From positions 1 through 59,627 of the forward strand of contig NZ_BBWQ01000017.1 in NCBI RefSeq assembly GCF_001463885.1: a stretch of 59,627 nucleotides of DNA, written 5' to 3'. This document shows, piece by piece, positions 1 to 59,627 of the stretch. Both the position numbers and the translations under genes were made by a program. The notes under the pieces were generated by a model that worked only from the letters and a program-made list of their open reading frames with translations, did no database searches and had not been told where the DNA came from. The stretch's first letter is position 1. Every line of letters begins with the position of its first letter. Origin of the DNA: Aureimonas altamirensis (GTDB lineage: Bacteria; Pseudomonadota; Alphaproteobacteria; Rhizobiales; Rhizobiaceae).

Positions 1-1001
1 CCCGCCGCGGCACCCAGCGGCGGGAATGCGGCTGCCTTGTCACTGCGATGCGTCTGCACGCTGGTGGCGAAGCTTTTGACCTGCAATGGCCCCATGGAGC
101 CCTCGGACTTTGCCGCCGGTGCCTGTGCCGGCTGGGCGGCTGGCAAGGCGGACGGCTCCGGCTTTGCCGGGGCGGCCTGGGACCCAGAAGGGCGGCCCGG
201 CAGCGGCGACGCGCCGCTGCTCCGCACCGTGGAAACCTCGGTCGCCGCCGGCGATCCGGAAGCGACGGTGACGGCAGGCGCGGGCTGCTGGGCGCGGGGG
301 CCTTCGGCCGCTTCGATGGGGTGTGCGGAAGGGCGCTGCGGCAGGGTGGGCGTTGCCATCGACCGCGGCTGCGCGGGCTGTGCCGGCTGCGGGCGCGGCG
401 CTGCGGGCGGCTGTGGCCGGGCAGGCGCAAGCGACGGCTCGGTCCGGCGCGGCGGCAGGGGGCTGGAGACGTCCGGCGCGGCAGGCCGTGCCTGAGCGGG
501 CAACTGAGCGGGTGTCTGCCCTGGCGCCTGAGCGGGTGCCTGAGCGGATGTCTGTGCCGTCGTCGGGCGCGGCTCGCTGCGTACGGGCTGCGGGGTCTCG
601 ACCGGGCGCGCGGCCGGGGCGGAAGCCACCACCGGAGCCGCCTCGGCGCGCGGTTGCGCCGGCGTCTCGGCGAAGGACGGTTCGACTCGCCGGCGCGCCG
701 GCATGCGGCTTATGCCAGCCTCGACCACAAGGTCGTTCTGGCCGCCGATCAGCACCAGATGCTCGACTTCGTCGCGGCGGAGCAGCACGAGCTGACGCTT
801 CTGGTCCACCGGCACGATGTCCAGCACGGCCACGCGCGGCGCGGCGCTGCGGCCTGCGCCCAGACGGCCGCCGGATGTGACGCCGCGGACCAAAGCGAGC
901 AGCAGATAGCCGAGGATCACAAGCACGGCGATGACGATGATGGCCAGCACCACCGTGGCGATGCCTTCACCGCCGAGAGCGTTTACGAGTCGCTCGTACA
1001 T
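1..1001 (-). CDS. fliO: FliO/MopB-family flagellar biosynthesis protein, partial
   Basis: The gene runs off the left edge; 333 codons are visible and none is a stop. After MYERLVNALG there is one strongly hydrophobic helix (about residues 13-39), then a compact beta-rich domain around VAVLDIVPVDQKRQLVLLRR and LVLIGGQNDLVVEAG, which is the FliO pattern. The remaining ~220 residues are low-complexity Pro/Ala/Gln. FliO helps assemble the FliP/FliR core of the flagellar export gate in the inner membrane. An SD-like GGGAGA precedes the ATG. The long Pro/Ala tail is much larger than the FliO core and its role is unknown. Family call is good; the flagellar role is inferred because no other flagellar gene is in view. 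Confidence 0.72.
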   Translation of the reverse strand, partial: MYERLVNALGGEGIATVVLAIIVIAVLVILGYLLLALVRGVTSGGRLGAGRSAAPRVAVLDIVPVDQKRQLVLLRRDEVEHLVLIGGQNDLVVEAGISRMPARRRVEPSFAETPAQPRAEAAPVVASAPAARPVETPQPVRSEPRPTTAQTSAQAPAQAPGQTPAQLPAQARPAAPDVSSPLPPRRTEPSLAPARPQPPAAPRPQPAQPAQPRSMATPTLPQRPSAHPIEAAEGPRAQQPAPAVTVASGSPAATEVSTVRSSGASPLPGRPSGSQAAPAKPEPSALPAAQPAQAPAAKSEGSMGPLQVKSFATSVQTHRSDKAAAFPPLGAAA

Positions 1002-1242
1002 TTTGCCAGTCTCCCTGGTCGTTTGCCCCGCCACGGCTTGCCGTCCGCATGCGATGACCGTTACGTCATGTCGGATACGTGCGGGCGCCGCTATGGACAA
1101 CCCCGTTCCGTTGGATAGGTTCATGTGCCGAAAACGTCGCGGCTTCAAGGGCTGCGACAGTTTCATGCCGTATAATGCGCAAATGTGCTGAACGATATCT
1201 TCTACACGAGCGGGGCTCGAAGCGACTTGGTTTCCATCCGAT

Positions 1243-3777
1243 ATGACGGCTGACACGCGCATGGCCAACCGCAAGCCGCTGGTGGATCGCAGCGCCGCGC
1301 ATTCGGGTGTGTGGCGCCTTCTGGCGCTGTCCGCCTTCATGCTGGTGGTGGCGGCCGCGCTGGCGATCGCCGGACACGTCTCGGGCGGAATCGCCGTTCT
1401 CGGTATTTTCGGGCTTCTGGCGGTCTTCGGCATCCTGTCCTGTTTTGCGCTGGCGCTCGGCTTCCTTCAGGTGTCGAACAGGCTTTCGGATGCGGGCCTG
1501 GGCCGCGATTTCCTGGATGTCCTGCCGACCGGCACCCTGATGACGGATCGCAAGGGCCGGATCGTCTACGCCAACCGCGCCTATGCGCAAACGGTCGGCA
1601 TCGAAGGGCTTGCGGGCGCGCGGACGCTGGAGCAGCTCCTGTCGCGCGAGGGGGAGGCATCCGAGGCGGTCTACCGGCTGGCCAACGCGGCACGCGACGG
1701 GCGCGAGGCGCAGGAAGAGTTTCGCCTGTCGCGCCGGCTTTCCGGCGGCGCGGGCGCAGGCTGGTACCGCGTCGGGGTGCGCCCGATGGACAGCGGCGGC
1801 CGAAGCCTGAACGTATGGCAGGTCGCCGATATCAGCGACGAGCGGGCGGAGCAGGAAGGCTTCTTCCAGGAGCTGCAGAACGCCATCGACTATCTCGATC
1901 ATGCGCCGGTCGGTTTCTTCTCGTCGGCGCGCGACGGGTCGATCGTCTATCTCAATGCGACGCTGGCCGGCTGGCTCGGCTTCGATCTTGCCACCTTCGA
2001 TCCCGGCAGCGTGACGGTGCCGGAACTGGTGGGCGAGGAAGGCCGTGCCTTCCTGTCCGCGACCGGCGAATCGGAGCCGAATCGAATCCATGTCCTGGAC
2101 GTGGATCTGGTGACGCGCTCCGGACAGCGGCTTCCGGTGCGGCTGATGCGGCAGGCGACAGCCACCGCCGACGAGCGGCTGGGGCATATGCGCACCGTCG
2201 TCCTGAACCGTTCGGGGCAGGTGGCCGGCGCGGGCGATACGCTGGAAAAGCTGGAGATGCGCTTCAACCGCTTCTTCCACACCTCGCCCATGGCCATCGC
2301 CTCGCTGGATTCCAGTGGCCATGTCACGCGGGCCAACGCGGCCTTTTCACGCCTCTTCGGTGCCAAGGTGGCAGAAGGCACGGCCACGCTGGAGGGTGCC
2401 CTGCGCGACGAGGGCCGCGAAGCGATGCGCGGCGCCATCGACGCGGCGGCGCGGGGGCAGGCTGGCATCCCGTCGCTCGACGTGGAGATTGCCGGCGATC
2501 CGGCGCGTTCCGTGCGCCTGTATTTCAGCGCCGTCGGCGACGTCGCGGACGACAGCTCGGAGGCCGCGCTGGTCTACGGCATCGACTTTACCGACCAGCG
2601 CGCTTTGGAAGAGCAGTTCGCCAAGGCGCAGAAGATGCAGGCCATCGGCAATCTCGCCGGCGGCATCGCGCACGATTTCAACAACGTACTGACGATCATC
2701 ACCGCATCGGTGGATTTCCTGCTGCTCAACCACCGGACCGGCGATCCCTCCTTCCAGGACCTCTTGCTGATCAAGCAGAGCGCCAACCGGGCGGCGTCTC
2801 TTGTCCGGCAATTGCTTGCCTATTCGCGGCGGCAGACCATGCGGCCCAAGATGCTGAACCTCACCGACGTGGTGGCGGACATGCATCTTCTGCTGCGTCG
2901 CATTTCGGGCGACCTCGTCAAGCTGGAGCGCCATCACGCGCGCGATCTGTGGCCGGTCATGGCCGATATCGGCCAGTTCGAGCAGGTGGTGACCAACCTC
3001 GTGCAGAACGCACGCGACGCCATGCCGGAAGGCGGGCGGATCGACATCGCCACGCGCAACGTGCCGGCAGCCGAGACGGCGGCCTTCAACTACCCCGAGC
3101 TGACATTCGGCGATTACGTTCTGGTCGAGGTATCCGACACGGGATCGGGCATGCCGGCGGAGGTGGCGGAGCGCATTTTCGAGCCGTTCTTCACCACCAA
3201 GGAAATCGGCAAGGGCACCGGGCTCGGCCTGTCCATGGTCTACGGCATCATCAAGCAGTCCGGCGGCTTCATCTATGTCGACTCCAGGCCCGGAGAAGGC
3301 ACGACCTTCCGTATATTCCTGCCGCGCCACGTGCCGGCGGAAGTTGCCCATTCGGCACCGGAAACGCTTGCGGCGGCGGCCGTGCCCGCCGGCAAGCTCG
3401 ACCTGTCGGGTACGGCGACGATCCTTCTGGTCGAAGACGAGGACCATGTCCGCGCCGGCAATGTCCGCGCCCTGAAGATGCGCGGCTACGACGTGCACGA
3501 GGCGTCGTCGGGCGTCGAGGCGCTGGCCATCATGGAAGAGCTCGGCGGCCGGGTGGACCTGGTCGTCTCGGACGTGATGATGCCGGAAATGGATGGGCCG
3601 ACCCTTCTGCGCGAGATGCGCAAGGAACGCCCGGAGCTGAAGTTCATCTTCGTGTCGGGCTATGCCGAAGACGCCTTCGCCAAGAACCTGCCCGAAGGCG
3701 CCCGATTCGGCTTCCTGGCCAAGCCGTTCTCGCTGCGCGAGCTGGCGGTGGCCGTTAAGGAAATATTAGACGAATAG
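1243..3777 (+). CDS. cckA: Cell-cycle hybrid histidine kinase CckA
   Basis: 844-residue membrane-bound hybrid kinase. Two N-terminal transmembrane helices (about 24-75) are followed by PAS-like modules (about 90-450), a dimerisation/phosphoacceptor helix with [10 protein letters not shown] (His477), a HATPase domain with N-box Asn589 and G1 box DTGSGM (632-637), and a C-terminal receiver with acidic pocket EDED (731-734) and phosphoacceptor Asp777. This architecture and the H-box are those of CckA, which in alphaproteobacteria phosphorylates ChpT and hence CtrA, controlling cell cycle, flagella and envelope genes. No convincing SD precedes 1243; an in-frame ATG at 1261 is an alternative. It is divergent from the FliO-like gene and upstream of recA. 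Confidence 0.93.
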
Positions 3778-3815
3778 AGAGTCGAGCTGTCGCAGCGAAT
3801 CGCGCGTCTTGACCA

Positions 3816-3830
3816 GAACAAAACAAGAAT
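3816..3830 (+). promoter_or_regulatory. Probable LexA (SOS) box of recA
   Basis: GAAC at 3816-3819, seven bases, then GAAT at 3827-3830. The alphaproteobacterial SOS box is the direct repeat GTTC-N7-GTTC (GAAC-N7-GAAC on the other strand), so this has one mismatch. It lies 93 bp before the chosen recA start, where LexA would repress recA until DNA damage. A second GAAT...GAAC pair at 3838-3850 has the wrong spacing (5 nt). Confidence 0.7.
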
Positions 3831-3922
3831 ATCCCTTGAATAAAGGGAACAAAAAGGGTACATGAAGGGTCCCTGCGGAAGCGTTGCGTGTCCCCACGCC
3901 GCGTGAAATAAGGACCATGCCG

Positions 3923-4987
3923 ATGGCACAGAATTCACTTCGTCTCGTTGAGGATACTTCCGTGGACAAGAACAAGGCGCTCGACGCCGCTCTTTCGCAG
4001 ATCGAAAGGGCCTTCGGCAAAGGCTCCATCATGCGGCTCGGGGCAACCGAGAAGCTCGATATCGATACCGTGTCCACCGGCTCTCTCGGGCTCGACATCG
4101 CGCTCGGCATCGGCGGCCTGCCGAAGGGCCGCATCGTCGAGATCTACGGTCCGGAAAGCTCGGGCAAGACCACGCTTGCGCTCCATACCATCGCCGAGGC
4201 CCAGAAGGGCGGCGGCATCTGCGCCTTCGTCGATGCCGAGCATGCGCTCGACCCGGTCTATGCGCGCAAGCTGGGCGTCAACCTGGACGAACTGCTGATC
4301 TCGCAGCCCGATACGGGCGAGCAGGCGCTCGAGATCACCGATACGCTGGTGCGGTCGGGCGCGATCGACGTTCTGGTTGTCGATTCCGTTGCGGCACTGA
4401 CGCCGCGTGCCGAAATCGAGGGCGAAATGGGCGACGCGCTGCCCGGCCTCCAGGCCCGGTTGATGAGCCAGGCCCTTCGCAAGTTGACCGGATCGATCTC
4501 CAAATCGAAATGCATGGTCATCTTCATCAACCAGATCCGCATGAAGATCGGCGTTGTCTACGGATCGCCCGAAACCACGACCGGCGGCAACGCGCTGAAG
4601 TTCTATGCCTCGGTGCGCCTGGATATTCGCCGTACGGGCGCCATCAAGGAGCGGGACGAGGTCACCGGCAACCAGACCCGCGTCAAGGTGGTGAAGAACA
4701 AGCTTGCGCCTCCGTTCAAGCAGGTCGAGTTCGACATCATGTATGGCGAGGGCGTCTCCAAGATGGGCGAGCTGGTCGATCTCGGGGTCAAGTCCGGCAT
4801 CGTCGACAAATCGGGCGCCTGGTTCTCCTACAACAGCCAGCGGCTGGGGCAGGGACGCGAAAACGCCAAGTCCTTCCTGCGCGACAATCCGGCCGTGGCG
4901 GCCGAGATCGAAAGCGCCATCCGACAGAATTCGGGCCTGATTGCCGAAAAGCTTCTCGAAGCCGACGGTGAAGGCGACGAAGAATAG
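3923..4987 (+). CDS. recA: Recombinase RecA
   Basis: 354-residue RecA: the DNA-dependent ATPase that forms filaments on single-stranded DNA, promotes strand exchange and triggers LexA autocleavage. Walker A GPESSGKT lies at residues 76-83; the [20 protein letters not shown] and [20 protein letters not shown] segments are the RecA core and L2 region, and the acidic tail ends EADGEGDEE. The ATG at 3923 gives [20 protein letters not shown], the usual rhizobial N-terminus, with AAGGA 8-9 nt upstream; the ATG at 3917 and a frame open from 3884 are less likely. Preceded by a probable SOS box and followed by alaS, a common alphaproteobacterial order. Confidence 0.98.
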
Positions 4988-5102
4988 TCGTTTCCCCGGC
5001 AGGCATTCGATTTCGCGGGTGCCTTCGATTTAGGTTGAGCCAAAAGCGCGACTTCCTGTATCGGTTCCTGCGAATGAAGATTGCCTGTCAGGGGTTCTGG
5101 GA

Positions 5103-7760
5103 ATGAACGGCGTTAATGAAATCCGGTCCACCTTCCTCGATTACTTCGGGAAGAATGGCCACGAACAGGTTGCCTCATCGCCGCTCGTTCCCCGCAACGA
5201 TCCGACATTGATGTTCACCAATGCCGGCATGGTGCAGTTCAAGAACGTGTTCACCGGGCTGGAAAAGCGGCCCTACGACCGTGCCGTGACGTCGCAGAAG
5301 TGCGTACGCGCCGGGGGCAAGCACAACGATCTCGACAATGTCGGCTACACGGCGCGGCATCACACCTTTTTCGAGATGCTCGGGAATTTCTCGTTCGGCG
5401 ATTATTTCAAGGAAAATGCCATTGAACTGGCGTGGAACCTGATCACGCGCGAGTTCGGGCTGGCCAAGGACAAGCTGCTCGTCACCGTCTACCATACCGA
5501 CGATGCGGCAGCCGACTACTGGAAGCGCATCGCCGGCCTGCCGGAAGAGCGTATCATCCGCATCGCCACGAGCGACAATTTCTGGGCCATGGGCGATACC
5601 GGCCCCTGCGGCCCCTGTTCCGAGATATTTTACGACCACGGGCCGAGCGTCTGGGGCGGCCCTCCGGGCAGCCCGGAAGAAGACGGCGACCGCTTCATCG
5701 AGATCTGGAACCTCGTCTTCATGCAGTTCGAGCAGATGGCCGGTGGCCAGCGGGTCGATCTGCCACGGCCGTCCATCGATACCGGCATGGGGCTGGAGCG
5801 CGTCGCCGCCGTCCTGCAGGGTGTGCACAACAATTACGACATCGACCTGTTCCGCCAGTTGATACGCGCCAGCGCCGACATCATCGGCGCGCCCGCCAGT
5901 GGCGAGCAGCTTGCCAGCCACCGGGTCATCGCCGACCATCTGCGCGCCACGTCCTTCCTGATCGCCGATGGCGTGCTTCCGTCCAATGAGGGCCGGGGTT
6001 ACGTCCTGCGCCGCATCATGCGGCGGGCGATGCGCCACGCAAAACTTCTGGGTGCGCGCGAGCCGGTCATCTACAAGCTGCTGCCGACGCTGGTGGCCGA
6101 GATGGGCCGCGCCTACCCCGAACTGGTCCGGGCGGAGGCGCTGATCTCCGAGACGCTGAAGCTCGAGGAAAAGCGCTTTCTTGCCACGCTCGATCGCGGC
6201 CTGGCCCTTCTGAACGACGCGACCCTGTCGCTCGGCGCGGGCGACATGCTGGATGGCGAGACGGCGTTCAAGCTGTACGACACCTATGGTTTCCCGCTGG
6301 ACCTGACGCAGGATGCCCTGCGCGCGCGTAGCATCAATGTCGACCTCGCCGGCTTCGAAGACGCGATGGCCCGCCAGAAGGCCGAGGCCCGCGCAAGCTG
6401 GGCCGGCTCCGGCGAGGTTTCCGACGAGGGCATCTATTTCGGGCTGCGCGAGCGGCTCGGGGCCACCGAGTTTCTGGGGTACGACACCGAAAGCGCCGAG
6501 GCGCAGGTGCTGGCCCTGGTAAAGGACGGCAAGGAAGTGGACTCCGCGTCCGAGGGCGACGAGGTGTCCGTCATCCTGAACCAGACCCCGTTCTACGGTG
6601 AGTCCGGCGGCCAGGTGGGCGATACCGGCGTCATGAAGGGCGAGGGGGTGCGCTTCGACGTCGCCGATACGCAGAAGGTTGCCAATGGGCTCTTCGTGCA
6701 TCGCGGCAAGGTTGCCTCCGGTACGCTGAAGCCCGGCGTGGCGCTGGAGTTGGAGGTCGATCATCGTCGACGGGGCGGTATCCGCGCCAACCATTCGGCG
6801 ACGCATCTGCTGCATGAGGGCCTGCGCGAGATCCTGGGCAGCCATGTCGCCCAGAAGGGCTCGCTGGTGTCGCCCGACCGTCTGCGATTCGATTTTTCGC
6901 ACCCCAAACCGCTGGAGCCGAATGAGCTGGCCGAGGTGGAGCGGATGGCCAATGCCATCGTGCGGCAGAACGCCCCGGTCGAGACGCGGCTGATGGCCGT
7001 GGACGATGCCATCGAAATGGGTGCGATGGCGCTCTTCGGCGAAAAATACGGCGACGAAGTGCGCGTCGTATCCATGGGCACCGCCGAAGAGGGCGCAAAG
7101 CAGGGCAAGATCTTCTCGATCGAGCTGTGCGGCGGAACCCATGTCGGCGCGACCGGCGATATCGGCCTTGTTCACGTGCTGTCAGAGTCGGCGGTCGGCG
7201 CCGGCGTCAGGCGGCTCGAGGCGCTGACGGGCGATGCTGCCCGCGCCTATCTGCAGGAGCAGGATGCACGCGTGCGCCGCATTGCCTCGGCGCTCAAAGT
7301 GGGGCCGGCCGAGGTTGCGGACAGGGTGGAAGCCCTGGTCGACGAGCGCCGCAAGCTGGAGCGCGAATTGGCGGATGCCCGGCGCAAGCTGGCATTGGCC
7401 GGTGACGGCGCCGCCGCGCCCGCCGCGCCGAAGGAGATCAACGGGGTGTCCTTCCTGGGCCGTGTGCTGGAGGGCGTTCCGGCCAAGGATCTGAAGGGCA
7501 TCGTCGACGGGATGAAGCAGGGGCTCGGCTCGGGCGTCGCGGCGGTGGTCAGCGTTGCCGAAGGCAAGGCCAGCATCGTCATCGGGGTGACGGACGATGT
7601 CTCCGCGCGCTTCAGCGCCGTTGATCTGGTGCGGGTGGCATCGGCAGCGGTGGGCGGCAAGGGCGGCGGCGGCCGTCCGGATATGGCGCAGGCCGGTGGC
7701 CCCGACGGGGACAAGGCGCAAGCCGCCATCGACGCGGTCGAGGCGGCGCTTGCCGCCTGA
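5103..7760 (+). CDS. alaS: Alanyl-tRNA synthetase
   Basis: 885-residue class II synthetase charging tRNA-Ala in the cytoplasm. The N-terminal catalytic domain starts [20 protein letters not shown] and contains class II motif 2 around [16 protein letters not shown]. The editing domain has the zinc motif HSATHLLH (about 565-572) and CGGTH (about 676-680). The C-terminal DHHA1 oligomerisation domain ends with a glycine-rich [17 protein letters not shown] segment. Length is normal for the family. The 115 bp between recA and this gene shows no clear terminator, so co-transcription is possible. Large antisense frames inside it are composition shadows. Confidence 0.98.
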
Positions 7761-7789
7761 GCGGATCGCCGCGACAATTTGAAAGCAGG

Positions 7790-8665
7790 CTACAGGCCGA
7801 GGGCGGCGTAGAGATCGTCCTTCGGCCGGTAGCCGATCAGCCGGTCGGCTTCGGTAAGATCCCAGGCTGTGCCGCGATTGCCCGATACGCCGTTGATCGT
7901 CACGCAGCGGGCGGGCCAGCCCTCGGCGGATGCGGCGATGGCGGCGGTGAACAACTGGGCGAAGTCCCGGTTCGACAGCCACATGCCGCGGTACCAGGCA
8001 AGGTCGCGCCGCCCGTCCGCATCTGCGGGCTCGGAGGATGACACGAAGGCCGCGTCGCCCGACACATTGATGGTCTGCGGCAGGTTTTCGCCCGGCTGCG
8101 CCCAGCCGATGCGGATATTGATGCCCGTCATGCCGGGCGTCCGCGCCACAAGCGCATGAAGGGCGCGTTCGCCCATCAGCTTGGCGGTGGCATAGGCGGT
8201 GGAGTCCATCCACTGCGTGCCCGTGTCCCAGCGCGTGCCGGGCGCCGGCGGCAGGTCCGCCGTCAGGAAACCCGGCTCGCCCTGCGCCAGCGGCGCATCC
8301 TTGTAGCCGCCCATCACATGGTTGGACGATGCGAACACCACCCGCGACACGCCATGGTTGGCGGCGCGGTCGAAGACCGCCATCGTCATATCGAAGGAGG
8401 CCGTGGCATCCGCCCAGCTTGCGTCCGTATGCGGGTTCTGTGCGGCAAAATGGACAACGGTGTCGCAGCCCGCCATCGCCCGGACCCATTCGCCTTCGGC
8501 GTCGAGAAGGCTGCCGGCGACCATCTCGATCCGCCCATCCGCAAGGTCGGCGGGCGGGGTCAGGTCGGCGGCCACGATGCGGGTGCATGCGGGGTCCGCC
8601 AGCAGAGCGGCGATGAGTTTGCGGCCAAGGCCGCCGCCCGCGCCGGTAATGAAAGTCGCAACCAT
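7790..8665 (-). CDS. NAD-dependent epimerase/dehydratase (uronate dehydrogenase-like)
   Basis: 291-residue extended short-chain dehydrogenase. The Rossmann motif is TGAGGGLG (about 7-14), followed by a D-loop and VVHFAAQNPH. The active-site segment has VFASSNHVMG and a YATAK version of the YxxxK catalytic motif. FASSNH, the RIGW segment and a C-terminal IGYRPKDD resemble uronate dehydrogenases, which oxidise galacturonate or glucuronate, but substrate cannot be fixed from sequence. It converges on alaS with a 29 bp gap. No sugar-acid pathway genes adjoin it, so its role is open. Confidence 0.75.
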   Translation of the reverse strand: MVATFITGAGGGLGRKLIAALLADPACTRIVAADLTPPADLADGRIEMVAGSLLDAEGEWVRAMAGCDTVVHFAAQNPHTDASWADATASFDMTMAVFDRAANHGVSRVVFASSNHVMGGYKDAPLAQGEPGFLTADLPPAPGTRWDTGTQWMDSTAYATAKLMGERALHALVARTPGMTGINIRIGWAQPGENLPQTINVSGDAAFVSSSEPADADGRRDLAWYRGMWLSNRDFAQLFTAAIAASAEGWPARCVTINGVSGNRGTAWDLTEADRLIGYRPKDDLYAALGL

Positions 8666-8709
8666 GCTTTCCAGGCCCGTATCTTGGAGTTTCGGTTTGA
8701 CGTCAGACC

Positions 8710-9585
8710 CTAGAACCAGGTTTCCAGAAGCTGTTCGGCACGCGCATCGCGGGCCCTGCCGGTCTCGCCACCCATGACCACGGCAATCAGCCGCTTGTTG
8801 CCACGCTGCGCGGTGGCCACCAGATGGAACCCCGATGCGCGGATGTAGCCGGTCTTCAGGCCATCGACGCCCGGCACCTTGCCGAGAAGCTTGTTGGTGG
8901 CTTCGTAGCGGCGCCCGTTGAAGCGGAATTCCTTGAGGGTGAAAAAGTTCTGGTACGCCGGAAAGCGCGTGCGCAACTGAAGCGCCAGCAGCGCCATATC
9001 GCGGGCGGTGGAAATCTGGCCCTCGTCCGGCAGGCCCGACGCGTTGACGAAATGCGTGCGTGACATGCCGATGGCGCGCGCCCGCGCGTTCATCTGGCGG
9101 GCAAACGCTTCCTCGGACCCGGCGACGCCCTCGGCCACCACCACGGCCACGTCGTTGGCCGAGCGCACCGCCAGCGCGGTTGCCGCCTCGCGCACGGTGA
9201 TCGACGTGCCGACCGGAAGGCCGAGCTTTGCCGGTGGGCGCGAGGCAGCCTCGGCCGATACGGTCAACGGGCTTTCGAGGGTAAGCCTTCCGCTTTCGAC
9301 GGCCTCGAACAGCAGATACAGGGTCATCAGTTTGGTCAGCGAGGCGGGATAGCGCAACTCGTTGGCGTTTTCCTGGTACAGGATGCGTCCTGTGGAGGCG
9401 TCGAGCACCAGCTCGGACTGGCCGCGCTCCTGCACGGCCGCCATGACGCCGGTGGTCGGCATCGTGGCGGGGGGCGGGCTGCTGACCGTCAGCACGTCGC
9501 CGCTGCGGCAGGCCGCCAGCGCAAGGGCCAGGGAAGCGATAAGGGCAACCCGGCGCAGGCTGCGGGTCAGACGGGGGTGGAACAT
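8710..9585 (-). CDS. D-alanyl-D-alanine carboxypeptidase (S11, lipoprotein)
   Basis: 291-residue penicillin-binding-protein-type D,D-carboxypeptidase of family S11, trimming peptidoglycan stem peptides in the periplasm. Catalytic motifs are all present: SxxK as SLTK, SxN as SAN, and KTG within GVDGLKTGYI. The N-terminus is basic, then hydrophobic, ending in a lipobox LAAC with Cys26, so it is probably a lipid-anchored protein. The ATG at 9585 is preferred because it places the signal peptide correctly; a GTG 39 nt upstream would add 13 residues. It ends soon after the last motif and seems to lack the C-terminal PBP5 domain, as in DacF-like short forms. Confidence 0.88.
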   Translation of the reverse strand: MFHPRLTRSLRRVALIASLALALAACRSGDVLTVSSPPPATMPTTGVMAAVQERGQSELVLDASTGRILYQENANELRYPASLTKLMTLYLLFEAVESGRLTLESPLTVSAEAASRPPAKLGLPVGTSITVREAATALAVRSANDVAVVVAEGVAGSEEAFARQMNARARAIGMSRTHFVNASGLPDEGQISTARDMALLALQLRTRFPAYQNFFTLKEFRFNGRRYEATNKLLGKVPGVDGLKTGYIRASGFHLVATAQRGNKRLIAVVMGGETGRARDARAEQLLETWF

Positions 9586-9756
9586 GGATGGACTCGATTT
9601 GGCTGAATGCAGGCGACGATGCACGATGTCTGGCAGATTATGACTAAGAAGCCCCTAAAACCAATTGCGTGAGGCGGTACGCGGTGGCATCACCCCGGCA
9701 CCGTTTCAACCCTTTTCGTCTCCGGTTCGGAGCCAGCGTCCCCAGGGTCTTTGTCC

Positions 9757-10512
9757 GTGCCCGAACTCGCAACCATCCTGTCGATGAGCGGGATCATCTT
9801 CCTGTCGGCCGTGCTGCGTGGATTTACCGGCTTCGGCTTCGGGCTGGCAGCCGTGCCGCTGATGGGACTGGTGATCGAACCCGCCGGGGCGGTGCTGATT
9901 GCGCTGGCCCTGCAATTTCTGGGCGGAGCCTCGGATCTGCGAGCCGGCCGCCAGATGGCCCATTGGCCCACCCTGCGTTGGCTGATGCTGGGCGCGCTGG
10001 CCGGAACGCCCGTCGGCATGGCGGCCCTGATGGGCGTTTCATCCGGGATGGCGCAGCTTCTGATCTCCGCCGTATGCCTGAGCGCGGTTGGCCTTCTGGC
10101 GGCGGGGCGCAGCTTCGTCAACCTGCCGGGGCGCGGCGCAACCGTGGCGGTCGGCGCTCTGGCGGGCCTGTTCAACGGGCTTGCCGCCATGCCCGGCCCG
10201 CCTGTCGTGGCCTTTTACCTTGCCGCTCCCGTCAGTGCGCAGGTGGCGCGCGTATCTTTGGTCGTCTTCTTTACGGTCACTGCGGCGCTTGCGCTGACGC
10301 CCACGATCCTCGGCGGCTGGTGGACGCCGGAACTCGCGCTGACCGCGGCGGCCGGGCTGCCGCTGATGATCTTCGGCACCCATGCCGGCAACCGCCTCTT
10401 CCGCGCCTACGGCGCACGGCATCACCGTGCGGCTTCGCTTGCCGTCTTCGCCTGCATTGCGCTCGTCAGCGGTGTGCACGGCATCGCAGCGGTGCTTTCC
10501 GCCGCCTCCTGA
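9757..10512 (+). CDS. TauE/SafE-family anion exporter
   Basis: About 251 residues, nearly all hydrophobic, with roughly eight membrane helices in two homologous halves. GFTGFGFGLAAVPLMGLV near the N-terminus and the PGPPVVAFYLA repeat in the second half are hallmarks of TauE/SafE proteins, thought to export sulfite, sulfoacetate or other organic anions. The start is uncertain: GTG at 9757 lies 9 nt after an AGGG, while TTG at 9751 is too close to it. No sulfonate genes adjoin it, so the substrate is unknown. Confidence 0.8.
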   Translation: MPELATILSMSGIIFLSAVLRGFTGFGFGLAAVPLMGLVIEPAGAVLIALALQFLGGASDLRAGRQMAHWPTLRWLMLGALAGTPVGMAALMGVSSGMAQLLISAVCLSAVGLLAAGRSFVNLPGRGATVAVGALAGLFNGLAAMPGPPVVAFYLAAPVSAQVARVSLVVFFTVTAALALTPTILGGWWTPELALTAAAGLPLMIFGTHAGNRLFRAYGARHHRAASLAVFACIALVSGVHGIAAVLSAAS

Positions 10513-10542
10513 GCCCCCGTGACCGCACCTACCTGACGCTTC

Positions 10543-11454
10543 TCAATACTCGATGGTGATCAGCACGATATCGGTATAGACCGCCGGCGGCGGCGTGGCC
10601 TGCTGTGGCACGCGCCCATAGATCGGCACGGTTTGGCCGGAGCCGGTTCCGGTCCCGGACAGAAGTGTGGCGCTGGTGTTGCCCCAGCCCTGGCTGCGCG
10701 CGGGATCGCGGTAGAGGCCGTATGTCACCTCCCTTCCGTTGGCGGCGCGCATGCGGCGCTGCGTCGGATCGGCCGCAGAGGATTGGCCACCGCCAAGCGT
10801 GATCCGGTAGGGCGTGCCCGGTGTGCATTGCACCGAAAGGTTGGTCGTCGCATCGATCGGCTGGCGGATCAGGCCCGTCGTTCCGAAGTTCAGCGATGCC
10901 GCGCCCACGGTACATTGGGACTCCACCACCGCGCGCACGCTGAAGGACGTTGTGGCGCGGGAGGTGAGCAGACCGCAGCTCAGCAATGCGGTCAAACCAT
11001 AATCCGCATAGGCATCCGCGCCTGTGAAATTCGCCGTGTAAAGGCCGGGCTGCGGTATGGACGCGCCGCGATACAATCTTGCATAGACCGGCGCGGAATA
11101 GTTCAGAAGGCTGATGGCAAGCGGCGGGCCGAGCGCCGGATTATCGCGTGAACCGTAGGGCACGGAATAGGCTGCATCGCGGAACAGGTCGAATTCCAGG
11201 AACGCGCCGTTCGGCCCGTTCAGCCTTCGCCGGGGCGACGACGCCGCGCCGCCGGATCCGAAGCCTATGCTGGGGCAGAAGACGCCGAGAAGGCCGCAAT
11301 TGACCGAGACCGTTCCGATGGCCGTGGCAGATGTCGTGCGCAGCGGATCTATCGAGCCGAAATCGATAGAAGAGACCGTCATGTCGCATCGAAGCTGCGC
11401 ACTGGCGGGGACCGACAGAAACAACAGGGCACAAAAGGCAAGGGCGATGCGCAT
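10543..11454 (-). CDS. Spore coat U-domain protein, probable pilus tip adhesin (CsuE-like)
   Basis: 303-residue secreted protein with a signal peptide (MRIALAFCALLFLSVPASA) and two tandem SCPU (spore coat U) domains, each beginning with a Cys-containing strand (RCDMTVSSIDFGS; ESQCTVGAASLNFGTTG) and ending in the conserved YT(D/G)...I(T)IEY pattern. Two-domain SCPU proteins are the tip adhesins of Csu-type pili. Its ATG overlaps the usher stop (TAATG), with an AGGAGG inside the usher's 3' end, so the two are translationally coupled. Last gene of the pilus operon. Confidence 0.82.
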   Translation of the reverse strand: MRIALAFCALLFLSVPASAQLRCDMTVSSIDFGSIDPLRTTSATAIGTVSVNCGLLGVFCPSIGFGSGGAASSPRRRLNGPNGAFLEFDLFRDAAYSVPYGSRDNPALGPPLAISLLNYSAPVYARLYRGASIPQPGLYTANFTGADAYADYGLTALLSCGLLTSRATTSFSVRAVVESQCTVGAASLNFGTTGLIRQPIDATTNLSVQCTPGTPYRITLGGGQSSAADPTQRRMRAANGREVTYGLYRDPARSQGWGNTSATLLSGTGTGSGQTVPIYGRVPQQATPPPAVYTDIVLITIEY

Positions 11455-13868
11455 TACCCATCCTCCTCAGTGAGTGGCTCGCATGAAATCCGTCCAAGGT
11501 TCACCTGCTCGCCCGGTCGCGGCGCGAAGACGAACCACGCGCGGCAGCGCCGCCCATCCGGAAACTCCAGCAGCGCCTCGTTGCGCGCCGACAACCCATC
11601 GACGAAGGCGCTGCCGTCGTAGCCGGCAAGGACGGCTTCCGGAGCATCGTTGACGGTCACGAGCGTTCCTACGGGGACAGGTTCGCTGATGCCGCCATCC
11701 ACATGGACGAACTCGACCAACGCAGACTGGGAGGCAAGCCGTGATCCGAAATCGATACGCACACCGCTGCCGCGCTTTGCCGACGCTTCCAGCCGCGTCG
11801 CCTCCACCACGGCGTCGATGGGCAGCATCATGGGGTCGATGGACACGGTATTGCGTTCGTTGGCGCGCATGTTCGGAAGGATAATCCTGCCGTTGCGCCC
11901 CGTGCGTCCGACCGGCCGGTTCTCATGGCTGACGGCGATGCCCGGCGCGCCCGCATCCACGACGGCAAAGGCATCGTCTATACGGTTGGTGAAATAGACC
12001 CCGCCATCGCTTGCAACGACCGCACCCTCTGCCTGCAGCGTGGCGTCGTAGCGGTCGTCGAACTGCGACAGCGAGGCAGACACGCGCGCCTGTGCGGCAC
12101 GGTAGCTGGCCGAAGCATCGCGCACGGTATGTCGACCTTCGCCCATCCGCAGCCGCCACCCGTAATCGCCCGTATCCCAGCTTTCGGGGCGCGCGGCATC
12201 GACGGTCGCGATGACGCCGTCCTCGGATGCGGACAGGCCGGTAGTGACGTTGACCCGGTCGCCGAGCGCGAAGGTCAGGCCCGCGAACAGACCGAAGGCG
12301 TCGTCGTTGACGGCCTTGAAGCCGGTTGCGAAAAGGTTCGCCTTGCCGAAAACCTGCCGCGAATAAGAGCCGCCGACGATTTCGGTTTCCTGCCCGTAAG
12401 CGGTCTCCAGCCGCGTATAGTTGAGGCTCAGAATGCTGTCGTCGAAGGGTGACGGAAAGGCGAGGGATAGCTGGTCGATGGCACGTGCCGGGCGCGACAG
12501 GCTTTCCGGAAAGATCAGATCGTCGACATAGTCCCATTCCGGGTCGGCCGTTACGGAAGCGATGTCGTCATAATCGCCGAAGCTGCGCTGGCTGCGGCCG
12601 GACAGGCGGACGGCGCCGATGTCGAACTCGAACCCGCCGGCCACCAGAAAGCCGGTATCTCCGCCGCTGTCGCTTGCCGCCCCGGCCAGAGAAACGACGC
12701 CGTATGAACCGGCAGCGGCAACCAGCCCGGCCCCGCCGTTTACCAGCCCGTCACCCCCTTCGACATGCGTCTCCACAGTCAGACCGTCGGTCAATCCGTA
12801 GCGCAGTGTCGCCGACCCCATGAAGCGGTCGTCGTAGTCGAAGGAGCGGATCGCGTAGAAGCGCCGGGCGAAGCCTGCTTCCAGCGCGTAATCGATCAGG
12901 CCTTCCGCCAGTAGCTGGGGAGAGGCGAAGAAAGCGGATTCGCTGACCACCTCTTGTCCCTGCACGTCGCGCACCACCAGCCGCGCGCTGCCCTGACCGG
13001 TGACGACGGGCAGATTGGTGATCTGGAAGGGACCGGCCGGGACCTCGCCGGAAAAGCGCCTCGCATTGTCCACGAAAAGATCCACCGTGGACGGCACAGC
13101 CGCGCTGCCGGAAATCGTCGGCACCGGAAAGGTCACGAGATCCGGCCGCAGGCTGAAATCGCGCTTCATCTGCACCCCTCCCAACCGGACGGGGCGCGTC
13201 CAGGAGAGGCCGCCGGTGATGATGTCACCGGCCGCATAGGTCCGCATCGTGCCTGGGTCGGTATAGCTCCACGTCGTGTCCAGCCGGCGCGTTCCGTAAA
13301 GGCCGTCGTTGGTCTGTGTGACCAGCCCGCCGGATACGATGCCGAGCGGGCCGAACACCCGCGGCTGGAACAGCCCCGACACGCCCTCGAAGGCGAACAT
13401 GTCGGATGGGCTGCCGCCACCGGCGCCGGCAAGGAGTGAATAATTGACCAGCGCGCCGAAGATCGGGTCGCCGGCCGGCGGTATCGATGCCTCCGCACTG
13501 GCCGCCCCGGACGCGTCGAGGTCGAAGGCGGCCCGGGCTTCGTCCACCGCCTCGAAATGAACGGACTGGCTCTCTTCATCGTAGCGATAGGAGACACCCC
13601 GAAGACCGGACAAGGCGACGAAGCCATCGGCGTCGGTTGAATAACCCTCGGTGGCAATGCCGACGCCTGCCAGTTCTTTGGCCTCGCCCAAAAGCGTCTT
13701 ATCGGCGCCTTCGCGGAAGGCGGCCACCAGGCCGGTGCCGACGCCGTTGACGAACACCTCCAGATAGAGATCGCGCGCGTGGGTTTCTGTCGGTACCGCA
13801 ACCGCAAAGGCTACGCATAGCAGCCATACGGCCACTCGCCTGATGGAAGCCCGGGACACAAACGCCAC
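11454..13868 (-). CDS. Csu-type fimbrial outer-membrane usher
   Basis: 804-residue outer-membrane usher that accepts chaperone-subunit complexes and threads the pilus through its pore. After a signal peptide ending ETHA there is an N-terminal periplasmic domain (RDLYLEVFVNGVGTG), a long barrel section with a plug region (about 250-330, VDLFVDNARRFSGEVPAGPF), and C-terminal domains containing GRTGRNGRIILPNMRANERN and DGRRCRAWFVF. The VPAGPFxIxNLP motif is typical of ushers. The apparent start is GTG at 13868 without a strong SD, 12 nt after the chaperone stop; coupling is likely. Confidence 0.88.
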   Translation of the reverse strand: MAFVSRASIRRVAVWLLCVAFAVAVPTETHARDLYLEVFVNGVGTGLVAAFREGADKTLLGEAKELAGVGIATEGYSTDADGFVALSGLRGVSYRYDEESQSVHFEAVDEARAAFDLDASGAASAEASIPPAGDPIFGALVNYSLLAGAGGGSPSDMFAFEGVSGLFQPRVFGPLGIVSGGLVTQTNDGLYGTRRLDTTWSYTDPGTMRTYAAGDIITGGLSWTRPVRLGGVQMKRDFSLRPDLVTFPVPTISGSAAVPSTVDLFVDNARRFSGEVPAGPFQITNLPVVTGQGSARLVVRDVQGQEVVSESAFFASPQLLAEGLIDYALEAGFARRFYAIRSFDYDDRFMGSATLRYGLTDGLTVETHVEGGDGLVNGGAGLVAAAGSYGVVSLAGAASDSGGDTGFLVAGGFEFDIGAVRLSGRSQRSFGDYDDIASVTADPEWDYVDDLIFPESLSRPARAIDQLSLAFPSPFDDSILSLNYTRLETAYGQETEIVGGSYSRQVFGKANLFATGFKAVNDDAFGLFAGLTFALGDRVNVTTGLSASEDGVIATVDAARPESWDTGDYGWRLRMGEGRHTVRDASASYRAAQARVSASLSQFDDRYDATLQAEGAVVASDGGVYFTNRIDDAFAVVDAGAPGIAVSHENRPVGRTGRNGRIILPNMRANERNTVSIDPMMLPIDAVVEATRLEASAKRGSGVRIDFGSRLASQSALVEFVHVDGGISEPVPVGTLVTVNDAPEAVLAGYDGSAFVDGLSARNEALLEFPDGRRCRAWFVFAPRPGEQVNLGRISCEPLTEEDG

Positions 13869-13880
13869 AGGCCGGCCCGT

Positions 13881-14306
13881 CTAATCGCTGAATGTCACGG
13901 GAATGGAGTGCCGCACCACCACGGCGACCGTTCCTGGTTTCATCCTGCGCCTGTCCGGCACCTCGTCCACGAGCAGGCGATAGGATTGCTGCCCGCCGGC
14001 GGTCGATCCGCCGACATGGACGATGCGGACGATGTTTTCCGCGCCCGGCCGCAATGTGGTCATGGGAGGGCTCGCCACCACATCGCGCGTCTCTTCCAGC
14101 CGGAACCCATCTCCCGCCGGGATCGAGCGGAACACGCGGACCTGCACCGTCACGGGCGTCTTCTCCTCGTTCCGCACGCGCAGCATGGAGGCCGTGTTGC
14201 CTGCCATCTCCACCTTGGTCGGCGAAACGCGGATGGAGCCTGCCTGGGCCGGAAGGGAAACCGACAGGGCGGCGGCCATCGCCGCAAGGGCAAACATGTT
14301 CGTCAT
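13881..14306 (-). CDS. Pilus periplasmic chaperone with only the N-terminal domain
   Basis: 141 residues, whereas chaperone-usher chaperones usually have about 230-250. A signal peptide ends PAQA; then comes SIRVSPTKVEMAGN and the immunoglobulin-like first domain, including VRIVHVGG and ending with the donor-strand-like VAVVVRHSIPVTF. The frame stops right there (TAG at 13883-13881) and the usher begins 12 nt later, so domain 2 is absent and not hidden in another frame. Start ATG 14306 follows GGGAGGAG; a GTG at 14315 is too close to that SD. In the known mechanism the first domain supplies the donor strand to subunits, so function may survive. Confidence 0.8.
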   Translation of the reverse strand: MTNMFALAAMAAALSVSLPAQAGSIRVSPTKVEMAGNTASMLRVRNEEKTPVTVQVRVFRSIPAGDGFRLEETRDVVASPPMTTLRPGAENIVRIVHVGGSTAGGQQSYRLLVDEVPDRRRMKPGTVAVVVRHSIPVTFSD

Positions 14307-14333
14307 CGGCGGCACTCCTCCCTCTGCGGTGCG

Positions 14334-14828
14334 TCAGTAGATGATCGTTGCGGTGACGACGTCGGTGTAGGTTCCGGCGGCAGGTGCGCTGGCCTGTGCC
14401 GGTACGCGCCCGTAAACGGGGATGCTGTCGACTGCGCCGGTGCCCGTTCCGGCCAGTGGAGAGCCCTCGACCGCATTGCCCCAGATCACCGAGCGTGCCG
14501 CATCGGTGTAGATGCCGTAGGGCACCGTTGCGCCGGCGTCCCCCGTCAGAAGGCGGGCGGCCGGCGTGGCGCCAGTGCCGGTGCCGGCATTCAGCTCTAT
14601 CGTGTACGGCGTTCCGGCGGTGCATTGCACGGTAAGGGTGGACTGGGCATCAACATTGCTGGTCAGGACACCGGAGGTCGGAAAGGCGAGCGTGCCGCCG
14701 CCGATGGTGCATTCCCCTTCGATGGTCAGAGAGACGTTCAGATTGGCCGTGCTGGTTTGCGCCCAGGCCGTCGAAGCCTGGATAACCACCAAACCGACGA
14801 GCGATATTACGACGCGCCTTGCCACCAT
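14334..14828 (-). CDS. Spore coat U-domain major pilin (CsuA/B-like)
   Basis: 164-residue secreted single-domain SCPU protein. A signal peptide ends STAWA; the mature part has GECTIGGGTLAFPTSGVL, VQCTAGTPYTIELNAG and a terminal YTDVVTATIIY, the conserved Cys pair and ending of Csu-type pilins. It is the first gene of the pilin-chaperone-usher-tip cluster, as expected for the most abundant subunit. GGAGG lies 7 nt before the ATG. Intergenic spacing to the chaperone is only 27 nt. Confidence 0.87.
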   Translation of the reverse strand: MVARRVVISLVGLVVIQASTAWAQTSTANLNVSLTIEGECTIGGGTLAFPTSGVLTSNVDAQSTLTVQCTAGTPYTIELNAGTGTGATPAARLLTGDAGATVPYGIYTDAARSVIWGNAVEGSPLAGTGTGAVDSIPVYGRVPAQASAPAAGTYTDVVTATIIY

Positions 14829-14966
14829 TCCATTGCCTCCGACCGTTTGCCGACTGCGCCACCGAATGGGGGCGTCAGCTAAAGCCTAGTGCGAAAGGGG
14901 TAGGTTTGGTGTGTCCGCCAAAGCACGGATTTCAGTGCGCGCCGTAATAGAGCATTGTAAAATAAT

Positions 14967-15647
14967 TTACAGAACTCGATTTGGTTCGGCGGTGCGGTAG
15001 CGAAGATCGGTGCCCAGCACGCAATGCGCGATGCTGCTTTCCAGTGGCTGCTCGTCCAGATCGAACAGCGTGCGCCGTATTTCGAGGACCGAGGCAGAGG
15101 GCTTCAGCGCAAACAGCTCGACCGCGTGCGTACACGGTTCCACCACAGCGGCATACTCCTGTTTCGTGACCGCAATGCGACCGTCGAACACGGCGTTGCT
15201 GGCCGACACGGCCAGATCTTCCAGGCTGGGCTGGTCTGCCGTGGCGGCAATCTCGGCGCATTCGATTGCGAAGGGGCGGCCGCGATAGAAGCGCACGCGG
15301 CCCACCCGCAGCTTCGATTGCGGCAGCGCTTCCACCGATCGGATCTCGATATCGCCCGCGACCGGCGCTCCATTCAGATCCACCACATTGGTCAGGACAG
15401 CCGCCCGGCGGGCCGTGTCCAGGCTAACGATTTTGCGGTGCCCGCGCACTCGCTCGATGATGTGGAGGCGTTCGAGGATATCGAAGGCGCGCCGGACCGT
15501 CGCGACGCTGACGCCGAATTCTTCGGCAATGAGCCCATCGGATTTCAGGAGGCGGCCACGCGGCCATCTGCCGTTGACGATGCGACTATGGAATTCCTGG
15601 CACAATTGGCGGTAGGGCGGAATGCGACCGGAGATTGGCGGGACCAT
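14967..15647 (-). CDS. GntR/HutC-family transcriptional regulator (UTRA domain)
   Basis: 226-residue regulator. The N-terminal winged helix (about 10-75) contains PPYRQLCQEFHSRIVNG and the recognition region IAEEFGVSVATVRRAFDILE; the C-terminal half, VGRVRFYRGRPFAIECAEI to DLRYRT, is a UTRA ligand-binding domain. ATG 15647 is chosen because it starts just before the GntR fold and has AAGG about 9 nt upstream; an ATG at 15710 would add 21 residues. It lies upstream of, and in the same orientation as, the pilus operon, separated by 138 bp, so local control of the pilus is plausible but unproven. The ligand is unknown. Confidence 0.82.
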   Translation of the reverse strand: MVPPISGRIPPYRQLCQEFHSRIVNGRWPRGRLLKSDGLIAEEFGVSVATVRRAFDILERLHIIERVRGHRKIVSLDTARRAAVLTNVVDLNGAPVAGDIEIRSVEALPQSKLRVGRVRFYRGRPFAIECAEIAATADQPSLEDLAVSASNAVFDGRIAVTKQEYAAVVEPCTHAVELFALKPSASVLEIRRTLFDLDEQPLESSIAHCVLGTDLRYRTAEPNRVL

Positions 15648-15744
15648 GTCGGGGCCTTCGAGAAAGTTGCACGAAGAACCATTAGGGTTGCCATACTTAA
15701 CGAATAGCAAGCCGCGTGAGGCCGTTACCGCGGTTCAAGCGCGG

Positions 15745-18735
15745 TTAAAATCTGTAGGCGACGTTGATTAGCCCGCCATGCACGCTTTCGCCGTCACCGA
15801 ACGCGCCCTGGTACGTCAGCCCGAATGCGAGTTGATTGGACAGGAACAGGCGCAGCCCGGCCTCGATGGAGACCGTATCCTCGGCCAGCCCCACGCCCTC
15901 AGTCGTAAACGGCAGCCCTCCGAGGAACGACAACCGCGTCTGCGGGGTCGTATCGCCGAAGGCATGGTTCCACGCCGCCCGGGCGTGGACTTCGCCGGGC
16001 AGGGCATAGCCGAGGGATATGGGCACGCCGGCACGCAGCCCGAGCGAGGTGAACGTAACCTGATCGCGCGATTTTTCCGCCGAAAGGGCGGCGTCGCCAC
16101 CACTTTCCGTGAACCGATCCGTCTCGACCATCACATGCGAAAGGCCGGCGAACGGCTCCAGGCGCCACCGTCCGGCCTGGACCAGATAGCTCGCCTCGAC
16201 GAAGGCGCTGGCGCTGCTGGCGTCGTAATCGGACGCAAGCGTTTCGGCAAAGAAGGGGAAGCTTACGCTCCTTGTCGCGTCGATCTGGTGCCAGCCATAG
16301 GAGACACCGGCGCTGAGGCCGACATTGCCGAAGGCGCCGCCGCCGTAAAGGCCGACCAGAAGGCTGTCGACGTCGGCGCTGGAGGCGCGTTGGTCCACAT
16401 CGACGGAGCCCTGGCCATAGGCTGCGGCAAAGCCGAGCCGGAACGTGTCGCCCACCGTTGCGTCGACACCGCCCATGACACCCGAAACGTCGCGCGTCGC
16501 CTCGGCCGCATTGCCGTCGCCATCCTGCGTGCCGCGTGCCCCGTAGGCACGCGCCCAACCGGCGGGACGCGAGACGAAGACGGCCTCCGGGCCCGGCTGG
16601 ACGATGGCCGGCGCGCGGCCCCGGTCCAGCATGGCGCGCTCGAGCTGCCTGCTGGTGGCGATCAGCGTGGAGCGCATCGAGGCGTGCATTTCGCCGGACA
16701 ACTGGTCGAAGGCGGCACGCGCATTGTCTGCATTGCCGGACAGGACAGCCCGCTGGGCAAGATTGGCGGGCGGAGCGCTGTCCAGGCCTGCACCCGCATT
16801 GCGCTGATTGAACGTCTCTCCGATATCGGCAAAGGCCACGTCGTTGCGCGACAGGCCCAGGGTGACCGCGCCCGGGCCATAGGCAAGCACGGGGGTAAGG
16901 AAGGCGTAATCCTCCACCACCTGGCCGAATGTTCCGGCAACGCCACCCTCTGCGGTCAGGATGGTGGCGGCGGCGCCCGGCACGTATAGCCCCGTCTGGG
17001 TGAGGGAAAGGGTTGCGCCGTCGATGGTGGCTACGCCCGTTGCGGCGATGGCATCGGTAGCGCCCCCGCCATTGTCGACGCGGTAGATGGAGCCGGCCGA
17101 AAGCCCGAGATTGCCGGCGATCGTCAGCGTGCCGATGCCCGGACCCGGTGAGACTGCGCCCCCGGGCTCAACGAAAGTCGGCCCCGCCGTGCCGGTGCCC
17201 GAAAGGGTTGCGCCCGCGCCGACGGCGAGCGGTGAGAGCGCCAGGGTACCATCCACCTGGAGCGTGCCGGCGCTGACGCGCGAGGCACCGAAGATGGAGC
17301 TGTCGCCGGACAGGCGGAACGTGCCGGCGCCGACCTTGTCGAAGCCACCGGCGCCGGTAAAGCTGCCGGAAAACTCGGTTGAGGTGTCGTTGCCACCGAG
17401 GGTCAGCGTATTGGCGGCAAGGTCGACCGTGCCGTTGCCGGCCAGGGAGCCGATCGTCTGGTCGAAGCCTGCGATATCGAAAAGAGCGCCGGACGCCACG
17501 GTGACGGCCGACACGGGCGCGAAGGCGCCTGCATTGGCCGCCTGCAACACGCCGGCGCTGACGATGGTTGCGCCTGTATAGCTGTTGGTGCCCTGAAGCC
17601 GCAGCGTGCCCGGCCCGACCTTCTGCAGCGAGGCGCCTGTACCCCCGGCGACACCGCCATCCGCAAGGCCGCCGACCGTGGTGTCGAGGCCGTTGCCGCC
17701 GACGGTCAGCCGGTTTGCACCCAGCAATACCTGCCCGGTTCCGAGCAGCGAGCCGACGCTGGTGCCGCCGTTGACCAGCCCGGAAATGTCGACGACTGCG
17801 CCATCGTCAAGCCGCATCTCGGCCAGTCCACCGGATGCATTGCCGGAAAAAATCGTGCGCCCGCCCGTCTGCGTCAGGATGATCGCGGTGCCGGCATCCG
17901 CGCTATCGACGAAATCGAGTGTGCCCGCATTGGCGATCTCGCCGCCGGCTGCCGAGGCCGAGCCCAGAAAGCGTACCGCGCCGCCCGCATTGTTGACGAT
18001 GGTGCCGTCGGAAAGGCTGGACTGGCCCCCGAAGGCGAGGGTGCCGCTGTTGCCGATATCGGCGCCGGCCGCCGTGGCGCTGTCGGTAAAGGTGACCGAT
18101 CCGCCGATATTGTTGGCGATGAAGCGCGTACCGGCCGAGCTTGCCCCCGAAAAGCTCACCGTTCCGCTGTTGGACAAGAGGTTGGAGCCGGCATCGGCAT
18201 TGGCGGAAAACTCGATGCGCCCGCTCTGATTGTTGGTGATGCTGGCGTTGCCGGCGCTGGCATTGCCCCGGAAGGCGGCAAACCCGCTGTTGCCGATCCG
18301 CGCGTTGCCGCCGGTGGCATCGCCATCGAAGGTCAGTTGGCCTGAACCGTTGTTGACGATGTCGGCGTCGGCGGCGCTTGCGGCACCGGCAAAGGCGGTT
18401 TCGCCATTGTTCGTCAGGCGGGCGGTGCCGGCGTTGCTGGCATCTAGAAAGCGCGCTGCGCCGCCGGAATTGGTGATGATGCCCGCATTGCCGGCCGTGG
18501 AGGAATCGCGAAACTCCACAGCCTGCCCGGTGTTCCGCGTGATGCTGTCCTCGCCGGCGCTCTGCGTGCCCGAATAGACGACGAGATCGCTGTCGGTGAT
18601 GGCGAACGGAGCGGCTCCGGCGTCTCCGGACATGTCGAACGGGGGCGCGGACTGGCCATAGGCCGGCAGGGCGACCAACATGGTGGTGCCAAGCAGGACG
18701 ACGCGATAGGCCCCGGTGCCGCCATGCCGAATCAT
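15745..18735 (-). CDS. Large autotransporter (type Va) with repeat-rich passenger
   Basis: 996-residue type V secretion protein. A signal peptide (MIRHGGTGAYRVVLLG to PAYGQ) leads into a beta-helical passenger made of degenerate repeats, an autotransporter-associated beta-strand section (GPGTLRLQGTNSYTGATIV; GAGTFRLSGDSSIFGAS), and a C-terminal barrel from about residue 725 to the last residue Phe (NVAYRF), the usual end of autotransporter barrels. The ATG at 18735 is preferred over an upstream frame that would run into the ABC transporter gene. The passenger is probably displayed or released at the cell surface; no protease or adhesin motif is recognised. Confidence 0.88.
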   Translation of the reverse strand: MIRHGGTGAYRVVLLGTTMLVALPAYGQSAPPFDMSGDAGAAPFAITDSDLVVYSGTQSAGEDSITRNTGQAVEFRDSSTAGNAGIITNSGGAARFLDASNAGTARLTNNGETAFAGAASAADADIVNNGSGQLTFDGDATGGNARIGNSGFAAFRGNASAGNASITNNQSGRIEFSANADAGSNLLSNSGTVSFSGASSAGTRFIANNIGGSVTFTDSATAAGADIGNSGTLAFGGQSSLSDGTIVNNAGGAVRFLGSASAAGGEIANAGTLDFVDSADAGTAIILTQTGGRTIFSGNASGGLAEMRLDDGAVVDISGLVNGGTSVGSLLGTGQVLLGANRLTVGGNGLDTTVGGLADGGVAGGTGASLQKVGPGTLRLQGTNSYTGATIVSAGVLQAANAGAFAPVSAVTVASGALFDIAGFDQTIGSLAGNGTVDLAANTLTLGGNDTSTEFSGSFTGAGGFDKVGAGTFRLSGDSSIFGASRVSAGTLQVDGTLALSPLAVGAGATLSGTGTAGPTFVEPGGAVSPGPGIGTLTIAGNLGLSAGSIYRVDNGGGATDAIAATGVATIDGATLSLTQTGLYVPGAAATILTAEGGVAGTFGQVVEDYAFLTPVLAYGPGAVTLGLSRNDVAFADIGETFNQRNAGAGLDSAPPANLAQRAVLSGNADNARAAFDQLSGEMHASMRSTLIATSRQLERAMLDRGRAPAIVQPGPEAVFVSRPAGWARAYGARGTQDGDGNAAEATRDVSGVMGGVDATVGDTFRLGFAAAYGQGSVDVDQRASSADVDSLLVGLYGGGAFGNVGLSAGVSYGWHQIDATRSVSFPFFAETLASDYDASSASAFVEASYLVQAGRWRLEPFAGLSHVMVETDRFTESGGDAALSAEKSRDQVTFTSLGLRAGVPISLGYALPGEVHARAAWNHAFGDTTPQTRLSFLGGLPFTTEGVGLAEDTVSIEAGLRLFLSNQLAFGLTYQGAFGDGESVHGGLINVAYRF
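17860..18560 (-). repeat. Tandem degenerate repeats in the autotransporter passenger
   Basis: About ten imperfect units of roughly 20-25 residues, each with the pattern of a hydrophobic strand, ASAGxAxI and NxxG (for example SAGNASITNNQSG, TGGNARIGNSG, SLSDGTIVNNAGG). They encode successive rungs of a beta-helix. Boundaries are approximate. Confidence 0.7.
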
Positions 18736-18844
18736 CAACGCCCCCGAGTAAACGCAACCACCGGTTTCAGTTAACCATGGCACTGCGGACCGTGGAATTG
18801 CGGCCCGGACGAATTCGGCGGTGCTGTTGCGGGTTGGCCGCTGC

Positions 18845-20584
18845 CTATTCGGCAACCTGCATGAATGGGGGCAGGGCATCCTGCGCGGCGCTCAGGCGCG
18901 CATAGTGTCCGCCACTCGCCACCAGGGCATCGTGGCTGCCCTGTTCCACGATGCGGCCCATGTCGATGACGACGATGCGGTCGGCATGGCGGATCGTGGA
19001 CAGGCGATGCGCGATGACGAGCGAGGTCCGCCCGCGCGACAGCTCGGCCAAGGCGCCCTGGATCGCGCGTTCGGTTTCGGTGTCGAGCGCCGATGTGGCC
19101 TCGTCGAGAATGAGGATCTCCGGATCTTTCAGGAACATGCGGGCGATGGACAGGCGCTGCTTCTGCCCGCCCGACAGCTTGACCCCGCGTTCGCCGACGA
19201 TGGTGTCCAGGCCCTCAGGCAGCGCGGCGACGGTTTCCGTCAGATTGGCGCGGCGCACCGCCTCGATGATGTCTTCCTCGGTCGCGTCGAGCCGTCCGTA
19301 GGCGATGTTTTCGCGTACGCTGCCGCCGAACAGGAACACATCCTGTTGCACCACGCCGATATGCTGGCGCAGCGAAGCCATCGAGATATCGCGGATATCG
19401 ATACCGTCGATGGTGATGGAGCCGCCCGTGACATCGTAGAAGCGCGGCACCAGAGAGCAGATGGTCGTCTTGCCGGCTCCGGAGGGGCCGACGAAAGCCA
19501 CAGTCTCGCCGGGCTGGACAGCCAGATCGATGCCGTTCAGCACAGGCTGCCCGGCCACGTAGGCAAAGTGCACGTCGTTGAAGCGCACCGCGCCGGTGAT
19601 GCCCTGCAACTCCTGCGCATCCGGCCTATCGACGATATCGGGCCGCGTATCCATGAAGTCGAGATAGCGGCGAAAGCCTGCGATGCCCTTGGGGTAGGTT
19701 TCCAGAACGGCGGCGATCTTTTCCACGGGCCGGAAGAAGACGTTGACCAGCAGCAGGAAGCTGACGAAGCCGCCGATGGTCAGTCCGCCCTGGACGACGA
19801 ACCAGGTTCCCGCCACCATCACGATGATCTGCGTCAGGCGCATCGACATGTAATTGAGCGACTGGCTGGCCGCCATGATGCGATAGGCATCCAGCTTGCG
19901 GGCCCGATAGCGCATGTTGTCTTCGCGGAAGAGATTGCGCTCGTGCTCTTCGTTGGTGAACGATTTCACCACGCGGATGCCGCCGACATTCTCTTCGATC
20001 CGGGCGTTGAAATCGCCGACGCTCCGGTAGATGGCGCGCCACGTATCGGCCATGCGCGCGCCGTAGCGCGCGGTCAGCCAGGTGCCGAAGGGCACGATGA
20101 CGGCGGTGATCATCGCCAGCGGCGGATGGATGTACAGCATCAGCAGGAAGGCGCCGATGAAGGTCATGATGGCGATGAAGAGATCCTCGGGCCCGTGATG
20201 GGCGATCTCGCCGATCTCTTCCAGGTCCTTGGTCAGGCGGGCCACCAGATGGCCGGTCTTGTTGTTGTCGAAGTAGCCGAAGGACAGTTTCTGAAGATGG
20301 TCGAAGGCGCGCGCCCGCATCTCCGTTTCGATGTTGATGCCCAGCATGTGCCCAAAATAGGTGACGACGGCCATCAACCCGGTGTTGACCGCATAGAGCA
20401 CCAGAAGGCCCGCCGTCGCCAGCAGAACCAGCCCCCATTCGCCACGCGGGAGAAGGTCGTCCACGAAGACCTTGACCGCGATAGGGAAGCCGAGTTCCAG
20501 AAGCCCCGCCAGCACCGCGCATCCGAAATCGACGGCGAAAAGCCCCTTCCAGGGAGCATAATAGGCGAAGAAACGTCTGAGCAT
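18845..20584 (-). CDS. ABC exporter, fused permease-ATPase (MsbA-like)
   Basis: 579-residue half-transporter. A six-helix ABC exporter membrane domain (about 1-310, starting MLRRFFAYYAPWKGLFAVDF) precedes a nucleotide-binding domain with Walker A GPSGAGKTT, signature LSGGQKQRLSIAR, Walker B ILILDEATSALD and switch His in IAHRLST. Such homodimeric exporters move lipids, drugs or peptides. The substrate cannot be told; MsbA-type lipid flipping and multidrug export are both possible. It sits between the autotransporter and YihY genes, all leftward. Confidence 0.88.
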   Translation of the reverse strand: MLRRFFAYYAPWKGLFAVDFGCAVLAGLLELGFPIAVKVFVDDLLPRGEWGLVLLATAGLLVLYAVNTGLMAVVTYFGHMLGINIETEMRARAFDHLQKLSFGYFDNNKTGHLVARLTKDLEEIGEIAHHGPEDLFIAIMTFIGAFLLMLYIHPPLAMITAVIVPFGTWLTARYGARMADTWRAIYRSVGDFNARIEENVGGIRVVKSFTNEEHERNLFREDNMRYRARKLDAYRIMAASQSLNYMSMRLTQIIVMVAGTWFVVQGGLTIGGFVSFLLLVNVFFRPVEKIAAVLETYPKGIAGFRRYLDFMDTRPDIVDRPDAQELQGITGAVRFNDVHFAYVAGQPVLNGIDLAVQPGETVAFVGPSGAGKTTICSLVPRFYDVTGGSITIDGIDIRDISMASLRQHIGVVQQDVFLFGGSVRENIAYGRLDATEEDIIEAVRRANLTETVAALPEGLDTIVGERGVKLSGGQKQRLSIARMFLKDPEILILDEATSALDTETERAIQGALAELSRGRTSLVIAHRLSTIRHADRIVVIDMGRIVEQGSHDALVASGGHYARLSAAQDALPPFMQVAE

Positions 20585-20663
20585 GGGACAGCCACCGTAA
20601 TGTCTACCGGCAGGCTCTAGTATTCGTGAATTGCCGTGTCAACTTTACCGACGGCAGCGCACC

Positions 20664-21782
20664 TCAAGCCTGTTCGCCCAGCGTATCGGCCATCCGCGCG
20701 CCGCGCATGCCCATGGGCTTGGCAGGCTTTCTGGTTGTATCAGCTGCGGTCTGATGCTCCATCTCGGCGTTCAGCTCCGCGCCCAGCAGCACCACCATGG
20801 CCGATACCCACATCCATGTCATGAAGCCGATGGCGGCACCGAGCGAGCCGTAGGTTTCGTCATAGGAGCCGAAGTTCTGCGCATACCAGGAGAACGCGAT
20901 GGAGAACGCCACCCACAGCACCGCCGCAACCACGGCGCCCCAGGAGACCCAGCGCCAGCGGGCGCGGACCCGGCTGGGCCCGAACCGGTAGATGATCGAC
21001 AGCCCGCCTGCCACGATGGCCAGCAGGATGGGCCAGCGCAGCAGAAGCAGCCATCCTTCGACCGGGCCGAGGCGCAGGAAGTCCAGGACGATCGGCAGCA
21101 GGATCACGCCTGAGAGTGCGAGGATCAGGAACAGGATCGTGGCCAGGGTGAAGCCGAGCGTGATCAGCGTCAGCATGACGAAGCTTCGCTTCTCTTCCTC
21201 TTCATAGACGATGTTCATCGCATCGAAGAGCGTCTTCATGCCGGCATTGGCGCTCCACAGCGCGATGCCGAGACCGAAGATGAGGCCGAAACCAAGCTGG
21301 CTTGCGCCCTTGCTGGCAACGCGCTCCATCTGCTCGCCGACGATCTCGACCGCGCCGGCGGGCAGGAGATCGTAAAGGACCTGCATCTGGGAGTTGAGCG
21401 CCGCCGTATCGGTGAACAGGCCGTAGATCGAGACGAGCGCCGTTATCGCCGGAAAGATCGCCAGCAGGGCGTAGAAGGTCACCCCGGCGGCAACCAGCAT
21501 CAGCCGATCGTTCATGAACTCCTGGACGGTCCGCCACAGGATATCCTTCCACCCCTTGGCCGGTATCTGCTGCGGCCGGGTCACCTGCCGGCCATGCGGA
21601 TCTTTCAGCGGGTCGTGGTTTTTCGGCGTTCGTGTCTGCCGGTCGGCGGCGCGCACATCCTGACCGACCGTCCACGCGATTGCCCCGATCGACGCAATCG
21701 AGGCGATACCCGCCGCGATGCCCGCCCAATTCGCTGCCGTCCGGCCGCCCCGATAGTTCCGCAAAAGCCTGTTCCCCGCCAT
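20664..21782 (-). CDS. YihY/virulence factor BrkB-family membrane protein
   Basis: 372-residue inner-membrane protein with about six helices. An N-terminal hydrophobic helix precedes a charged region (residues ~35-70) and the YihY core: RLMLVAAGVTFYALLAIFPA, LIFGLGIALWSANAGMKTLF and SLGAAIGFMTWMWVSAMVVL with ELNAE just after. The family was once labelled RNase BN, but that label is wrong and the function remains unclear. The C-terminal ~35 residues are polar. 79 bp separate it from the ABC exporter, so the two may be co-transcribed. Confidence 0.85.
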   Translation of the reverse strand: MAGNRLLRNYRGGRTAANWAGIAAGIASIASIGAIAWTVGQDVRAADRQTRTPKNHDPLKDPHGRQVTRPQQIPAKGWKDILWRTVQEFMNDRLMLVAAGVTFYALLAIFPAITALVSIYGLFTDTAALNSQMQVLYDLLPAGAVEIVGEQMERVASKGASQLGFGLIFGLGIALWSANAGMKTLFDAMNIVYEEEEKRSFVMLTLITLGFTLATILFLILALSGVILLPIVLDFLRLGPVEGWLLLLRWPILLAIVAGGLSIIYRFGPSRVRARWRWVSWGAVVAAVLWVAFSIAFSWYAQNFGSYDETYGSLGAAIGFMTWMWVSAMVVLLGAELNAEMEHQTAADTTRKPAKPMGMRGARMADTLGEQA

Positions 21783-21831
21783 ACGCCGACTGGAGGCTCA
21801 ACGCATCACGCCACGAAGCGATCCATCCGCT

Positions 21832-22713
21832 CTAGCGCGCCACCAGCAGCTCCATGAGGCTTCGCGTGGCCCTTGTGTGGTGTCGCTGGCGGTGAAGAAG
21901 AGCGGTGAACGCCCGGCCCATATGCGGGATGGCGATGGCGCGCACGCGGCCGGCCGCAACGGCAAGCTCGATAGCCCGGCCCGACAGCACGCTGGCCGCA
22001 TCGCTGCTCATCACGGCGGCGAGGATGGATTCGTTGGAGGGTTCTTCCAGCATGACGCGCAGCCCCTGGAGGGCTATTTCGTGGCTGGCAAGATGTTCCT
22101 CGAAGCGGGCACGCGTGCCGGAGCCCGGTTCACGCAGCACCCAGTCGGTCTCGCCATAGCGCCGCACATCGACACGGTGCAGCCCGGCCCAGGGGTGCCC
22201 GATGCCCACCACAAGGCACAATTCGTCGTCCGCAACCTTGGTTGCCATCAAGGCGGGCTCGTCCACGAGGCCCTCCACCACGCCGATATCCGCCTCGCCC
22301 TGCATAAGGGCGTGAGCAGCCTGCGTGGTGTTGCCGACCGTCAGTTCCACCTGCACGCGCGGATACAGCGTCCGCAGACGCACCAGATGCGGCGGCAGCC
22401 AGTAGCTGGCCACCGTCTGGCTGGCATGGATGCGCACCCGGCCCATCACCTGATCGCTCCAGTCGGCCAGTGAAAGCTCGGCCGTTTCCACCCGCGCCAG
22501 GATCGCCCGCGCCTCGTCCACGAAATGCCGGCCGGCATCGGTAAGCTCTATGCGCCGGCCGACCCGGTCGAAGAAACGGACGGCGTAACGCGCCTCGAGC
22601 GCCGCCACCGAGGCGCTGACGGCAGACTGCGTCAGGTTGAGGGCAGCGGCCGCGCGCGTCATGTGCTGACTATGCGCAACGGCCAGAAAGATACGGAGCT
22701 GTTCCAGCGTCAT
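21832..22713 (-). CDS. LysR-family regulator, divergent to yeiH
   Basis: 293-residue LysR regulator. The N-terminal winged helix MTLEQLRIFLAVAHSQHMTR with AAALNLTQSAVSASVAALE is classical, followed by a periplasmic-binding-like effector domain (about 90-290). ATG 22713 gives the standard N-terminus; ATG 22725 would add four residues. Its divergence from a YeiH-family gene matches the recurrent YeiE-YeiH arrangement, in which the regulator responds to sulfite in enterobacteria. Sulfite sensing here is inference. The last ~20 residues are basic and unusual but not diagnostic. Confidence 0.88.
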   Translation of the reverse strand: MTLEQLRIFLAVAHSQHMTRAAAALNLTQSAVSASVAALEARYAVRFFDRVGRRIELTDAGRHFVDEARAILARVETAELSLADWSDQVMGRVRIHASQTVASYWLPPHLVRLRTLYPRVQVELTVGNTTQAAHALMQGEADIGVVEGLVDEPALMATKVADDELCLVVGIGHPWAGLHRVDVRRYGETDWVLREPGSGTRARFEEHLASHEIALQGLRVMLEEPSNESILAAVMSSDAASVLSGRAIELAVAAGRVRAIAIPHMGRAFTALLHRQRHHTRATRSLMELLVAR

Positions 22714-22723
22714 GCAATAACCC

Positions 22724-22756
22724 ATCGATAGAATCGATCGAAACGAGAATAATTAT
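22724..22756. promoter_or_regulatory. Candidate LysR operator in the divergent promoter region
   Basis: The ~110 bp between the lysR and yeiH starts contains two adjacent ATCGAT copies (22724-22729 and 22733-22738) and the perfect palindrome ATAATTAT (22749-22756). It is also AT-rich compared with its surroundings. LysR regulators usually bind dyads of the T-N11-A type in such shared regions, so this is the likely operator; exact boundaries are inference. Confidence 0.5.
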
Positions 22757-22822
22757 CCGTTGGATTTGTCGATAGCGCGAGATCAGATTTGGATGGATTT
22801 TCCATGATCGGACCATGCGACG

Positions 22823-23887
22823 ATGACAATCGACCGCCATATCGCAGATGCGCGCAAAACAGCACTCGTACTGCCCACTATCCGGCAAAATGGCGTCCTG
22901 CGGTTTTCGCTGTCGATCCTGCCGGGAATTGGGCTGACGTTAGGCATCGCGCTTGTTGCCCTGATGGTTCAGCACCTGTCGGGAATTGCGGCGTTGAGCC
23001 CACTGATCGTCGCCATCGTGCTCGGCATGACAATCCGCAACATGGCGGGCCCCATCGCCATCGCCAGGCCGGGTATCGCCTTTTCGCTGCGGCGGGTCTT
23101 ACGCTTCGCTATCGTGCTGCTTGGCATGCAGCTTACCATCTGGCAGGTGATGGAAATCGGCCCGACGGGCTTTGCCATCATCGTCGCGACGCTTGTCTGC
23201 AGCTTCGTCTTCATCAAGACTGCGGGGCGCGCCCTTGGCGTGGAGCGCAAGCTGGCCGAACTGATCGCGGCCGGCACTTCCATATGTGGCGCGTCGGCGG
23301 TGATCGCCACAAATACGGTGACGCGCGCCCATGAAGAGGATGTGGCCTACGCTATCGCCTGCGTGACGGTGTTCGGCTCCATTGCCATGCTGCTACTGCC
23401 GGTGTTGGCGCCGATGCTGGACCTGGCCCCGAACCTGTACGGCCTGTGGGCCGGTGCAACCATCCACGAAGTGGCGCAGGTCGTGGCGGCGGCCTTTCAG
23501 GGCGGCGAGGTTGCGGGCCAGTTCGGCACGGTTGCCAAGCTCAGCCGCGTCATGTTGCTGGCGCCGCTTATCCTGGCTCTTGGCTTCATGCAGATGCGCC
23601 GCGCCCGCAGTGGGCCGCAAGATGGCCCCGGCGTGCCCGTTCCCTGGTTCGTCTTCGGCTTCATCGCGATGATGCTGGTTAACAGCGTCGTCAGCGTACC
23701 GGCCAACCTTCAATCCGGCATCGTCACGGCCACGAGCTTCCTGCTGGCCGCGGCGCTTGCGGCTATGGGGCTGGAAACGGATATCGGCAAACTGTGTGCA
23801 AAGGGCATTCGCCCATTGGCGCTGGGCGCAATCGGAACAGTGTTCATCACCGGCTTCGGCCTGACGCTGATCCTCGCCTTTATGTAA
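22823..23887 (+). CDS. YeiH-family (UPF0324) membrane protein, putative sulfate exporter
   Basis: 354-residue inner-membrane protein with about ten helices. Conserved stretches GLTLGIALVALMVQHLSG, ELIAAGTSICGASAVIATN and ATIHEVAQVVAAAFQGG mark the YeiH/UPF0324 family. Members are called putative sulfate exporters; physiological evidence is thin and links some to sulfite tolerance. The divergent LysR gene probably controls it. The 3' end overlaps the convergent VanZ gene by 8 nt. Confidence 0.87.
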   Translation: MTIDRHIADARKTALVLPTIRQNGVLRFSLSILPGIGLTLGIALVALMVQHLSGIAALSPLIVAIVLGMTIRNMAGPIAIARPGIAFSLRRVLRFAIVLLGMQLTIWQVMEIGPTGFAIIVATLVCSFVFIKTAGRALGVERKLAELIAAGTSICGASAVIATNTVTRAHEEDVAYAIACVTVFGSIAMLLLPVLAPMLDLAPNLYGLWAGATIHEVAQVVAAAFQGGEVAGQFGTVAKLSRVMLLAPLILALGFMQMRRARSGPQDGPGVPVPWFVFGFIAMMLVNSVVSVPANLQSGIVTATSFLLAAALAAMGLETDIGKLCAKGIRPLALGAIGTVFITGFGLTLILAFM

Positions 23888-24230
23888 GGCGCAACGCACG
23901 GATGCGGGCGATCGCACCACCCGCCAGCGCGCCAAGGCAAGCTCCCGCCGCCTTGAAAAGAGCATCGTCCACCCGGCCATGACGGCCGGGAACGAGGTTT
24001 TGCGCGAGCTCCAGCCCCACGGATCCGGCCACCAGCAGGCCCAGCACCAGCGGAATGCGCTTCGGGTACGCCGCGCCGAACAGGGCGCCCAGAACCAGAT
24101 AGGCGCCGAGCCGCTCGATATTGACCGGCGCGGAGGAAACCGGCCGCATCGAGATGGGACTGAGCGTCACGAAGGCGATGAAGGCGAGCGCGCCCCATGC
24201 GGCGACCTTGATGAGGATCTTGAGCTTCAT
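23880..24230 (-). CDS. VanZ-like small membrane protein
   Basis: 116 residues with about four hydrophobic helices; PVNIERLGAYLVLGALFGAA and LVPGRHGRVDDALFKAAGA follow the VanZ family pattern. VanZ-like proteins are small membrane proteins of unclear function; the name comes from a teicoplanin-resistance gene and does not imply resistance here. ATG 24230 is chosen because the longer frame upstream is antisense to the transglycosylase gene. Stop codons of this gene and yeiH interlock. Confidence 0.7.
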   Translation of the reverse strand: MKLKILIKVAAWGALAFIAFVTLSPISMRPVSSAPVNIERLGAYLVLGALFGAAYPKRIPLVLGLLVAGSVGLELAQNLVPGRHGRVDDALFKAAGACLGALAGGAIARIRALRLT

Positions 24231-24256
24231 GCCGTCCGATATGGACCGGAAACCGG

Positions 24257-24844
24257 CTATCGGCAATTGCGCAATTGCGCTTCGTACCGGTTGGCCATCG
24301 TGGCTGTACGGCGCGCGGCGCCCTGTATGGCGCTGTTGCTGCGCCAGCTTCCGCGCGCATAGCCCGCATGCCCGGAGTAATAGGCAAGATAAAGATTGTA
24401 CGGGTCGGTGCGGCTGATGCCGTTCCGCTGGTGACTGGTGTAGTGATACCAGCCGACGAAATGGATCGCGTCGGAAAAATCGTTGCGGCGGGCCATGCTG
24501 CGGCCGGTGCGGCGCTTGTACTCTTCCCACGTACCGTCAAGCGCTTGCGCATAGCCATAGGCCGTCGACTTGCGCTTCCAGGGAATGAATCCCAGAAGCT
24601 TGGTGCGCTGAGGACGGGCGCGTGCCTCGAAGTTGGACTCGGCCTGGATCGTCGCCATCAGGATCGGCACGGGCACGCCGAACTCCTTCTGGGTACGCTC
24701 GGCGGCGCGCTCCCAATTGTTGAAGAGGCCGTCCTTCTGCTGGAAGATCGCACAGCTATTGGCCGTGTTGGTGGGTGCGGAGGCGCATGCAGCCAGCGGC
24801 AGGACAAGCGCGAGCAACAGATACTGCTTGGCAACTCTTATCAT
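24257..24844 (-). CDS. Lytic transglycosylase (SLT domain) lipoprotein
   Basis: 195-residue lipoprotein with lipobox LAAC (Cys20) after MIRVAKQYLLLALVLP. The mature part has a Slt-type goose-lysozyme fold: FGVPVPILMATIQAESNF contains the catalytic Glu in ESNF, followed by STAYGYAQALDGTWEEYKR and YNLYLAYYSGHAGY. Such enzymes cleave the glycan strand of peptidoglycan with 1,6-anhydro formation. The ATG at 24844 correctly positions the lipobox. It lies 26 bp upstream of the VanZ gene and may be co-transcribed with it. Confidence 0.88.
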   Translation of the reverse strand: MIRVAKQYLLLALVLPLAACASAPTNTANSCAIFQQKDGLFNNWERAAERTQKEFGVPVPILMATIQAESNFEARARPQRTKLLGFIPWKRKSTAYGYAQALDGTWEEYKRRTGRSMARRNDFSDAIHFVGWYHYTSHQRNGISRTDPYNLYLAYYSGHAGYARGSWRSNSAIQGAARRTATMANRYEAQLRNCR

Positions 24845-24937
24845 GCCGGCAGGGTAGGGCATCGAGCTTAACAGCCTGTTTCGACACACGTTAGAATTGC
24901 TTGGCTTTGGTTAAGGTTCGGGCGTAAACCGCTTTGC

Positions 24938-25837
24938 ATGAGCGCATCGTCCATGCCCCTGCGGCACCTGTTCCTGGCCCTCTGCGTCGTCGCGGTGTGG
25001 GGAACGAACTTCGTCATCATTCGCATCGGGCTGGACCACCTGCCGCCGCTGCTGTTCGCGACGCTTCGCTTTTTGCTGGCGGCGTTTCCGCTGGTCTTCT
25101 TCATGCCGCGTCCCCGAACCTCGATCGGCAATCTGGCGGCTTACGGCATCCTGATCGGGGCAGGCCAGTTCGGCATCCTGTTCGTGGCCATGCGTGGGCA
25201 CATTTCGCCGGGGCTGGCCTCGCTCGTCATCCAGTGCCAGGTCTTCTTCACCATCGGGCTTGCCATCGCGCTGACGGGCGAGAAGGTTCGCGGCTTTCAG
25301 TGGGCGGCGCTGCTGCTTGCCGCCAGCGGCATCGTTATCATCGCGCTCCATACGGATGGCGATACGAGCGTGCTCGGCCTGTGCCTCGTGCTGGTGGCCG
25401 CGATGTGCTGGGCAGGCGGCAACATCGTCTCCAAGCGCAGCGGGGTCACCGACATGCTCCCCTATGTCGTCTGGTCTAGCCTCTTTGCCATCCCGCCGCT
25501 CGCTGCACTCAGCCTGATGCTGGAGGGCTGGCCCGCCATCCGCGCCGGGCTTGCCAATGCGGATGCTTACACATGGGCGGCCGTGCTTTGGCAGAGCGTC
25601 GGCAATACGATGTTCGGCTACGGCGCGTGGGCTTTCCTGCTGGGGCGTTACCCAGCGGCGACGGTGACACCCCTGGCGCTGCTGGTGCCCGTCTTCGGCA
25701 TGGGCGCTTCCTACCTGTTCCTGGGCGAGGCGCTACCGGCGTGGAAGCTGGGATCGGCCGCACTGGTGCTGTGCGGCCTGACGGTGGGCATCCTGTATCC
25801 GCGCTGGCAGGCCCGGCGCCTGACGCGGCAGGCTTGA
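24938..25837 (+). CDS. EamA-family (DMT superfamily) transporter
   Basis: 299-residue membrane protein with ten predicted helices in two EamA repeats (WGTNFVIIRIGLDHLPPLLF at the first; WAAVLWQSVGNTMFGYGAWA at the second). Close in pattern to O-acetylserine/cysteine exporters such as EamA/YdeD, but substrates in this superfamily vary widely. It is divergent from the transglycosylase with a 93 bp gap. Confidence 0.83.
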   Translation: MSASSMPLRHLFLALCVVAVWGTNFVIIRIGLDHLPPLLFATLRFLLAAFPLVFFMPRPRTSIGNLAAYGILIGAGQFGILFVAMRGHISPGLASLVIQCQVFFTIGLAIALTGEKVRGFQWAALLLAASGIVIIALHTDGDTSVLGLCLVLVAAMCWAGGNIVSKRSGVTDMLPYVVWSSLFAIPPLAALSLMLEGWPAIRAGLANADAYTWAAVLWQSVGNTMFGYGAWAFLLGRYPAATVTPLALLVPVFGMGASYLFLGEALPAWKLGSAALVLCGLTVGILYPRWQARRLTRQA

Positions 25838-25868
25838 ACAGGCCCCGGCAAGGCCGGGCCGACGCAGA

Positions 25869-25892
25869 CGGTGGCGACGTCCGACGCCACCG
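25869..25892. repeat. Perfect inverted repeat after the EamA gene
   Basis: CGGTGGCG at 25869-25876 and CGCCACCG at 25885-25892 with an 8-nt loop. It can form a stable hairpin 32 bp after the eamA stop, but no T-run follows, so at best it is an atypical terminator. Confidence 0.45.
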
Positions 25893-25979
25893 GAAACCAT
25901 CAGGGATGGGACTGTCGGTGAAACACCTGCGACTTTAATCGCGGGTTGCAAACTGCACTTTGAAAAAATGGGAAGATGG

Positions 25980-26051
25980 TACGCCCAAGGGGAATCGAAC
26001 CCCTGTTTGCGCCGTGAAAGGGCGCCGTCCTAACCGCTAGACGATGGGCGC
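25980..26051 (-). tRNA. tRNA-Glu (UUC)
   Basis: 72-nt cloverleaf read on the minus strand. The acceptor stem GCGCCCA pairs with TGGGCGT; the D-loop has AGCGGTTAGGA, the anticodon loop CTTTCAC gives anticodon TTC, and the T-arm is CAGGGGTTCGATTCCCCTT-like. CCA is not encoded. The anticodon arm and T-arm match the usual bacterial tRNA-Glu. Confidence 0.97.
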
Positions 26052-26104
26052 GGCACGAGGGTGTATAGGGTGAGTCGTTTTCCGACGCAACCCGCCCCCA
26101 AAAC

Positions 26105-26590
26105 TTATTTGGCCCCGTTTCCAACCAGCGGATGGTGCACGCGATCGCCCGGTTCGACGCCGTATCCGGCAGCTGCACCGCCGTTCAACTCCAGTACGTA
26201 GCGGACCGGCTCACCGGAGGGGATAGGCGTCAGCGACAGCGGCGTCGCATGGCGGGCGATCCGGGCAACGGTGCCGTCCTGCCGGATGAAGATCATGTCG
26301 AGGGGAATGAGCGTGTTCTTCATCCACATGGACACATCGCGCGACTCTCCGAAGTCGAAGAGCATGCCGTGGTCTTCGTCCATGCTGTTGCGGTTCATCA
26401 GCCCGGTTGCCCGGCTTTCCGGCGTGTCGGCGATCTCGACGGAGATGCGATGCGCGCCGCTGCTGGTAAGAAGTGTCGCCGTGGACCCGATGGAGCCGGA
26501 GGTGAAGACGAAATAGGAGACGATCGCAAGAACAAGAATGAAGGCGCCGGCGATCAGCCGGTTACGGCGCCCTTCGGTAATGGATGACAT
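26105..26590 (-). CDS. DUF192 secreted/membrane-anchored protein
   Basis: 161 residues. One N-terminal hydrophobic helix (RLIAGAFILVLAIVSYFVF) is followed by a DUF192 domain with the family signature ATGLMNRNSMDEDHGMLFDF and VSMWMKNTLIPLDMIFI. The domain is widespread, often exported, and has no firm function. Its ATG overlaps the stop of the upstream cold-shock gene (TGATG), so the two are translationally coupled, a pairing seen in other Hyphomicrobiales. Confidence 0.87.
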   Translation of the reverse strand: MSSITEGRRNRLIAGAFILVLAIVSYFVFTSGSIGSTATLLTSSGAHRISVEIADTPESRATGLMNRNSMDEDHGMLFDFGESRDVSMWMKNTLIPLDMIFIRQDGTVARIARHATPLSLTPIPSGEPVRYVLELNGGAAAGYGVEPGDRVHHPLVGNGAK

Positions 26591-27162
26591 CAATGCTCTA
26601 CCCTGTTGCCCGCCCCCGAGGCCGGCCGGATTTCGGCTGCCATCAGGCCCTTGGCCCCATTGCCGAAGCGTACGAACACTTCCTGTCCGGGGCGCAGTTC
26701 GGTCATGCCATAGCGGCGCAGCGTTTCCATGTGAATGAAAATGTCTTCCGTGCCCGCTCCGCGCGACAGAAAGCCATAGCCCTTGGTGCGGTTGAACCAT
26801 TTGACGGTGGCCAGTTCCAGATCGCTGGTCGGCTCCACCTTCAGCCGGGTGCGCGCGGGCGGCATCTGCGACGGGTGCACGGCGGTGGACTGGTCCATGG
26901 ACAGGATGCGGAAGGCCTGCAGCCCACGCTCGCCCTGCTGGACCTCGCAGACGATGCCCGCCCCCTCGCTGACTGTCGTATACCCGTCACGCCGAAGACA
27001 CGTCACATGCAGCAAAATGTCGCCCGACCCATCGTCTGGCACGATGAACCCGAAGCCCTTTGCGATATCGAACCACTTGATGTGGCCGGATACGACGATG
27101 CTGTCCACGCCACCCGCCTCCGGTCGCAGCTCCCGTTCGGTAGAAGATGCGCGTTCTGTCAT
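26590..27162 (-). CDS. Cold-shock protein with two CSD domains
   Basis: 190 residues with two cold-shock domains: [20 protein letters not shown] (about 25-90) and [20 protein letters not shown] (about 115-180). Both keep RNP1-type aromatic motifs (KGFGFI, KGYGFL), so both can bind single-stranded nucleic acid. Dual-CSD proteins are typical of alphaproteobacteria and act as RNA chaperones or stationary-phase regulators. ATG 27162 is chosen because the sequence upstream is not protein-like. Coupled to the DUF192 gene. Confidence 0.88.
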
Positions 27163-27431
27163 CACAAAGGTCCGCCGATCCTGTCCAAGCCGAATCAAGC
27201 ATGAATGCGGCCACGCGCCAAGCCGTTTTGTCAGCGCGCCCGCCTTGTGCCTGATCCCTGCGCACATATCGGCGATTTGTGGCAAGGCAAGGTGTACAGG
27301 CGCCAACATCCAGCGCGCCGAAAGCCTGGCGTATGGTTTGGCCACGTGCGATGCAGTCCATCTTTGCCGCACGGCGGCAGACGCTCTACTTGTGGCGGCG
27401 AACCTTCAACGCATAAAGAGAAGTGGGTATC

Positions 27432-27872
27432 ATGCGCTATCTTCATACGATGGTCCGGGTCAGCGATATCGATCGGGCGCTCGAGTTCTACGAAGGCGCC
27501 CTCGGTCTGACCGAGGTGCGGCGGATCGAGAACGAAAAAGGGCGGTTCACCCTGGTTTTCCTAGCTGCGTCCGACGATTTGGAGGCCGCCCGCCAGAACA
27601 AGGCGCCGCTGGTCGAGCTGACTTACAACTGGGATCCGGAAGAGTATTCCGGCGGGCGCAATTTCGGGCATCTGGCCTACGAGGTGGACGACATCTACGC
27701 CACCTGCGCCAGATTGCAGCAGGCCGGGATCACCATCAACCGCCCCCCGCGCGATGGGCATATGGCCTTTGTCCGGTCGCCCGAGGGTATCTCGATCGAA
27801 CTTCTGCAGAAGGGCGAAGCGAAGGCCCCGGCAGAGCCCTGGGCCTCGATGCAGAACACCGGTGTCTGGTAA
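27432..27872 (+). CDS. gloA: Lactoylglutathione lyase (glyoxalase I)
   Basis: 146-residue VOC-fold enzyme converting the methylglyoxal-glutathione hemithioacetal to S-lactoylglutathione. All four metal ligands of the E. coli GloA type are present: His5, Glu62, His80 and Glu123. [18 protein letters not shown] and [13 protein letters not shown] are family-typical. ATG 27432 follows GAGAAG with suitable spacing; a GTG at 27423 is less likely. Confidence 0.94.
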
Positions 27873-28066
27873 CGCTATTGTTTCGCGCAAGCGTTATGGG
27901 TTAACTTCCGGTTGATCGGGTCGGAATTTGGCCCGAATGCTCATGGCATACAGCGCGGCAGCCGGCCCAGGCCGGCGCTGCGCGGGGACAGGAGCGGCGT
28001 CACGCCGTGCCGTTAATGCATGCTCTGCCTTTGGGTTGGCAGGCATGCGAGAGGGTGGAACGGATC

Positions 28067-29059
28067 TTGATCGGACATAGCACTTCGGGCCTTCGGTCGG
28101 CCCTGCGCAACGGCGTCGTCCTTATGGGCGTCATCGCCTTTCCCGCACTTTCCGGTTGCATGTCCGCCATCGACGATACGTCCGCCTTCGGCTTCAATAC
28201 GCCTGCTTCGGCCCCGGCCGAACCCGCCGTCGAAACGGCCGAGCTCCAGCCGGAAGGGCAGGAGGACAAGGAACAGTCGGCCGCCGGCCAGCCGGCGGAG
28301 CCCGCCGTTGCCTCGGCGGCCCAGGCTGCGGCCAACGAAGAGAACGCACTGCTGACGCAGGCATCGTCGAGCGTGTCCGGGCGGCCGGCCGAGGGGGCAC
28401 TTGCGGCCTACTCGCCGCCGGCGCAGCCCAACCGGCAGGCCGATACGTCGCTGTTTGCCGCGCTTTCCCAGCGCGCCGAAAGCGAGCAGCCGAAACCGGA
28501 AGCCGTGGCGGAGGCTGTCGCTGCCCGCGTGGTGGTGACGCATACCGATGGCATGGGCAAGGCTTCGCCCAGCGCCGAGCTTCCGGGAGTGGACGCATCG
28601 TCCCTGTTCAAGATCGGCAAGCGTGCGTCGGTCGACAGCGAAGATTTTCTGGACGATATCGGCGGCGAATATCAGATCGCCTCTTTGGGCGGCATGGCCC
28701 GGCTGGCTCCAAGCGGACTTATGGTCGCCCGCGAGGATGTGAATACCAGCTGCTTCGGAAGCGATCTCGTGCGCATGATCCGGCAGGTCGAAAGCCGGTT
28801 CGGCAAGAAGGTCGTCATAACCTCCGGTTACCGATCTCCGCCGCATAACCGCCGCGTCGGCGGCGCCAAGGCTTCGATGCACATGGCGTGCAAGGCTGCC
28901 GATTTCCATATTCCGGGCGTCAGCGGTGTCGAGGTTGCCCGCTATGTGCGCTCGCTGCCAACTCGCGGCGGCGTCGGCACCTATTGTCACACGGCCGCCA
29001 TCCACATCGACACCGGCAAGCAGCGCGACTGGAACTGGCCCTGCCGCCGGCGCAGTTGA
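28067..29059 (+). CDS. M15-type peptidase (YcbK/DUF882-like) lipoprotein
   Basis: About 330 residues. The N-terminus (SALRNGVVLMGVIAFPALSG then Cys) is a lipoprotein signal. A ~180-residue Ala/Pro/Glu-rich linker follows. The C-terminal domain carries the M15 zinc pattern: SGYRSPPHN, HMACKAADFHI (His and Asp ligands) and AIHIDTG (third ligand). These are D-Ala-D-Ala-type carboxypeptidases or related peptidoglycan peptidases. TTG 28067, after GAGGGTGG, fits the signal length best; GTG 28007 or ATG 28016 would give an over-long signal peptide. Confidence 0.8.
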   Translation: MIGHSTSGLRSALRNGVVLMGVIAFPALSGCMSAIDDTSAFGFNTPASAPAEPAVETAELQPEGQEDKEQSAAGQPAEPAVASAAQAAANEENALLTQASSSVSGRPAEGALAAYSPPAQPNRQADTSLFAALSQRAESEQPKPEAVAEAVAARVVVTHTDGMGKASPSAELPGVDASSLFKIGKRASVDSEDFLDDIGGEYQIASLGGMARLAPSGLMVAREDVNTSCFGSDLVRMIRQVESRFGKKVVITSGYRSPPHNRRVGGAKASMHMACKAADFHIPGVSGVEVARYVRSLPTRGGVGTYCHTAAIHIDTGKQRDWNWPCRRRS

Positions 29060-29124
29060 GGGTCGACAGCCGGGAACCTTGACGACAGCCTGCGAATTTC
29101 TGGGATGTCGAAAAGGAGGCCGAC

Positions 29125-29397
29125 ATGGCTGACAAGAAATCCGAAGCTGAACATGAACTTCCCGATGACGCCGCGCACGACGCAGGGCAGGAGGGGCGGG
29201 TCGACGTCCTGACCAATGCCGTCCGCCGCCTGGACAACCGCTTCAGCGGCCGTCCGAACGATCCTTCGCTGATCGGCCAGGATATGCCGGAAGAGGACGA
29301 GGACGAAAAAGACCCCGAGGCCACCGGGGACGATGCGGACGAAGATCCGGACAAGGACGACGACTGGCCCGAGCCCAAGGGCACGAAGCTCTGGTAA
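29125..29397 (+). CDS. Small highly acidic hypothetical protein
   Basis: 90 residues with a very acidic second half (PEEDEDEKDPEATGDDADED and a following KDDDWPEPKG). AAAGGAGG precedes the ATG at good spacing, which supports translation. No membrane helix or known domain is seen. The sequence looks intrinsically disordered. Function unknown. Confidence 0.75.
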   Translation: MADKKSEAEHELPDDAAHDAGQEGRVDVLTNAVRRLDNRFSGRPNDPSLIGQDMPEEDEDEKDPEATGDDADEDPDKDDDWPEPKGTKLW

Positions 29398-29492
29398 AGC
29401 CGTCACACGGCCGACATAAAAGCGTCATCCGCTCTTGACGAAACGCAACCTGAGATAGAGTTCTCAGCCATTCCCGGAACGATTGCCAGGGG

Positions 29493-30311
29493 ATGGCTGT
29501 GGCTTTTCAGAATGCGTCCAACACAACGCGCCGGGGCGGACCGGCGGGCACGGCCGGCCAGCGCCTTATCCAGGCCCGCCGCGGCGGGATCGACGTCTGG
29601 ATCAAGGATTTCAGCTACGAGACCGTACGGCTGGGGCAGCGTGTCCACCGCCTCGTTTCCGCGTTCATCCGGATGGAGCTTCTGCGTCCTTCGCCGTCGG
29701 TCGACGCGGCTGGGCTGGTCGACCGCGAGTTGCGCAAGCAAAGCGCATTCGCGCGCTCCGGGATCGGCGTCCCCGATATGGAAAGACTATCCGACACAAA
29801 GCTTGCGGTGGCGGATGCCGGCAAGACGCTGATGGCGCGCATGGATGCGCTGCGGGCAGCCGGGCACGCCGACCGGCACGACGATCTTCTTGTCCTTGCG
29901 GCGCATGCCTTGTCGCAGGCGCATGCGGCAGGTGTGTGCCACGGACGGCCGCATCCGCGCGATATGGGGCTGGCGGATGGGCAGGTGCTGTTTTTCGACT
30001 TCGAGGAAGAGCCGGAGGCCGTCATGTCGATGGCTTCGGCGCAGGCGCGCGATACGATGCTGCTGTTCACGCAGATCGTTGCGCTGGCCATGAACCCCTC
30101 GACCGCCCAGAAGGCCTTCGATGTTTACCGCGACGGTGCCCCGGCCGACACGCTCGATGTGCTTGCAAGCCTGCGTCGGCCCGTTCGTCACGGAGCCCGT
30201 GTCGGACGCTTGGCAGCGCGGCTCCACGCGGGCAAGGATCTTGTCCGTTTTCTGAACTCCGTGGAGTTCTTCGAACGCGCTTTGCCGGTGGCGGGGCGGC
30301 CGGGGGCCTGA
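29493..30311 (+). CDS. Kinase-like-fold protein (divergent)
   Basis: 272 residues, no signal peptide. The best clue is AHAAGVCHGRPHPRDMGLAD followed by GQVLFFDFEEEPEA. This resembles the catalytic HGDxHxxN and metal-binding DFE segments of ABC1/RIO/WaaP-type atypical kinases, but the catalytic Asp position reads Arg (HGR) and the Asn position reads Asp, so activity is doubtful. An N-terminal VWIKDFSYETVRLGQRVHRL section has no clear glycine-rich loop. Its stop lies 2 nt from the stop of the convergent small gene. Function unknown. Confidence 0.65.
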   Translation: MAVAFQNASNTTRRGGPAGTAGQRLIQARRGGIDVWIKDFSYETVRLGQRVHRLVSAFIRMELLRPSPSVDAAGLVDRELRKQSAFARSGIGVPDMERLSDTKLAVADAGKTLMARMDALRAAGHADRHDDLLVLAAHALSQAHAAGVCHGRPHPRDMGLADGQVLFFDFEEEPEAVMSMASAQARDTMLLFTQIVALAMNPSTAQKAFDVYRDGAPADTLDVLASLRRPVRHGARVGRLAARLHAGKDLVRFLNSVEFFERALPVAGRPGA

Positions 30312-30313
30312 CC

Positions 30314-30550
30314 TCAGACGGAAGCCGGCGTCATTTCCGGCGCATTGGCCGCATGCGTCCGGGGTGCGCCGCGCTTGCGCTCATAGGCGAAACCGTCGGC
30401 CCACAAGCCGTGCTCATGGGAGCCGGGAGGATTGGGGTTGATGGCAATCTCGCCGCGGTCCCGAAAGGCGAAGCGGCCGGCGTTCCAGGCGCGCTTTTCC
30501 CGTTCCGCATCCAGCATGGACTGGGCAAGTTTCCTGACGGCGTCGTTCAT
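30314..30550 (-). CDS. Small hypothetical protein
   Basis: 78 residues starting MNDAVRKLAQSMLDAEREKR, probably helical, then a Gly/Pro/His-rich middle (NPNPPGSHEHGLWADGFAYE). No domain recognised. It converges on the kinase-like gene, with 2 nt between stops. The composition is protein-like, but the start has only a weak SD. Confidence 0.55.
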   Translation of the reverse strand: MNDAVRKLAQSMLDAEREKRAWNAGRFAFRDRGEIAINPNPPGSHEHGLWADGFAYERKRGAPRTHAANAPEMTPASV

Positions 30551-30598
30551 GTCGGTCGGCCCCGCTGATGTGAGGCCGCCATACTGGCCGAGGGGCGG

Positions 30599-30880
30599 TT
30601 AACGGGCTGTTTCGCCGCCGCGCGTTTGCCGCACATCCTGCTGCTCGTCCAAGGCCGATACAGCCTGCCGGCCGGCACGGGTGATGGTGAAGGTGATGGC
30701 CTGACGGGATTGGTCATAGGACGACCGGCAGAAACCGGCATGTGCCAACTGCTCCAGCGTACGCAGCGTGCGAATGCCATGCGGCAGGCCATGCCAACGC
30801 TGATCGTTGCGGGACACGAGGATGGGCGATTGCTCCAGATGGCGCAGCGCCTGAATTTGCGAGTCGGAGAAGATGCGCAT
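30599..30880 (-). CDS. Small winged-helix-like hypothetical protein
   Basis: 93 residues. GIRTLRTLEQLAHAGFCRSS followed by AITFTITRAGRQAVSAL resembles the helix-and-wing part of MarR/PadR-like proteins, where a hairpin carries T(P/R)AGR. TTGGGGAC precedes the ATG. A perfect 7-4-7 inverted repeat lies 46-64 bp upstream, consistent with an autoregulated DNA-binding protein. No family assignment is secure. Confidence 0.55.
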   Translation of the reverse strand: MRIFSDSQIQALRHLEQSPILVSRNDQRWHGLPHGIRTLRTLEQLAHAGFCRSSYDQSRQAITFTITRAGRQAVSALDEQQDVRQTRGGETAR

Positions 30881-30926
30881 GTCCCCAAAGCTAGCGGTGG
30901 CGGTGCCACGGGTCTCTTGGCTCTAG

Positions 30927-30944
30927 GGGTGAATGGGTTCACCC
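30927..30944. promoter_or_regulatory. Palindrome upstream of the winged-helix-like gene
   Basis: GGGTGAA (30927-30933), four bases, TTCACCC (30938-30944). Its position just upstream of the leftward gene starting at 30880 suits an operator; a transcript hairpin is the alternative. Confidence 0.45.
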
Positions 30945-31000
30945 ATAAGGGCCGCAGGCCTACGCCAACAGGTGAGGGGTCAGCGCCCGATGGAATCAGA

Positions 31001-31029
31001 AGGGGCTGTCGCACTGCGCGACAGCCCCT
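31001..31029. repeat. Strong 12-bp inverted repeat 3' of the DUF2171 gene
   Basis: AGGGGCTGTCGC (31001-31012) pairs perfectly with GCGACAGCCCCT (31018-31029) across a 5-nt loop. It lies 28 bp beyond the DUF2171 stop. There is no T-run on the 3' side in either direction; it may still stop or stabilise the DUF2171 transcript, or be a dispersed palindromic element. Confidence 0.6.
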
Positions 31030-31056
31030 CAAAAATGTCTGACTGAAAACAGCGGG

Positions 31057-31311
31057 TCAGACGCCCTTGCCGCTTTCCTCTTCCTCGAAGGTCACCGCGA
31101 CATCGCTGTTTGCGGACAGGCGTACCTTGTCGCCTTCGACATCCGCGACAAGCCCAACCGAAATGTAGTGGTGGTGGCCTTTGTGACCTTCCGGATTGTC
31201 GTCCCGGGTCAGTTTGATGCGATCGCCTTCGACGCGATCGACCTTGCCCACATGGACGCCATCGGCACCAATGACTTCCATATGCTCACGAATGGATTCC
31301 AAACCGCTCAT
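31057..31311 (-). CDS. DUF2171 protein
   Basis: 84 residues. IREHMEVIGADGVHVGKVDR followed by VEGDRIKLTRDD and HHHYISVGLVADVEGDKVRL is the DUF2171 pattern, a small PRC-barrel-like beta protein, often linked to stress response. An SD-like GGAG lies 7 nt before the ATG. It is 42 bp downstream of the small gene at 31354-31584 and probably shares its EcfG-like promoter. Confidence 0.85.
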   Translation of the reverse strand: MSGLESIREHMEVIGADGVHVGKVDRVEGDRIKLTRDDNPEGHKGHHHYISVGLVADVEGDKVRLSANSDVAVTFEEEESGKGV

Positions 31312-31353
31312 ATCATGTCTCCGTTACGCGAATGGTCGCTTGGCGTAGATGCG

Positions 31354-31584
31354 TCAGGCAGCGTGGCCGCCAAGGCCTCTTGCCGGCTTTTCTTCGCGTG
31401 CGAAGCTGATGCGGCTGCGGCAGCTTTTCCATCGTGTCGGATCGAAGGTGCGGGCATTGATCTGATCGAGGGCGATCTCCGATTCCTCGAAGGTCAGCCC
31501 GTCCAGGTGGTAGATTCCCCAACGCAGATTGTACCGACCATCCACATTGCGGATGTCGATTTTCGGGGCCAGCCGTCTGATCAT
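31354..31584 (-). CDS. Small hypothetical protein, stress-operon member
   Basis: 76 residues, MIRRLAPKIDIRNVDGRYNL, with a basic C-terminus. No domain recognised. GGAGG lies 5 nt before the ATG, and an exact GGAAC-N16-CGTT promoter element lies 29 nt further upstream. It precedes DUF2171 in the same orientation. Likely a general-stress protein by promoter context only. Confidence 0.7.
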   Translation of the reverse strand: MIRRLAPKIDIRNVDGRYNLRWGIYHLDGLTFEESEIALDQINARTFDPTRWKSCRSRISFAREEKPARGLGGHAA

Positions 31585-31612
31585 TGGTTCCTCCCGCTGA
31601 TTGCGTCGAGGA

Positions 31613-31637
31613 AACGTCTGTGGAACCCTCGGGTTCC
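31613..31637 (-). promoter_or_regulatory. EcfG-type (general stress sigma) promoter
   Basis: On the minus strand GGAAC (31637-31633), 16 bases, CGTT (31616-31613): an exact match to the alphaproteobacterial EcfG consensus GGAAC-N16/17-CGTT. It is 29 bp from the start of the leftward small gene, a normal promoter distance. Confidence 0.7.
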
Positions 31638-31709
31638 GCCGGAAGCGGGCTATTTCCGTGCCCGGCTAACGGTTATCCCTGCGCACCTGTTTCACTCGGG
31701 ACCTTCGCC

Positions 31710-32768
31710 TTGAAGCTTTTTTTCCACGACGCGCAATCGCGCCATCGCCCGACACAATATCTCGTCCACGGAAAGATCGTCGAACCGCTGGAACGCCCGG
31801 AGCGGCCGGCAGTGATGCGGCAGAGCCTGGAAGGATGCGGGCTTGTGGCGGCGGCGCCCGAAAGCGCAGGTCTGGAGCCGATCCTCGCCGTCCATGCCGG
31901 CCACTATGTCGACTTCCTCGCCTCGGCCTATGACGAGTTCCGCAGCCTTCCGAATGCGGGGCCGGAAGTCTTGCCGAATGTCCACCCCTACGGCACCGCC
32001 AGCGTCGGGCTGGAGCCACGTCCGGAGCCTCGCACCAAAGGCATCCTCGGCCGAACCGGGTGGTATATCGGCGATCTGTCCTGCGCCATGATGGCCGATA
32101 CCTTCGATGCGGCCCTGCATTCTGCCGACAGTGCCGTGGCGGCTGCGCGGGCCGTTATGACCGGAGAGCCGGCCGCCTACGCCCTGTGCCGTCCGCCCGG
32201 CCACCATGCCTATGCCGACCGGGCCTCCGGCTTCTGCTTCCTCAACAATGCGGCGATTGCCGCGCAGGAGTTGCGCAAGCGGTTCGAGCGGGTCGCCATC
32301 CTCGATTTCGATACCCATCACGGCGATGGCACGCAGGCGATCTTCTATCATCGGGACGACGTCTTCTTCGCATCCACCCACACGGACCCAAGCAACTATT
32401 ACCCGCATTATTTCGGCTATGCGGACGAACGCGGAGCCGGGGCGGGCAGGGGGTGCAACCTCAATCTACCGCTGGCGCCGGGCAGCGGCGACGATGTCTA
32501 TGCGGACGCGGTCGAGCGGCTCGCCGACGCGGTTTCGGCCTTTGGCGCGCAGGCGCTGGTGATTTCAGCCGGCTGGGACGCGCACCGGGACGATCCGCTA
32601 TCGCGCCTCACGGTGACGACAGCGGTTTACGAGACATTGGGCGTCCTGCTTGCCGGGTTGGCCCTGCCGAGCGTCATCGTGCAGGAGGGCGGCTACTCCC
32701 TTGCCGCCGTTGCCGAAGCCGCGCCGGCCTTCGTTACGGCCTTTCGCGCCGGGCATCGCGTTGCCTGA
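31710..32768 (+). CDS. Histone-deacetylase-family amidohydrolase (acetylpolyamine deacetylase-like)
   Basis: 352-residue arginase-fold, zinc-dependent deacetylase. CRPPGHHA has the His pair, ILDFDTHHGDGTQAIFY the zinc Asp/His ligands, SAGWDAHRDDP the third ligand, and QEGGYSL follows. These match acetylpolyamine amidohydrolases and class II HDAC-like bacterial enzymes that remove acetyl groups from polyamines or similar amines. The TTG at 31710 gives MKLFFHDAQSRHRP, the usual family N-terminus; the upstream frame is not protein-like. Confidence 0.9.
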   Translation: MKLFFHDAQSRHRPTQYLVHGKIVEPLERPERPAVMRQSLEGCGLVAAAPESAGLEPILAVHAGHYVDFLASAYDEFRSLPNAGPEVLPNVHPYGTASVGLEPRPEPRTKGILGRTGWYIGDLSCAMMADTFDAALHSADSAVAAARAVMTGEPAAYALCRPPGHHAYADRASGFCFLNNAAIAAQELRKRFERVAILDFDTHHGDGTQAIFYHRDDVFFASTHTDPSNYYPHYFGYADERGAGAGRGCNLNLPLAPGSGDDVYADAVERLADAVSAFGAQALVISAGWDAHRDDPLSRLTVTTAVYETLGVLLAGLALPSVIVQEGGYSLAAVAEAAPAFVTAFRAGHRVA

Positions 32769-32771
32769 TCG

Positions 32772-33530
32772 TCAGCGCGGCACCGGCAGAAGGCCGCGCA
32801 GCCCGGTGCCGCCGGCAGCGAAGCTGTAGCCCAATCCGCGCCCGGCCATGAAGCGGGCGATGACCACGGAGGTGACGAAGCCGATGGTAAAGCCGGCAAG
32901 CACGTCGCTTGGGAAATGCGCCCGCACCACGATACGGCTGAGCGCCAGGCAGAAGCCGACAATGAAGATCGGCAGGCGCACCTGCGGCGCCAGCACCATG
33001 AAGGTGGCGGTTACGGCGCCCATGGTGGTGGAATGGCCGGACGGGAAGCTGGCGAACTGGTCTCCAAACCGCGCCAGCCGGAAGGCGAAGCTGCCATAGT
33101 CTTCCAGAAGAGCCGGTCGTGCCCGGCCGAAGGCGACCTTGAGTATGTTGGTGACGATACCGGCAAGGGCGACGGCACCAAACAGGTGGCAGGCATAGGC
33201 GTAGGTGCGGGCCAGACGCAGGCGCCCGGACGTTTCCAGCCGCCGCCAATCCACCGCGGTCAGCGCGATGATTACCCCCAGCATCGGCCAGATGTACCAG
33301 CGCACCAGGCCGATATCGGTGGCGATGCGCAGAAAGGCGAGGCTGCCTGCCGGCTCATCGAGCATGGCCAGGCTGATGCGCCTGTCGACCGGAAAGCTGG
33401 CGATCGCCAGGGCCGCGCCGATGCCTGCGATGCAGACCAGCGGGACGGAGAAGATGGGGGGATGGCTGCGGGAGGGCGCGCGGCGGACATCGTGCCAGAC
33501 CTGACGCAATTGGGGTCCGATATGGCGCAA
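32772..33530 (-). CDS. PAP2-family membrane phosphatase
   Basis: 252 residues with about six helices. The three phosphatase signatures are KVAFGRARP, PSGHS and SRIVVRAHFPSD. Members dephosphorylate lipid phosphates or undecaprenyl diphosphate at the outer face of the inner membrane. TTG 33530 is chosen because AAAGGGA lies 5-6 nt upstream; a longer frame reaching 33776 runs through tRNA-Pro and is rejected. The stop is 3 bp from the convergent deacetylase stop. Confidence 0.85.
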   Translation of the reverse strand: MRHIGPQLRQVWHDVRRAPSRSHPPIFSVPLVCIAGIGAALAIASFPVDRRISLAMLDEPAGSLAFLRIATDIGLVRWYIWPMLGVIIALTAVDWRRLETSGRLRLARTYAYACHLFGAVALAGIVTNILKVAFGRARPALLEDYGSFAFRLARFGDQFASFPSGHSTTMGAVTATFMVLAPQVRLPIFIVGFCLALSRIVVRAHFPSDVLAGFTIGFVTSVVIARFMAGRGLGYSFAAGGTGLRGLLPVPR

Positions 33531-33693
33531 GCGATTCCCTTTCCGATGGCAGTTCGGCGGCTGGTTTTCGACCAGATAGGCGCAGCGCGTAGCAGAAACA
33601 GGGTTCGGGTGCAGCTTGCGTGCAGACGAAGGCTTGCCAAGCCGCACCGGCAAAGCTAGTAAGCCCAAGGCCCTCCGGCGTGCGGGCCTTGAG

Positions 33694-33770
<77 letters not shown>

Positions 33771-33814
33771 TGGCATCCAATCGCCGATCGGTCAGCGACA
33801 AGAAGGATGCCGCC

Positions 33815-34120
33815 ATGGTTGCCCGTATCTATCGTCCAGCGCGTAACGCCATGCAGTCCGGCAAGGCGCGCACCCGGGTCTGGATCCTCGATTTCGAGCC
33901 GGCGAAGCCCAAGGTGGTGGAGCCGCTGATGGGGTACACCTCCAGCGGCGATATGCGGCAGCAGGTGCGCCTGACCTTCGACACGCGCGAACAGGCCGTG
34001 GAATACGCCGAGCGCAACGGGATCGCCTACGAGGTCGAGGATACGCCGCGCATCGCGCGCTCGCGCGTGTCCTATTCCGACAACTTCAAGTACGACCGGG
34101 TCCAGCCCTGGACGCATTGA
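33815..34120 (+). CDS. NDUFS4-like complex I accessory subunit (ETC complex I subunit)
   Basis: 101 residues. MVARIYRPARNAMQSGKART, TRVWILDFEP, MGYTSSGDMRQQVRLTFDTR and AVEYAERNGIAYEV match the ETC_C1_NDUFA4/NDUFS4 family, the supernumerary NADH:ubiquinone oxidoreductase subunit conserved between alphaproteobacteria and mitochondria. AAGGA lies 8 nt before the ATG at 33815; a frame opening at 33770 inside the tRNA CCA is rejected. It lies between two tRNA genes, away from the nuo operon. Confidence 0.92.
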   Translation: MVARIYRPARNAMQSGKARTRVWILDFEPAKPKVVEPLMGYTSSGDMRQQVRLTFDTREQAVEYAERNGIAYEVEDTPRIARSRVSYSDNFKYDRVQPWTH

Positions 34121-34145
34121 CCGAGGCGGCCTTTGCCGCTTCCCC

Positions 34146-34221
34146 GGCCCCGTAGCTCAGTGGATAGAGCACCGGCCTTCTAAGCCGATGGTCGCAGGTT
34201 CGAATCCTGCCGGGGTCGCCA
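34146..34221 (+). tRNA. tRNA-Arg (UCU)
   Basis: 76 nt with an encoded CCA. The acceptor GGCCCCG pairs with CGGGGTC; the D-arm is GCTCAGTGGATAGAGC, the anticodon loop CTTCTAA (anticodon TCT), and the T-arm GCAGGTTCGAATCCTGC. The accessory region starts right after it. Confidence 0.97.
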
Positions 34222-34390
34222 ACGAATTCAACTACTTAGACTGCGTATTACAACGGTTTCATGTTGCACCATGTTGCAACTGGCAATCGAGCGTTTCCAG
34301 TGGTTTGCGGTGAGGCTCGGCAAATCTATGCGACATGCATGCGACATGCGATCGACCTCTTCGACTAGAACAAATGCGTCCGATTTAGAC

Positions 34391-34903
34391 ATGATTGAAA
34401 CCGAACGCCTGAGCCTACTCACGCCCGCCCTTAGCGATTTCGAAAACAGCTATGCCATGCATCGGAACGAGGTAATGGCGCGGTATACCGGGGGCACCTT
34501 GCTAAGTCGCGAGGACGTTTGGCGGAAGCTGCTGCAGCGAATTGGCCATTGGGCTGTCTACGGCTACGGCGTCTTCACTGTGCGGAGCAAGGTCGACGGC
34601 ACTTTTGTTGGTGAGATTGGTCTAGCGCACTTTTGCCGAGGGTTTGGTGAATCCTTCGATGCGTTCCCCGAAGCAGCATGGATGATCGATGCCAAGGCTC
34701 ATGGACAAGGTTACGCAAAAGAGGCTGCTGAGACCATCCATCGCTGGATGACCAACACGCACGCTATGGAGCGGTCAGTCTGCATCATCCATCCTGAGAA
34801 TATTGGCTCACTGCGTGTTTGCGCGTCTCTAGGATACAAGCAGATTGGCCAAGTCGCCTATCGCAATGATCACCCATTGATGTTTGAACGCGTCACGTCC
34901 TGA
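34391..34903 (+). CDS. GNAT-family N-acetyltransferase (RimJ/RimL-like)
   Basis: 170 residues starting MIETERLSLLTPALSDFENS, the usual start of RimJ/RimL-type acetyltransferases. VRSKVDGTFVGEIGLAHF and the acetyl-CoA loop region AKAHGQGYAKEAAETIHRWM followed by HPENIGSLRVCASLGYKQIG are family-typical. The acceptor is unknown. Codon use is visibly more AT-rich at third positions than in the flanking core genes, which suggests acquired DNA. The ATG at 34391 is preferred over one at 34271. Confidence 0.85.
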   Translation: MIETERLSLLTPALSDFENSYAMHRNEVMARYTGGTLLSREDVWRKLLQRIGHWAVYGYGVFTVRSKVDGTFVGEIGLAHFCRGFGESFDAFPEAAWMIDAKAHGQGYAKEAAETIHRWMTNTHAMERSVCIIHPENIGSLRVCASLGYKQIGQVAYRNDHPLMFERVTS

Positions 34904-34928
34904 TCGCCCTGGATGCGTACTTTGCTGA

Positions 34929-35108
34929 TCATATTCGGCAACTTTTGCCTTCGTCCTGAGACTCCCCCCATTGGAGTCCGAGGCGCTCGTCTTCATTCAT
35001 GAGAACCCGGATGAGGCTGTCGCTTCCGGCTTGTCGCTGTTCCCGAACCTCAAGCCTGCGGTTGTCGAGGGTGGGCTGACGAGGTCGTGGCAAAGTAACG
35101 GCAGTTAG
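34929..35108 (+). pseudogene. Possible gene remnant (no start codon)
   Basis: The 365 bp between the GNAT gene and the next gene has no intact gene. One frame is open for 59 codons between stops, and its second half (ESEALVFIHENPDEAVASGL then FPNLKPAVVEGGL) reads like the C-terminal part of a substrate-binding ABC transporter protein (NMT1/SsuA type). The similarity is by eye only. The rest of the gap holds a long hairpin at 35140-35175. Confidence 0.3.
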
Positions 35109-35139
35109 TCGATTGGCGAATTGGCGTATTTGAAACGTG

Positions 35140-35175
35140 GACTGCCCATGCGCGAGCCATCGCGCATGGGCAGTC
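35140..35175. repeat. 16-bp perfect inverted repeat
   Basis: GACTGCCCATGCGCGA (35140-35155), loop GCCA, then the perfect complement (35160-35175). No T-run follows on either strand. Too long and perfect to be chance; it may be a dispersed palindromic element, a recombination site or a transcript-stabilising hairpin. Confidence 0.8.
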
Positions 35176-35268
35176 GCCGAACCAGGGTACCGATGCGCAC
35201 TCCCGATCGAAGGGCAGATCGCTACTTGGCTTGGTAGTAGACCTTCGTCCCGAACGCCGTGGCGGAGG

Positions 35269-35526
35269 TTAGCTCTCTGTCAGCCGCCGTATATTGGCTT
35301 GCACCACGGCTCGATAGTCGCCGATCACGCTGTCGGCGGGCTGGCCTTCTATCAGCGACGCGTAGGCCGCGCCGAAGGCCTGCACCTTTTCCGATACCAT
35401 AAGTGTCGCTTCATCGATGGCGGCTGCGCCTCCCAGTCCGAGGCGGCACAACCGCAGATTGGCAGCCTGCTGCGACTCCAGAGCAAGCATCAGGATGTTC
35501 GCTCCGATCGATAGCAACGAGTTCAC
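35269..35526 (-). CDS. Hypothetical protein in the Mn-catalase operon
   Basis: 85 residues, MNSLLSIGANILMLALESQQ, mainly helical with an Ala-rich middle and no known domain. It resembles small helical proteins of the type that pair with stress proteins (phasin-like length and composition), but this is not an assignment. It lies 5 bp after the 102-residue gene and is probably the last gene of the operon. Confidence 0.6.
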   Translation of the reverse strand: MNSLLSIGANILMLALESQQAANLRLCRLGLGGAAAIDEATLMVSEKVQAFGAAYASLIEGQPADSVIGDYRAVVQANIRRLTES

Positions 35527-35531
35527 CCTGG

Positions 35532-35840
35532 CTAACCTCCGTTGACCGCGTGACCATCGAACTCTGCGAACGCAGAGCGGATCGCCTCAGCCTTGGTATC
35601 GTCATCGATATCGACTGAAACGGCAATCATGCCATCGAGCGCCTGATCGTAACGCTCATCCGTGCTCGGCTGGCCGCCCTTCGCATCGCTGCCGGCCAGT
35701 TCCTCACCGGCGGAATTATTATCGCCGACCGGGGAGATGAAGATCGATGTCCGCTCGACCTCATACTCCTGCACCAGACGCTCGACGGCCATTTCCGCGT
35801 TGCGTCGCGTTTCAAACTCAGCCTTCAGATTCGTGCCCAT
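35532..35840 (-). CDS. Hypothetical stress protein in the Mn-catalase operon
   Basis: 102 residues, MGTNLKAEFETRRNAEMAVE, with an alpha-beta pattern: RLVQEYEVERTSIFISPVG, then a polar loop, then MIAVSVDIDDDTKAEAIRSA. It looks like a small ferredoxin-like/ACT-type fold as in general-stress 17M-like proteins; that is inference. Spacing to the Mn-catalase stop is 14 bp. Confidence 0.65.
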   Translation of the reverse strand: MGTNLKAEFETRRNAEMAVERLVQEYEVERTSIFISPVGDNNSAGEELAGSDAKGGQPSTDERYDQALDGMIAVSVDIDDDTKAEAIRSAFAEFDGHAVNGG

Positions 35841-35854
35841 TCGAGCGTCTCCTT

Positions 35855-36781
35855 TTACCGGGAAGCCTTGTAGAGCTTCTGTGCGATTTCGAACATTTCC
35901 TCGGGGGCATAGTCCGGGGTGAATGCGGACGGCACGCCGACGAGTTGCGCGATCTTTCCGCCTTCCGGATGACCTTCGACAACCTCCAGCTCACCGGCCG
36001 GGTCGTCGGGCAACGCGACTTCGCCATTGCCCCATATGCCGGCCATCTCGCGATAGTCGTCCGGGCTGAACGTGTAGAGGCGGCGGTGTGATCCTTCGTC
36101 CAGATATTTCTGGCATTCCGGGATCTTGGACAGCGGGATGTTCGGCGTGGGCAGGAATTTGTCGAGATCGACGCCCGTTACCTTCTTCAAGGCCAGTGCG
36201 TAAGCATGGGCGTGCACGGAGCCGCGAACCAGCAGATATCCGCAAACCTCACGTCCCGTGGGATCGGTTAGCGTCTCATAGACCCGCAGCTTATGGAGGC
36301 GGGCGCCGCATTCCAGGTGGAAGTTATGCAGTAGATCGACGATCACGTTCCCGGTCGTCGTGACGAAATCGTTGTTCCAGGAAATGCCGTTCGAGTTGAC
36401 CGGCATTGCTCCGCCGGCGCCGGACAGGAACGCGGCCGCGTTGCGCATATCCTTCATGTCCTCGAAGGGCGCCCCGGAAATGTCGCCCCCGTCGCCAGCA
36501 TCCGCATCCGGCTTGTCGGGGCCGTTGGCAAGCATCGCAACGCCGTTGGATACCAGCTCCACGTGCCCCAGCTCTTCGGCGGTGATGGAGGCCACCAACG
36601 AGTAGAATGGCTTGAGCTTGTCCTTGGAACGAAAATTGAAGCTCTGGAACATGTAGTTTCCGAGCGTCGACATCTCGCCGTACTTGCCGCCCAGCAGTTC
36701 CTGCAGCGCTGCGGCGGCGTTGGGGTCTGCTCGCTTCGGAGCAGGCAATTCCGCTTGCAGTCTATCGACACGCATGAACAT
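35855..36781 (-). CDS. Manganese (non-haem) catalase
   Basis: 308-residue dimanganese catalase that dismutates hydrogen peroxide in the cytoplasm. The ferritin-like four-helix bundle carries the metal-ligand helices ITAEELGHVELVSN, LLHNFHLECGARLHKLRVYE and GSVHAHAYALALKKVTGVD; LGGKYGEMSTLGNYMFQSFN near the N-terminus is also conserved. AGGAGG lies 7 nt before the ATG. A GGAAC-N16-TGTT promoter-like element lies just upstream. It heads a three-gene operon. Confidence 0.95.
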   Translation of the reverse strand: MFMRVDRLQAELPAPKRADPNAAAALQELLGGKYGEMSTLGNYMFQSFNFRSKDKLKPFYSLVASITAEELGHVELVSNGVAMLANGPDKPDADAGDGGDISGAPFEDMKDMRNAAAFLSGAGGAMPVNSNGISWNNDFVTTTGNVIVDLLHNFHLECGARLHKLRVYETLTDPTGREVCGYLLVRGSVHAHAYALALKKVTGVDLDKFLPTPNIPLSKIPECQKYLDEGSHRRLYTFSPDDYREMAGIWGNGEVALPDDPAGELEVVEGHPEGGKIAQLVGVPSAFTPDYAPEEMFEIAQKLYKASR

Positions 36782-36807
36782 GGCTGTTCCTCCTGTGAAA
36801 GAAAACC

Positions 36808-36832
36808 AACACAGCGTGGAGGGCGTCGTTCC
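36808..36832 (-). promoter_or_regulatory. EcfG-like promoter of the Mn-catalase operon
   Basis: Minus strand GGAAC (36832-36828), 16 bases, TGTT (36811-36808), against consensus GGAAC-N16/17-CGTT (one mismatch in the -10). It is 26 bp from the catalase start. Confidence 0.6.
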
Positions 36833-37020
36833 GATCTACCGGGTGTGACGTATGCGCCCACCGTAGGATCGAGCCTGCGATGGACAATCGAAGCTACGTG
36901 TAAAGCCTGATGATTGCCAAAAGCACGCGGCGACCCCATATAATGGTAGGCGGCTACCGCTGCCTCCGGGTTTTCCGCGCAGTTGCGCGATCAGATCACA
37001 CGCCCGGCCTGAAAGTTTTC

Positions 37021-37209
37021 ATGAAAAATACTTCCCACCAGCGTTTGCTCGCTGAAAGGCTGTTCATGCCGATCGTAAGCTCGGCAGGGGCAAGCTCACT
37101 TGCCGTCCCGTCAGCCACGACGGAGACGAAGGAAAAATCCGCGCGCCTCAAGGCGCTGCGTCTCGCGCGTGATGCGGAGCAGCGGGTAAAGAAGCTGTCC
37201 CCCGTATGA
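37021..37209 (+). CDS. Small hypothetical protein, coupled to a mini membrane protein
   Basis: 62 residues, MKNTSHQRLLAERLFMPIVS, with a basic helical C-terminus (KSARLKALRLARDAEQRVKK). The stop overlaps the next ATG (ATGA), a typical translational-coupling arrangement, which supports both frames. A longer frame from 36910 exists. No homologue is recognised. Confidence 0.45.
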   Translation: MKNTSHQRLLAERLFMPIVSSAGASSLAVPSATTETKEKSARLKALRLARDAEQRVKKLSPV

Positions 37210-37310
37210 TCGCTGCCCGCAAGCGAGGCCGCGATTGGCGACGCTCTCTGGCGGTCGTCGCATTCATCATGATCTGTGCCGGGACCAGCTACCTATCCTT
37301 GCTGCGGTGA
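37206..37310 (+). CDS. 34-residue single-helix membrane protein
   Basis: A basic N-terminus (MIAARKRGRDWRRS) precedes one hydrophobic segment (LAVVAFIMICAGTSYLSLL), the positive-inside layout of a small inner-membrane protein. It overlaps the previous stop by 4 nt. It could be a stress-related or toxin-type small membrane protein; neither is shown. Confidence 0.4.
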   Translation: MIAARKRGRDWRRSLAVVAFIMICAGTSYLSLLR

Positions 37311-37362
37311 GCCTTGGCGCACATGCGCAGCGCTTTGAGCGCGAACTATCGGCCTGGCCAAC

Positions 37363-37626
37363 TTATTGAGATTGCATCCGTCGCCGAGAGCGCCGTAGCC
37401 GTTGGGTTACAGCCCCGGCGGCATCCTGTTGCTGTGCATGGGACGCTTCCATCGGCCGCATGAGTTTGCCAAATAGCCCGGCATGGCTTATATAAGCGGC
37501 ATCGATCTTGTTACGAATGATGTTTCCGCGCTTCGGCGCTTTCGCACTCTCCTCTTCAATTTCGAGCAGCATGGCGACGGCTTCCGGCCGGGCGCTGGCA
37601 TATAACGCCGGTTGAAAGGAATTCAT
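37363..37626 (-). CDS. Possible small hypothetical protein
   Basis: 87 residues, [20 protein letters not shown], then [20 protein letters not shown]. The amino-acid pattern is plausible and third-position GC is intermediate (about 58% by my count). Its start region overlaps the cspA ribosome-binding site on the other strand and has no SD of its own, so it may be a chance frame. Confidence 0.3.
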
Positions 37627-37627
37627 C

Positions 37628-37837
37628 ATGGCTACTGGAACGGTTAAGTTTTTCAACACCACCAAGGGCTTCGGCTTCATCGAGCAGGACAATGGCGGCG
37701 CCGACGTATTCGTGCACGCTTCCGCCGTGGAACGCAGCGGAATGAGCAGCCTGGTCGACGGTCAGAAGATCAGCTTCGATGTCGTCACGGATCAGCGGAA
37801 CGGCAAAAGCTCTGCCGAGAACATCCAGAGCGCCTGA
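37628..37837 (+). CDS. Cold-shock protein CspA family
   Basis: 69-residue single cold-shock domain: [20 protein letters not shown] with RNP1 KGFGFI and RNP2-like [10 protein letters not shown] single-stranded RNA/DNA-binding RNA chaperone. AGGAA lies 7 nt before the ATG. The ~290 bp upstream have no confident gene on the same strand, so a long 5' leader, common for csp genes, is possible. A clear terminator follows. Confidence 0.95.
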
Positions 37838-37866
37838 CTCTGTCAGAATGCCGGACGATAATGGAA

Positions 37867-37890
37867 GGGGCTGCCACGCGGCCCCTTTTT
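37867..37890 (+). terminator. Rho-independent terminator of cspA
   Basis: GGGGCTGC and GCGGCCCC form an 8-bp stem (one G-T pair) with a 3-nt loop, followed directly by TTTTT (37886-37890), 30 bp after the cspA stop. Confidence 0.85.
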
Positions 37891-37931
37891 CGCGTCTGCA
37901 GCAGAGATGCTGCCGCAGATCGCTCAAGCGC

Positions 37932-38285
37932 CTACCGGCCGTGAATGCCGCGGACCTGATCCGCGACCTCGACAACCGCACCATACGGCAGCTCGATCAT
38001 TCCCCACTCGGCAAAGCGGCGGCGTGACACGTCCGTACTGACCATCAACGTGATCCCGACATGTCGGGAATCCACTTGGATGCGTTGGAACAGCCCCTGG
38101 ACGACGTCACGCGGGCCTTCCAGAACCTGCATCACCTCGAGCCGGCGTATGCCCATGCAGCCCGTGATGCCAACCCGCGTGTTCATGGCCGAGAATTTCG
38201 ATGCAAGCCGCTTCGCATCCTGCTCGGAGATCTCCTCGAGCAGGGTGCTGATGTAGCAGATCGTATGAAGCGGTTCTTCGCTCAA
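37932..38285 (-). CDS. Single-domain BLUF blue-light photoreceptor
   Basis: 117 residues. The flavin-binding and switching residues of BLUF proteins are all present: Tyr11, Asn35, Gln53, Trp94 and Met96. Each is exactly ten positions below AppA Tyr21, Asn45, Gln63, Trp104 and Met106. Core motifs are VGITGCM, VMQVLEGP, IQVDSRHVGI and RRFAEWGM. BLUF domains bind FAD and report blue light through hydrogen-bond changes at Gln/Tyr. The TTG at 38285 has GGGGAG 6 nt upstream; the longer frame to 38444 is not protein-like. With no effector domain fused, it must act through a partner, not identified here. Confidence 0.88.
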   Translation of the reverse strand: MSEEPLHTICYISTLLEEISEQDAKRLASKFSAMNTRVGITGCMGIRRLEVMQVLEGPRDVVQGLFQRIQVDSRHVGITLMVSTDVSRRRFAEWGMIELPYGAVVEVADQVRGIHGR

Positions 38286-38378
38286 GCGGCACTCCCCAAA
38301 CCAGATGACAGTGCCAGACGCTCTGCCTGTGAGAACCATCCAGACCGGTATGCCTGCAGCCAGCGCGTACCGATACCA

Positions 38379-38403
38379 AACCAGACGATAGATCAATTGT
38401 TCC
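38379..38403 (-). promoter_or_regulatory. Candidate EcfG-like promoter of the BLUF gene
   Basis: Minus strand GGAAC (38403-38399), 16 bases, GGTT (38382-38379). The -35 is exact, the -10 has one mismatch to CGTT. It lies about 93 bp before the TTG start, longer than usual. Confidence 0.4.
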
Positions 38404-38692
38404 ACGCCTGGCCTGCGTTTCGGCGTCGATCCACCAGAAGTCAATACCGTTGACTATCTAGGATTGGTTGTCTCGAACCTCTTCTACCTTGCCTCCCGAT
38501 TTCGGCCGATTGGCAGAACGCCGAGGTCGATTCATGGCGCGAAAGTCTTCATGCGGTGGCCCTCTTTTGGGGGAGGAATGAGACTTTCGAAGCGCTTTCC
38601 CTTCGCCGGACGCGCTGTAGTTTGCGGCCAGATGCTCAGTTTCAGGGCAAGTCGTTCAGGCCATTGTTTTAACTATATAGAAGTTTATTAGA

Positions 38693-40861
38693 ATGTTTCA
38701 GTTGCGTCGTTTTCGCCAGATGGTTCTGGCGTCGTCCAGCCTCGTTCTCATTTCCGGGTATCATGCTGCGGCACAATCTTTGGTCGTCGACAGCCCGCCG
38801 GACTATATCGTGGGAGGGATCGAGTCCTATCCCGGCGTGGAGATCGGGCCGAACAATATCGGCACGGTCATCGTAGGGCCGGGTAGCACGTTGACCTCCA
38901 CCGGCCCGATCGTGATCGGCCGCAATGCGGGCTCCAGCGGCACGCTCGTCATTGGCGCGCCGGCCGGCAGCGCGCCGGTTGCGCCTGGCGTCGTCAACGC
39001 ACCGACGATCGACTTCGGCGCCGGTTCTGCCCGCCTGGTCTTCAACCATGACGATCCAGCCTATGATTTCGGCGCCGGACTTGTCGGCGGGCCGAATGCC
39101 GTCGTCAGTCTGGAATCCGGACGGACGATCTTCTCCGGCGACAGTTCGGCGTTCAATGGCGTGGTCGAAACCGTTGCCAACGTGCACGACAAGGTCATCC
39201 AGGTGGACGGCATTCTCGGCGGCACGCTGAACATTGCGTCGGGCTCCGAGCTGGAAGGCATCGGAACCGTCCAGAATGTTATTGCTGCAGGCTCCATCAG
39301 GCCGGGTGGCAATGGCGCGTTCGGCACACTCACGATCAACGGCGATTATGTGGGGCAGGGCAATTGGGTGGAGATGGATACGGTTCTGGGCGACGACTCG
39401 TCCGTAACCGACCGGCTCATCATCCGTGGAAACAGCAGCGGCGACTCGACCCTGGTCGTCAACGATCGCTCCGGTATCGGAGCCCCGACGAACGAAGGCA
39501 TCCTTCTTATCCAGGTCGATGGCGCGTCGAACGCCAATTTCGTGCTGGATGGCTATTACACCGACCAGAACAACCGCAGCGCGATCATCGCCGGGGCCTA
39601 TTCCTACTCGCTGTACAAGGGGAGCGTCAGCAACCCGACGAACGGCAACTGGTACTTACGGTCGATCGCCAAGGATGCGCCGCCGGACCCGACCGATCCG
39701 ACAACCCCCGTCGATCCGACCGACCCGACCGATCCGACGACGCCCGTCGATCCGACGAATCCGTCGGTGCCCGGTACGCCGACCGATCCGGACAGGCCCG
39801 GCTTTCCGACCGATCCCATCGGTTCTGACCCGGCCACCGATCCGCTTTATCAACCAGGCGTGCCGTTGTACGAGGCCTATCCCTCGCTGCTGCTCGACAT
39901 GAACCGCCTGCCCACGCTGCGCCAGCGCGTCGGCAACCGGATATGGTCGGGCACGGCCGATCCGAAGCCATTCCAGAAGGGGGCGCTATCCAACACGCCG
40001 CCGCAGGATCTGGTCGACGGGCGGGCCGTCTGGGGGCGTATCGAAGGCCGCGGGTTCGACATCACGCCGGACCGGTCGGCAAGTGGCTGGCAGTCCGACG
40101 GCTCCCTCTGGCGTATCCAGGCCGGAGTGGACTTTCCGGTCTATGAGGCAGCGGGCGGCGACGTTCTCGTAGGCGGCGTCTGGCTGCATCATGGACGCGG
40201 CTCTGCCGATGTGGACTCCTTTGCCGGGTCCGGCACCATCGATACGACAGGGTCGGGCGTCGGCGCCTCGCTAACCTATTACGCCCAGAACGGCTTCTAC
40301 GTGGACGGGCAGGTGCAGGGCACCTGGTACCAGACGGATATCTGGTCCGACACGCTCAACATGGTCGAGGCCGACGGCAATGACGGCTTCGGCTGGTCGG
40401 CCAGCGTGGAAGTGGGGCGCAGCTTTGACATCGCTTATGAGTGGTCGGTGGCACCGCAGGCTCAGTTGATCTACAGCAGTGTCGATTTCGACGACTTCAC
40501 CGATGGCATGGGTGCCGGTGTCCGGCTGCTGCGCGGCGACAGCCTTGTCGGCCGCCTGGGCGTTTCGCTGGATCACGAGACGACCTGGCAATCCGCAAGT
40601 GGCGATACGCGCCGCCTGCAGACCTACGGCCTCGTCGATGTGCGCCAGGAATTCCTGGATGGCACAAGGATTGAGGTCGGCGGTATTCCACTCGACTCCA
40701 GCACCGGCGATACGTGGCTGGGCGGCGCACTCGGCGCTACCTACAATTGGTCGGACGATGCCTGGTCGGTGTACGGCCAGGTGGGCGTTGCCAGCGATCT
40801 TGGCGATTTCGGCGACAGTATAGAGGTGTCCGGCACGGCAGGGCTGCGCGTCAGGTTCTGA
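38693..40861 (+). CDS. Autotransporter with proline-threonine-aspartate linker
   Basis: 722 residues. A signal peptide (QMVLASSSLVLISGYHAAA) leads a pertactin-like beta-helix passenger (about 30-320; GILGGTLNIASGSELEGIGT is a typical turn). A linker of PTDP/TTPVDPT repeats (about 328-382) separates it from the C-terminal 12-strand barrel (about 443-722), which ends LRVRF with terminal Phe. The barrel and signal identify type Va secretion; the cargo function is not evident. The upstream 250 bp carry no convincing gene. Confidence 0.88.
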   Translation: MFQLRRFRQMVLASSSLVLISGYHAAAQSLVVDSPPDYIVGGIESYPGVEIGPNNIGTVIVGPGSTLTSTGPIVIGRNAGSSGTLVIGAPAGSAPVAPGVVNAPTIDFGAGSARLVFNHDDPAYDFGAGLVGGPNAVVSLESGRTIFSGDSSAFNGVVETVANVHDKVIQVDGILGGTLNIASGSELEGIGTVQNVIAAGSIRPGGNGAFGTLTINGDYVGQGNWVEMDTVLGDDSSVTDRLIIRGNSSGDSTLVVNDRSGIGAPTNEGILLIQVDGASNANFVLDGYYTDQNNRSAIIAGAYSYSLYKGSVSNPTNGNWYLRSIAKDAPPDPTDPTTPVDPTDPTDPTTPVDPTNPSVPGTPTDPDRPGFPTDPIGSDPATDPLYQPGVPLYEAYPSLLLDMNRLPTLRQRVGNRIWSGTADPKPFQKGALSNTPPQDLVDGRAVWGRIEGRGFDITPDRSASGWQSDGSLWRIQAGVDFPVYEAAGGDVLVGGVWLHHGRGSADVDSFAGSGTIDTTGSGVGASLTYYAQNGFYVDGQVQGTWYQTDIWSDTLNMVEADGNDGFGWSASVEVGRSFDIAYEWSVAPQAQLIYSSVDFDDFTDGMGAGVRLLRGDSLVGRLGVSLDHETTWQSASGDTRRLQTYGLVDVRQEFLDGTRIEVGGIPLDSSTGDTWLGGALGATYNWSDDAWSVYGQVGVASDLGDFGDSIEVSGTAGLRVRF
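39676..39840 (+). repeat. Degenerate DPT/PT repeat linker in the autotransporter
   Basis: DNA repeats of the unit type gaycc-gacc-gatccgac encode PDPTDPTTPVDPT-like units about four times. The region is prone to slippage, so its length likely varies between strains. Confidence 0.8.
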
Positions 40862-40929
40862 CGCGGCCCATTCGGCGAGTTGCGGCTATGGCCGCCTCGC
40901 CATATATCCAGCCATTCTAAAAGGCATCG

Positions 40930-42036
40930 ATGGCCCGTAGCATGACTGGACCGGCGTACATGGACGAATTGACCTCGACCACCCGAACATCGTCGATGCC
41001 CGCCGGGCATCCAAGGGTGCCGCCGGCGCGCGTCGGCATCCTGGTGGCCAATCTGGGGACGCCCGATGGCTACGACTACTGGTCCATGCGCCGCTATCTG
41101 AACGAGTTTCTGTCCGACAGGCGCGTGATCGACTACCCGCGCTGGAAATGGCAGCCGATCCTGCAGACGGTGATCCTGGCGAAGCGGCCGTTCAGTTCCG
41201 GCGCCAACTACAAGTCGATCTGGAACGAAAGCCTGAACGAAAGTCCGCTGCTGACCATCACGCGCCGGCAGACGGACAGACTGCGCGAGACGCTGGCCGC
41301 ACGATACGGCGATGCCGTGATCGTGGATTTCTGCATGCGTTACGGCAATCCGTCGGTGGAATCGGTGGTATCGCGGATGGTGGAAGAGGGGTGCACGCGC
41401 ATCCTCTATTTTCCGCTGTACCCGCAATATGCGGGCGCAACCGTCGCCACCGCCAACGACCAGTTCTTCCGCGCTCTGATGAAGCAGTTTCGGCAGCCGA
41501 CCGCACGGGTGGTCGACGCCTATTTCGAGCATCCGCTCTACGTCGAGGCGCTGGCGCAATCGGTCGAGCGCGCCTACGCGCAGGCGGATAGCCGGCCTGA
41601 AAAGCTCGTCGCTTCCTATCATGGAATGCCGAAGCGCTATCTGATGCAGGGCGACCCGTATCATTGCCAATGCCAGAAGACGACGCGGCTGCTGCGCGAA
41701 CGCCTGGGTTGGGCGGCCGACAGCATTGATACGACGTTCCAGTCGGTGTTCGGCCCGGAGGAATGGCTCAAGCCCTATACGGTCGAGCATGTGGCGGAAC
41801 TGGCCAAGCGGGGTATCCGCCATATCGCGGTGGCTTCGCCAGCCTTCAGCGCGGATTGCATCGAGACGCTGGAAGAGATCAACGGCGAAATCCGCGAAGC
41901 CTTCCTGCATGCCGGCGGAACGCAGTTCACCTACATTCCGTGCCTTAACGACGACGACGCCCATATCCGCGCCTTGTCGACGATCATCACGGAGAACCTG
42001 TCCGGATGGCTGGCACCCGCAGCGGAAGCTACCTGA
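40930..42036 (+). CDS. hemH: Ferrochelatase
   Basis: 368 residues; inserts Fe2+ into protoporphyrin IX, the last step of haem synthesis. GILVANLGTPDGYDYWSMRRYL at the N-terminus, ILYFPLYPQYAGATVATAND, SYHGMPKRYLMQGDPYHCQC (active-site His) and TTFQSVFGPEEWLKPYT (conserved Gln/Glu) are hallmark motifs. The ATG at 40930 has AAGG 5 nt upstream; later ATGs at 40942 and 40960 are possible. The N-terminal ~35 residues are not conserved. It lies between the autotransporter and tRNA-Cys. Confidence 0.96.
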   Translation: MARSMTGPAYMDELTSTTRTSSMPAGHPRVPPARVGILVANLGTPDGYDYWSMRRYLNEFLSDRRVIDYPRWKWQPILQTVILAKRPFSSGANYKSIWNESLNESPLLTITRRQTDRLRETLAARYGDAVIVDFCMRYGNPSVESVVSRMVEEGCTRILYFPLYPQYAGATVATANDQFFRALMKQFRQPTARVVDAYFEHPLYVEALAQSVERAYAQADSRPEKLVASYHGMPKRYLMQGDPYHCQCQKTTRLLRERLGWAADSIDTTFQSVFGPEEWLKPYTVEHVAELAKRGIRHIAVASPAFSADCIETLEEINGEIREAFLHAGGTQFTYIPCLNDDDAHIRALSTIITENLSGWLAPAAEAT

Positions 42037-42266
42037 TAATCCGCTCAGGTTTCCCCGGCTGATTCCCGCTCCACCGCGATGATTTCACTGTGCTGGCCAA
42101 CCGCGCTCGGCACCGATTCCATGGGGGCGCGTACCACGTGGAAATGCGCAAGCTTTGGGAACCGCAGAGAAAAAGCCATTTCCGGTTGTGGATCCGGTGC
42201 CGCATATCCACCCGATCACGGCGCAGAACACCATGCGTAGAAGTTTGATCTTGTGGTGATTTTGGA

Positions 42267-42340
42267 TGGAGGCCTCGGCCGGAATCGAACCGGCGTGCAA
42301 GGATTTGCAGTCCTCTGCGTAACCACTCCGCCACGAGGCC
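42267..42340 (-). tRNA. tRNA-Cys (GCA), integration site
   Basis: 74 nt with an encoded CCA and discriminator U, as normal for tRNA-Cys. The acceptor GGCCTCG pairs with CGAGGCC; the anticodon segment CTGCAAA gives GCA; the T-arm is CGCCGGTTCGATTCCGGC. The 5' half and about 50 bp of upstream flank are repeated in degraded form at 45114-45199. Confidence 0.97.
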
Positions 42341-42394
42341 CCAACGGCGCTGTACCTACTGGCTCCCATGGGTTTGCGCAAGGGGGGCAAATCT

Positions 42395-42437
42395 CATTCT
42401 GAAAAGCCGTTCCTTGCGCCATTCTGAAAAGCCGTTC
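42395..42437 (+). repeat. Two 18-bp direct repeats near the left end of the element
   Basis: CATTCTGAAAAGCCGTTC occurs at 42395-42412 and 42420-42437 (period 25). Its first 13 bases recur inverted at 45071-45083 near the right end. They resemble arm-type recombinase or excisionase binding sites in layout; binding is not shown. Confidence 0.75.
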
Positions 42438-42541
42438 GGGCATTGTTTTGCGAGTGGTGGCCGCCGTGCCTATGGGGCGAATTAACTTTCCCCGTCGGAA
42501 GTAGGCGGTAAGCTGGGCCACTGCGGATCGGAGCCCGGTGC

Positions 42542-43207
42542 ATGTGCAATCTCTACTCGCTGACCAAAGGGCAATCGGCCATTGTCGGGCTTACGCGATC
42601 GCTGCACGACCGCACCGGTAACCTGCCTCCGATGCCTGGAATATTTCCGGACTATCCGGCGCCGGTCGTCCGCACCGGCGCTGACGGCGAGCGGGAGTTG
42701 ACGCTCATGCGCTGGGGCATGCCGTCGCCGCAGTTCGTCCTGAAGGGCCGTAAAGTGGATAGCGGCGTCACGAACATCAGGAACACAGCAAGCCCGCATT
42801 GGCGCCGGTGGCTTGGGCCCGCAAACCGCTGCCTGGTGCCGCTGACCAGCTTTTCCGAATACGACACGATCGACGGCAAAAAGGTGCCTGTGTGGTTCGC
42901 CTTGTCGGCAGATCGGCCGCTATGCGTCTTCGCCGGTATCTGGACGAACTGGACCAGCACGCGAAAGGTGAAAGAGGGCGAGGTAAATGCCGACCTCTAC
43001 GGCTTCCTCACATGCGAGCCGAACGCGGTCGTCGGGCCGATCCATCCAAAGGCGATGCCCGTCATACTGACGACTTTCGAGGAAATGGACGTGTGGATGC
43101 GTGCGCCTTGGGAGGAGGCGAAGGCGCTGCAGCGACCGTTGCCGGACGACGCGTTGATGATCGTCGCTCACGGCGACAGGGAGGATGGTCGTAGGGAAGA
43201 GGGCTAG
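42542..43207 (+). CDS. SRAP (HMCES/YedK) family protein
   Basis: 221 residues. The catalytic Cys2 (MCNLYSL) becomes N-terminal after Met removal and forms a thiazolidine link to abasic sites in single-stranded [28 protein letters not shown] (conserved Glu) and [12 protein letters not shown] (conserved His) are the other family residues. These enzymes protect ssDNA gaps from AP-site breakage; many sit beside mobile elements or SOS genes, as here. No SOS box is visible upstream. Confidence 0.92.
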
Positions 43208-43429
43208 GAATCTCGCCGCAGCATTCGCATGGCCGTTTCGATCCGTCGTTCGCTTCGCTCGCCCGTAACGATTCTCGGCTAGGCTAAGCATGGCCGCATC
43301 TACTGCATCCGGCGCCCAGCCGTTGGCATCGGCAAAATCCCCGACCTCGTTTAAGGCGAACTACACTGCCTCTTCGCATTCCAGCATATAGTTGGGGTGG
43401 CCGTGCTTGAAGCGGGTCGACCGGATCAT
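43204..43429 (-). pseudogene. Broken small gene: in-frame TAG plus frameshift
   Basis: AAGGAG lies 8 nt before an ATG at 43429. The frame reads MIRSTRFKHGHPNYMLECEE then AV and stops at TAG (43363-43361). The same frame continues as protein-like sequence FALNEVGDFADANGWAPDAV and MLSLAENRYG. A +1 shift at a GGG run then gives [18 protein letters not shown] and a stop at 43206-43204, abutting the convergent SRAP stop. Two lesions in one short gene indicate a pseudogene. Product unknown; about 75 residues when intact. Confidence 0.6.
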
Positions 43430-43763
43430 TGGCAGGCTCCTTGTGGATGACCTGCCAACAACATTGACGTGCGGGTGTTCCGATAAGGGACGAGGTCTCG
43501 CGGCACTTATCAGATGCGTTGGCCGCAGGGTGCGCGGTTTGCTGGGGGCGGCAACCGCTACAACGACTAAGTCCCGGTAAAATATGGTCGGGCGCTCAGG
43601 ATCTAACGGTGGACCCTTCGGTGTGAACGATGCCAATTCAGTGAAAATTGTTCCGGATCAGATCAGCTATGGGGTGGAATACGGACTGGTGGCTTTCGTC
43701 TAGTGACCCACAAATGCCGACATCGAAACCGCAGGCCGTATGGCCTGCGGCAGAGCGAGCGGA
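43430..43763. other. Gap without a confident gene; hairpin at 43729-43750
   Basis: Frames here are short and not protein-like. CCGCAGGCC (43729-43737) and GGCCTGCGG (43742-43750) form a perfect 9-bp stem with a 4-nt loop, 14 bp after the stop of the leftward ATPase gene and followed on that strand by TTT: a probable terminator for that gene. Confidence 0.6.
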
Positions 43764-44477
43764 CTAATGAGCCCCTTCGGATGCCGATGGATGATCGCCA
43801 ATGAAGTGCGTCTTGGTGAACACAGCCATGTCGACAGGATTGGGCAATCTGACGTCCGTTAAATCAGGAACGCGCTTCGCGACAGGATCATATGTGCGGG
43901 CAATCTGAGAGATCATGAGAAACACCAATTCTCGGTCATCCGCAAAGGTCCTCAGAGCTACCATCTGTTCGGACAGTTGTGGGTGTGTTCGTTTCTGATC
44001 CATCAATTGCAAATAGTCGACTGCGATCACCGTTCCAGGCCGAGCTGACTCCGCCTTGGCAATGATGTAGTCCGCACAAATATAGTCTGAACAGTCGAGT
44101 CTGAAAGCGTCTCCATACTGTCTGGCATCAAAGCCTATTAATGCGAAACGCGCATAAACTTCCGCTTCGGTATACTCGAGTGTAAAGAACATGCCCTGTT
44201 TGCCGTCCTTCAGGGCCTCAGCCACGATTTCCAAGGCAAGCAGAGTCTTTCCTTGTCCCGGACGTGCTCCAATAAGCATCACTTCGCCATGTTTCAGGCC
44301 TGCATACAGCTTGGCCGCAGACGAACTTGACGTATGCTTAGCTGCAAGCAGGCTCCAACTACTGAAACCTTCTGCCGCAGCAACTCGGTCAAGGGCGACA
44401 TTGAGATCAACTCCCTGGCTACGGGCGAGCTGTTTTGCCGTGCGCTTGAGATGATAGATTGGTGCTGAGAGCTTCAT
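43764..44477 (-). CDS. DnaB-like (SF4) RecA-fold ATPase
   Basis: 237 residues. A helical N-terminal segment (KRTAKQLARSQGVDLNVALD to GFSSWSLLAA) precedes a RecA core: Walker A GARPGQGKT (70-78), FFTLEYTEAEVYARF in the DnaB H1a position (SLE-like), Walker B VIAVDYLQLMD (Asp154), and SQIAR in the H4 position. DYLQLM and this order are those of the replicative helicase C-terminal domain, but the DnaB N-terminal primase-interaction domain is missing and the protein is half length. GGAAGG lies before the ATG. Likely accessory replication or toxin/defence-type ATPase; function unknown. Confidence 0.85.
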   Translation of the reverse strand: MKLSAPIYHLKRTAKQLARSQGVDLNVALDRVAAAEGFSSWSLLAAKHTSSSSAAKLYAGLKHGEVMLIGARPGQGKTLLALEIVAEALKDGKQGMFFTLEYTEAEVYARFALIGFDARQYGDAFRLDCSDYICADYIIAKAESARPGTVIAVDYLQLMDQKRTHPQLSEQMVALRTFADDRELVFLMISQIARTYDPVAKRVPDLTDVRLPNPVDMAVFTKTHFIGDHPSASEGAH

Positions 44478-44713
44478 AATACCCTTCCAGTGCGAGCCTT
44501 GTCAGCAATCCCTCCTTTTGCTTTCGGCCGGAACTTGGCTGGGTTTATTACTCGCCCTGCATGATATTTACTTTCCCAGCGGAGGGGGGCGGCGTGGGCA
44601 ACACCAGAATCAAACAATAGCACCATGTCGGCTTTTGGGGAAGAATTCCAAGCGCTGGGATGTCTCACATGGGGTCGAAAGCAGACATTGTAGAACTGTC
44701 TGATCCTAGACAC
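44474..44713 (-). CDS. Small hypothetical protein coupled to the DnaB-like ATPase
   Basis: 79 residues, MSRIRQFYNVCFRPHVRHPS, basic, no recognised domain. Its TGA overlaps the ATPase ATG (ATGA), the main reason to list it. No strong SD is seen at its own start, and the composition is only moderately protein-like. Confidence 0.35.
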   Translation of the reverse strand: MSRIRQFYNVCFRPHVRHPSAWNSSPKADMVLLFDSGVAHAAPLRWESKYHAGRVINPAKFRPKAKGGIADKARTGRVL

Positions 44714-45113
44714 TACCCGCTACATGACACAGGGACGGATCACGAACTCCGCTGGATCACCGGTGCGTCTGTTGTGCTCGCGCAAACTAGGCCAGGCAGT
44801 AACTCTTTTCATAGCTACCGGATGAATGCTCCGATCCCGCCGCCTAGCGCACTGTTGTCGGCCGGGTAATGGCGCCAGTAAAACTGGGACATTAAATGGT
44901 CTATCGGGCGGAGCGGGGCCCCTGAATCGGCAGTTGCCTATCGCAAACCTGTCAAGCAAAGGATGCGTGCGCGTCCTCGCCGAGTCCATCCGAAATTTCA
45001 TTCTGGAAATGCCTGAAAACCCCGGATACTCAACGGCCGAAAAATGCCTGTTCCGGACGATTTCTGGCGTGCTTTTCAGAATGCCGATTGCTTTGATTAG
45101 GGTGTTAGAGGCG
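44714..45113. other. Non-coding interior of the element's right end
   Basis: No convincing gene on either strand. The stretch 44994-45083 contains several variants of the CATTCTGAAAAGC motif: CATTCTGGAAATGCC near 44999, CTGAAAACCCC just after, and the inverted GCTTTTCAGAATG at 45071-45083. It mirrors the left-end repeats. Confidence 0.5.
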
Positions 45114-45199
45114 TTGCAGTCCTTTGCGTAACCACTCCGCCCCGAGGCCCCAACGGCGCTGTACCGACTGGCACGAGGGGGGATGCGCAAGGGGCTTTC
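45114..45199 (-). pseudogene. tRNA-Cys 5'-half remnant (right boundary of the element)
   Basis: Matches the functional tRNA-Cys from the anticodon loop to its 5' end and on into upstream DNA. Substitutions hit functional positions: conserved U8 reads G, and an anticodon-stem base is changed (C to T on the plus strand). The 3' half is absent. It is therefore the displaced copy. Confidence 0.85.
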
Positions 45200-45228
45200 G
45201 CAGGGAAATTGCCGTTCAGGCCGGCAAG

Positions 45229-45561
45229 CTAATGTCCGCGTCCCTTGCCCGTCGGTTCGATATGCGGAAGCCGACCGATGATTCGCTGCGGGCGACCCTT
45301 GCGCCGTCCCCAGCGCACCGTCGTGCGGCGTCGCCAGCGGCGTACCGAAGCGAAATCGACCGAAAGGATCAGCAAGCCAACAGGCAGCATCCAGATGCCG
45401 AGGACAGGCAGGAAGCTGAAGATGCCCCCCGTCACGAAAGCCGCGCCCGTGGCGACGCGCGCGGGACGTGAAGCGGGCAGGCGTACGCTGCGACCGAAAA
45501 CTTCGATCGCATTGCCGCGCAGCCTGACATAGCTGCCGCCTTTTCGCTTTTCCGTGTCCAT
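45229..45561 (-). CDS. PGPGW-type small transmembrane protein
   Basis: 110 residues with two close hydrophobic helices (TGAAFVTGGIFSFLPVLGIW then MLPVGLLILSVDF) and basic flanks. The hinge FLPVLGIWMLPVGLLILS resembles the PGPGW transmembrane family found in Hyphomicrobiales. Function unknown. First intact gene beyond the element. Confidence 0.7.
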   Translation of the reverse strand: MDTEKRKGGSYVRLRGNAIEVFGRSVRLPASRPARVATGAAFVTGGIFSFLPVLGIWMLPVGLLILSVDFASVRRWRRRTTVRWGRRKGRPQRIIGRLPHIEPTGKGRGH

Positions 45562-45739
45562 GTCCGGTGATCAATCTTTCAACAAAAGAGCGTGCGCCCC
45601 ACCAATTCCTATAAGCGGCTAATCATGGCAACTTCTAGGGAGCAGGCGTGACGGACAGCGAGATTTTTTGCGATAGGGTGCTTGGCAAGACGGCGAGGGG
45701 TTTGCTATAGGCACCCTCGCTCAGGCAGAGCCAGAGCAT

Positions 45740-45814
<75 letters not shown>

Positions 45815-46050
45815 CTTCTCCTTATTTTCATGCATTCCGAAGATTCGGGTCGCCGCCCGCTACGCGTCGCATCGTGCATTTGCGGCAGGCTGTGAACATG
45901 GTGCCCGCCTTGCGCAGGTGCAAGCCGATCGGCCCGATCCGGCCCGGCAAAGTGATGGGGTAAATTCAGCGCGCCGGGAGGCGCTCGCTTGCACCCCGGG
46001 GCCAGCGGATTTATGGAAGCCTGCATATCGGATTGCAGGAGACCGCCGGC

Positions 46051-46701
46051 ATGGATTTCTCAGAGGCGCGTATCAAGATGGTGGACAATCAGGTCCGCAC
46101 CTCGGACGTGACGGACCACGCGGTCCTGCGCGCGATGCTGACCGTACCGCGCGAGCGCTTCGTCCCCGAAGACAAGCGGGTCTTCGCCTATATCGGCGAC
46201 GAGATCTCGCTCGGAGGGGGGCGCTACCTGATGGAAGCGGCGCCGTTCTCCCGGCTGCTGCAGCTGGCCCGGATCCAGCCCACGGATGTCGTTCTCGATG
46301 TCGGGTGCGGTCTCGGCTATTCGGCCGCCGTGCTTGCCGAAATCGCCGGTTCGGTCGTGGCGCTCGAGGAAGACGCCGCGCTTGCGGATGCCGCAACCCA
46401 AAACCTGACCGGGACGAACACCCTGTCGTCGGTCGTCGTCACCGGGCCGCTGAACGAGGGATACGCCAAGGAAGGCCCCTTCGACGTGATCCTTTTCGAA
46501 GGGGCGGTCGATGCGGTTCCGCCCGTCTTCTTCGACCAGCTGCGGGAGCGTGGGCGCCTCGTGGTCGTGGAAGGGCGCGGCAACGCGGCCGCGGCGCGGC
46601 TCTACTCCAAGGAGGACGGGCTCGTCTCCAGCCGTTTCGCTTTTAATTGCAGCCTTCGGCCACTGCCCGGATTTGCGGCCAAACCGCAATTCGTGTTTTA
46701 G
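46051..46701 (+). CDS. Protein-L-isoaspartate O-methyltransferase family
   Basis: 216-residue SAM-dependent methyltransferase. MDFSEARIKMVDNQVRTSDV at the N-terminus, the SAM-binding loop VLDVGCGLGYSAAVLAEIAG and VALEEDAALAD are PCMT motifs. The role would be repair of isoaspartyl residues; the rhizobial version upstream of tolC is divergent from E. coli Pcm, so true activity is uncertain. ATG 46051 has AGGAGA 9 nt upstream. A 229 bp gap precedes the tolC start. Confidence 0.87.
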   Translation: MDFSEARIKMVDNQVRTSDVTDHAVLRAMLTVPRERFVPEDKRVFAYIGDEISLGGGRYLMEAAPFSRLLQLARIQPTDVVLDVGCGLGYSAAVLAEIAGSVVALEEDAALADAATQNLTGTNTLSSVVVTGPLNEGYAKEGPFDVILFEGAVDAVPPVFFDQLRERGRLVVVEGRGNAAAARLYSKEDGLVSSRFAFNCSLRPLPGFAAKPQFVF

Positions 46702-46930
46702 GCAAGCAATTCGCGGTAGTGTCGATCCGGGCTGCCGACCGGATGGCGCATAACTGTTATCCATCGGTCACACCTGCAGCCCAAAAGGTGAATTGCAATT
46801 GGGTTCGCACTGGCGTCCGGTTAACGCAAAGTGCATTTCTTTAATGCTGAGGGGCGTGGCGCGGCGGTTGTCGTCGTGTGCGAGTAAATTTGGGAGCGTC
46901 CGGTACGCTTCCGCGAAGCGGGGTATTTCA

Positions 46931-48355
46931 ATGCGGAAGAGTTTCTTCCTCACGTCGGCGATGTCGCTGGGCCTTCTAGTTGCCGGCATGGGAGTCGCCA
47001 GTGCCGATACCCTGCGCGAAGTTCTCGCCAAAGCCTACTCCAACAATCAATCGTTGAATGCGTCTCGTGCGGCCCTGCGCGCCACCGACGAAAACGTGCC
47101 CCAGGCACGCGCCGGCTTGCGGCCTACGCTTTCGCTGGGCGCCAGCGCCTCGGCGACGCGCAGCCGAACGACGCGTGGCGACGGCCTGCCGCGGATCAAC
47201 GGTCGCGGCGGCGTGCTGAGCAGCGGCATCGAGCTGAACCAGGTTCTGTTCGACGGCTTCCAGACGCCGAACAACATCCAGTCTACCCAGGCCGCCGTGC
47301 GCGCCGGGCAGGCCGATCTTGCCAATACCGTGCAGAATACGCTTCTCGATACCGTCACGGCCTATATGGACGTGATCCGGGATCGCCAGATCGCCGAGCT
47401 TCGCCGCCAGAACCTGGCCTTCCTTCGCGAGCAGGTGCGCGCCGCCAATGCCCGCTTCGACGTGGGCGAGGGTACACGCACCGACGTGGCGCAGGCCGAG
47501 TCGGAAGAGGCCCTGGCAACCGCGCTTCTGAACAGCGCGCTCGCGCAGGTCGCCTCCAGCGAGGCCGTGTACCTGCAGGTGATCGGCGATCCGGCCGGCG
47601 ACCTGTCGCCCGGCACGCGCCCGCCGTCGCAGCTTGAGCCGCAAAGCATTGCAAGCGCGCTGTCGATCTCGCAGGCCGAGCACCCCGCCATTGCGGCCGC
47701 CCTCTTTGCGGTCGACTCCGCCGCCTACGAGGTGAAGTCGCGTGAAGGCCGTGCCCTGCCTCAGGTAAGCGTGGGCGCTTCGGTCGACAACAGCTATTCC
47801 TCGACCTCGCCGGCCGCCGCAACCGGGCTGCCGGGCGTCGATATCGATGTCGGCTCCAGCAACGAACTCTCCGCCAGCGTGGGCGCTACGCTGACGATTC
47901 CCCTGTATCAGGGCGGCCTTGTTGCCTCGCAGGTGCGGCAAGCCAAGGAAGTCCTCGGGCAGCGCCGTATCGAGGTGGACAGCATCCGCGATCAGGTGCG
48001 CGCGGCGGTGGCATCCGCCTGGGCGCTCATCCAGGCGGCGGAAGCCAACGTGACCGGTTATCGGGCGCAGGTGGCGGCGGCGCGTCTGGCGCTGAACGGC
48101 GTCCAGGAAGAGCGGACGGTGGGCCAGCGCACGACGCTGGACGTGCTCGACGCGCAGGCCGATGTCATCAGCGCCCAGATCCTGCTGGCCGGTGCGCAGC
48201 GCGACGTCATCGTGCGCTCGTATGAGCTGCTGTCTGCCGTGGGCCGCCTGTCGGCAACACAGCTGGCGCTGAACGTCCAGACCTACGATCCGGAAGTTCA
48301 CTACCAGGCCGTGCAGAACAAGTGGCATGGCATGAAGACGCCCGACGGCCGCTGA
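46931..48355 (+). CDS. tolC: TolC-family outer-membrane efflux protein
   Basis: 474 residues. A signal peptide (MRKSFFLTSAMSLGLLVAG to ASA) precedes two structural repeats of a TolC trimer channel: DTLREVLAKAYSNNQSLNAS/ARAGLRPTLSLGASASATRS and VSVGASVDNSYSSTS/TIPLYQGGLVASQVRQAKEV. VGQRTTLDVLDAQADVISAQ is a strong family signature. It serves type I secretion and RND efflux, and is often called BepC or TolC in rhizobia. ATG 46931 is chosen over a frame from 46793 because it starts the signal peptide. Confidence 0.93.
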   Translation: MRKSFFLTSAMSLGLLVAGMGVASADTLREVLAKAYSNNQSLNASRAALRATDENVPQARAGLRPTLSLGASASATRSRTTRGDGLPRINGRGGVLSSGIELNQVLFDGFQTPNNIQSTQAAVRAGQADLANTVQNTLLDTVTAYMDVIRDRQIAELRRQNLAFLREQVRAANARFDVGEGTRTDVAQAESEEALATALLNSALAQVASSEAVYLQVIGDPAGDLSPGTRPPSQLEPQSIASALSISQAEHPAIAAALFAVDSAAYEVKSREGRALPQVSVGASVDNSYSSTSPAAATGLPGVDIDVGSSNELSASVGATLTIPLYQGGLVASQVRQAKEVLGQRRIEVDSIRDQVRAAVASAWALIQAAEANVTGYRAQVAAARLALNGVQEERTVGQRTTLDVLDAQADVISAQILLAGAQRDVIVRSYELLSAVGRLSATQLALNVQTYDPEVHYQAVQNKWHGMKTPDGR

Positions 48356-48379
48356 CATCTGAAGAAAGTGTTGAAAAAT

Positions 48380-48411
48380 CCCCTCAAGGTTTAACCGACA
48401 ACCTTGAGGGG
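48380..48411. terminator. 12-bp hairpin after tolC, with the T-run facing left
   Basis: CCCCTCAAGGTT (48380-48391) and AACCTTGAGGGG (48400-48411) form a perfect stem with an 8-nt loop, 24 bp past the tolC stop. On the plus strand no T-run follows; on the minus strand it is followed by TTTTT. It could end tolC inefficiently or end a leftward transcript. Confidence 0.6.
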
Positions 48412-48492
48412 GATTCATGTAAGGCGGCTTGTCGGTTACGCTCTACCCAATGATTCTCGCGGCCTTCGCGAGGCGATATCGGGGATTGCGGG

Positions 48493-49170
48493 ATGCGTAG
48501 GGCAAACGGCGCAGCCGAGCCGTCGATGGACGAGATACTGGCGTCCATCAGGCAGATCATCGAAAGCAGCGACAGCGAGCGGATTTCGGCGCGGAGCGCC
48601 GAGCCGGTTCATGCGGATGTCGCGGCAGGCACGACTGCTGGCGCAGCCAACTGGAACGAGCATAGCGAGGCAGCCTACACGCTGCGGCCATCCTATGAGG
48701 GGTCCGTCGCCTATGATCTCGCCCCCGACGATCAATGGTACGCGGAAGAGCCCGTAGCCGAACAGGTGCCGGAAGCCGAACCCGTAGCAGATGCGTGGGC
48801 CGACGATGGTGGCGACATGCAGCCGGCCTATGTCGCGGAGCCGGAAGAGCCCGCCATGCCTGCTTACGCAGCCAACAACGACGAGCCCCGGATGCGCGAG
48901 TATCGGGACGCGATCCTGCACGATCAAAGGTTCGACGATGCGCTCGTCAATGCCGAACCGCTGATCTCGGAAGATTCGGAAGCTGCCATCAATGCGTCCT
49001 TTGCCGAGCTGACGGAGGCGATCCGTGCCGGTGAACTGCGCTCGCTGGAAGAGATGGCGCAGGAGATGCTGCGACCGATGATGCAGCAATGGCTGGAAGA
49101 AAACCTGGCGCGTACCGTGCAGGAGATCGTACGCGAGGAAATAAGGCGCGCCGTTACCCGCGGGCGTTGA
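48493..49170 (+). CDS. popZ: PopZ-family (DUF2497) polar organising protein
   Basis: 225 residues. The N-terminal motif PSMDEILASIRQIIESSD and the C-terminal helical block MLRPMMQQWLEENLARTVQE with IVREEIRRAV are those of DUF2497/PopZ; the ~110 residues between are acidic, Pro/Glu/Ala-rich and disordered, as in PopZ. PopZ self-assembles at the cell pole and anchors chromosome origins and cell-cycle regulators, including the CckA pathway. It lies directly upstream of valS, the usual rhizobial order. Confidence 0.88.
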   Translation: MRRANGAAEPSMDEILASIRQIIESSDSERISARSAEPVHADVAAGTTAGAANWNEHSEAAYTLRPSYEGSVAYDLAPDDQWYAEEPVAEQVPEAEPVADAWADDGGDMQPAYVAEPEEPAMPAYAANNDEPRMREYRDAILHDQRFDDALVNAEPLISEDSEAAINASFAELTEAIRAGELRSLEEMAQEMLRPMMQQWLEENLARTVQEIVREEIRRAVTRGR

Positions 49171-49285
49171 TTCCGGCCGGGCCTTCGCGCACCGACGCGC
49201 CGCCGCGTGGCCGTTTCCGTTGACAGGGCCGAAAGCTTGCCTGTAACCGATGGCCGACCAAGTCTGGCCGCAACGGACCCGCATC

Positions 49286-52063
49286 ATGATCGAGAAGACA
49301 TACGACGCCGCTCAGGTTGAGCCCCGTATCGCAAATCTGTGGGACGAGGCGGGTGCGTCGCGCGCCGGCGCCGGGGCGCGTCCGGGCGCGGAAGCCTATT
49401 CGATCGTCATTCCGCCGCCGAATGTGACGGGCTCGCTGCATATCGGCCATGCCCTCAACAACACGCTGCAGGACATTCTTGTCCGGCACAAGCGCATGCT
49501 GGGGGCGAACGTGCTTTGGCAGCCCGGCCTGGACCATGCGGGCATCGCCACGCAGATGGTGGTGGAGCGTCAGATGGCCGCCCGTGGCGAGCCGGGACGG
49601 CGCGAGATCGGCCGGCAGGCCTTTATCGACAAGGTTTGGGAATGGAAGGCCGAGTCGGGCGGGTCCATTCTTGGCCAGCTTCGCCGGCTTGGCGCTTCGT
49701 GCGACTGGTCCCGCGAGCGATTCACCATGGATGAGGGCCTGTCGCGGGCCGTCCGCAAGGTCTTCGTGCAACTGTACCGCGAAAACCTGATCTACAAGGA
49801 CAAGCGGCTGGTCAACTGGGATCCGAAGCTGCGGACGGCCATCTCGGACCTCGAGGTCGAGCAGCGCGAGATCCACGGCCATCTCTGGCATATCCGCTAC
49901 CCTGTCGACGGGCAGTCCTACGACGTGTCCGACCCTTCAAGCTTCGTGGTGGTCGCGACGACCCGGCCCGAGACCATGCTGGGCGACAGCGGAGTGGCCG
50001 TCAATCCGGAAGACCAGCGCTATGAGGACCTGGTCGGGCGCAAGGTGCGTATACCGCTGGTCGGGCGCCTGATCCCGGTGGTGGCCGACGATTATGCCGA
50101 TCCGGAAGCTGGCTCCGGTGCGGTGAAGATCACCCCCGCGCACGACTTCAACGACTTCGAGGTGGGCCGCCGCAACAATCTGCGTGCAATCAACATCCTG
50201 GCTCCGGATGGCACAATATCGCTGCGCGACAACGCCGAATTCCTGGAAGGGCTCTACGCCGAAGACGGCGAGCGGGCCATCGGCATGTTCGAGGGGCTCG
50301 ACCGCTTCACGGCCCGCAAGCTGCTTGTGGATTGGCTGGAAGAGGAAGGCTACCTCGCCAAGGTGGACGACCATGTCCACATGGTGCCGCACGGCGACCG
50401 TGGCGGGGTGCCGATCGAGCCTTATCTGACGGACCAGTGGTACGTGGATGCGGTGACGCTGGCAGAGCCGGCGATTGCCAGCGTGCGCGCCGAACGCACG
50501 AAATTCGTGCCCCGCAACTGGGAGAAGACCTATTTCGACTGGATGGAAAACATCCAGCCATGGTGCATCTCTCGGCAATTGTGGTGGGGACACCAGATCC
50601 CGGCATGGTACGGCCCGGACGGGGAAATCTTCGTCGCCGAAGAGGAAGAAGAGGCCTTCGCCACGGCACTGGCCCATTATGTGGTGAATGGCACCCTGAC
50701 GGATTCGCAAGCGCGCGCGATGGCCGACGATCCGGATGGCATCCAGCAGCTTCTGACGCGTGACGAGGATGTGCTCGACACGTGGTTCTCTTCCGCACTC
50801 TGGCCGTTTTCGACGCTGGGCTGGCCGGACGAGACGAAAGAGGTTGCCACTTATTACCCGACCAGCGACCTGATCACCGGCTTCGACATCATCTTCTTCT
50901 GGGTTGCCCGGATGATGATGATGGGTCTCCATTTCATGGACAAGGAGCCCTTCGACACCGTCTACGTGCACGCGCTGGTGCGCGACAAGACCGGCGCCAA
51001 GATGTCGAAGTCCAAGGGCAACGTCATCGATCCGCTCGAGCTGATCGACGAATACGGGGCCGACGCGCTGCGCTTCACGCTGGCCATCATGGCCGCCCAG
51101 GGGCGCGATGTGAAACTGGACCCGCAGCGCATTGCCGGCTACCGCAATTTCGGCACCAAGCTCTGGAACGCCACGCGCTTTGCCGAAATGAACGGGGCGG
51201 TGCACGGCAAGGCCTTGTCCGCGGACGATGTCCAGCTTCCGCTGAACCGGTGGGTCCTGACCGAGCTTGCGCGCACCGTGTCGAGCGTCGACGAGGCGCT
51301 GGCCGCCTATCGGTTCAACGATGCATCCGGGGCGCTGTACCGGTTTGTCTGGAACACCTATTGCGACTGGTATCTGGAACTGGCCAAGCCAGTCTTCATG
51401 GCCAATGACCCGCGGGCCCAGCAGGAAACGCGGCTCGTCACGGGCTATGTGCTGGACAGGATCTATGCGCTGCTGCACCCGTTCATGCCCTTCCTGACGG
51501 AAGAGCTCTGGTCGGTCACCGCACCGAAGGAGGGGGGCCGGCCGGCCATGCTGTGCCTGTCGGAGTGGCCAAGGGACGCGTTTGCAGACGAGACATCTGC
51601 CGCCGACATCAACTGGCTGATCGACCTCGTGACGGAAATCCGCTCGGTGCGGGCCCAGATGAATGTGCCGCCCGGCGCCGAAATCCGCCTGCTGGCCCTC
51701 GGTGCGGATGAGGCAACGTGCGAAAAGCTTGTGCGCCACGAGGCATCGTTGCGCCGGCTGGCGCGGCTGTTCGATATCGAGAATGCGGCGCAATCGCCCG
51801 ATAATTCGGCCCAGATCGTCAGCGCCGGCGTCACCTATGCGCTGCCGCTGGAAGGCATCATCGACATTGCCGTGGAAAAGGCACGACTGGCCAAGGCCAT
51901 CGCCAAGCTGGAAGACGAAATCTCGCGCATAGACAAGAAGCTCCAGAACGAGCGTTTTGTGGCCAATGCGCCTGAAGAGGTGGTCGAGCAGGAGCGTGAG
52001 AAGCGCGCGGCCTACGAGCAGGAGCGCGATGCGCTGGCACAGGCGGCGCACAGCATCGGCTAA
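49286..52063 (+). CDS. valS: Valyl-tRNA synthetase
   Basis: 925-residue class I synthetase. The catalytic domain has PPPNVTGSLHIGHALNN (HIGH) and AKMSKSKGNVIDPLE (KMSKS, about 571-576); an inserted CP1 editing domain contains TTRPETMLGDSGVAVNPED. A C-terminal coiled coil (KARLAKAIAKLEDEISRIDK) contacts tRNA. ATG 49286 gives MIEKTYDAAQVEPRIANLWD, the family N-terminus; a frame from 49250 adds 12 residues. A terminator follows. Confidence 0.97.
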   Translation: MIEKTYDAAQVEPRIANLWDEAGASRAGAGARPGAEAYSIVIPPPNVTGSLHIGHALNNTLQDILVRHKRMLGANVLWQPGLDHAGIATQMVVERQMAARGEPGRREIGRQAFIDKVWEWKAESGGSILGQLRRLGASCDWSRERFTMDEGLSRAVRKVFVQLYRENLIYKDKRLVNWDPKLRTAISDLEVEQREIHGHLWHIRYPVDGQSYDVSDPSSFVVVATTRPETMLGDSGVAVNPEDQRYEDLVGRKVRIPLVGRLIPVVADDYADPEAGSGAVKITPAHDFNDFEVGRRNNLRAINILAPDGTISLRDNAEFLEGLYAEDGERAIGMFEGLDRFTARKLLVDWLEEEGYLAKVDDHVHMVPHGDRGGVPIEPYLTDQWYVDAVTLAEPAIASVRAERTKFVPRNWEKTYFDWMENIQPWCISRQLWWGHQIPAWYGPDGEIFVAEEEEEAFATALAHYVVNGTLTDSQARAMADDPDGIQQLLTRDEDVLDTWFSSALWPFSTLGWPDETKEVATYYPTSDLITGFDIIFFWVARMMMMGLHFMDKEPFDTVYVHALVRDKTGAKMSKSKGNVIDPLELIDEYGADALRFTLAIMAAQGRDVKLDPQRIAGYRNFGTKLWNATRFAEMNGAVHGKALSADDVQLPLNRWVLTELARTVSSVDEALAAYRFNDASGALYRFVWNTYCDWYLELAKPVFMANDPRAQQETRLVTGYVLDRIYALLHPFMPFLTEELWSVTAPKEGGRPAMLCLSEWPRDAFADETSAADINWLIDLVTEIRSVRAQMNVPPGAEIRLLALGADEATCEKLVRHEASLRRLARLFDIENAAQSPDNSAQIVSAGVTYALPLEGIIDIAVEKARLAKAIAKLEDEISRIDKKLQNERFVANAPEEVVEQEREKRAAYEQERDALAQAAHSIG

Positions 52064-52122
52064 TTCTGTTGTTTCCCAGCAACATGGAGCGCCAACTCTT
52101 CCGTATACGGAAGACAATTACA

Positions 52123-52156
52123 GGCGGATGGCAATGGCCATCCGCCTTTATTTTTT
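52123..52156 (+). terminator. Rho-independent terminator of valS
   Basis: GGCGGATGGC and GCCATCCGCC form a 10-bp stem with a short loop (52123-52146), followed by TTTATTTTTT, about 60 bp past the valS stop. Confidence 0.9.
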
Positions 52157-52309
52157 AAACGGTTCAATAAGTTAGTCTCGAAGTCTCTTATTTGAATTTA
52201 GTTACCTAGGGTTGCCCAGGCCTGCCGGGCACTGTTGCAAATTCTGCGTGACATCATACCGTCGCATGAAAGAGTGCCGGGCTGGCGGCACCTACGGGGG
52301 GAATGCGAC

Positions 52310-53596
52310 ATGGGTAGACTGGGTGGGCTTCTGGCGTCGGCAGCGATGTTCGTGGCGGCTGGATCGGGCGCTGCTTCGGCGGCGGGCTTCCAGCGGGGTA
52401 TCGCCGATACGGATATCCTGTACGAGCCGGGGATGTTCTCCGCACGCTTCGGCATGACCTATGTCAGCCCTGAACGCGGCTTCTCGTCCATCGAGGGCGT
52501 GTCCGGCGATTACGGCCAGTATACCGGCACCTACCGGCTGCCCAGCCCCGCCATCAAGTTCGGCAACGGGCCCTTCGCCTGCGCCGGAACCTATATCGAA
52601 AGCTTCGCGGCCGAGGCGAACTACTCGAGCCTCCCGGGAGGCGCCCAGCCGGTAGACCCCGCAACGGGATCACGCGTTCAGAGCCTCGAGTTCGATTCGA
52701 ACGAATGGGGCGTCACCTGCCGCGCCAGCTACGATGCCGATATGGGCCGCTTCAGCCTTCTCGGTGGTGTCTTTTTCGAAGACTTCAATTTTCAGGGCAC
52801 CAGCCTCGGAAGCGCGGCCGTGCCGGCCGCAGCCGTCAACCCGGCGCTGCCGGCAACCGCGGCGCTGGTGATTCCCGTTTCGCTTTCCGTCGATGCGCGC
52901 GGCGATTACGAACCCGGCTATCGCATCGGCCTGGCCTACGAGAAGCCGGAAATCGCCCTTCGCGCGCAGATTCTCTATCGCTCCGAAGTGACGCATTCGA
53001 GCCCGGACGGCACGGGCTTCGCCACCATTACGGGCCCGGGACGCATCATCAGCGCATCGGGCGCAACGCTCGGCATCGTGCCGGAAGCGGTTCTGCCTAC
53101 GCTGCCGGCCGGCGTTGCCTTCCTGAACGATGTCATCAGCCCGCAAAGCCTTTACGTGAACTTCCAGACGGGCATTGCCGAGGATACGCTTCTTCTGGCC
53201 AATTTCCGCTGGACGGATTGGAGCACCAATCGCGACGTTCTGGTGACGTACCAGTCAGCACTCGGCGCCCGCGAAAACAACAGCCCCTATTACTGGGACG
53301 ATGGTTACTCCTTCCAGATTGGCCTGGGCCGCGCCTTCAACGAAGAGATTTCGGCGGCCGTCATGCTCGGCTACGACAGCGGCGTCTCGACCGGTGCTGA
53401 AACCACCTATACCGACCTCTACACGGTGTCAGGCGGCGTGTCGTTCAAGCAGAACTTCGGCGAAATCCGCGTGGGTGGCCTCGTCGGCTACTGGACCGAT
53501 GGATCGCAGTCGGTGGACCGGGGCGCCATCTTCAACGCCGAGGTCGACAACGACTGGGTCTACGCCGCCTCCGCTTCGTTCAAGCTGAACTTCTGA
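52310..53596 (+). CDS. FadL/OmpP1-family outer-membrane transporter
   Basis: 428 residues. A signal peptide (LASAAMFVAAGSGAASA) precedes a beta-barrel pattern, with LEFDSNEWGVTCRASYDADM, YEPGYRIGLAYEKPEIALRA and DNDWVYAASASFKLNF (terminal Phe). The family takes up long-chain fatty acids or other hydrophobics through the outer membrane. Five-G SD before ATG 52310 supports this start over one at 52235. A terminator follows. Confidence 0.87.
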   Translation: MGRLGGLLASAAMFVAAGSGAASAAGFQRGIADTDILYEPGMFSARFGMTYVSPERGFSSIEGVSGDYGQYTGTYRLPSPAIKFGNGPFACAGTYIESFAAEANYSSLPGGAQPVDPATGSRVQSLEFDSNEWGVTCRASYDADMGRFSLLGGVFFEDFNFQGTSLGSAAVPAAAVNPALPATAALVIPVSLSVDARGDYEPGYRIGLAYEKPEIALRAQILYRSEVTHSSPDGTGFATITGPGRIISASGATLGIVPEAVLPTLPAGVAFLNDVISPQSLYVNFQTGIAEDTLLLANFRWTDWSTNRDVLVTYQSALGARENNSPYYWDDGYSFQIGLGRAFNEEISAAVMLGYDSGVSTGAETTYTDLYTVSGGVSFKQNFGEIRVGGLVGYWTDGSQSVDRGAIFNAEVDNDWVYAASASFKLNF

Positions 53597-53622
53597 GCAC
53601 TGCAGTAAATCGTTGCTTTGTA

Positions 53623-53656
53623 AAGGATGTGTCGGTTTTGCCGGCGCATCCTTTTT
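53623..53656 (+). terminator. Rho-independent terminator of the FadL-like gene
   Basis: AAGGATGTGTCGG and CCGGCGCATCCTT form a 13-bp stem (two G-T pairs) with a 5-nt loop, followed by TTTTT, 27 bp past the stop. Confidence 0.88.
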
Positions 53657-53887
53657 GCTTTGTGCAAGCGCTTACGCTCGTAACGTTCCGTTTTCCATCT
53701 CGGGGCCAACCGCGCCCTTGTTGTGCGTCGGCAACACCATTGCAAAACAGCATCGGCTATAGATCGACACACTGGCAATGCCGCGCTGCTGCCATAAACG
53801 GACATCACTTCAAGGGCCGATACGGCAGTTTGAAGCGTCCGTGATGGAACCTGCTGCCGGCATCGATGGAACGGGTGGAGCACCGCG

Positions 53888-54709
53888 GTGAGGCATGTCC
53901 TGGGACGGGTAGTGGGTTGCTTGATGGTGCTGTCCGCCAGCGCCGCCGCCCCGATTCCCGCCAACGCGCAGGACACACCATTCGACGAGATCATCGGCAT
54001 GTCGCCGGGAGAGGTCTTCGCCCTCGGCTTCAACGCGTATAAGCGCGGCGAAAAGGTGGAAGCCCTCGAGGTTCTTCGCTTCGCGGCCGATCAGGGGCAT
54101 CCGGGTGCCCGCTGGAAACTCGGGCAGATGTATGCCGACGGCGACGGCGTACCCGAGGATGATTACCAGGCCTTCCAGATGTTCGAGCGGATCGTCCGCG
54201 ACCAGGACGATGAAACCTCCGGGTCTACCGACGCCGCCTATGTGTCCAGCGCGGTGATCGCGCTGGCCGAGTATTTCCGCAAGGGCATACCCGGCACGCC
54301 GGTGCACGAGGATGCGGCGCAGGCGCGTGCCCTGTACAGCCATGCCGCTTCCTATTTCGGCGATGCGCGCGCGCAGTTCGAGCTTGGCCGGATGCTGTTG
54401 GCGGGCGAGGGCGGCAAGGCCAATCCGCGCCAGGCGGCACGGTGGCTCAAGCTGGCTTCGCACAAGGGCTTTCCGAGGGCCGAGGCGTTGCTTGGCTATC
54501 TCATCTTCGACGGCAAGGCCATTGCCGTCCGGCCAGAGCCGGTGCGCGGCCTTGCCATGCTGACGCGCGCCTTGCGCGACGCGGCCCCGGACGAGCGCAA
54601 CTGGATCCAGCCTTTGCAGGAAGAGGCGTTCTCGCTCAGCAGCGAAGACGAACGGCGCACCGCGCTGGCCTACTCGCAATCCGAAGGCCCGTTGATCGAC
54701 CTTCCGTAA
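53888..54709 (+). CDS. exoR: ExoR, periplasmic regulator of exopolysaccharide and motility
   Basis: 273-residue secreted Sel1-repeat protein. A signal peptide ends PANAQ, then come tandem helical repeats: ALGFNAYKRGEKVEALEVLR, ADQGHPGARWKLGQMYADGD, AQFELGRMLLAGEGG, LLGYLIFDGKA. The ARMLLAGEGG, TPVxxDxxQAR and FSLxxEDxRR elements align by eye with Sinorhizobium ExoR. ExoR binds and restrains the ExoS-ChvI two-component system. The start is GTG 53888 after GGTGGAG. No exoS/chvI in this window. Confidence 0.92.
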   Translation: MRHVLGRVVGCLMVLSASAAAPIPANAQDTPFDEIIGMSPGEVFALGFNAYKRGEKVEALEVLRFAADQGHPGARWKLGQMYADGDGVPEDDYQAFQMFERIVRDQDDETSGSTDAAYVSSAVIALAEYFRKGIPGTPVHEDAAQARALYSHAASYFGDARAQFELGRMLLAGEGGKANPRQAARWLKLASHKGFPRAEALLGYLIFDGKAIAVRPEPVRGLAMLTRALRDAAPDERNWIQPLQEEAFSLSSEDERRTALAYSQSEGPLIDLP

Positions 54710-54716
54710 CGCCTCG

Positions 54717-55508
54717 TCAGTGAAACTCCGCCACCACGGGGACGTGGTCGGAGGGCTTTTCCCATCCGCGCACATGCGCATCGATTCCCACCGAGCGCAG
54801 CCGCGATGCCGCTTCCGGCGACAGAAGCAGATGGTCGATCCGGATGCCGTTGTTTTTCTGCCAGGCGCCGGCCTGATAATCCCAGAAGGTGAAAACCTCC
54901 TTCCGATCGGTCGTGGCGCGGACGGCATCGGTCATGCCGAGGTTGAGGAGGCGGCGGTAGGCAGCCCGGCTTTCCGGCTGGAAGAGGGCGTCATCCACCC
55001 ATGCAGCCGGATTTTTGGCGTCTTTCGGCTCCGGGATGATGTTGTAGTCTCCGGCCATCACGAAGGGGATTTCCTCCTCCAGCCGCCGCGCGGCATGCGC
55101 CTCGAGCCGGTGCATCCAGGCCAGCTTGTAGTCGAACTTTTCCGTACCCATCGGGTTGCCATTCGGCAGATAGAGGCAGGAAACCCGGATGCGGTCCCCG
55201 TTCGACAGGGGAAACAGCCCTTCGATGAAGCGCGACTGCACATCGTCGTCATTGCCGGGCAGGCCGCGTTCGACGCCTATTTCGAGTGGCGCCTGACGCG
55301 ACAGGAGCGCAACGCCGTTGAACCCCTTCTGCCCGTGGGTCTCGACGTGGTAGCCGAGCGCCTCGATCTCCTTGCGGGGAAACCCTTCGTCGACGCTCTT
55401 GATCTCCTGCAGGCAGGCGATGTCGGGCTTGCGCTCGCCTAGCCACGCCAGGAGCGCGTCGATCCGGGCCTTGACGCCGTTGATGTTCCACGTCGCGACA
55501 AGCGTCAT
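54717..55508 (-). CDS. xthA: Exodeoxyribonuclease III
   Basis: 263-residue Mg2+-dependent AP endonuclease/3'-5' exonuclease. ATWNINGVKARIDALLAWLG, CLQEIKSVDEGFP (catalytic Glu), VSCLYLPNGNPMGTEKFDYK, AGDYNIIPEP and NGIRIDHLLLS / KPSDHVPVVAEF (catalytic Asp-His) are all present. It overlaps the erpA stop by 4 nt (ATGA), so the two are translationally coupled. Length is normal. Confidence 0.96.
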   Translation of the reverse strand: MTLVATWNINGVKARIDALLAWLGERKPDIACLQEIKSVDEGFPRKEIEALGYHVETHGQKGFNGVALLSRQAPLEIGVERGLPGNDDDVQSRFIEGLFPLSNGDRIRVSCLYLPNGNPMGTEKFDYKLAWMHRLEAHAARRLEEEIPFVMAGDYNIIPEPKDAKNPAAWVDDALFQPESRAAYRRLLNLGMTDAVRATTDRKEVFTFWDYQAGAWQKNNGIRIDHLLLSPEAASRLRSVGIDAHVRGWEKPSDHVPVVAEFH

Positions 55509-55840
55509 ATGGAAAAGCTCGTTCCGCAGCCGCAGGATGCAACGGCGTTCGGATTGCGGATCTGGAAGGATTGCCCCATCAGATCGTCCACGAAATCCAC
55601 GACCGAGCCTTCCAAATAGGGAAGGGATATCTGGTCGATCAAAACGCGAGCGCCATCCCGCTCGATCACCAGATCGTCCGGCTCGCCCGCTTCGGTCAGA
55701 TCGTACTTGTACGAAAAACCCGAGCAGCCGCCGCCCTCGACCGATATGCGCAGCGCGTTGGCGCCGCCGGCGGATCTGAGGATGTTGGAAATGCGCTTGA
55801 TGGCGGCGTCCGAAACCTGAACCGTGGTGCCGTCGCTCAT
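55505..55840 (-). CDS. erpA: Iron-sulfur cluster insertion protein ErpA
   Basis: 111 residues, HesB/IscA fold. The three Fe-S ligands are Cys39 (EGGGCSGF), Cys103 and Cys105 (SCGCGTSFSI). A-type carrier that delivers clusters to target proteins. The annotation as ErpA rather than IscA rests on genomic context (erpA-xthA next to dgt-argS is a common alphaproteobacterial order). Divergent from dgt with a 123 bp gap. Confidence 0.92.
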   Translation of the reverse strand: MSDGTTVQVSDAAIKRISNILRSAGGANALRISVEGGGCSGFSYKYDLTEAGEPDDLVIERDGARVLIDQISLPYLEGSVVDFVDDLMGQSFQIRNPNAVASCGCGTSFSI

Positions 55841-55963
55841 GGCCGTATCCGGGGAATCTGCCCCGGCCTCTTCTTGTTGGAACAACGCTCCTAAAGTATG
55901 GACGGCCCAGCGCCGGGTCAACGGCGCGCCGGTGGCGTATGCACCGCAACCGAAGGGGAACCG

Positions 55964-57166
55964 ATGGCGCAGCATCTTGGGCACGGGTTCGGACGCGAGC
56001 CGCTGGCGTCCTTCGCCACGCACGCGGCCAGCTCTCGCGGGCGCCTTGTCGCAGAGGCCGCCAGCCCGACGCGCACGCCGTTTCAGCGCGATCGCGACCG
56101 TATCGTGCATTCCACCGCGTTCCGCCGCCTCAAGCACAAGACGCAGGTGTTCGTCTCGCACGAGGGAGACCATTTCCGCACCCGCCTGACGCATACGATC
56201 GAGGTTTCGCAGATCGCCCGGGCACTGGCCCGTGCGCTGCGGCTGGATGAGGACCTGACCGAGGCGCTGGCTCTTGCGCATGATTTCGGGCACACGCCGT
56301 TCGGCCATGCCGGGGAACGGGCGTTGGACCGGTGCATGGCCGGGGAAGGCGGATTCGACCACAATGCGCAGACATTGCGGATCGTGACCGCGCTGGAGCG
56401 CCATTATGCGGCCTTCGACGGGCTCAACCTGACATTCGAGACGCTCGAGGGGCTGGTCAAGCATAATGGCCCGCTGACCGGACCGCACTCCGGGGCCGGG
56501 CCGGTTGCGCCGCCCATCCTGCAGTTCGACGCGGTCTTTCCGCTGGATCTTGGCCGTTTCGCCAGCCTGGAGGCGCAGGCCGCCGCCATCTCGGACGATA
56601 TCGCCTACAACACCCACGATCTGGACGATGGGTTGCGGGCCGGCCTGATTTCCCTTGATGACCTGGAAGAGCTGCCGCTGGCCGGCTCAATCCTTGCCGA
56701 GGTGCGGCAGGCCTGGCCGGATCTTTCAGCGGCGCGGATGGGCCACGAGATCATGCGGCGGCATATCACGCGCATGGTGGAGGACGTCCTGTCCGAGACG
56801 GTGTTGCGCCTGAGCCAGGACAAGATCGCCTCGCCCGACGACGTGCGGGACAATGCACGCGAAATCGTGGCCTTTTCCGAGGGCATGCGGCAGGCCGTCG
56901 ATGAGACGCGGCGTTTCCTGTTTCGCAGGGTCTATCGCGATGAAACGGTGATGCGCGTCATGCGGCGTGCCGAAGGCGTGGTCGAACGGCTGTTCGCGGC
57001 CTATCTGGCCGCGCCGTACGAGATGGGGAAGGGATGGGCCGGCGAGGATGCCGCCGTGCACGGCACCGGCGCCCGAACCGTTGCCGATTATCTTGCCGGA
57101 ATGACCGACACCTACGCGCTTGCGGAATACCGCCGTCTGTTTGACGAAACCGTCGATTTACGATAG
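55964..57166 (+). CDS. dgt: dGTP triphosphohydrolase-like HD protein
   Basis: 400-residue dGTPase-like protein. [20 protein letters not shown] (substrate/dNTP site), [16 protein letters not shown] and [19 protein letters not shown] (HD metal motif) are diagnostic. It hydrolyses dNTPs to nucleoside and triphosphate; dGTP specificity is uncertain in type 2 members. ATG 55964 has AAGGGGA just upstream; a frame from 55898 is rejected. 30 bp separate it from argS. Confidence 0.94.
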
Positions 57167-57196
57167 GCGCGCCGGTCTGAACAGGCTGGGAACGTC

Positions 57197-58948
57197 ATGA
57201 ACGTCTTTACCGATTTCGAGGCGCGGGTGCGCAGTGCCGTCGCCTCCGTCAACGCATCCGCAGAGCTGTCGCAAGCGGAGCTGGCGCGCGTCACGGTAGA
57301 GCCCCCGCGCGATCCGAGCCATGGCGATCTGGCGACGAACGCCGCGATGGTGCTGGCCAAGCCGCTGGGGCGCAAGCCGCGCGAGCTGGCCGAGGAGCTG
57401 GCCGCGCAACTGCGCCCGGATGCCGATGTGGTGGCCGCCGAAGTTGCCGGCCCCGGCTTCATCAATCTGCGCCTGACGCCGGCCTACTGGCACCGCCATC
57501 TCGGGCAGCTTCTGGCACTCGGCGAGGATTACGGGCGCGGGGCGCCGACGGGGCGCCGCGTGAACGTGGAGTATGTGTCCGCCAACCCGACCGGCCCCCT
57601 GCATGTCGGCCATTGCCGTGGTGCGGTGGTGGGCGACGCCATCGCCAATATCGGCGCCTTCGCCGGCGACGAGGTGATCAAGGAATATTATATCAACGAC
57701 GCGGGTGCGCAGATCGGCGTGCTGGCGCGGTCGGCCTATCTGCGCTACCGCGAGGCGCTGGGCGAGAGCATCGGGGAAATTCCGGCAGGGCTTTACCCGG
57801 GCGATTATCTGAAGGCCGTAGGCGTGGCGCTGGCGATCCGCTACCAGCGCACGCTTCTCGACATGCCCGAAGCCGAATGGCTGCCCATCGTATCGGACTA
57901 TTCGATCGACGCGATGATGCTGACGATCCGCGATGATTTGAAGCTGCTCGGCATAGAGCATGACGTGTTCTTTTCAGAGCGTACGCTGCATGCGGACAAT
58001 GGCGGGCGCATCGCCGCCGCCATCGAGGCCCTGCGCGAACGGGGCTTCGTCTACCAGGGTACGCTGCCGCCGCCGAAGGGGCAGACGCCGGAAGACTGGG
58101 AAGACCGCGAGCAGACCCTGTTCCGCTCGACCGAGGTTGGGGACGACATGGATCGTCCGCTGGTCAAGTCGGACGGCAGCTACACCTATTTCGCGGCCGA
58201 CGTCGCCTACTTCGCCGACAAGTTCGCGCGCGGTTTCAACGAGATGGTCTATGTGCTGGGCGCCGACCATGGCGGCTACGTCAAGCGTCTGGAAGCGGTC
58301 GCCCGTGCCGTCTCAGGCGGCACCGCGAAGCTGGATGTGGTGCTGTGCCAGCTCGTCAAGCTGTTCCGCAACGGCGAGCCCGTCCGCATGTCGAAGCGCG
58401 CCGGCGATTTCGTGACCCTGGCCGACGTGGTGGCCGAGGTTGGGCGCGATCCCGTGCGCTTCATGATGCTGTTCCGCAAAAGCGACGCGCCGCTGGACTT
58501 CGACTTCCAGAAGGTGACCGAGCAATCGCGCGAGAATCCCGTATTCTATGTGCAGTATGCCTATGCGCGGACGGCCTCCATCATGCGGCAGGCCGAAGCG
58601 GAGGGAATCTCGGATATCAACTTCTCGTCGCTGGATGCCGAGACCATCTCGCGCCTGTCCGACGACAGCGAGCTGGCGCTGATCCGCAAGCTGGCCGAGT
58701 TTCCGCGCCTTGTTCGGCAGGCTGCGGAAGCCAAGGAGCCGCATCGCGTCGCATTCTACCTGTACGATGTCGCGCAGACGTTCCACAGCCAGTATAATCG
58801 CGGCAAGGATCAGCCGGATTTACGCTTTGTTAGGTCTGACGATCCGATATTGACCACAGCGCGTCTCGGGCTTGTACAGGCTGTTGCGCTCGTCATCGGC
58901 CGTGGGCTTGCGCTGGTCGGCGCATCCGCACCACGGGAAATGCGCTGA
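57197..58948 (+). CDS. argS: Arginyl-tRNA synthetase
   Basis: 583-residue class I synthetase. HIGH-type motif [19 protein letters not shown] (about 129-147) and a KMSK-type [13 protein letters not shown] (about 396). The N-terminal additional domain for D-loop recognition ([20 protein letters not shown]) and the DALR anticodon-binding domain at the C-terminus ([16 protein letters not shown] and later) are present. Normal length. Confidence 0.97.
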
Positions 58949-59143
58949 CGAGCCATCATGTTTTCACCAAGATCATCCCCTAGCGCGTTGTATTGTTAGC
59001 GGAAGTTCCGCTTGCCACAGGCAGGCGGGCCGGGATGGGACCCCGCATCAAGGGCAAGGCCAGTAAGTGTGCCGGCTTGTGCCGCCACCCTGACCTGCCA
59101 TGAGCGTGGCTCCTCTTCCCACCAGGGCATGGTAGGAGTCAGC

Positions 59144-59627
59144 GTGAGGGAACCGCCAGTTTCTCGCTTCATCAGTCGGGCGACCCCGCAGGCATCCGGC
59201 GACGCGCCGGCCGAGCCGCGCGCCGTTGTCGACCGCGCCCCGGTGCAGCGTGCCGCAGGTGCGCAGCAGCCGCGTGAGATGGATGCGGCCCTGTTCAACC
59301 TCAGCGAGCCGGCCCACCCGCGCGATGCTTCCCCGGCAGAGACCGCGTCTTTCGTTCCCGCCTCGCATGTTTCGGCCTATGCGCAGCAGCCCGAGCCAGC
59401 CCCGGTGCTGGACGATTTCGACAGGCTGATCGCCAGCGAGATGGCAGCCATGGGGGCGGGCGCTTCGCCTGCCCAGGGCGCATCCCCTGCCGCCTTCTCC
59501 GATTACGATATCGCCTTCACCCAAAACGATGCCGGCGCCGCCCATGACGAGGCGGCTTACGAACCGGACACGGCGGAAGATTACGGCCAGCATTACGACG
59601 ACGCGGCGCAGGCGGGTGGCGCACTCG
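59144..59627 (+). CDS. SPOR-domain-type protein, 5' part only
   Basis: 161 codons before the right edge, no stop. The visible part is acidic and low-complexity with many Ala, Pro, Asp; no SPOR domain is reached yet. The call rests on synteny: argS-dgt neighbourhoods of Hyphomicrobiales carry a SPOR gene next, and DDFDRLIASEMAAM resembles its N-terminal DLIADEL-type motif. GTG 59144 follows TAGGAG at 5 nt; an ATG at 59129 is the alternative. Confidence 0.6.
   Translation, partial: MREPPVSRFISRATPQASGDAPAEPRAVVDRAPVQRAAGAQQPREMDAALFNLSEPAHPRDASPAETASFVPASHVSAYAQQPEPAPVLDDFDRLIASEMAAMGAGASPAQGASPAAFSDYDIAFTQNDAGAAHDEAAYEPDTAEDYGQHYDDAAQAGGAL

Follow-up and report, generated by a model that had tools for sequence, protein, structure and literature searches.

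Integration that displaces the 5' part of a tRNA gene is already known as a minority type of island formation. In the available part of the Islander report, a 5' fragment was recorded for 159 of 3919 mapped islands, anticodon-centred sites are among the subsites, and candidates without an integrase frame were rejected (PMC4383910). According to the accessible text of a review, bacterial tRNA genes that have undergone recombination retain their own promoter with very few exceptions, and in pTN3-like archaeal integrases a promoter provided by the element drives expression of the rebuilt tRNA; these integrases are suicidal, their own gene being split and expression starting from the integrase promoter (PMC8371274). 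In tRNA-dependent lysogeny of mycobacteriophages, as the portion seen of that paper describes it, the tRNA is not rebuilt, and the phage contributes a complete tRNA gene of its own (PMC10865867). Beyond these remarks, we met no case of a bacterial attP bearing a promoter and a 5' half in the literature covered, most subscription journals being outside that coverage. Retention of the promoter in recombined bacterial tRNA genes reportedly goes back to Williams 2002, the source that the review cites.

Here we describe a tRNA-Cys locus of Aureimonas altamirensis that appears to be a variant of the 5'-displacing type. It lies in a stretch of 59,627 nucleotides (contig NZ_BBWQ01000017.1), the whole of which we call the window. 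Like the 5'-fragment islands in the consulted part of Islander, the locus has a full tRNA gene and a displaced 5'-only fragment upstream in the same orientation; unlike those islands, the insert carries no integrase, and the tested members of its phage family fall below the Pfam cut-off for Phage_integrase (PMC4383910). The predicted promoter supplied by the insert recalls the pTN3-like integrases, whereas the family of the window, compared with what the accessible text says of them, holds a copy of the tRNA promoter in attP, outside the integrase gene (PMC8371274). The mycobacteriophage system, so far as its available text goes, is similar in that integration strikes an essential tRNA, whose supply then falls to the phage, but in the window tRNA-Cys itself seems to have been rebuilt and ARAGORN called no tRNA inside the insert (PMC10865867).

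Structure of the tRNA-Cys locus

The single tRNA-Cys called by ARAGORN coincides with the gene that the first-pass annotation had considered functional (Table 1). A search within the window returned a partial second copy at 45114-45194, comprising 81 bases with 10 mismatches and no gaps (E 2e-24), and when the duplicated stretch was searched against the 4.19-Mb genome (G000), these two matches were the only ones. The match starts with TTGCAG in the anticodon loop (42305 = 45114), includes the tRNA 5' end (42340 = 45149) and extends beyond the -35 box; 3 of the 10 mismatches fall in the first 59 bases. The start of the duplicate in the anticodon loop, its extension into the upstream flank and the 3 mismatches in about 60 bp had thus been read correctly at first pass, while the end of the copy, then placed at 45199, was about 5 bases too generous. 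The orphan half is mutated, and one of its changes affects the bottom of the anticodon stem.

A promoter motif, picked after the sequences were inspected, was found in 16 of the 17 upstream regions compared, against an expectation of 0.8, at distances from the tRNA varying from 11 to 31 bases. The one failure was the orphan promoter, which has lost the A of its -10 box. The new promoter of tRNA-Cys is probably supplied by the insert.

The intervening 2.8 kb has a GC content of 56.5%, compared to 64.1 +/- 2.2% in equal-length stretches elsewhere in the window. As had been noted from the sequence, no integrase was found in this insert, whose two genes, both open, encode an SRAP-domain protein, matching plasmid proteins of Aureimonas sp. 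AU20 at 71%, and a DnaB_C/PRK05973-like ATPase. Relatives of the ATPase occur in 78 phage records, all with less than 60% identity, the ten listed being at 27-28%. A defence-system search with both proteins gave no match, and phage structural genes were not found in the insert. Since it has neither structural genes nor an integrase of the family described below, the insert was filed as a remnant or derivative and not as a complete member of that phage family.

Table 1. Features of the tRNA-Cys locus and its flanks, with positions in the window
Feature	Position	Strand	Remarks
hemH (ferrochelatase), left flank	40930..42036	+	Same side in G005 and G012
Putative hybrid tRNA-Cys(GCA), sole one found	42267..42340	-	3' half 42267-42304 attributed to host; 5' half 42305-42340 attributed to insert
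TTGCAG (plus strand), anticodon loop	42305..42310	-	Start of shared block; left junction; presumed crossover
Candidate insert-supplied promoter	42353..42381	-	-35 TTGCGC 42376-42381; 17-bp spacer; -10 TAGGTA 42353-42358
Two direct TTTTCAGAATG copies, putative integrase arm-type sites	42395-42405, 42420-42430	-	Counterparts in Aurantimonas prophage
SRAP (SOS response-associated peptidase) protein, 221 aa	42542..43207	+	Pfam PF02586, E 7e-24
DnaB_C-like ATPase, PRK05973 'DNA helicase' family, 237 aa	43764..44477	-	325 bits, cut-off 156
Right inner end	44998..45113	+	Homologous to right end of Aurantimonas 61-kb prophage
Degenerate CATTCTGGAAA, right inner end	44999-45009		
Inverted arm TTTTCAGAATG, right inner end	45073-45083		
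Putative orphan host 5' half of tRNA-Cys	45114..45149	-	2 substitutions in tRNA part
Putative orphaned old promoter	45162..45190	-	-35 TTGCGC retained; -10 TAGGTA changed to TCGGTA
PGPGW-domain gene, right flank	45229..45561	-	Pfam score 21.1, slightly below 23.3 cut-off; adjoins tRNA-Cys in empty sites

Empty sites in related genomes

The duplicate is present in one of 21 genomes of the genus, its own included, where the insert is single copy. Two close relatives, G005 and G012, carry the empty site that the first-pass annotation had envisaged: a complete tRNA-Cys with an upstream flank continuing directly into the PGPGW gene. This flank resembles that of the right copy in the window, not that of the left. 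The sides of hemH and of the PGPGW-to-valS genes are conserved between the window and both relatives, in which the 3' side of tRNA-Cys holds other material. The left flank had seemed not to be comparable, hemH being apparently missing in the relatives; this was ruled out when hemH was found 20 kb and about 7 kb from tRNA-Cys, respectively.

Related prophages and their integrase

Both ends of the insert match the ends of a 61-kb tailed prophage of Aurantimonas sp. CSK15Z-1 (83% over 174 bp on the left, 75% over 177 bp on the right), and when compared minus the tRNA part they still match at the right places, with short and weak matches (E 2e-4 and 1e-3). This prophage encodes terminase, portal, head and tail proteins, and its integrase gene lies immediately upstream of tRNA-Cys; homologs of the SRAP and DnaB-like cargo of the insert were not found in it. 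Amorphus coralli has a 41.5-kb version with integrase, so that larger integrase-bearing versions, suggested at first pass as worth searching for, were recovered twice. Rhizobium mongolense provides a second short case of 3.3 kb with a truncated integrase. Nine family loci, the Aurantimonas and Rhizobium ones included, were chosen for a check at genome level, covering eight genomes.

Five attP-like sites from two phage records and three viral contigs (L204, L205, L206, L262, L263) contain the tRNA-Cys promoter region and 5' half with no 3' half, and in the integrated loci L103, L101, and L122 the 3' half is visible downstream, as judged by reading the printed sequence of the loci. Together with the flanks of the empty sites, this attP content agrees with the polarity proposed earlier, in which the host 3' half is retained, the element brings a new 5' half and promoter, and the old 5' half is displaced to the right. 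Most other members of the integrase family, targeting tRNA-Gln and tRNA-Arg, have the ordinary opposite orientation. These anticodon-loop phages share the integrase family and a tRNA target beside the integrase, as well as similar repeats in the two that were read, but differ by their orientation on the 3' side, with the host promoter left in charge; among them, L223 and L235 were seen to have a 3' half in the viral site.

In principle, an 81-bp duplicate around unrelated genes could also arise by local segmental duplication or gene conversion of the tRNA 5' half and promoter, without site-specific integration. We find this scarcely credible, since the edge of the duplicate lies in the anticodon loop, relatives have the same edge together with an integrase, and phages hold sites with the same tRNA half. 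Moreover, the more distant flank of the left copy resembles phage ends and that of the right copy resembles the host; plain duplication was ruled out by this phage-like flank and by the family of equal junctions. Site-specific integration into tRNA-Cys with 5'-half and promoter polarity is, in contrast, very likely, the junctions, the empty sites, the shared ends, the attP content and the divergence of the orphan being established at the sequence level.

The Aurantimonas integrase appears as a divergent lambda-type tyrosine recombinase barely detected by Pfam, and in L101, L103, L122, L125, and L130 the integrase match stops 78-182 bp before the tRNA. In 25 homologs R, K, R-H, H, and Y are invariant, which we take to be the catalytic residues of the family. 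Searching PDB sequences with the family profile gave nothing better than E 0.34 and no recombinase among the matches, and the fold was therefore compared. An AlphaFold2 model of the Amorphus integrase (mean pLDDT 84.8, pTM 0.64) had its best PDB matches in lambda Int (1z1g/1z1b, 383-397 columns), a match by domains with TM-scores of 0.48/0.59 and an rmsd of 14.7 over full length. The model and the invariant residues indicate that the family integrase is a tyrosine recombinase of the lambda-Int type. The integrase tree was built from 60 of 109 loci hand-chosen by length, of which three were dropped for internal stops (L162, L166, L205) and four merged at 97%; 14 of the resulting 53 had no polarity label and were excluded from the count of polarity changes.

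Arm-like repeats at the insert ends

The whole A. altamirensis genome contains four copies of TTTTCAGAATG, three of them at the insert ends, and the Aurantimonas genome contains three, each at an element end; a reversed-pattern control gave 0, and a common genomic motif was thereby ruled out. Arm-like repeats were also seen upstream of tRNA-Cys in five genomes with no visible element and no orphan (G003, G006, G008, G284, G195), so that an old host feature could account for some of the similarity at the left end. The repeats might accordingly represent an old tRNA-Cys regulatory motif of the bacterial group, acquired by phages along with the promoter. This is quite improbable, since they are missing from the closest empty sites (those of G005 and G012), an inverted copy lies about 30 bp inside the core at the far end in the window and the Aurantimonas prophage alike, and in two viral loci, L223 and, with a variant motif, L235, the repeats occur doubled next to the 3' half of a tRNA-Gln.

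Origin and significance of the insert

If integration took place as proposed, the insert is somewhat more probably dead than alive, and most likely an internally deleted prophage. The source would be a tailed temperate phage whose integrase resembled lambda Int, the 2.8-kb segment being its leftover; a small passenger assembled from the ends of that phage is less likely. The phage attP would have held the tRNA-Cys promoter and 5' half, terminating in the core within the anticodon loop; its putative arms would be two direct repeats on the far side of the promoter and an inverted one about 30 bp past the core. Integrase-mediated recombination between attP and the host tRNA-Cys, at a presumed cleavage point in the anticodon loop, would rebuild the gene from phage promoter, phage 5' half and host 3' half and displace the predicted promoter and 5' half of the host to the far end. 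The integrase may then have been lost by internal deletion. Since no counterpart of the cargo was found in the Aurantimonas prophage, descent by simple deletion stays a proposal.

The main rival is a living non-autonomous mini-island with phage-type ends and SRAP and ATPase cargo, which a related phage's integrase would mobilise in trans. The retained core and arms at both ends, the two open genes, a cargo different from that of the end-sharing prophage and the short case in R. mongolense would fit such an element. We nevertheless consider it rather unlikely, since it was found once in the genus with no further copy in its own genome, its orphan att half is mutated, and a mobilising integrase of the Amorphus/Aurantimonas family is absent from that genome.

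Returning to the deleted prophage, we tentatively suggest that a whole clade of poorly recognised lambda-type integrases has switched polarity at a symmetric site, the anticodon loop, with attP providing a ready promoter and 5' half. Lysogeny would then set the host tRNA-Cys under a phage promoter, and subsequent decay of the displaced host promoter would make the swap permanent even after loss of the phage body, as in the window and perhaps in G003, G006, G008, G284, and G195. Island finders that demand a recognised integrase may miss such remnants, and perhaps the phages too. Within the integrase family, polarity, promoter capture and promoter decay can be followed across comparable exceptions to promoter retention, making it testable how integrases switch sides on a symmetric tRNA site. 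If this reading of the clade is true, the insert in the window would stand at the end of this process, with an essential tRNA served by a domesticated phage promoter.

Two tRNA-Cys copies flank the insert

A search of the window's genome with tRNA-Cys plus its flank returned two matches, the gene and a fragment. The block common to both copies runs from the anticodon-loop TTGCAG, across the 5' half, to just beyond the -35 box, and the alignment bears out the first-pass annotation, which had proposed a partial duplicate beginning in the anticodon loop. It had also described the insert as free of an integrase, and none was found between tRNA-Cys and the partial copy, where the genes encode a SRAP protein and an ATPase. 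The GC content of the insert is 56.5%, as against 64.1 ± 2.2% in same-size stretches elsewhere in the window. In genome G016, a SRAP gene 71% identical to that of the window adjoins tRNA-Cys on its 3' side (L030:720-1364; order PCMT-SRAP-tRNA).

Features of the insert and the tRNA-Cys copies that flank it
Feature	Position	Strand	Remarks
tRNA-Cys (left copy)	42267-42340	-	sole tRNA-Cys found
SRAP protein gene	42542-43207	+	inside insert
DnaB_C-like ATPase gene	43764-44477	-	inside insert; PRK05973 family
Partial tRNA-Cys copy (right copy, orphan)	45114-45194		ungapped alignment of 81 bases with 10 mismatches, E 2e-24

Empty sites in close relatives

Searched with tRNA-Cys plus flank, each of 20 other genomes of the genus gave a single tRNA-Cys match. 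G005 and G012 are the nearest of these; there the full tRNA-Cys leads directly into its upstream flank and the PGPGW gene, which is the empty site that the first-pass annotation had proposed to look for. This flank agrees with the window's right copy (ATGCGCAAGGGGC...) rather than with the left one, and PGPGW, tRNA-Asn, PCMT, tolC and valS occur in the same order in both relatives and the window (89-91% identity), indicating that the right copy represents the host's former 5' half and promoter, and that the left copy arrived with the insert. On the opposite side of tRNA-Cys, hemH lies 20 kb away in G005, about 7 kb away in G012 and 230 bp away in the window; the extra material is on the 3' side of tRNA-Cys in the relatives and on the 5' side in the window. 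The relatives' stretches separating hemH from tRNA-Cys, which have no window counterpart (G005 C1:2070061-2090212; G012 C34:89280-96183) resemble, by eye and in their listed parts (L034, L035), transporter and LysR-type genes, and the 3' side of tRNA-Cys seems to be an insertion site as well.

Link to a prophage and its integrase family

The left end of the insert matched the 61-kb element of Aurantimonas sp. CSK15Z-1 with 83% identity over 174 bp and the right end with 75% over 177 bp; without the tRNA part, a match persists at the equivalent position on the right (72% over 89 bp, E 2e-4), and that on the left is weak (77% over 44 bp, E 1e-3). The window's genome contains the sequence TTTTCAGAATG at four places (42395, 42420, 45073 and 29504, the last close to where an open frame begins), CSK15Z-1 contains it three times, each at an element end (reversed control, 0), and G005, G012 and G003 contain it twice each, one G003 copy being upstream of its tRNA-Cys. 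All nine hand-chosen large frames of the Aurantimonas element matched named phage families (primase, two methyltransferases, terminase, portal, head, tape measure, two tail proteins), which makes the element a tailed prophage. Neither SRAP nor the ATPase had a match in the four stretches covering it.

Among 61 related genomes, 59 matched tRNA-Cys plus flank, and the listed matches include a second, 5'-only copy for the window's genome and for Amorphus coralli (G053); G050 has a solitary 5' half at a contig end. Two genomes from other families of the order have a second, 3'-only copy, 39 kb (G044; L039/L040) and 16 kb (G037; L041) away, like ordinary tRNA islands. The Amorphus element (41.5 kb) carries a tyrosine recombinase, the match to which stops 78 bp before the tRNA, and is a larger version with an integrase of the kind that the annotation had proposed to search for. 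This recombinase had no match in Pfam, NCBIfam or PHROGs at the thresholds applied; Pfam Phage_integrase was touched by 6 of 25 homologs at E <= 1 (best 0.0021), and 1272 of 7996 candidates scored were homologs at E <= 0.001. The alignment retains R, K, R-H, H and Y, which we take to be the catalytic residues, and the best structural match of the model (mean pLDDT 84.8, pTM 0.64) was lambda Int (1z1g, E 6e-10; TM 0.48/0.59, rmsd 14.7 full length).

Genome contigs scanned for this family gave 74 loci, in which tRNAs were scored over the 500 bp that follow the integrase match: the tRNA faces the integrase in 47 (Gln, Arg, Glu, Thr, His), reads away from it, with its 5' end towards the integrase, in six (five Cys, one Val), and is absent from this interval in 21. 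Of 35 viral loci, five have a full tRNA reading away (four Cys, one Tyr), seven more a tRNA-Cys 5'-half match with no full tRNA call (one, L210, is truncated by its contig end), five a tRNA facing the integrase and 18 none of these, a tRNA-Gln 3' half being visible on reading the sequence in two of the latter (L223, L235). In a 53-integrase tree with 39 labelled members, polarity takes two changes. A second, 5'-only copy was present in 7/8 genomes searched with tRNA-Cys, on the same contig and strand at 61 kb (Aurantimonas), 41.5 kb (Amorphus) and 3.3 kb (Rhizobium mongolense), and on another contig in the remaining four. At tRNA-Cys, the 3.3-kb R. mongolense insert (L149:7465-10824) carries an integrase truncated at its N terminus, next to the orphan half.

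Attachment sites, arm-like repeats and promoters

An attP-like stretch, comprising the tRNA-Cys promoter region and 5' half up to the anticodon loop, was found in the Yong-M2-251 circular phage record (L262), the Ssp-JY39 record (L263, identical to L262 in the printed stretch) and viral contigs L204, L205 and L206, with no tRNA-Cys 3' half in the printed sequence of any. TTCAGAA repeats lie beyond the promoter in all five; an inverted TTCAGAA lies 31 bp past the core in all except L206, which has a repeat at 84 bp. In L206, L103 and L122 the integrase gene adjoins the doubled repeats, and in L204, L205, L262, L111 and L149 it is on the side away from them. L262 and L263 (OM868082, PP438429) are labelled Synechococcus phages, and their tRNA-Cys 5' half resembles that of the window; in the records examined here, their type of integrase was found almost only in Alphaproteobacteria, and we consider the host label doubtful.

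Arm-like repeats without a visible element are present upstream of tRNA-Cys in G003, G006 and G008 (L005, L010, L014), which with the window make up 4 of 30 loci having them at <=2 mismatches (0.004 expected per locus), and likewise in G284 (L247) and G195 (L248). They lie roughly 55-110 bp upstream, and each of these five genomes has one tRNA-Cys match. The exact double pattern occurs in 4 of 397 genomes, namely the window's, G053, G284 and G195 (control, 0). Some 19 to 27 kb flanking tRNA-Cys on its 5' side in G003, G284 and G195 yielded neither an orphan (looser pattern) nor an integrase (tblastn), and the family integrase is absent genome-wide in G003, G006 and G008 at E 1e-8. Such repeats may have been left behind by elements since lost, or may be a host motif of older date.

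A promoter motif picked after the sequences had been seen (TTGNNN, 16 to 18 bp, TA) is present upstream of the tRNA in 16 of 17 regions, with 0.8 expected after shuffling; the regions were two native tRNA-Cys genes, element-borne copies, orphans, one Val and one Tyr. The sole failure is the window's orphan, in which TAGGTA has become TCGGTA and the tRNA part has two more changes; the Aurantimonas and Amorphus orphans (L183, L187) retain the match.

Proposed mechanism

Islands with a 5' fragment make up 159 of 3919 in Islander (PMC4383910), and a review regards element-supplied tRNA promoters as rare in bacteria (PMC8371274); the principle is therefore already known. As far as the searched literature was available, it did not turn up this phage family, the switch in its polarity, its attP with a promoter, or a remnant that lacks an integrase and has a decayed host promoter.

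Junctions, empty sites, shared ends and attP content are established at the sequence level. We propose that the integrase would bind the arm repeats and the anticodon stem, with strand exchange in the anticodon loop; because attP carries the 5' half and promoter, the tRNA would be rebuilt from the phage front and the host back. Most likely, deletion removed the integrase and structural genes from the insert. The main alternative is a small mobilised element, as suggested by a cargo differing from that of the Aurantimonas prophage and by the second short case in R. mongolense; however, the insert is single-copy and its orphan mutated, which argues against mobilisation. The displaced host front would now be useless, and its -10 A is gone. 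The orphan promoter is directed towards the ATPase gene about 640 bp off (45114-44477, minus strand); with its -10 base gone, transcription may no longer run on from it into the insert.
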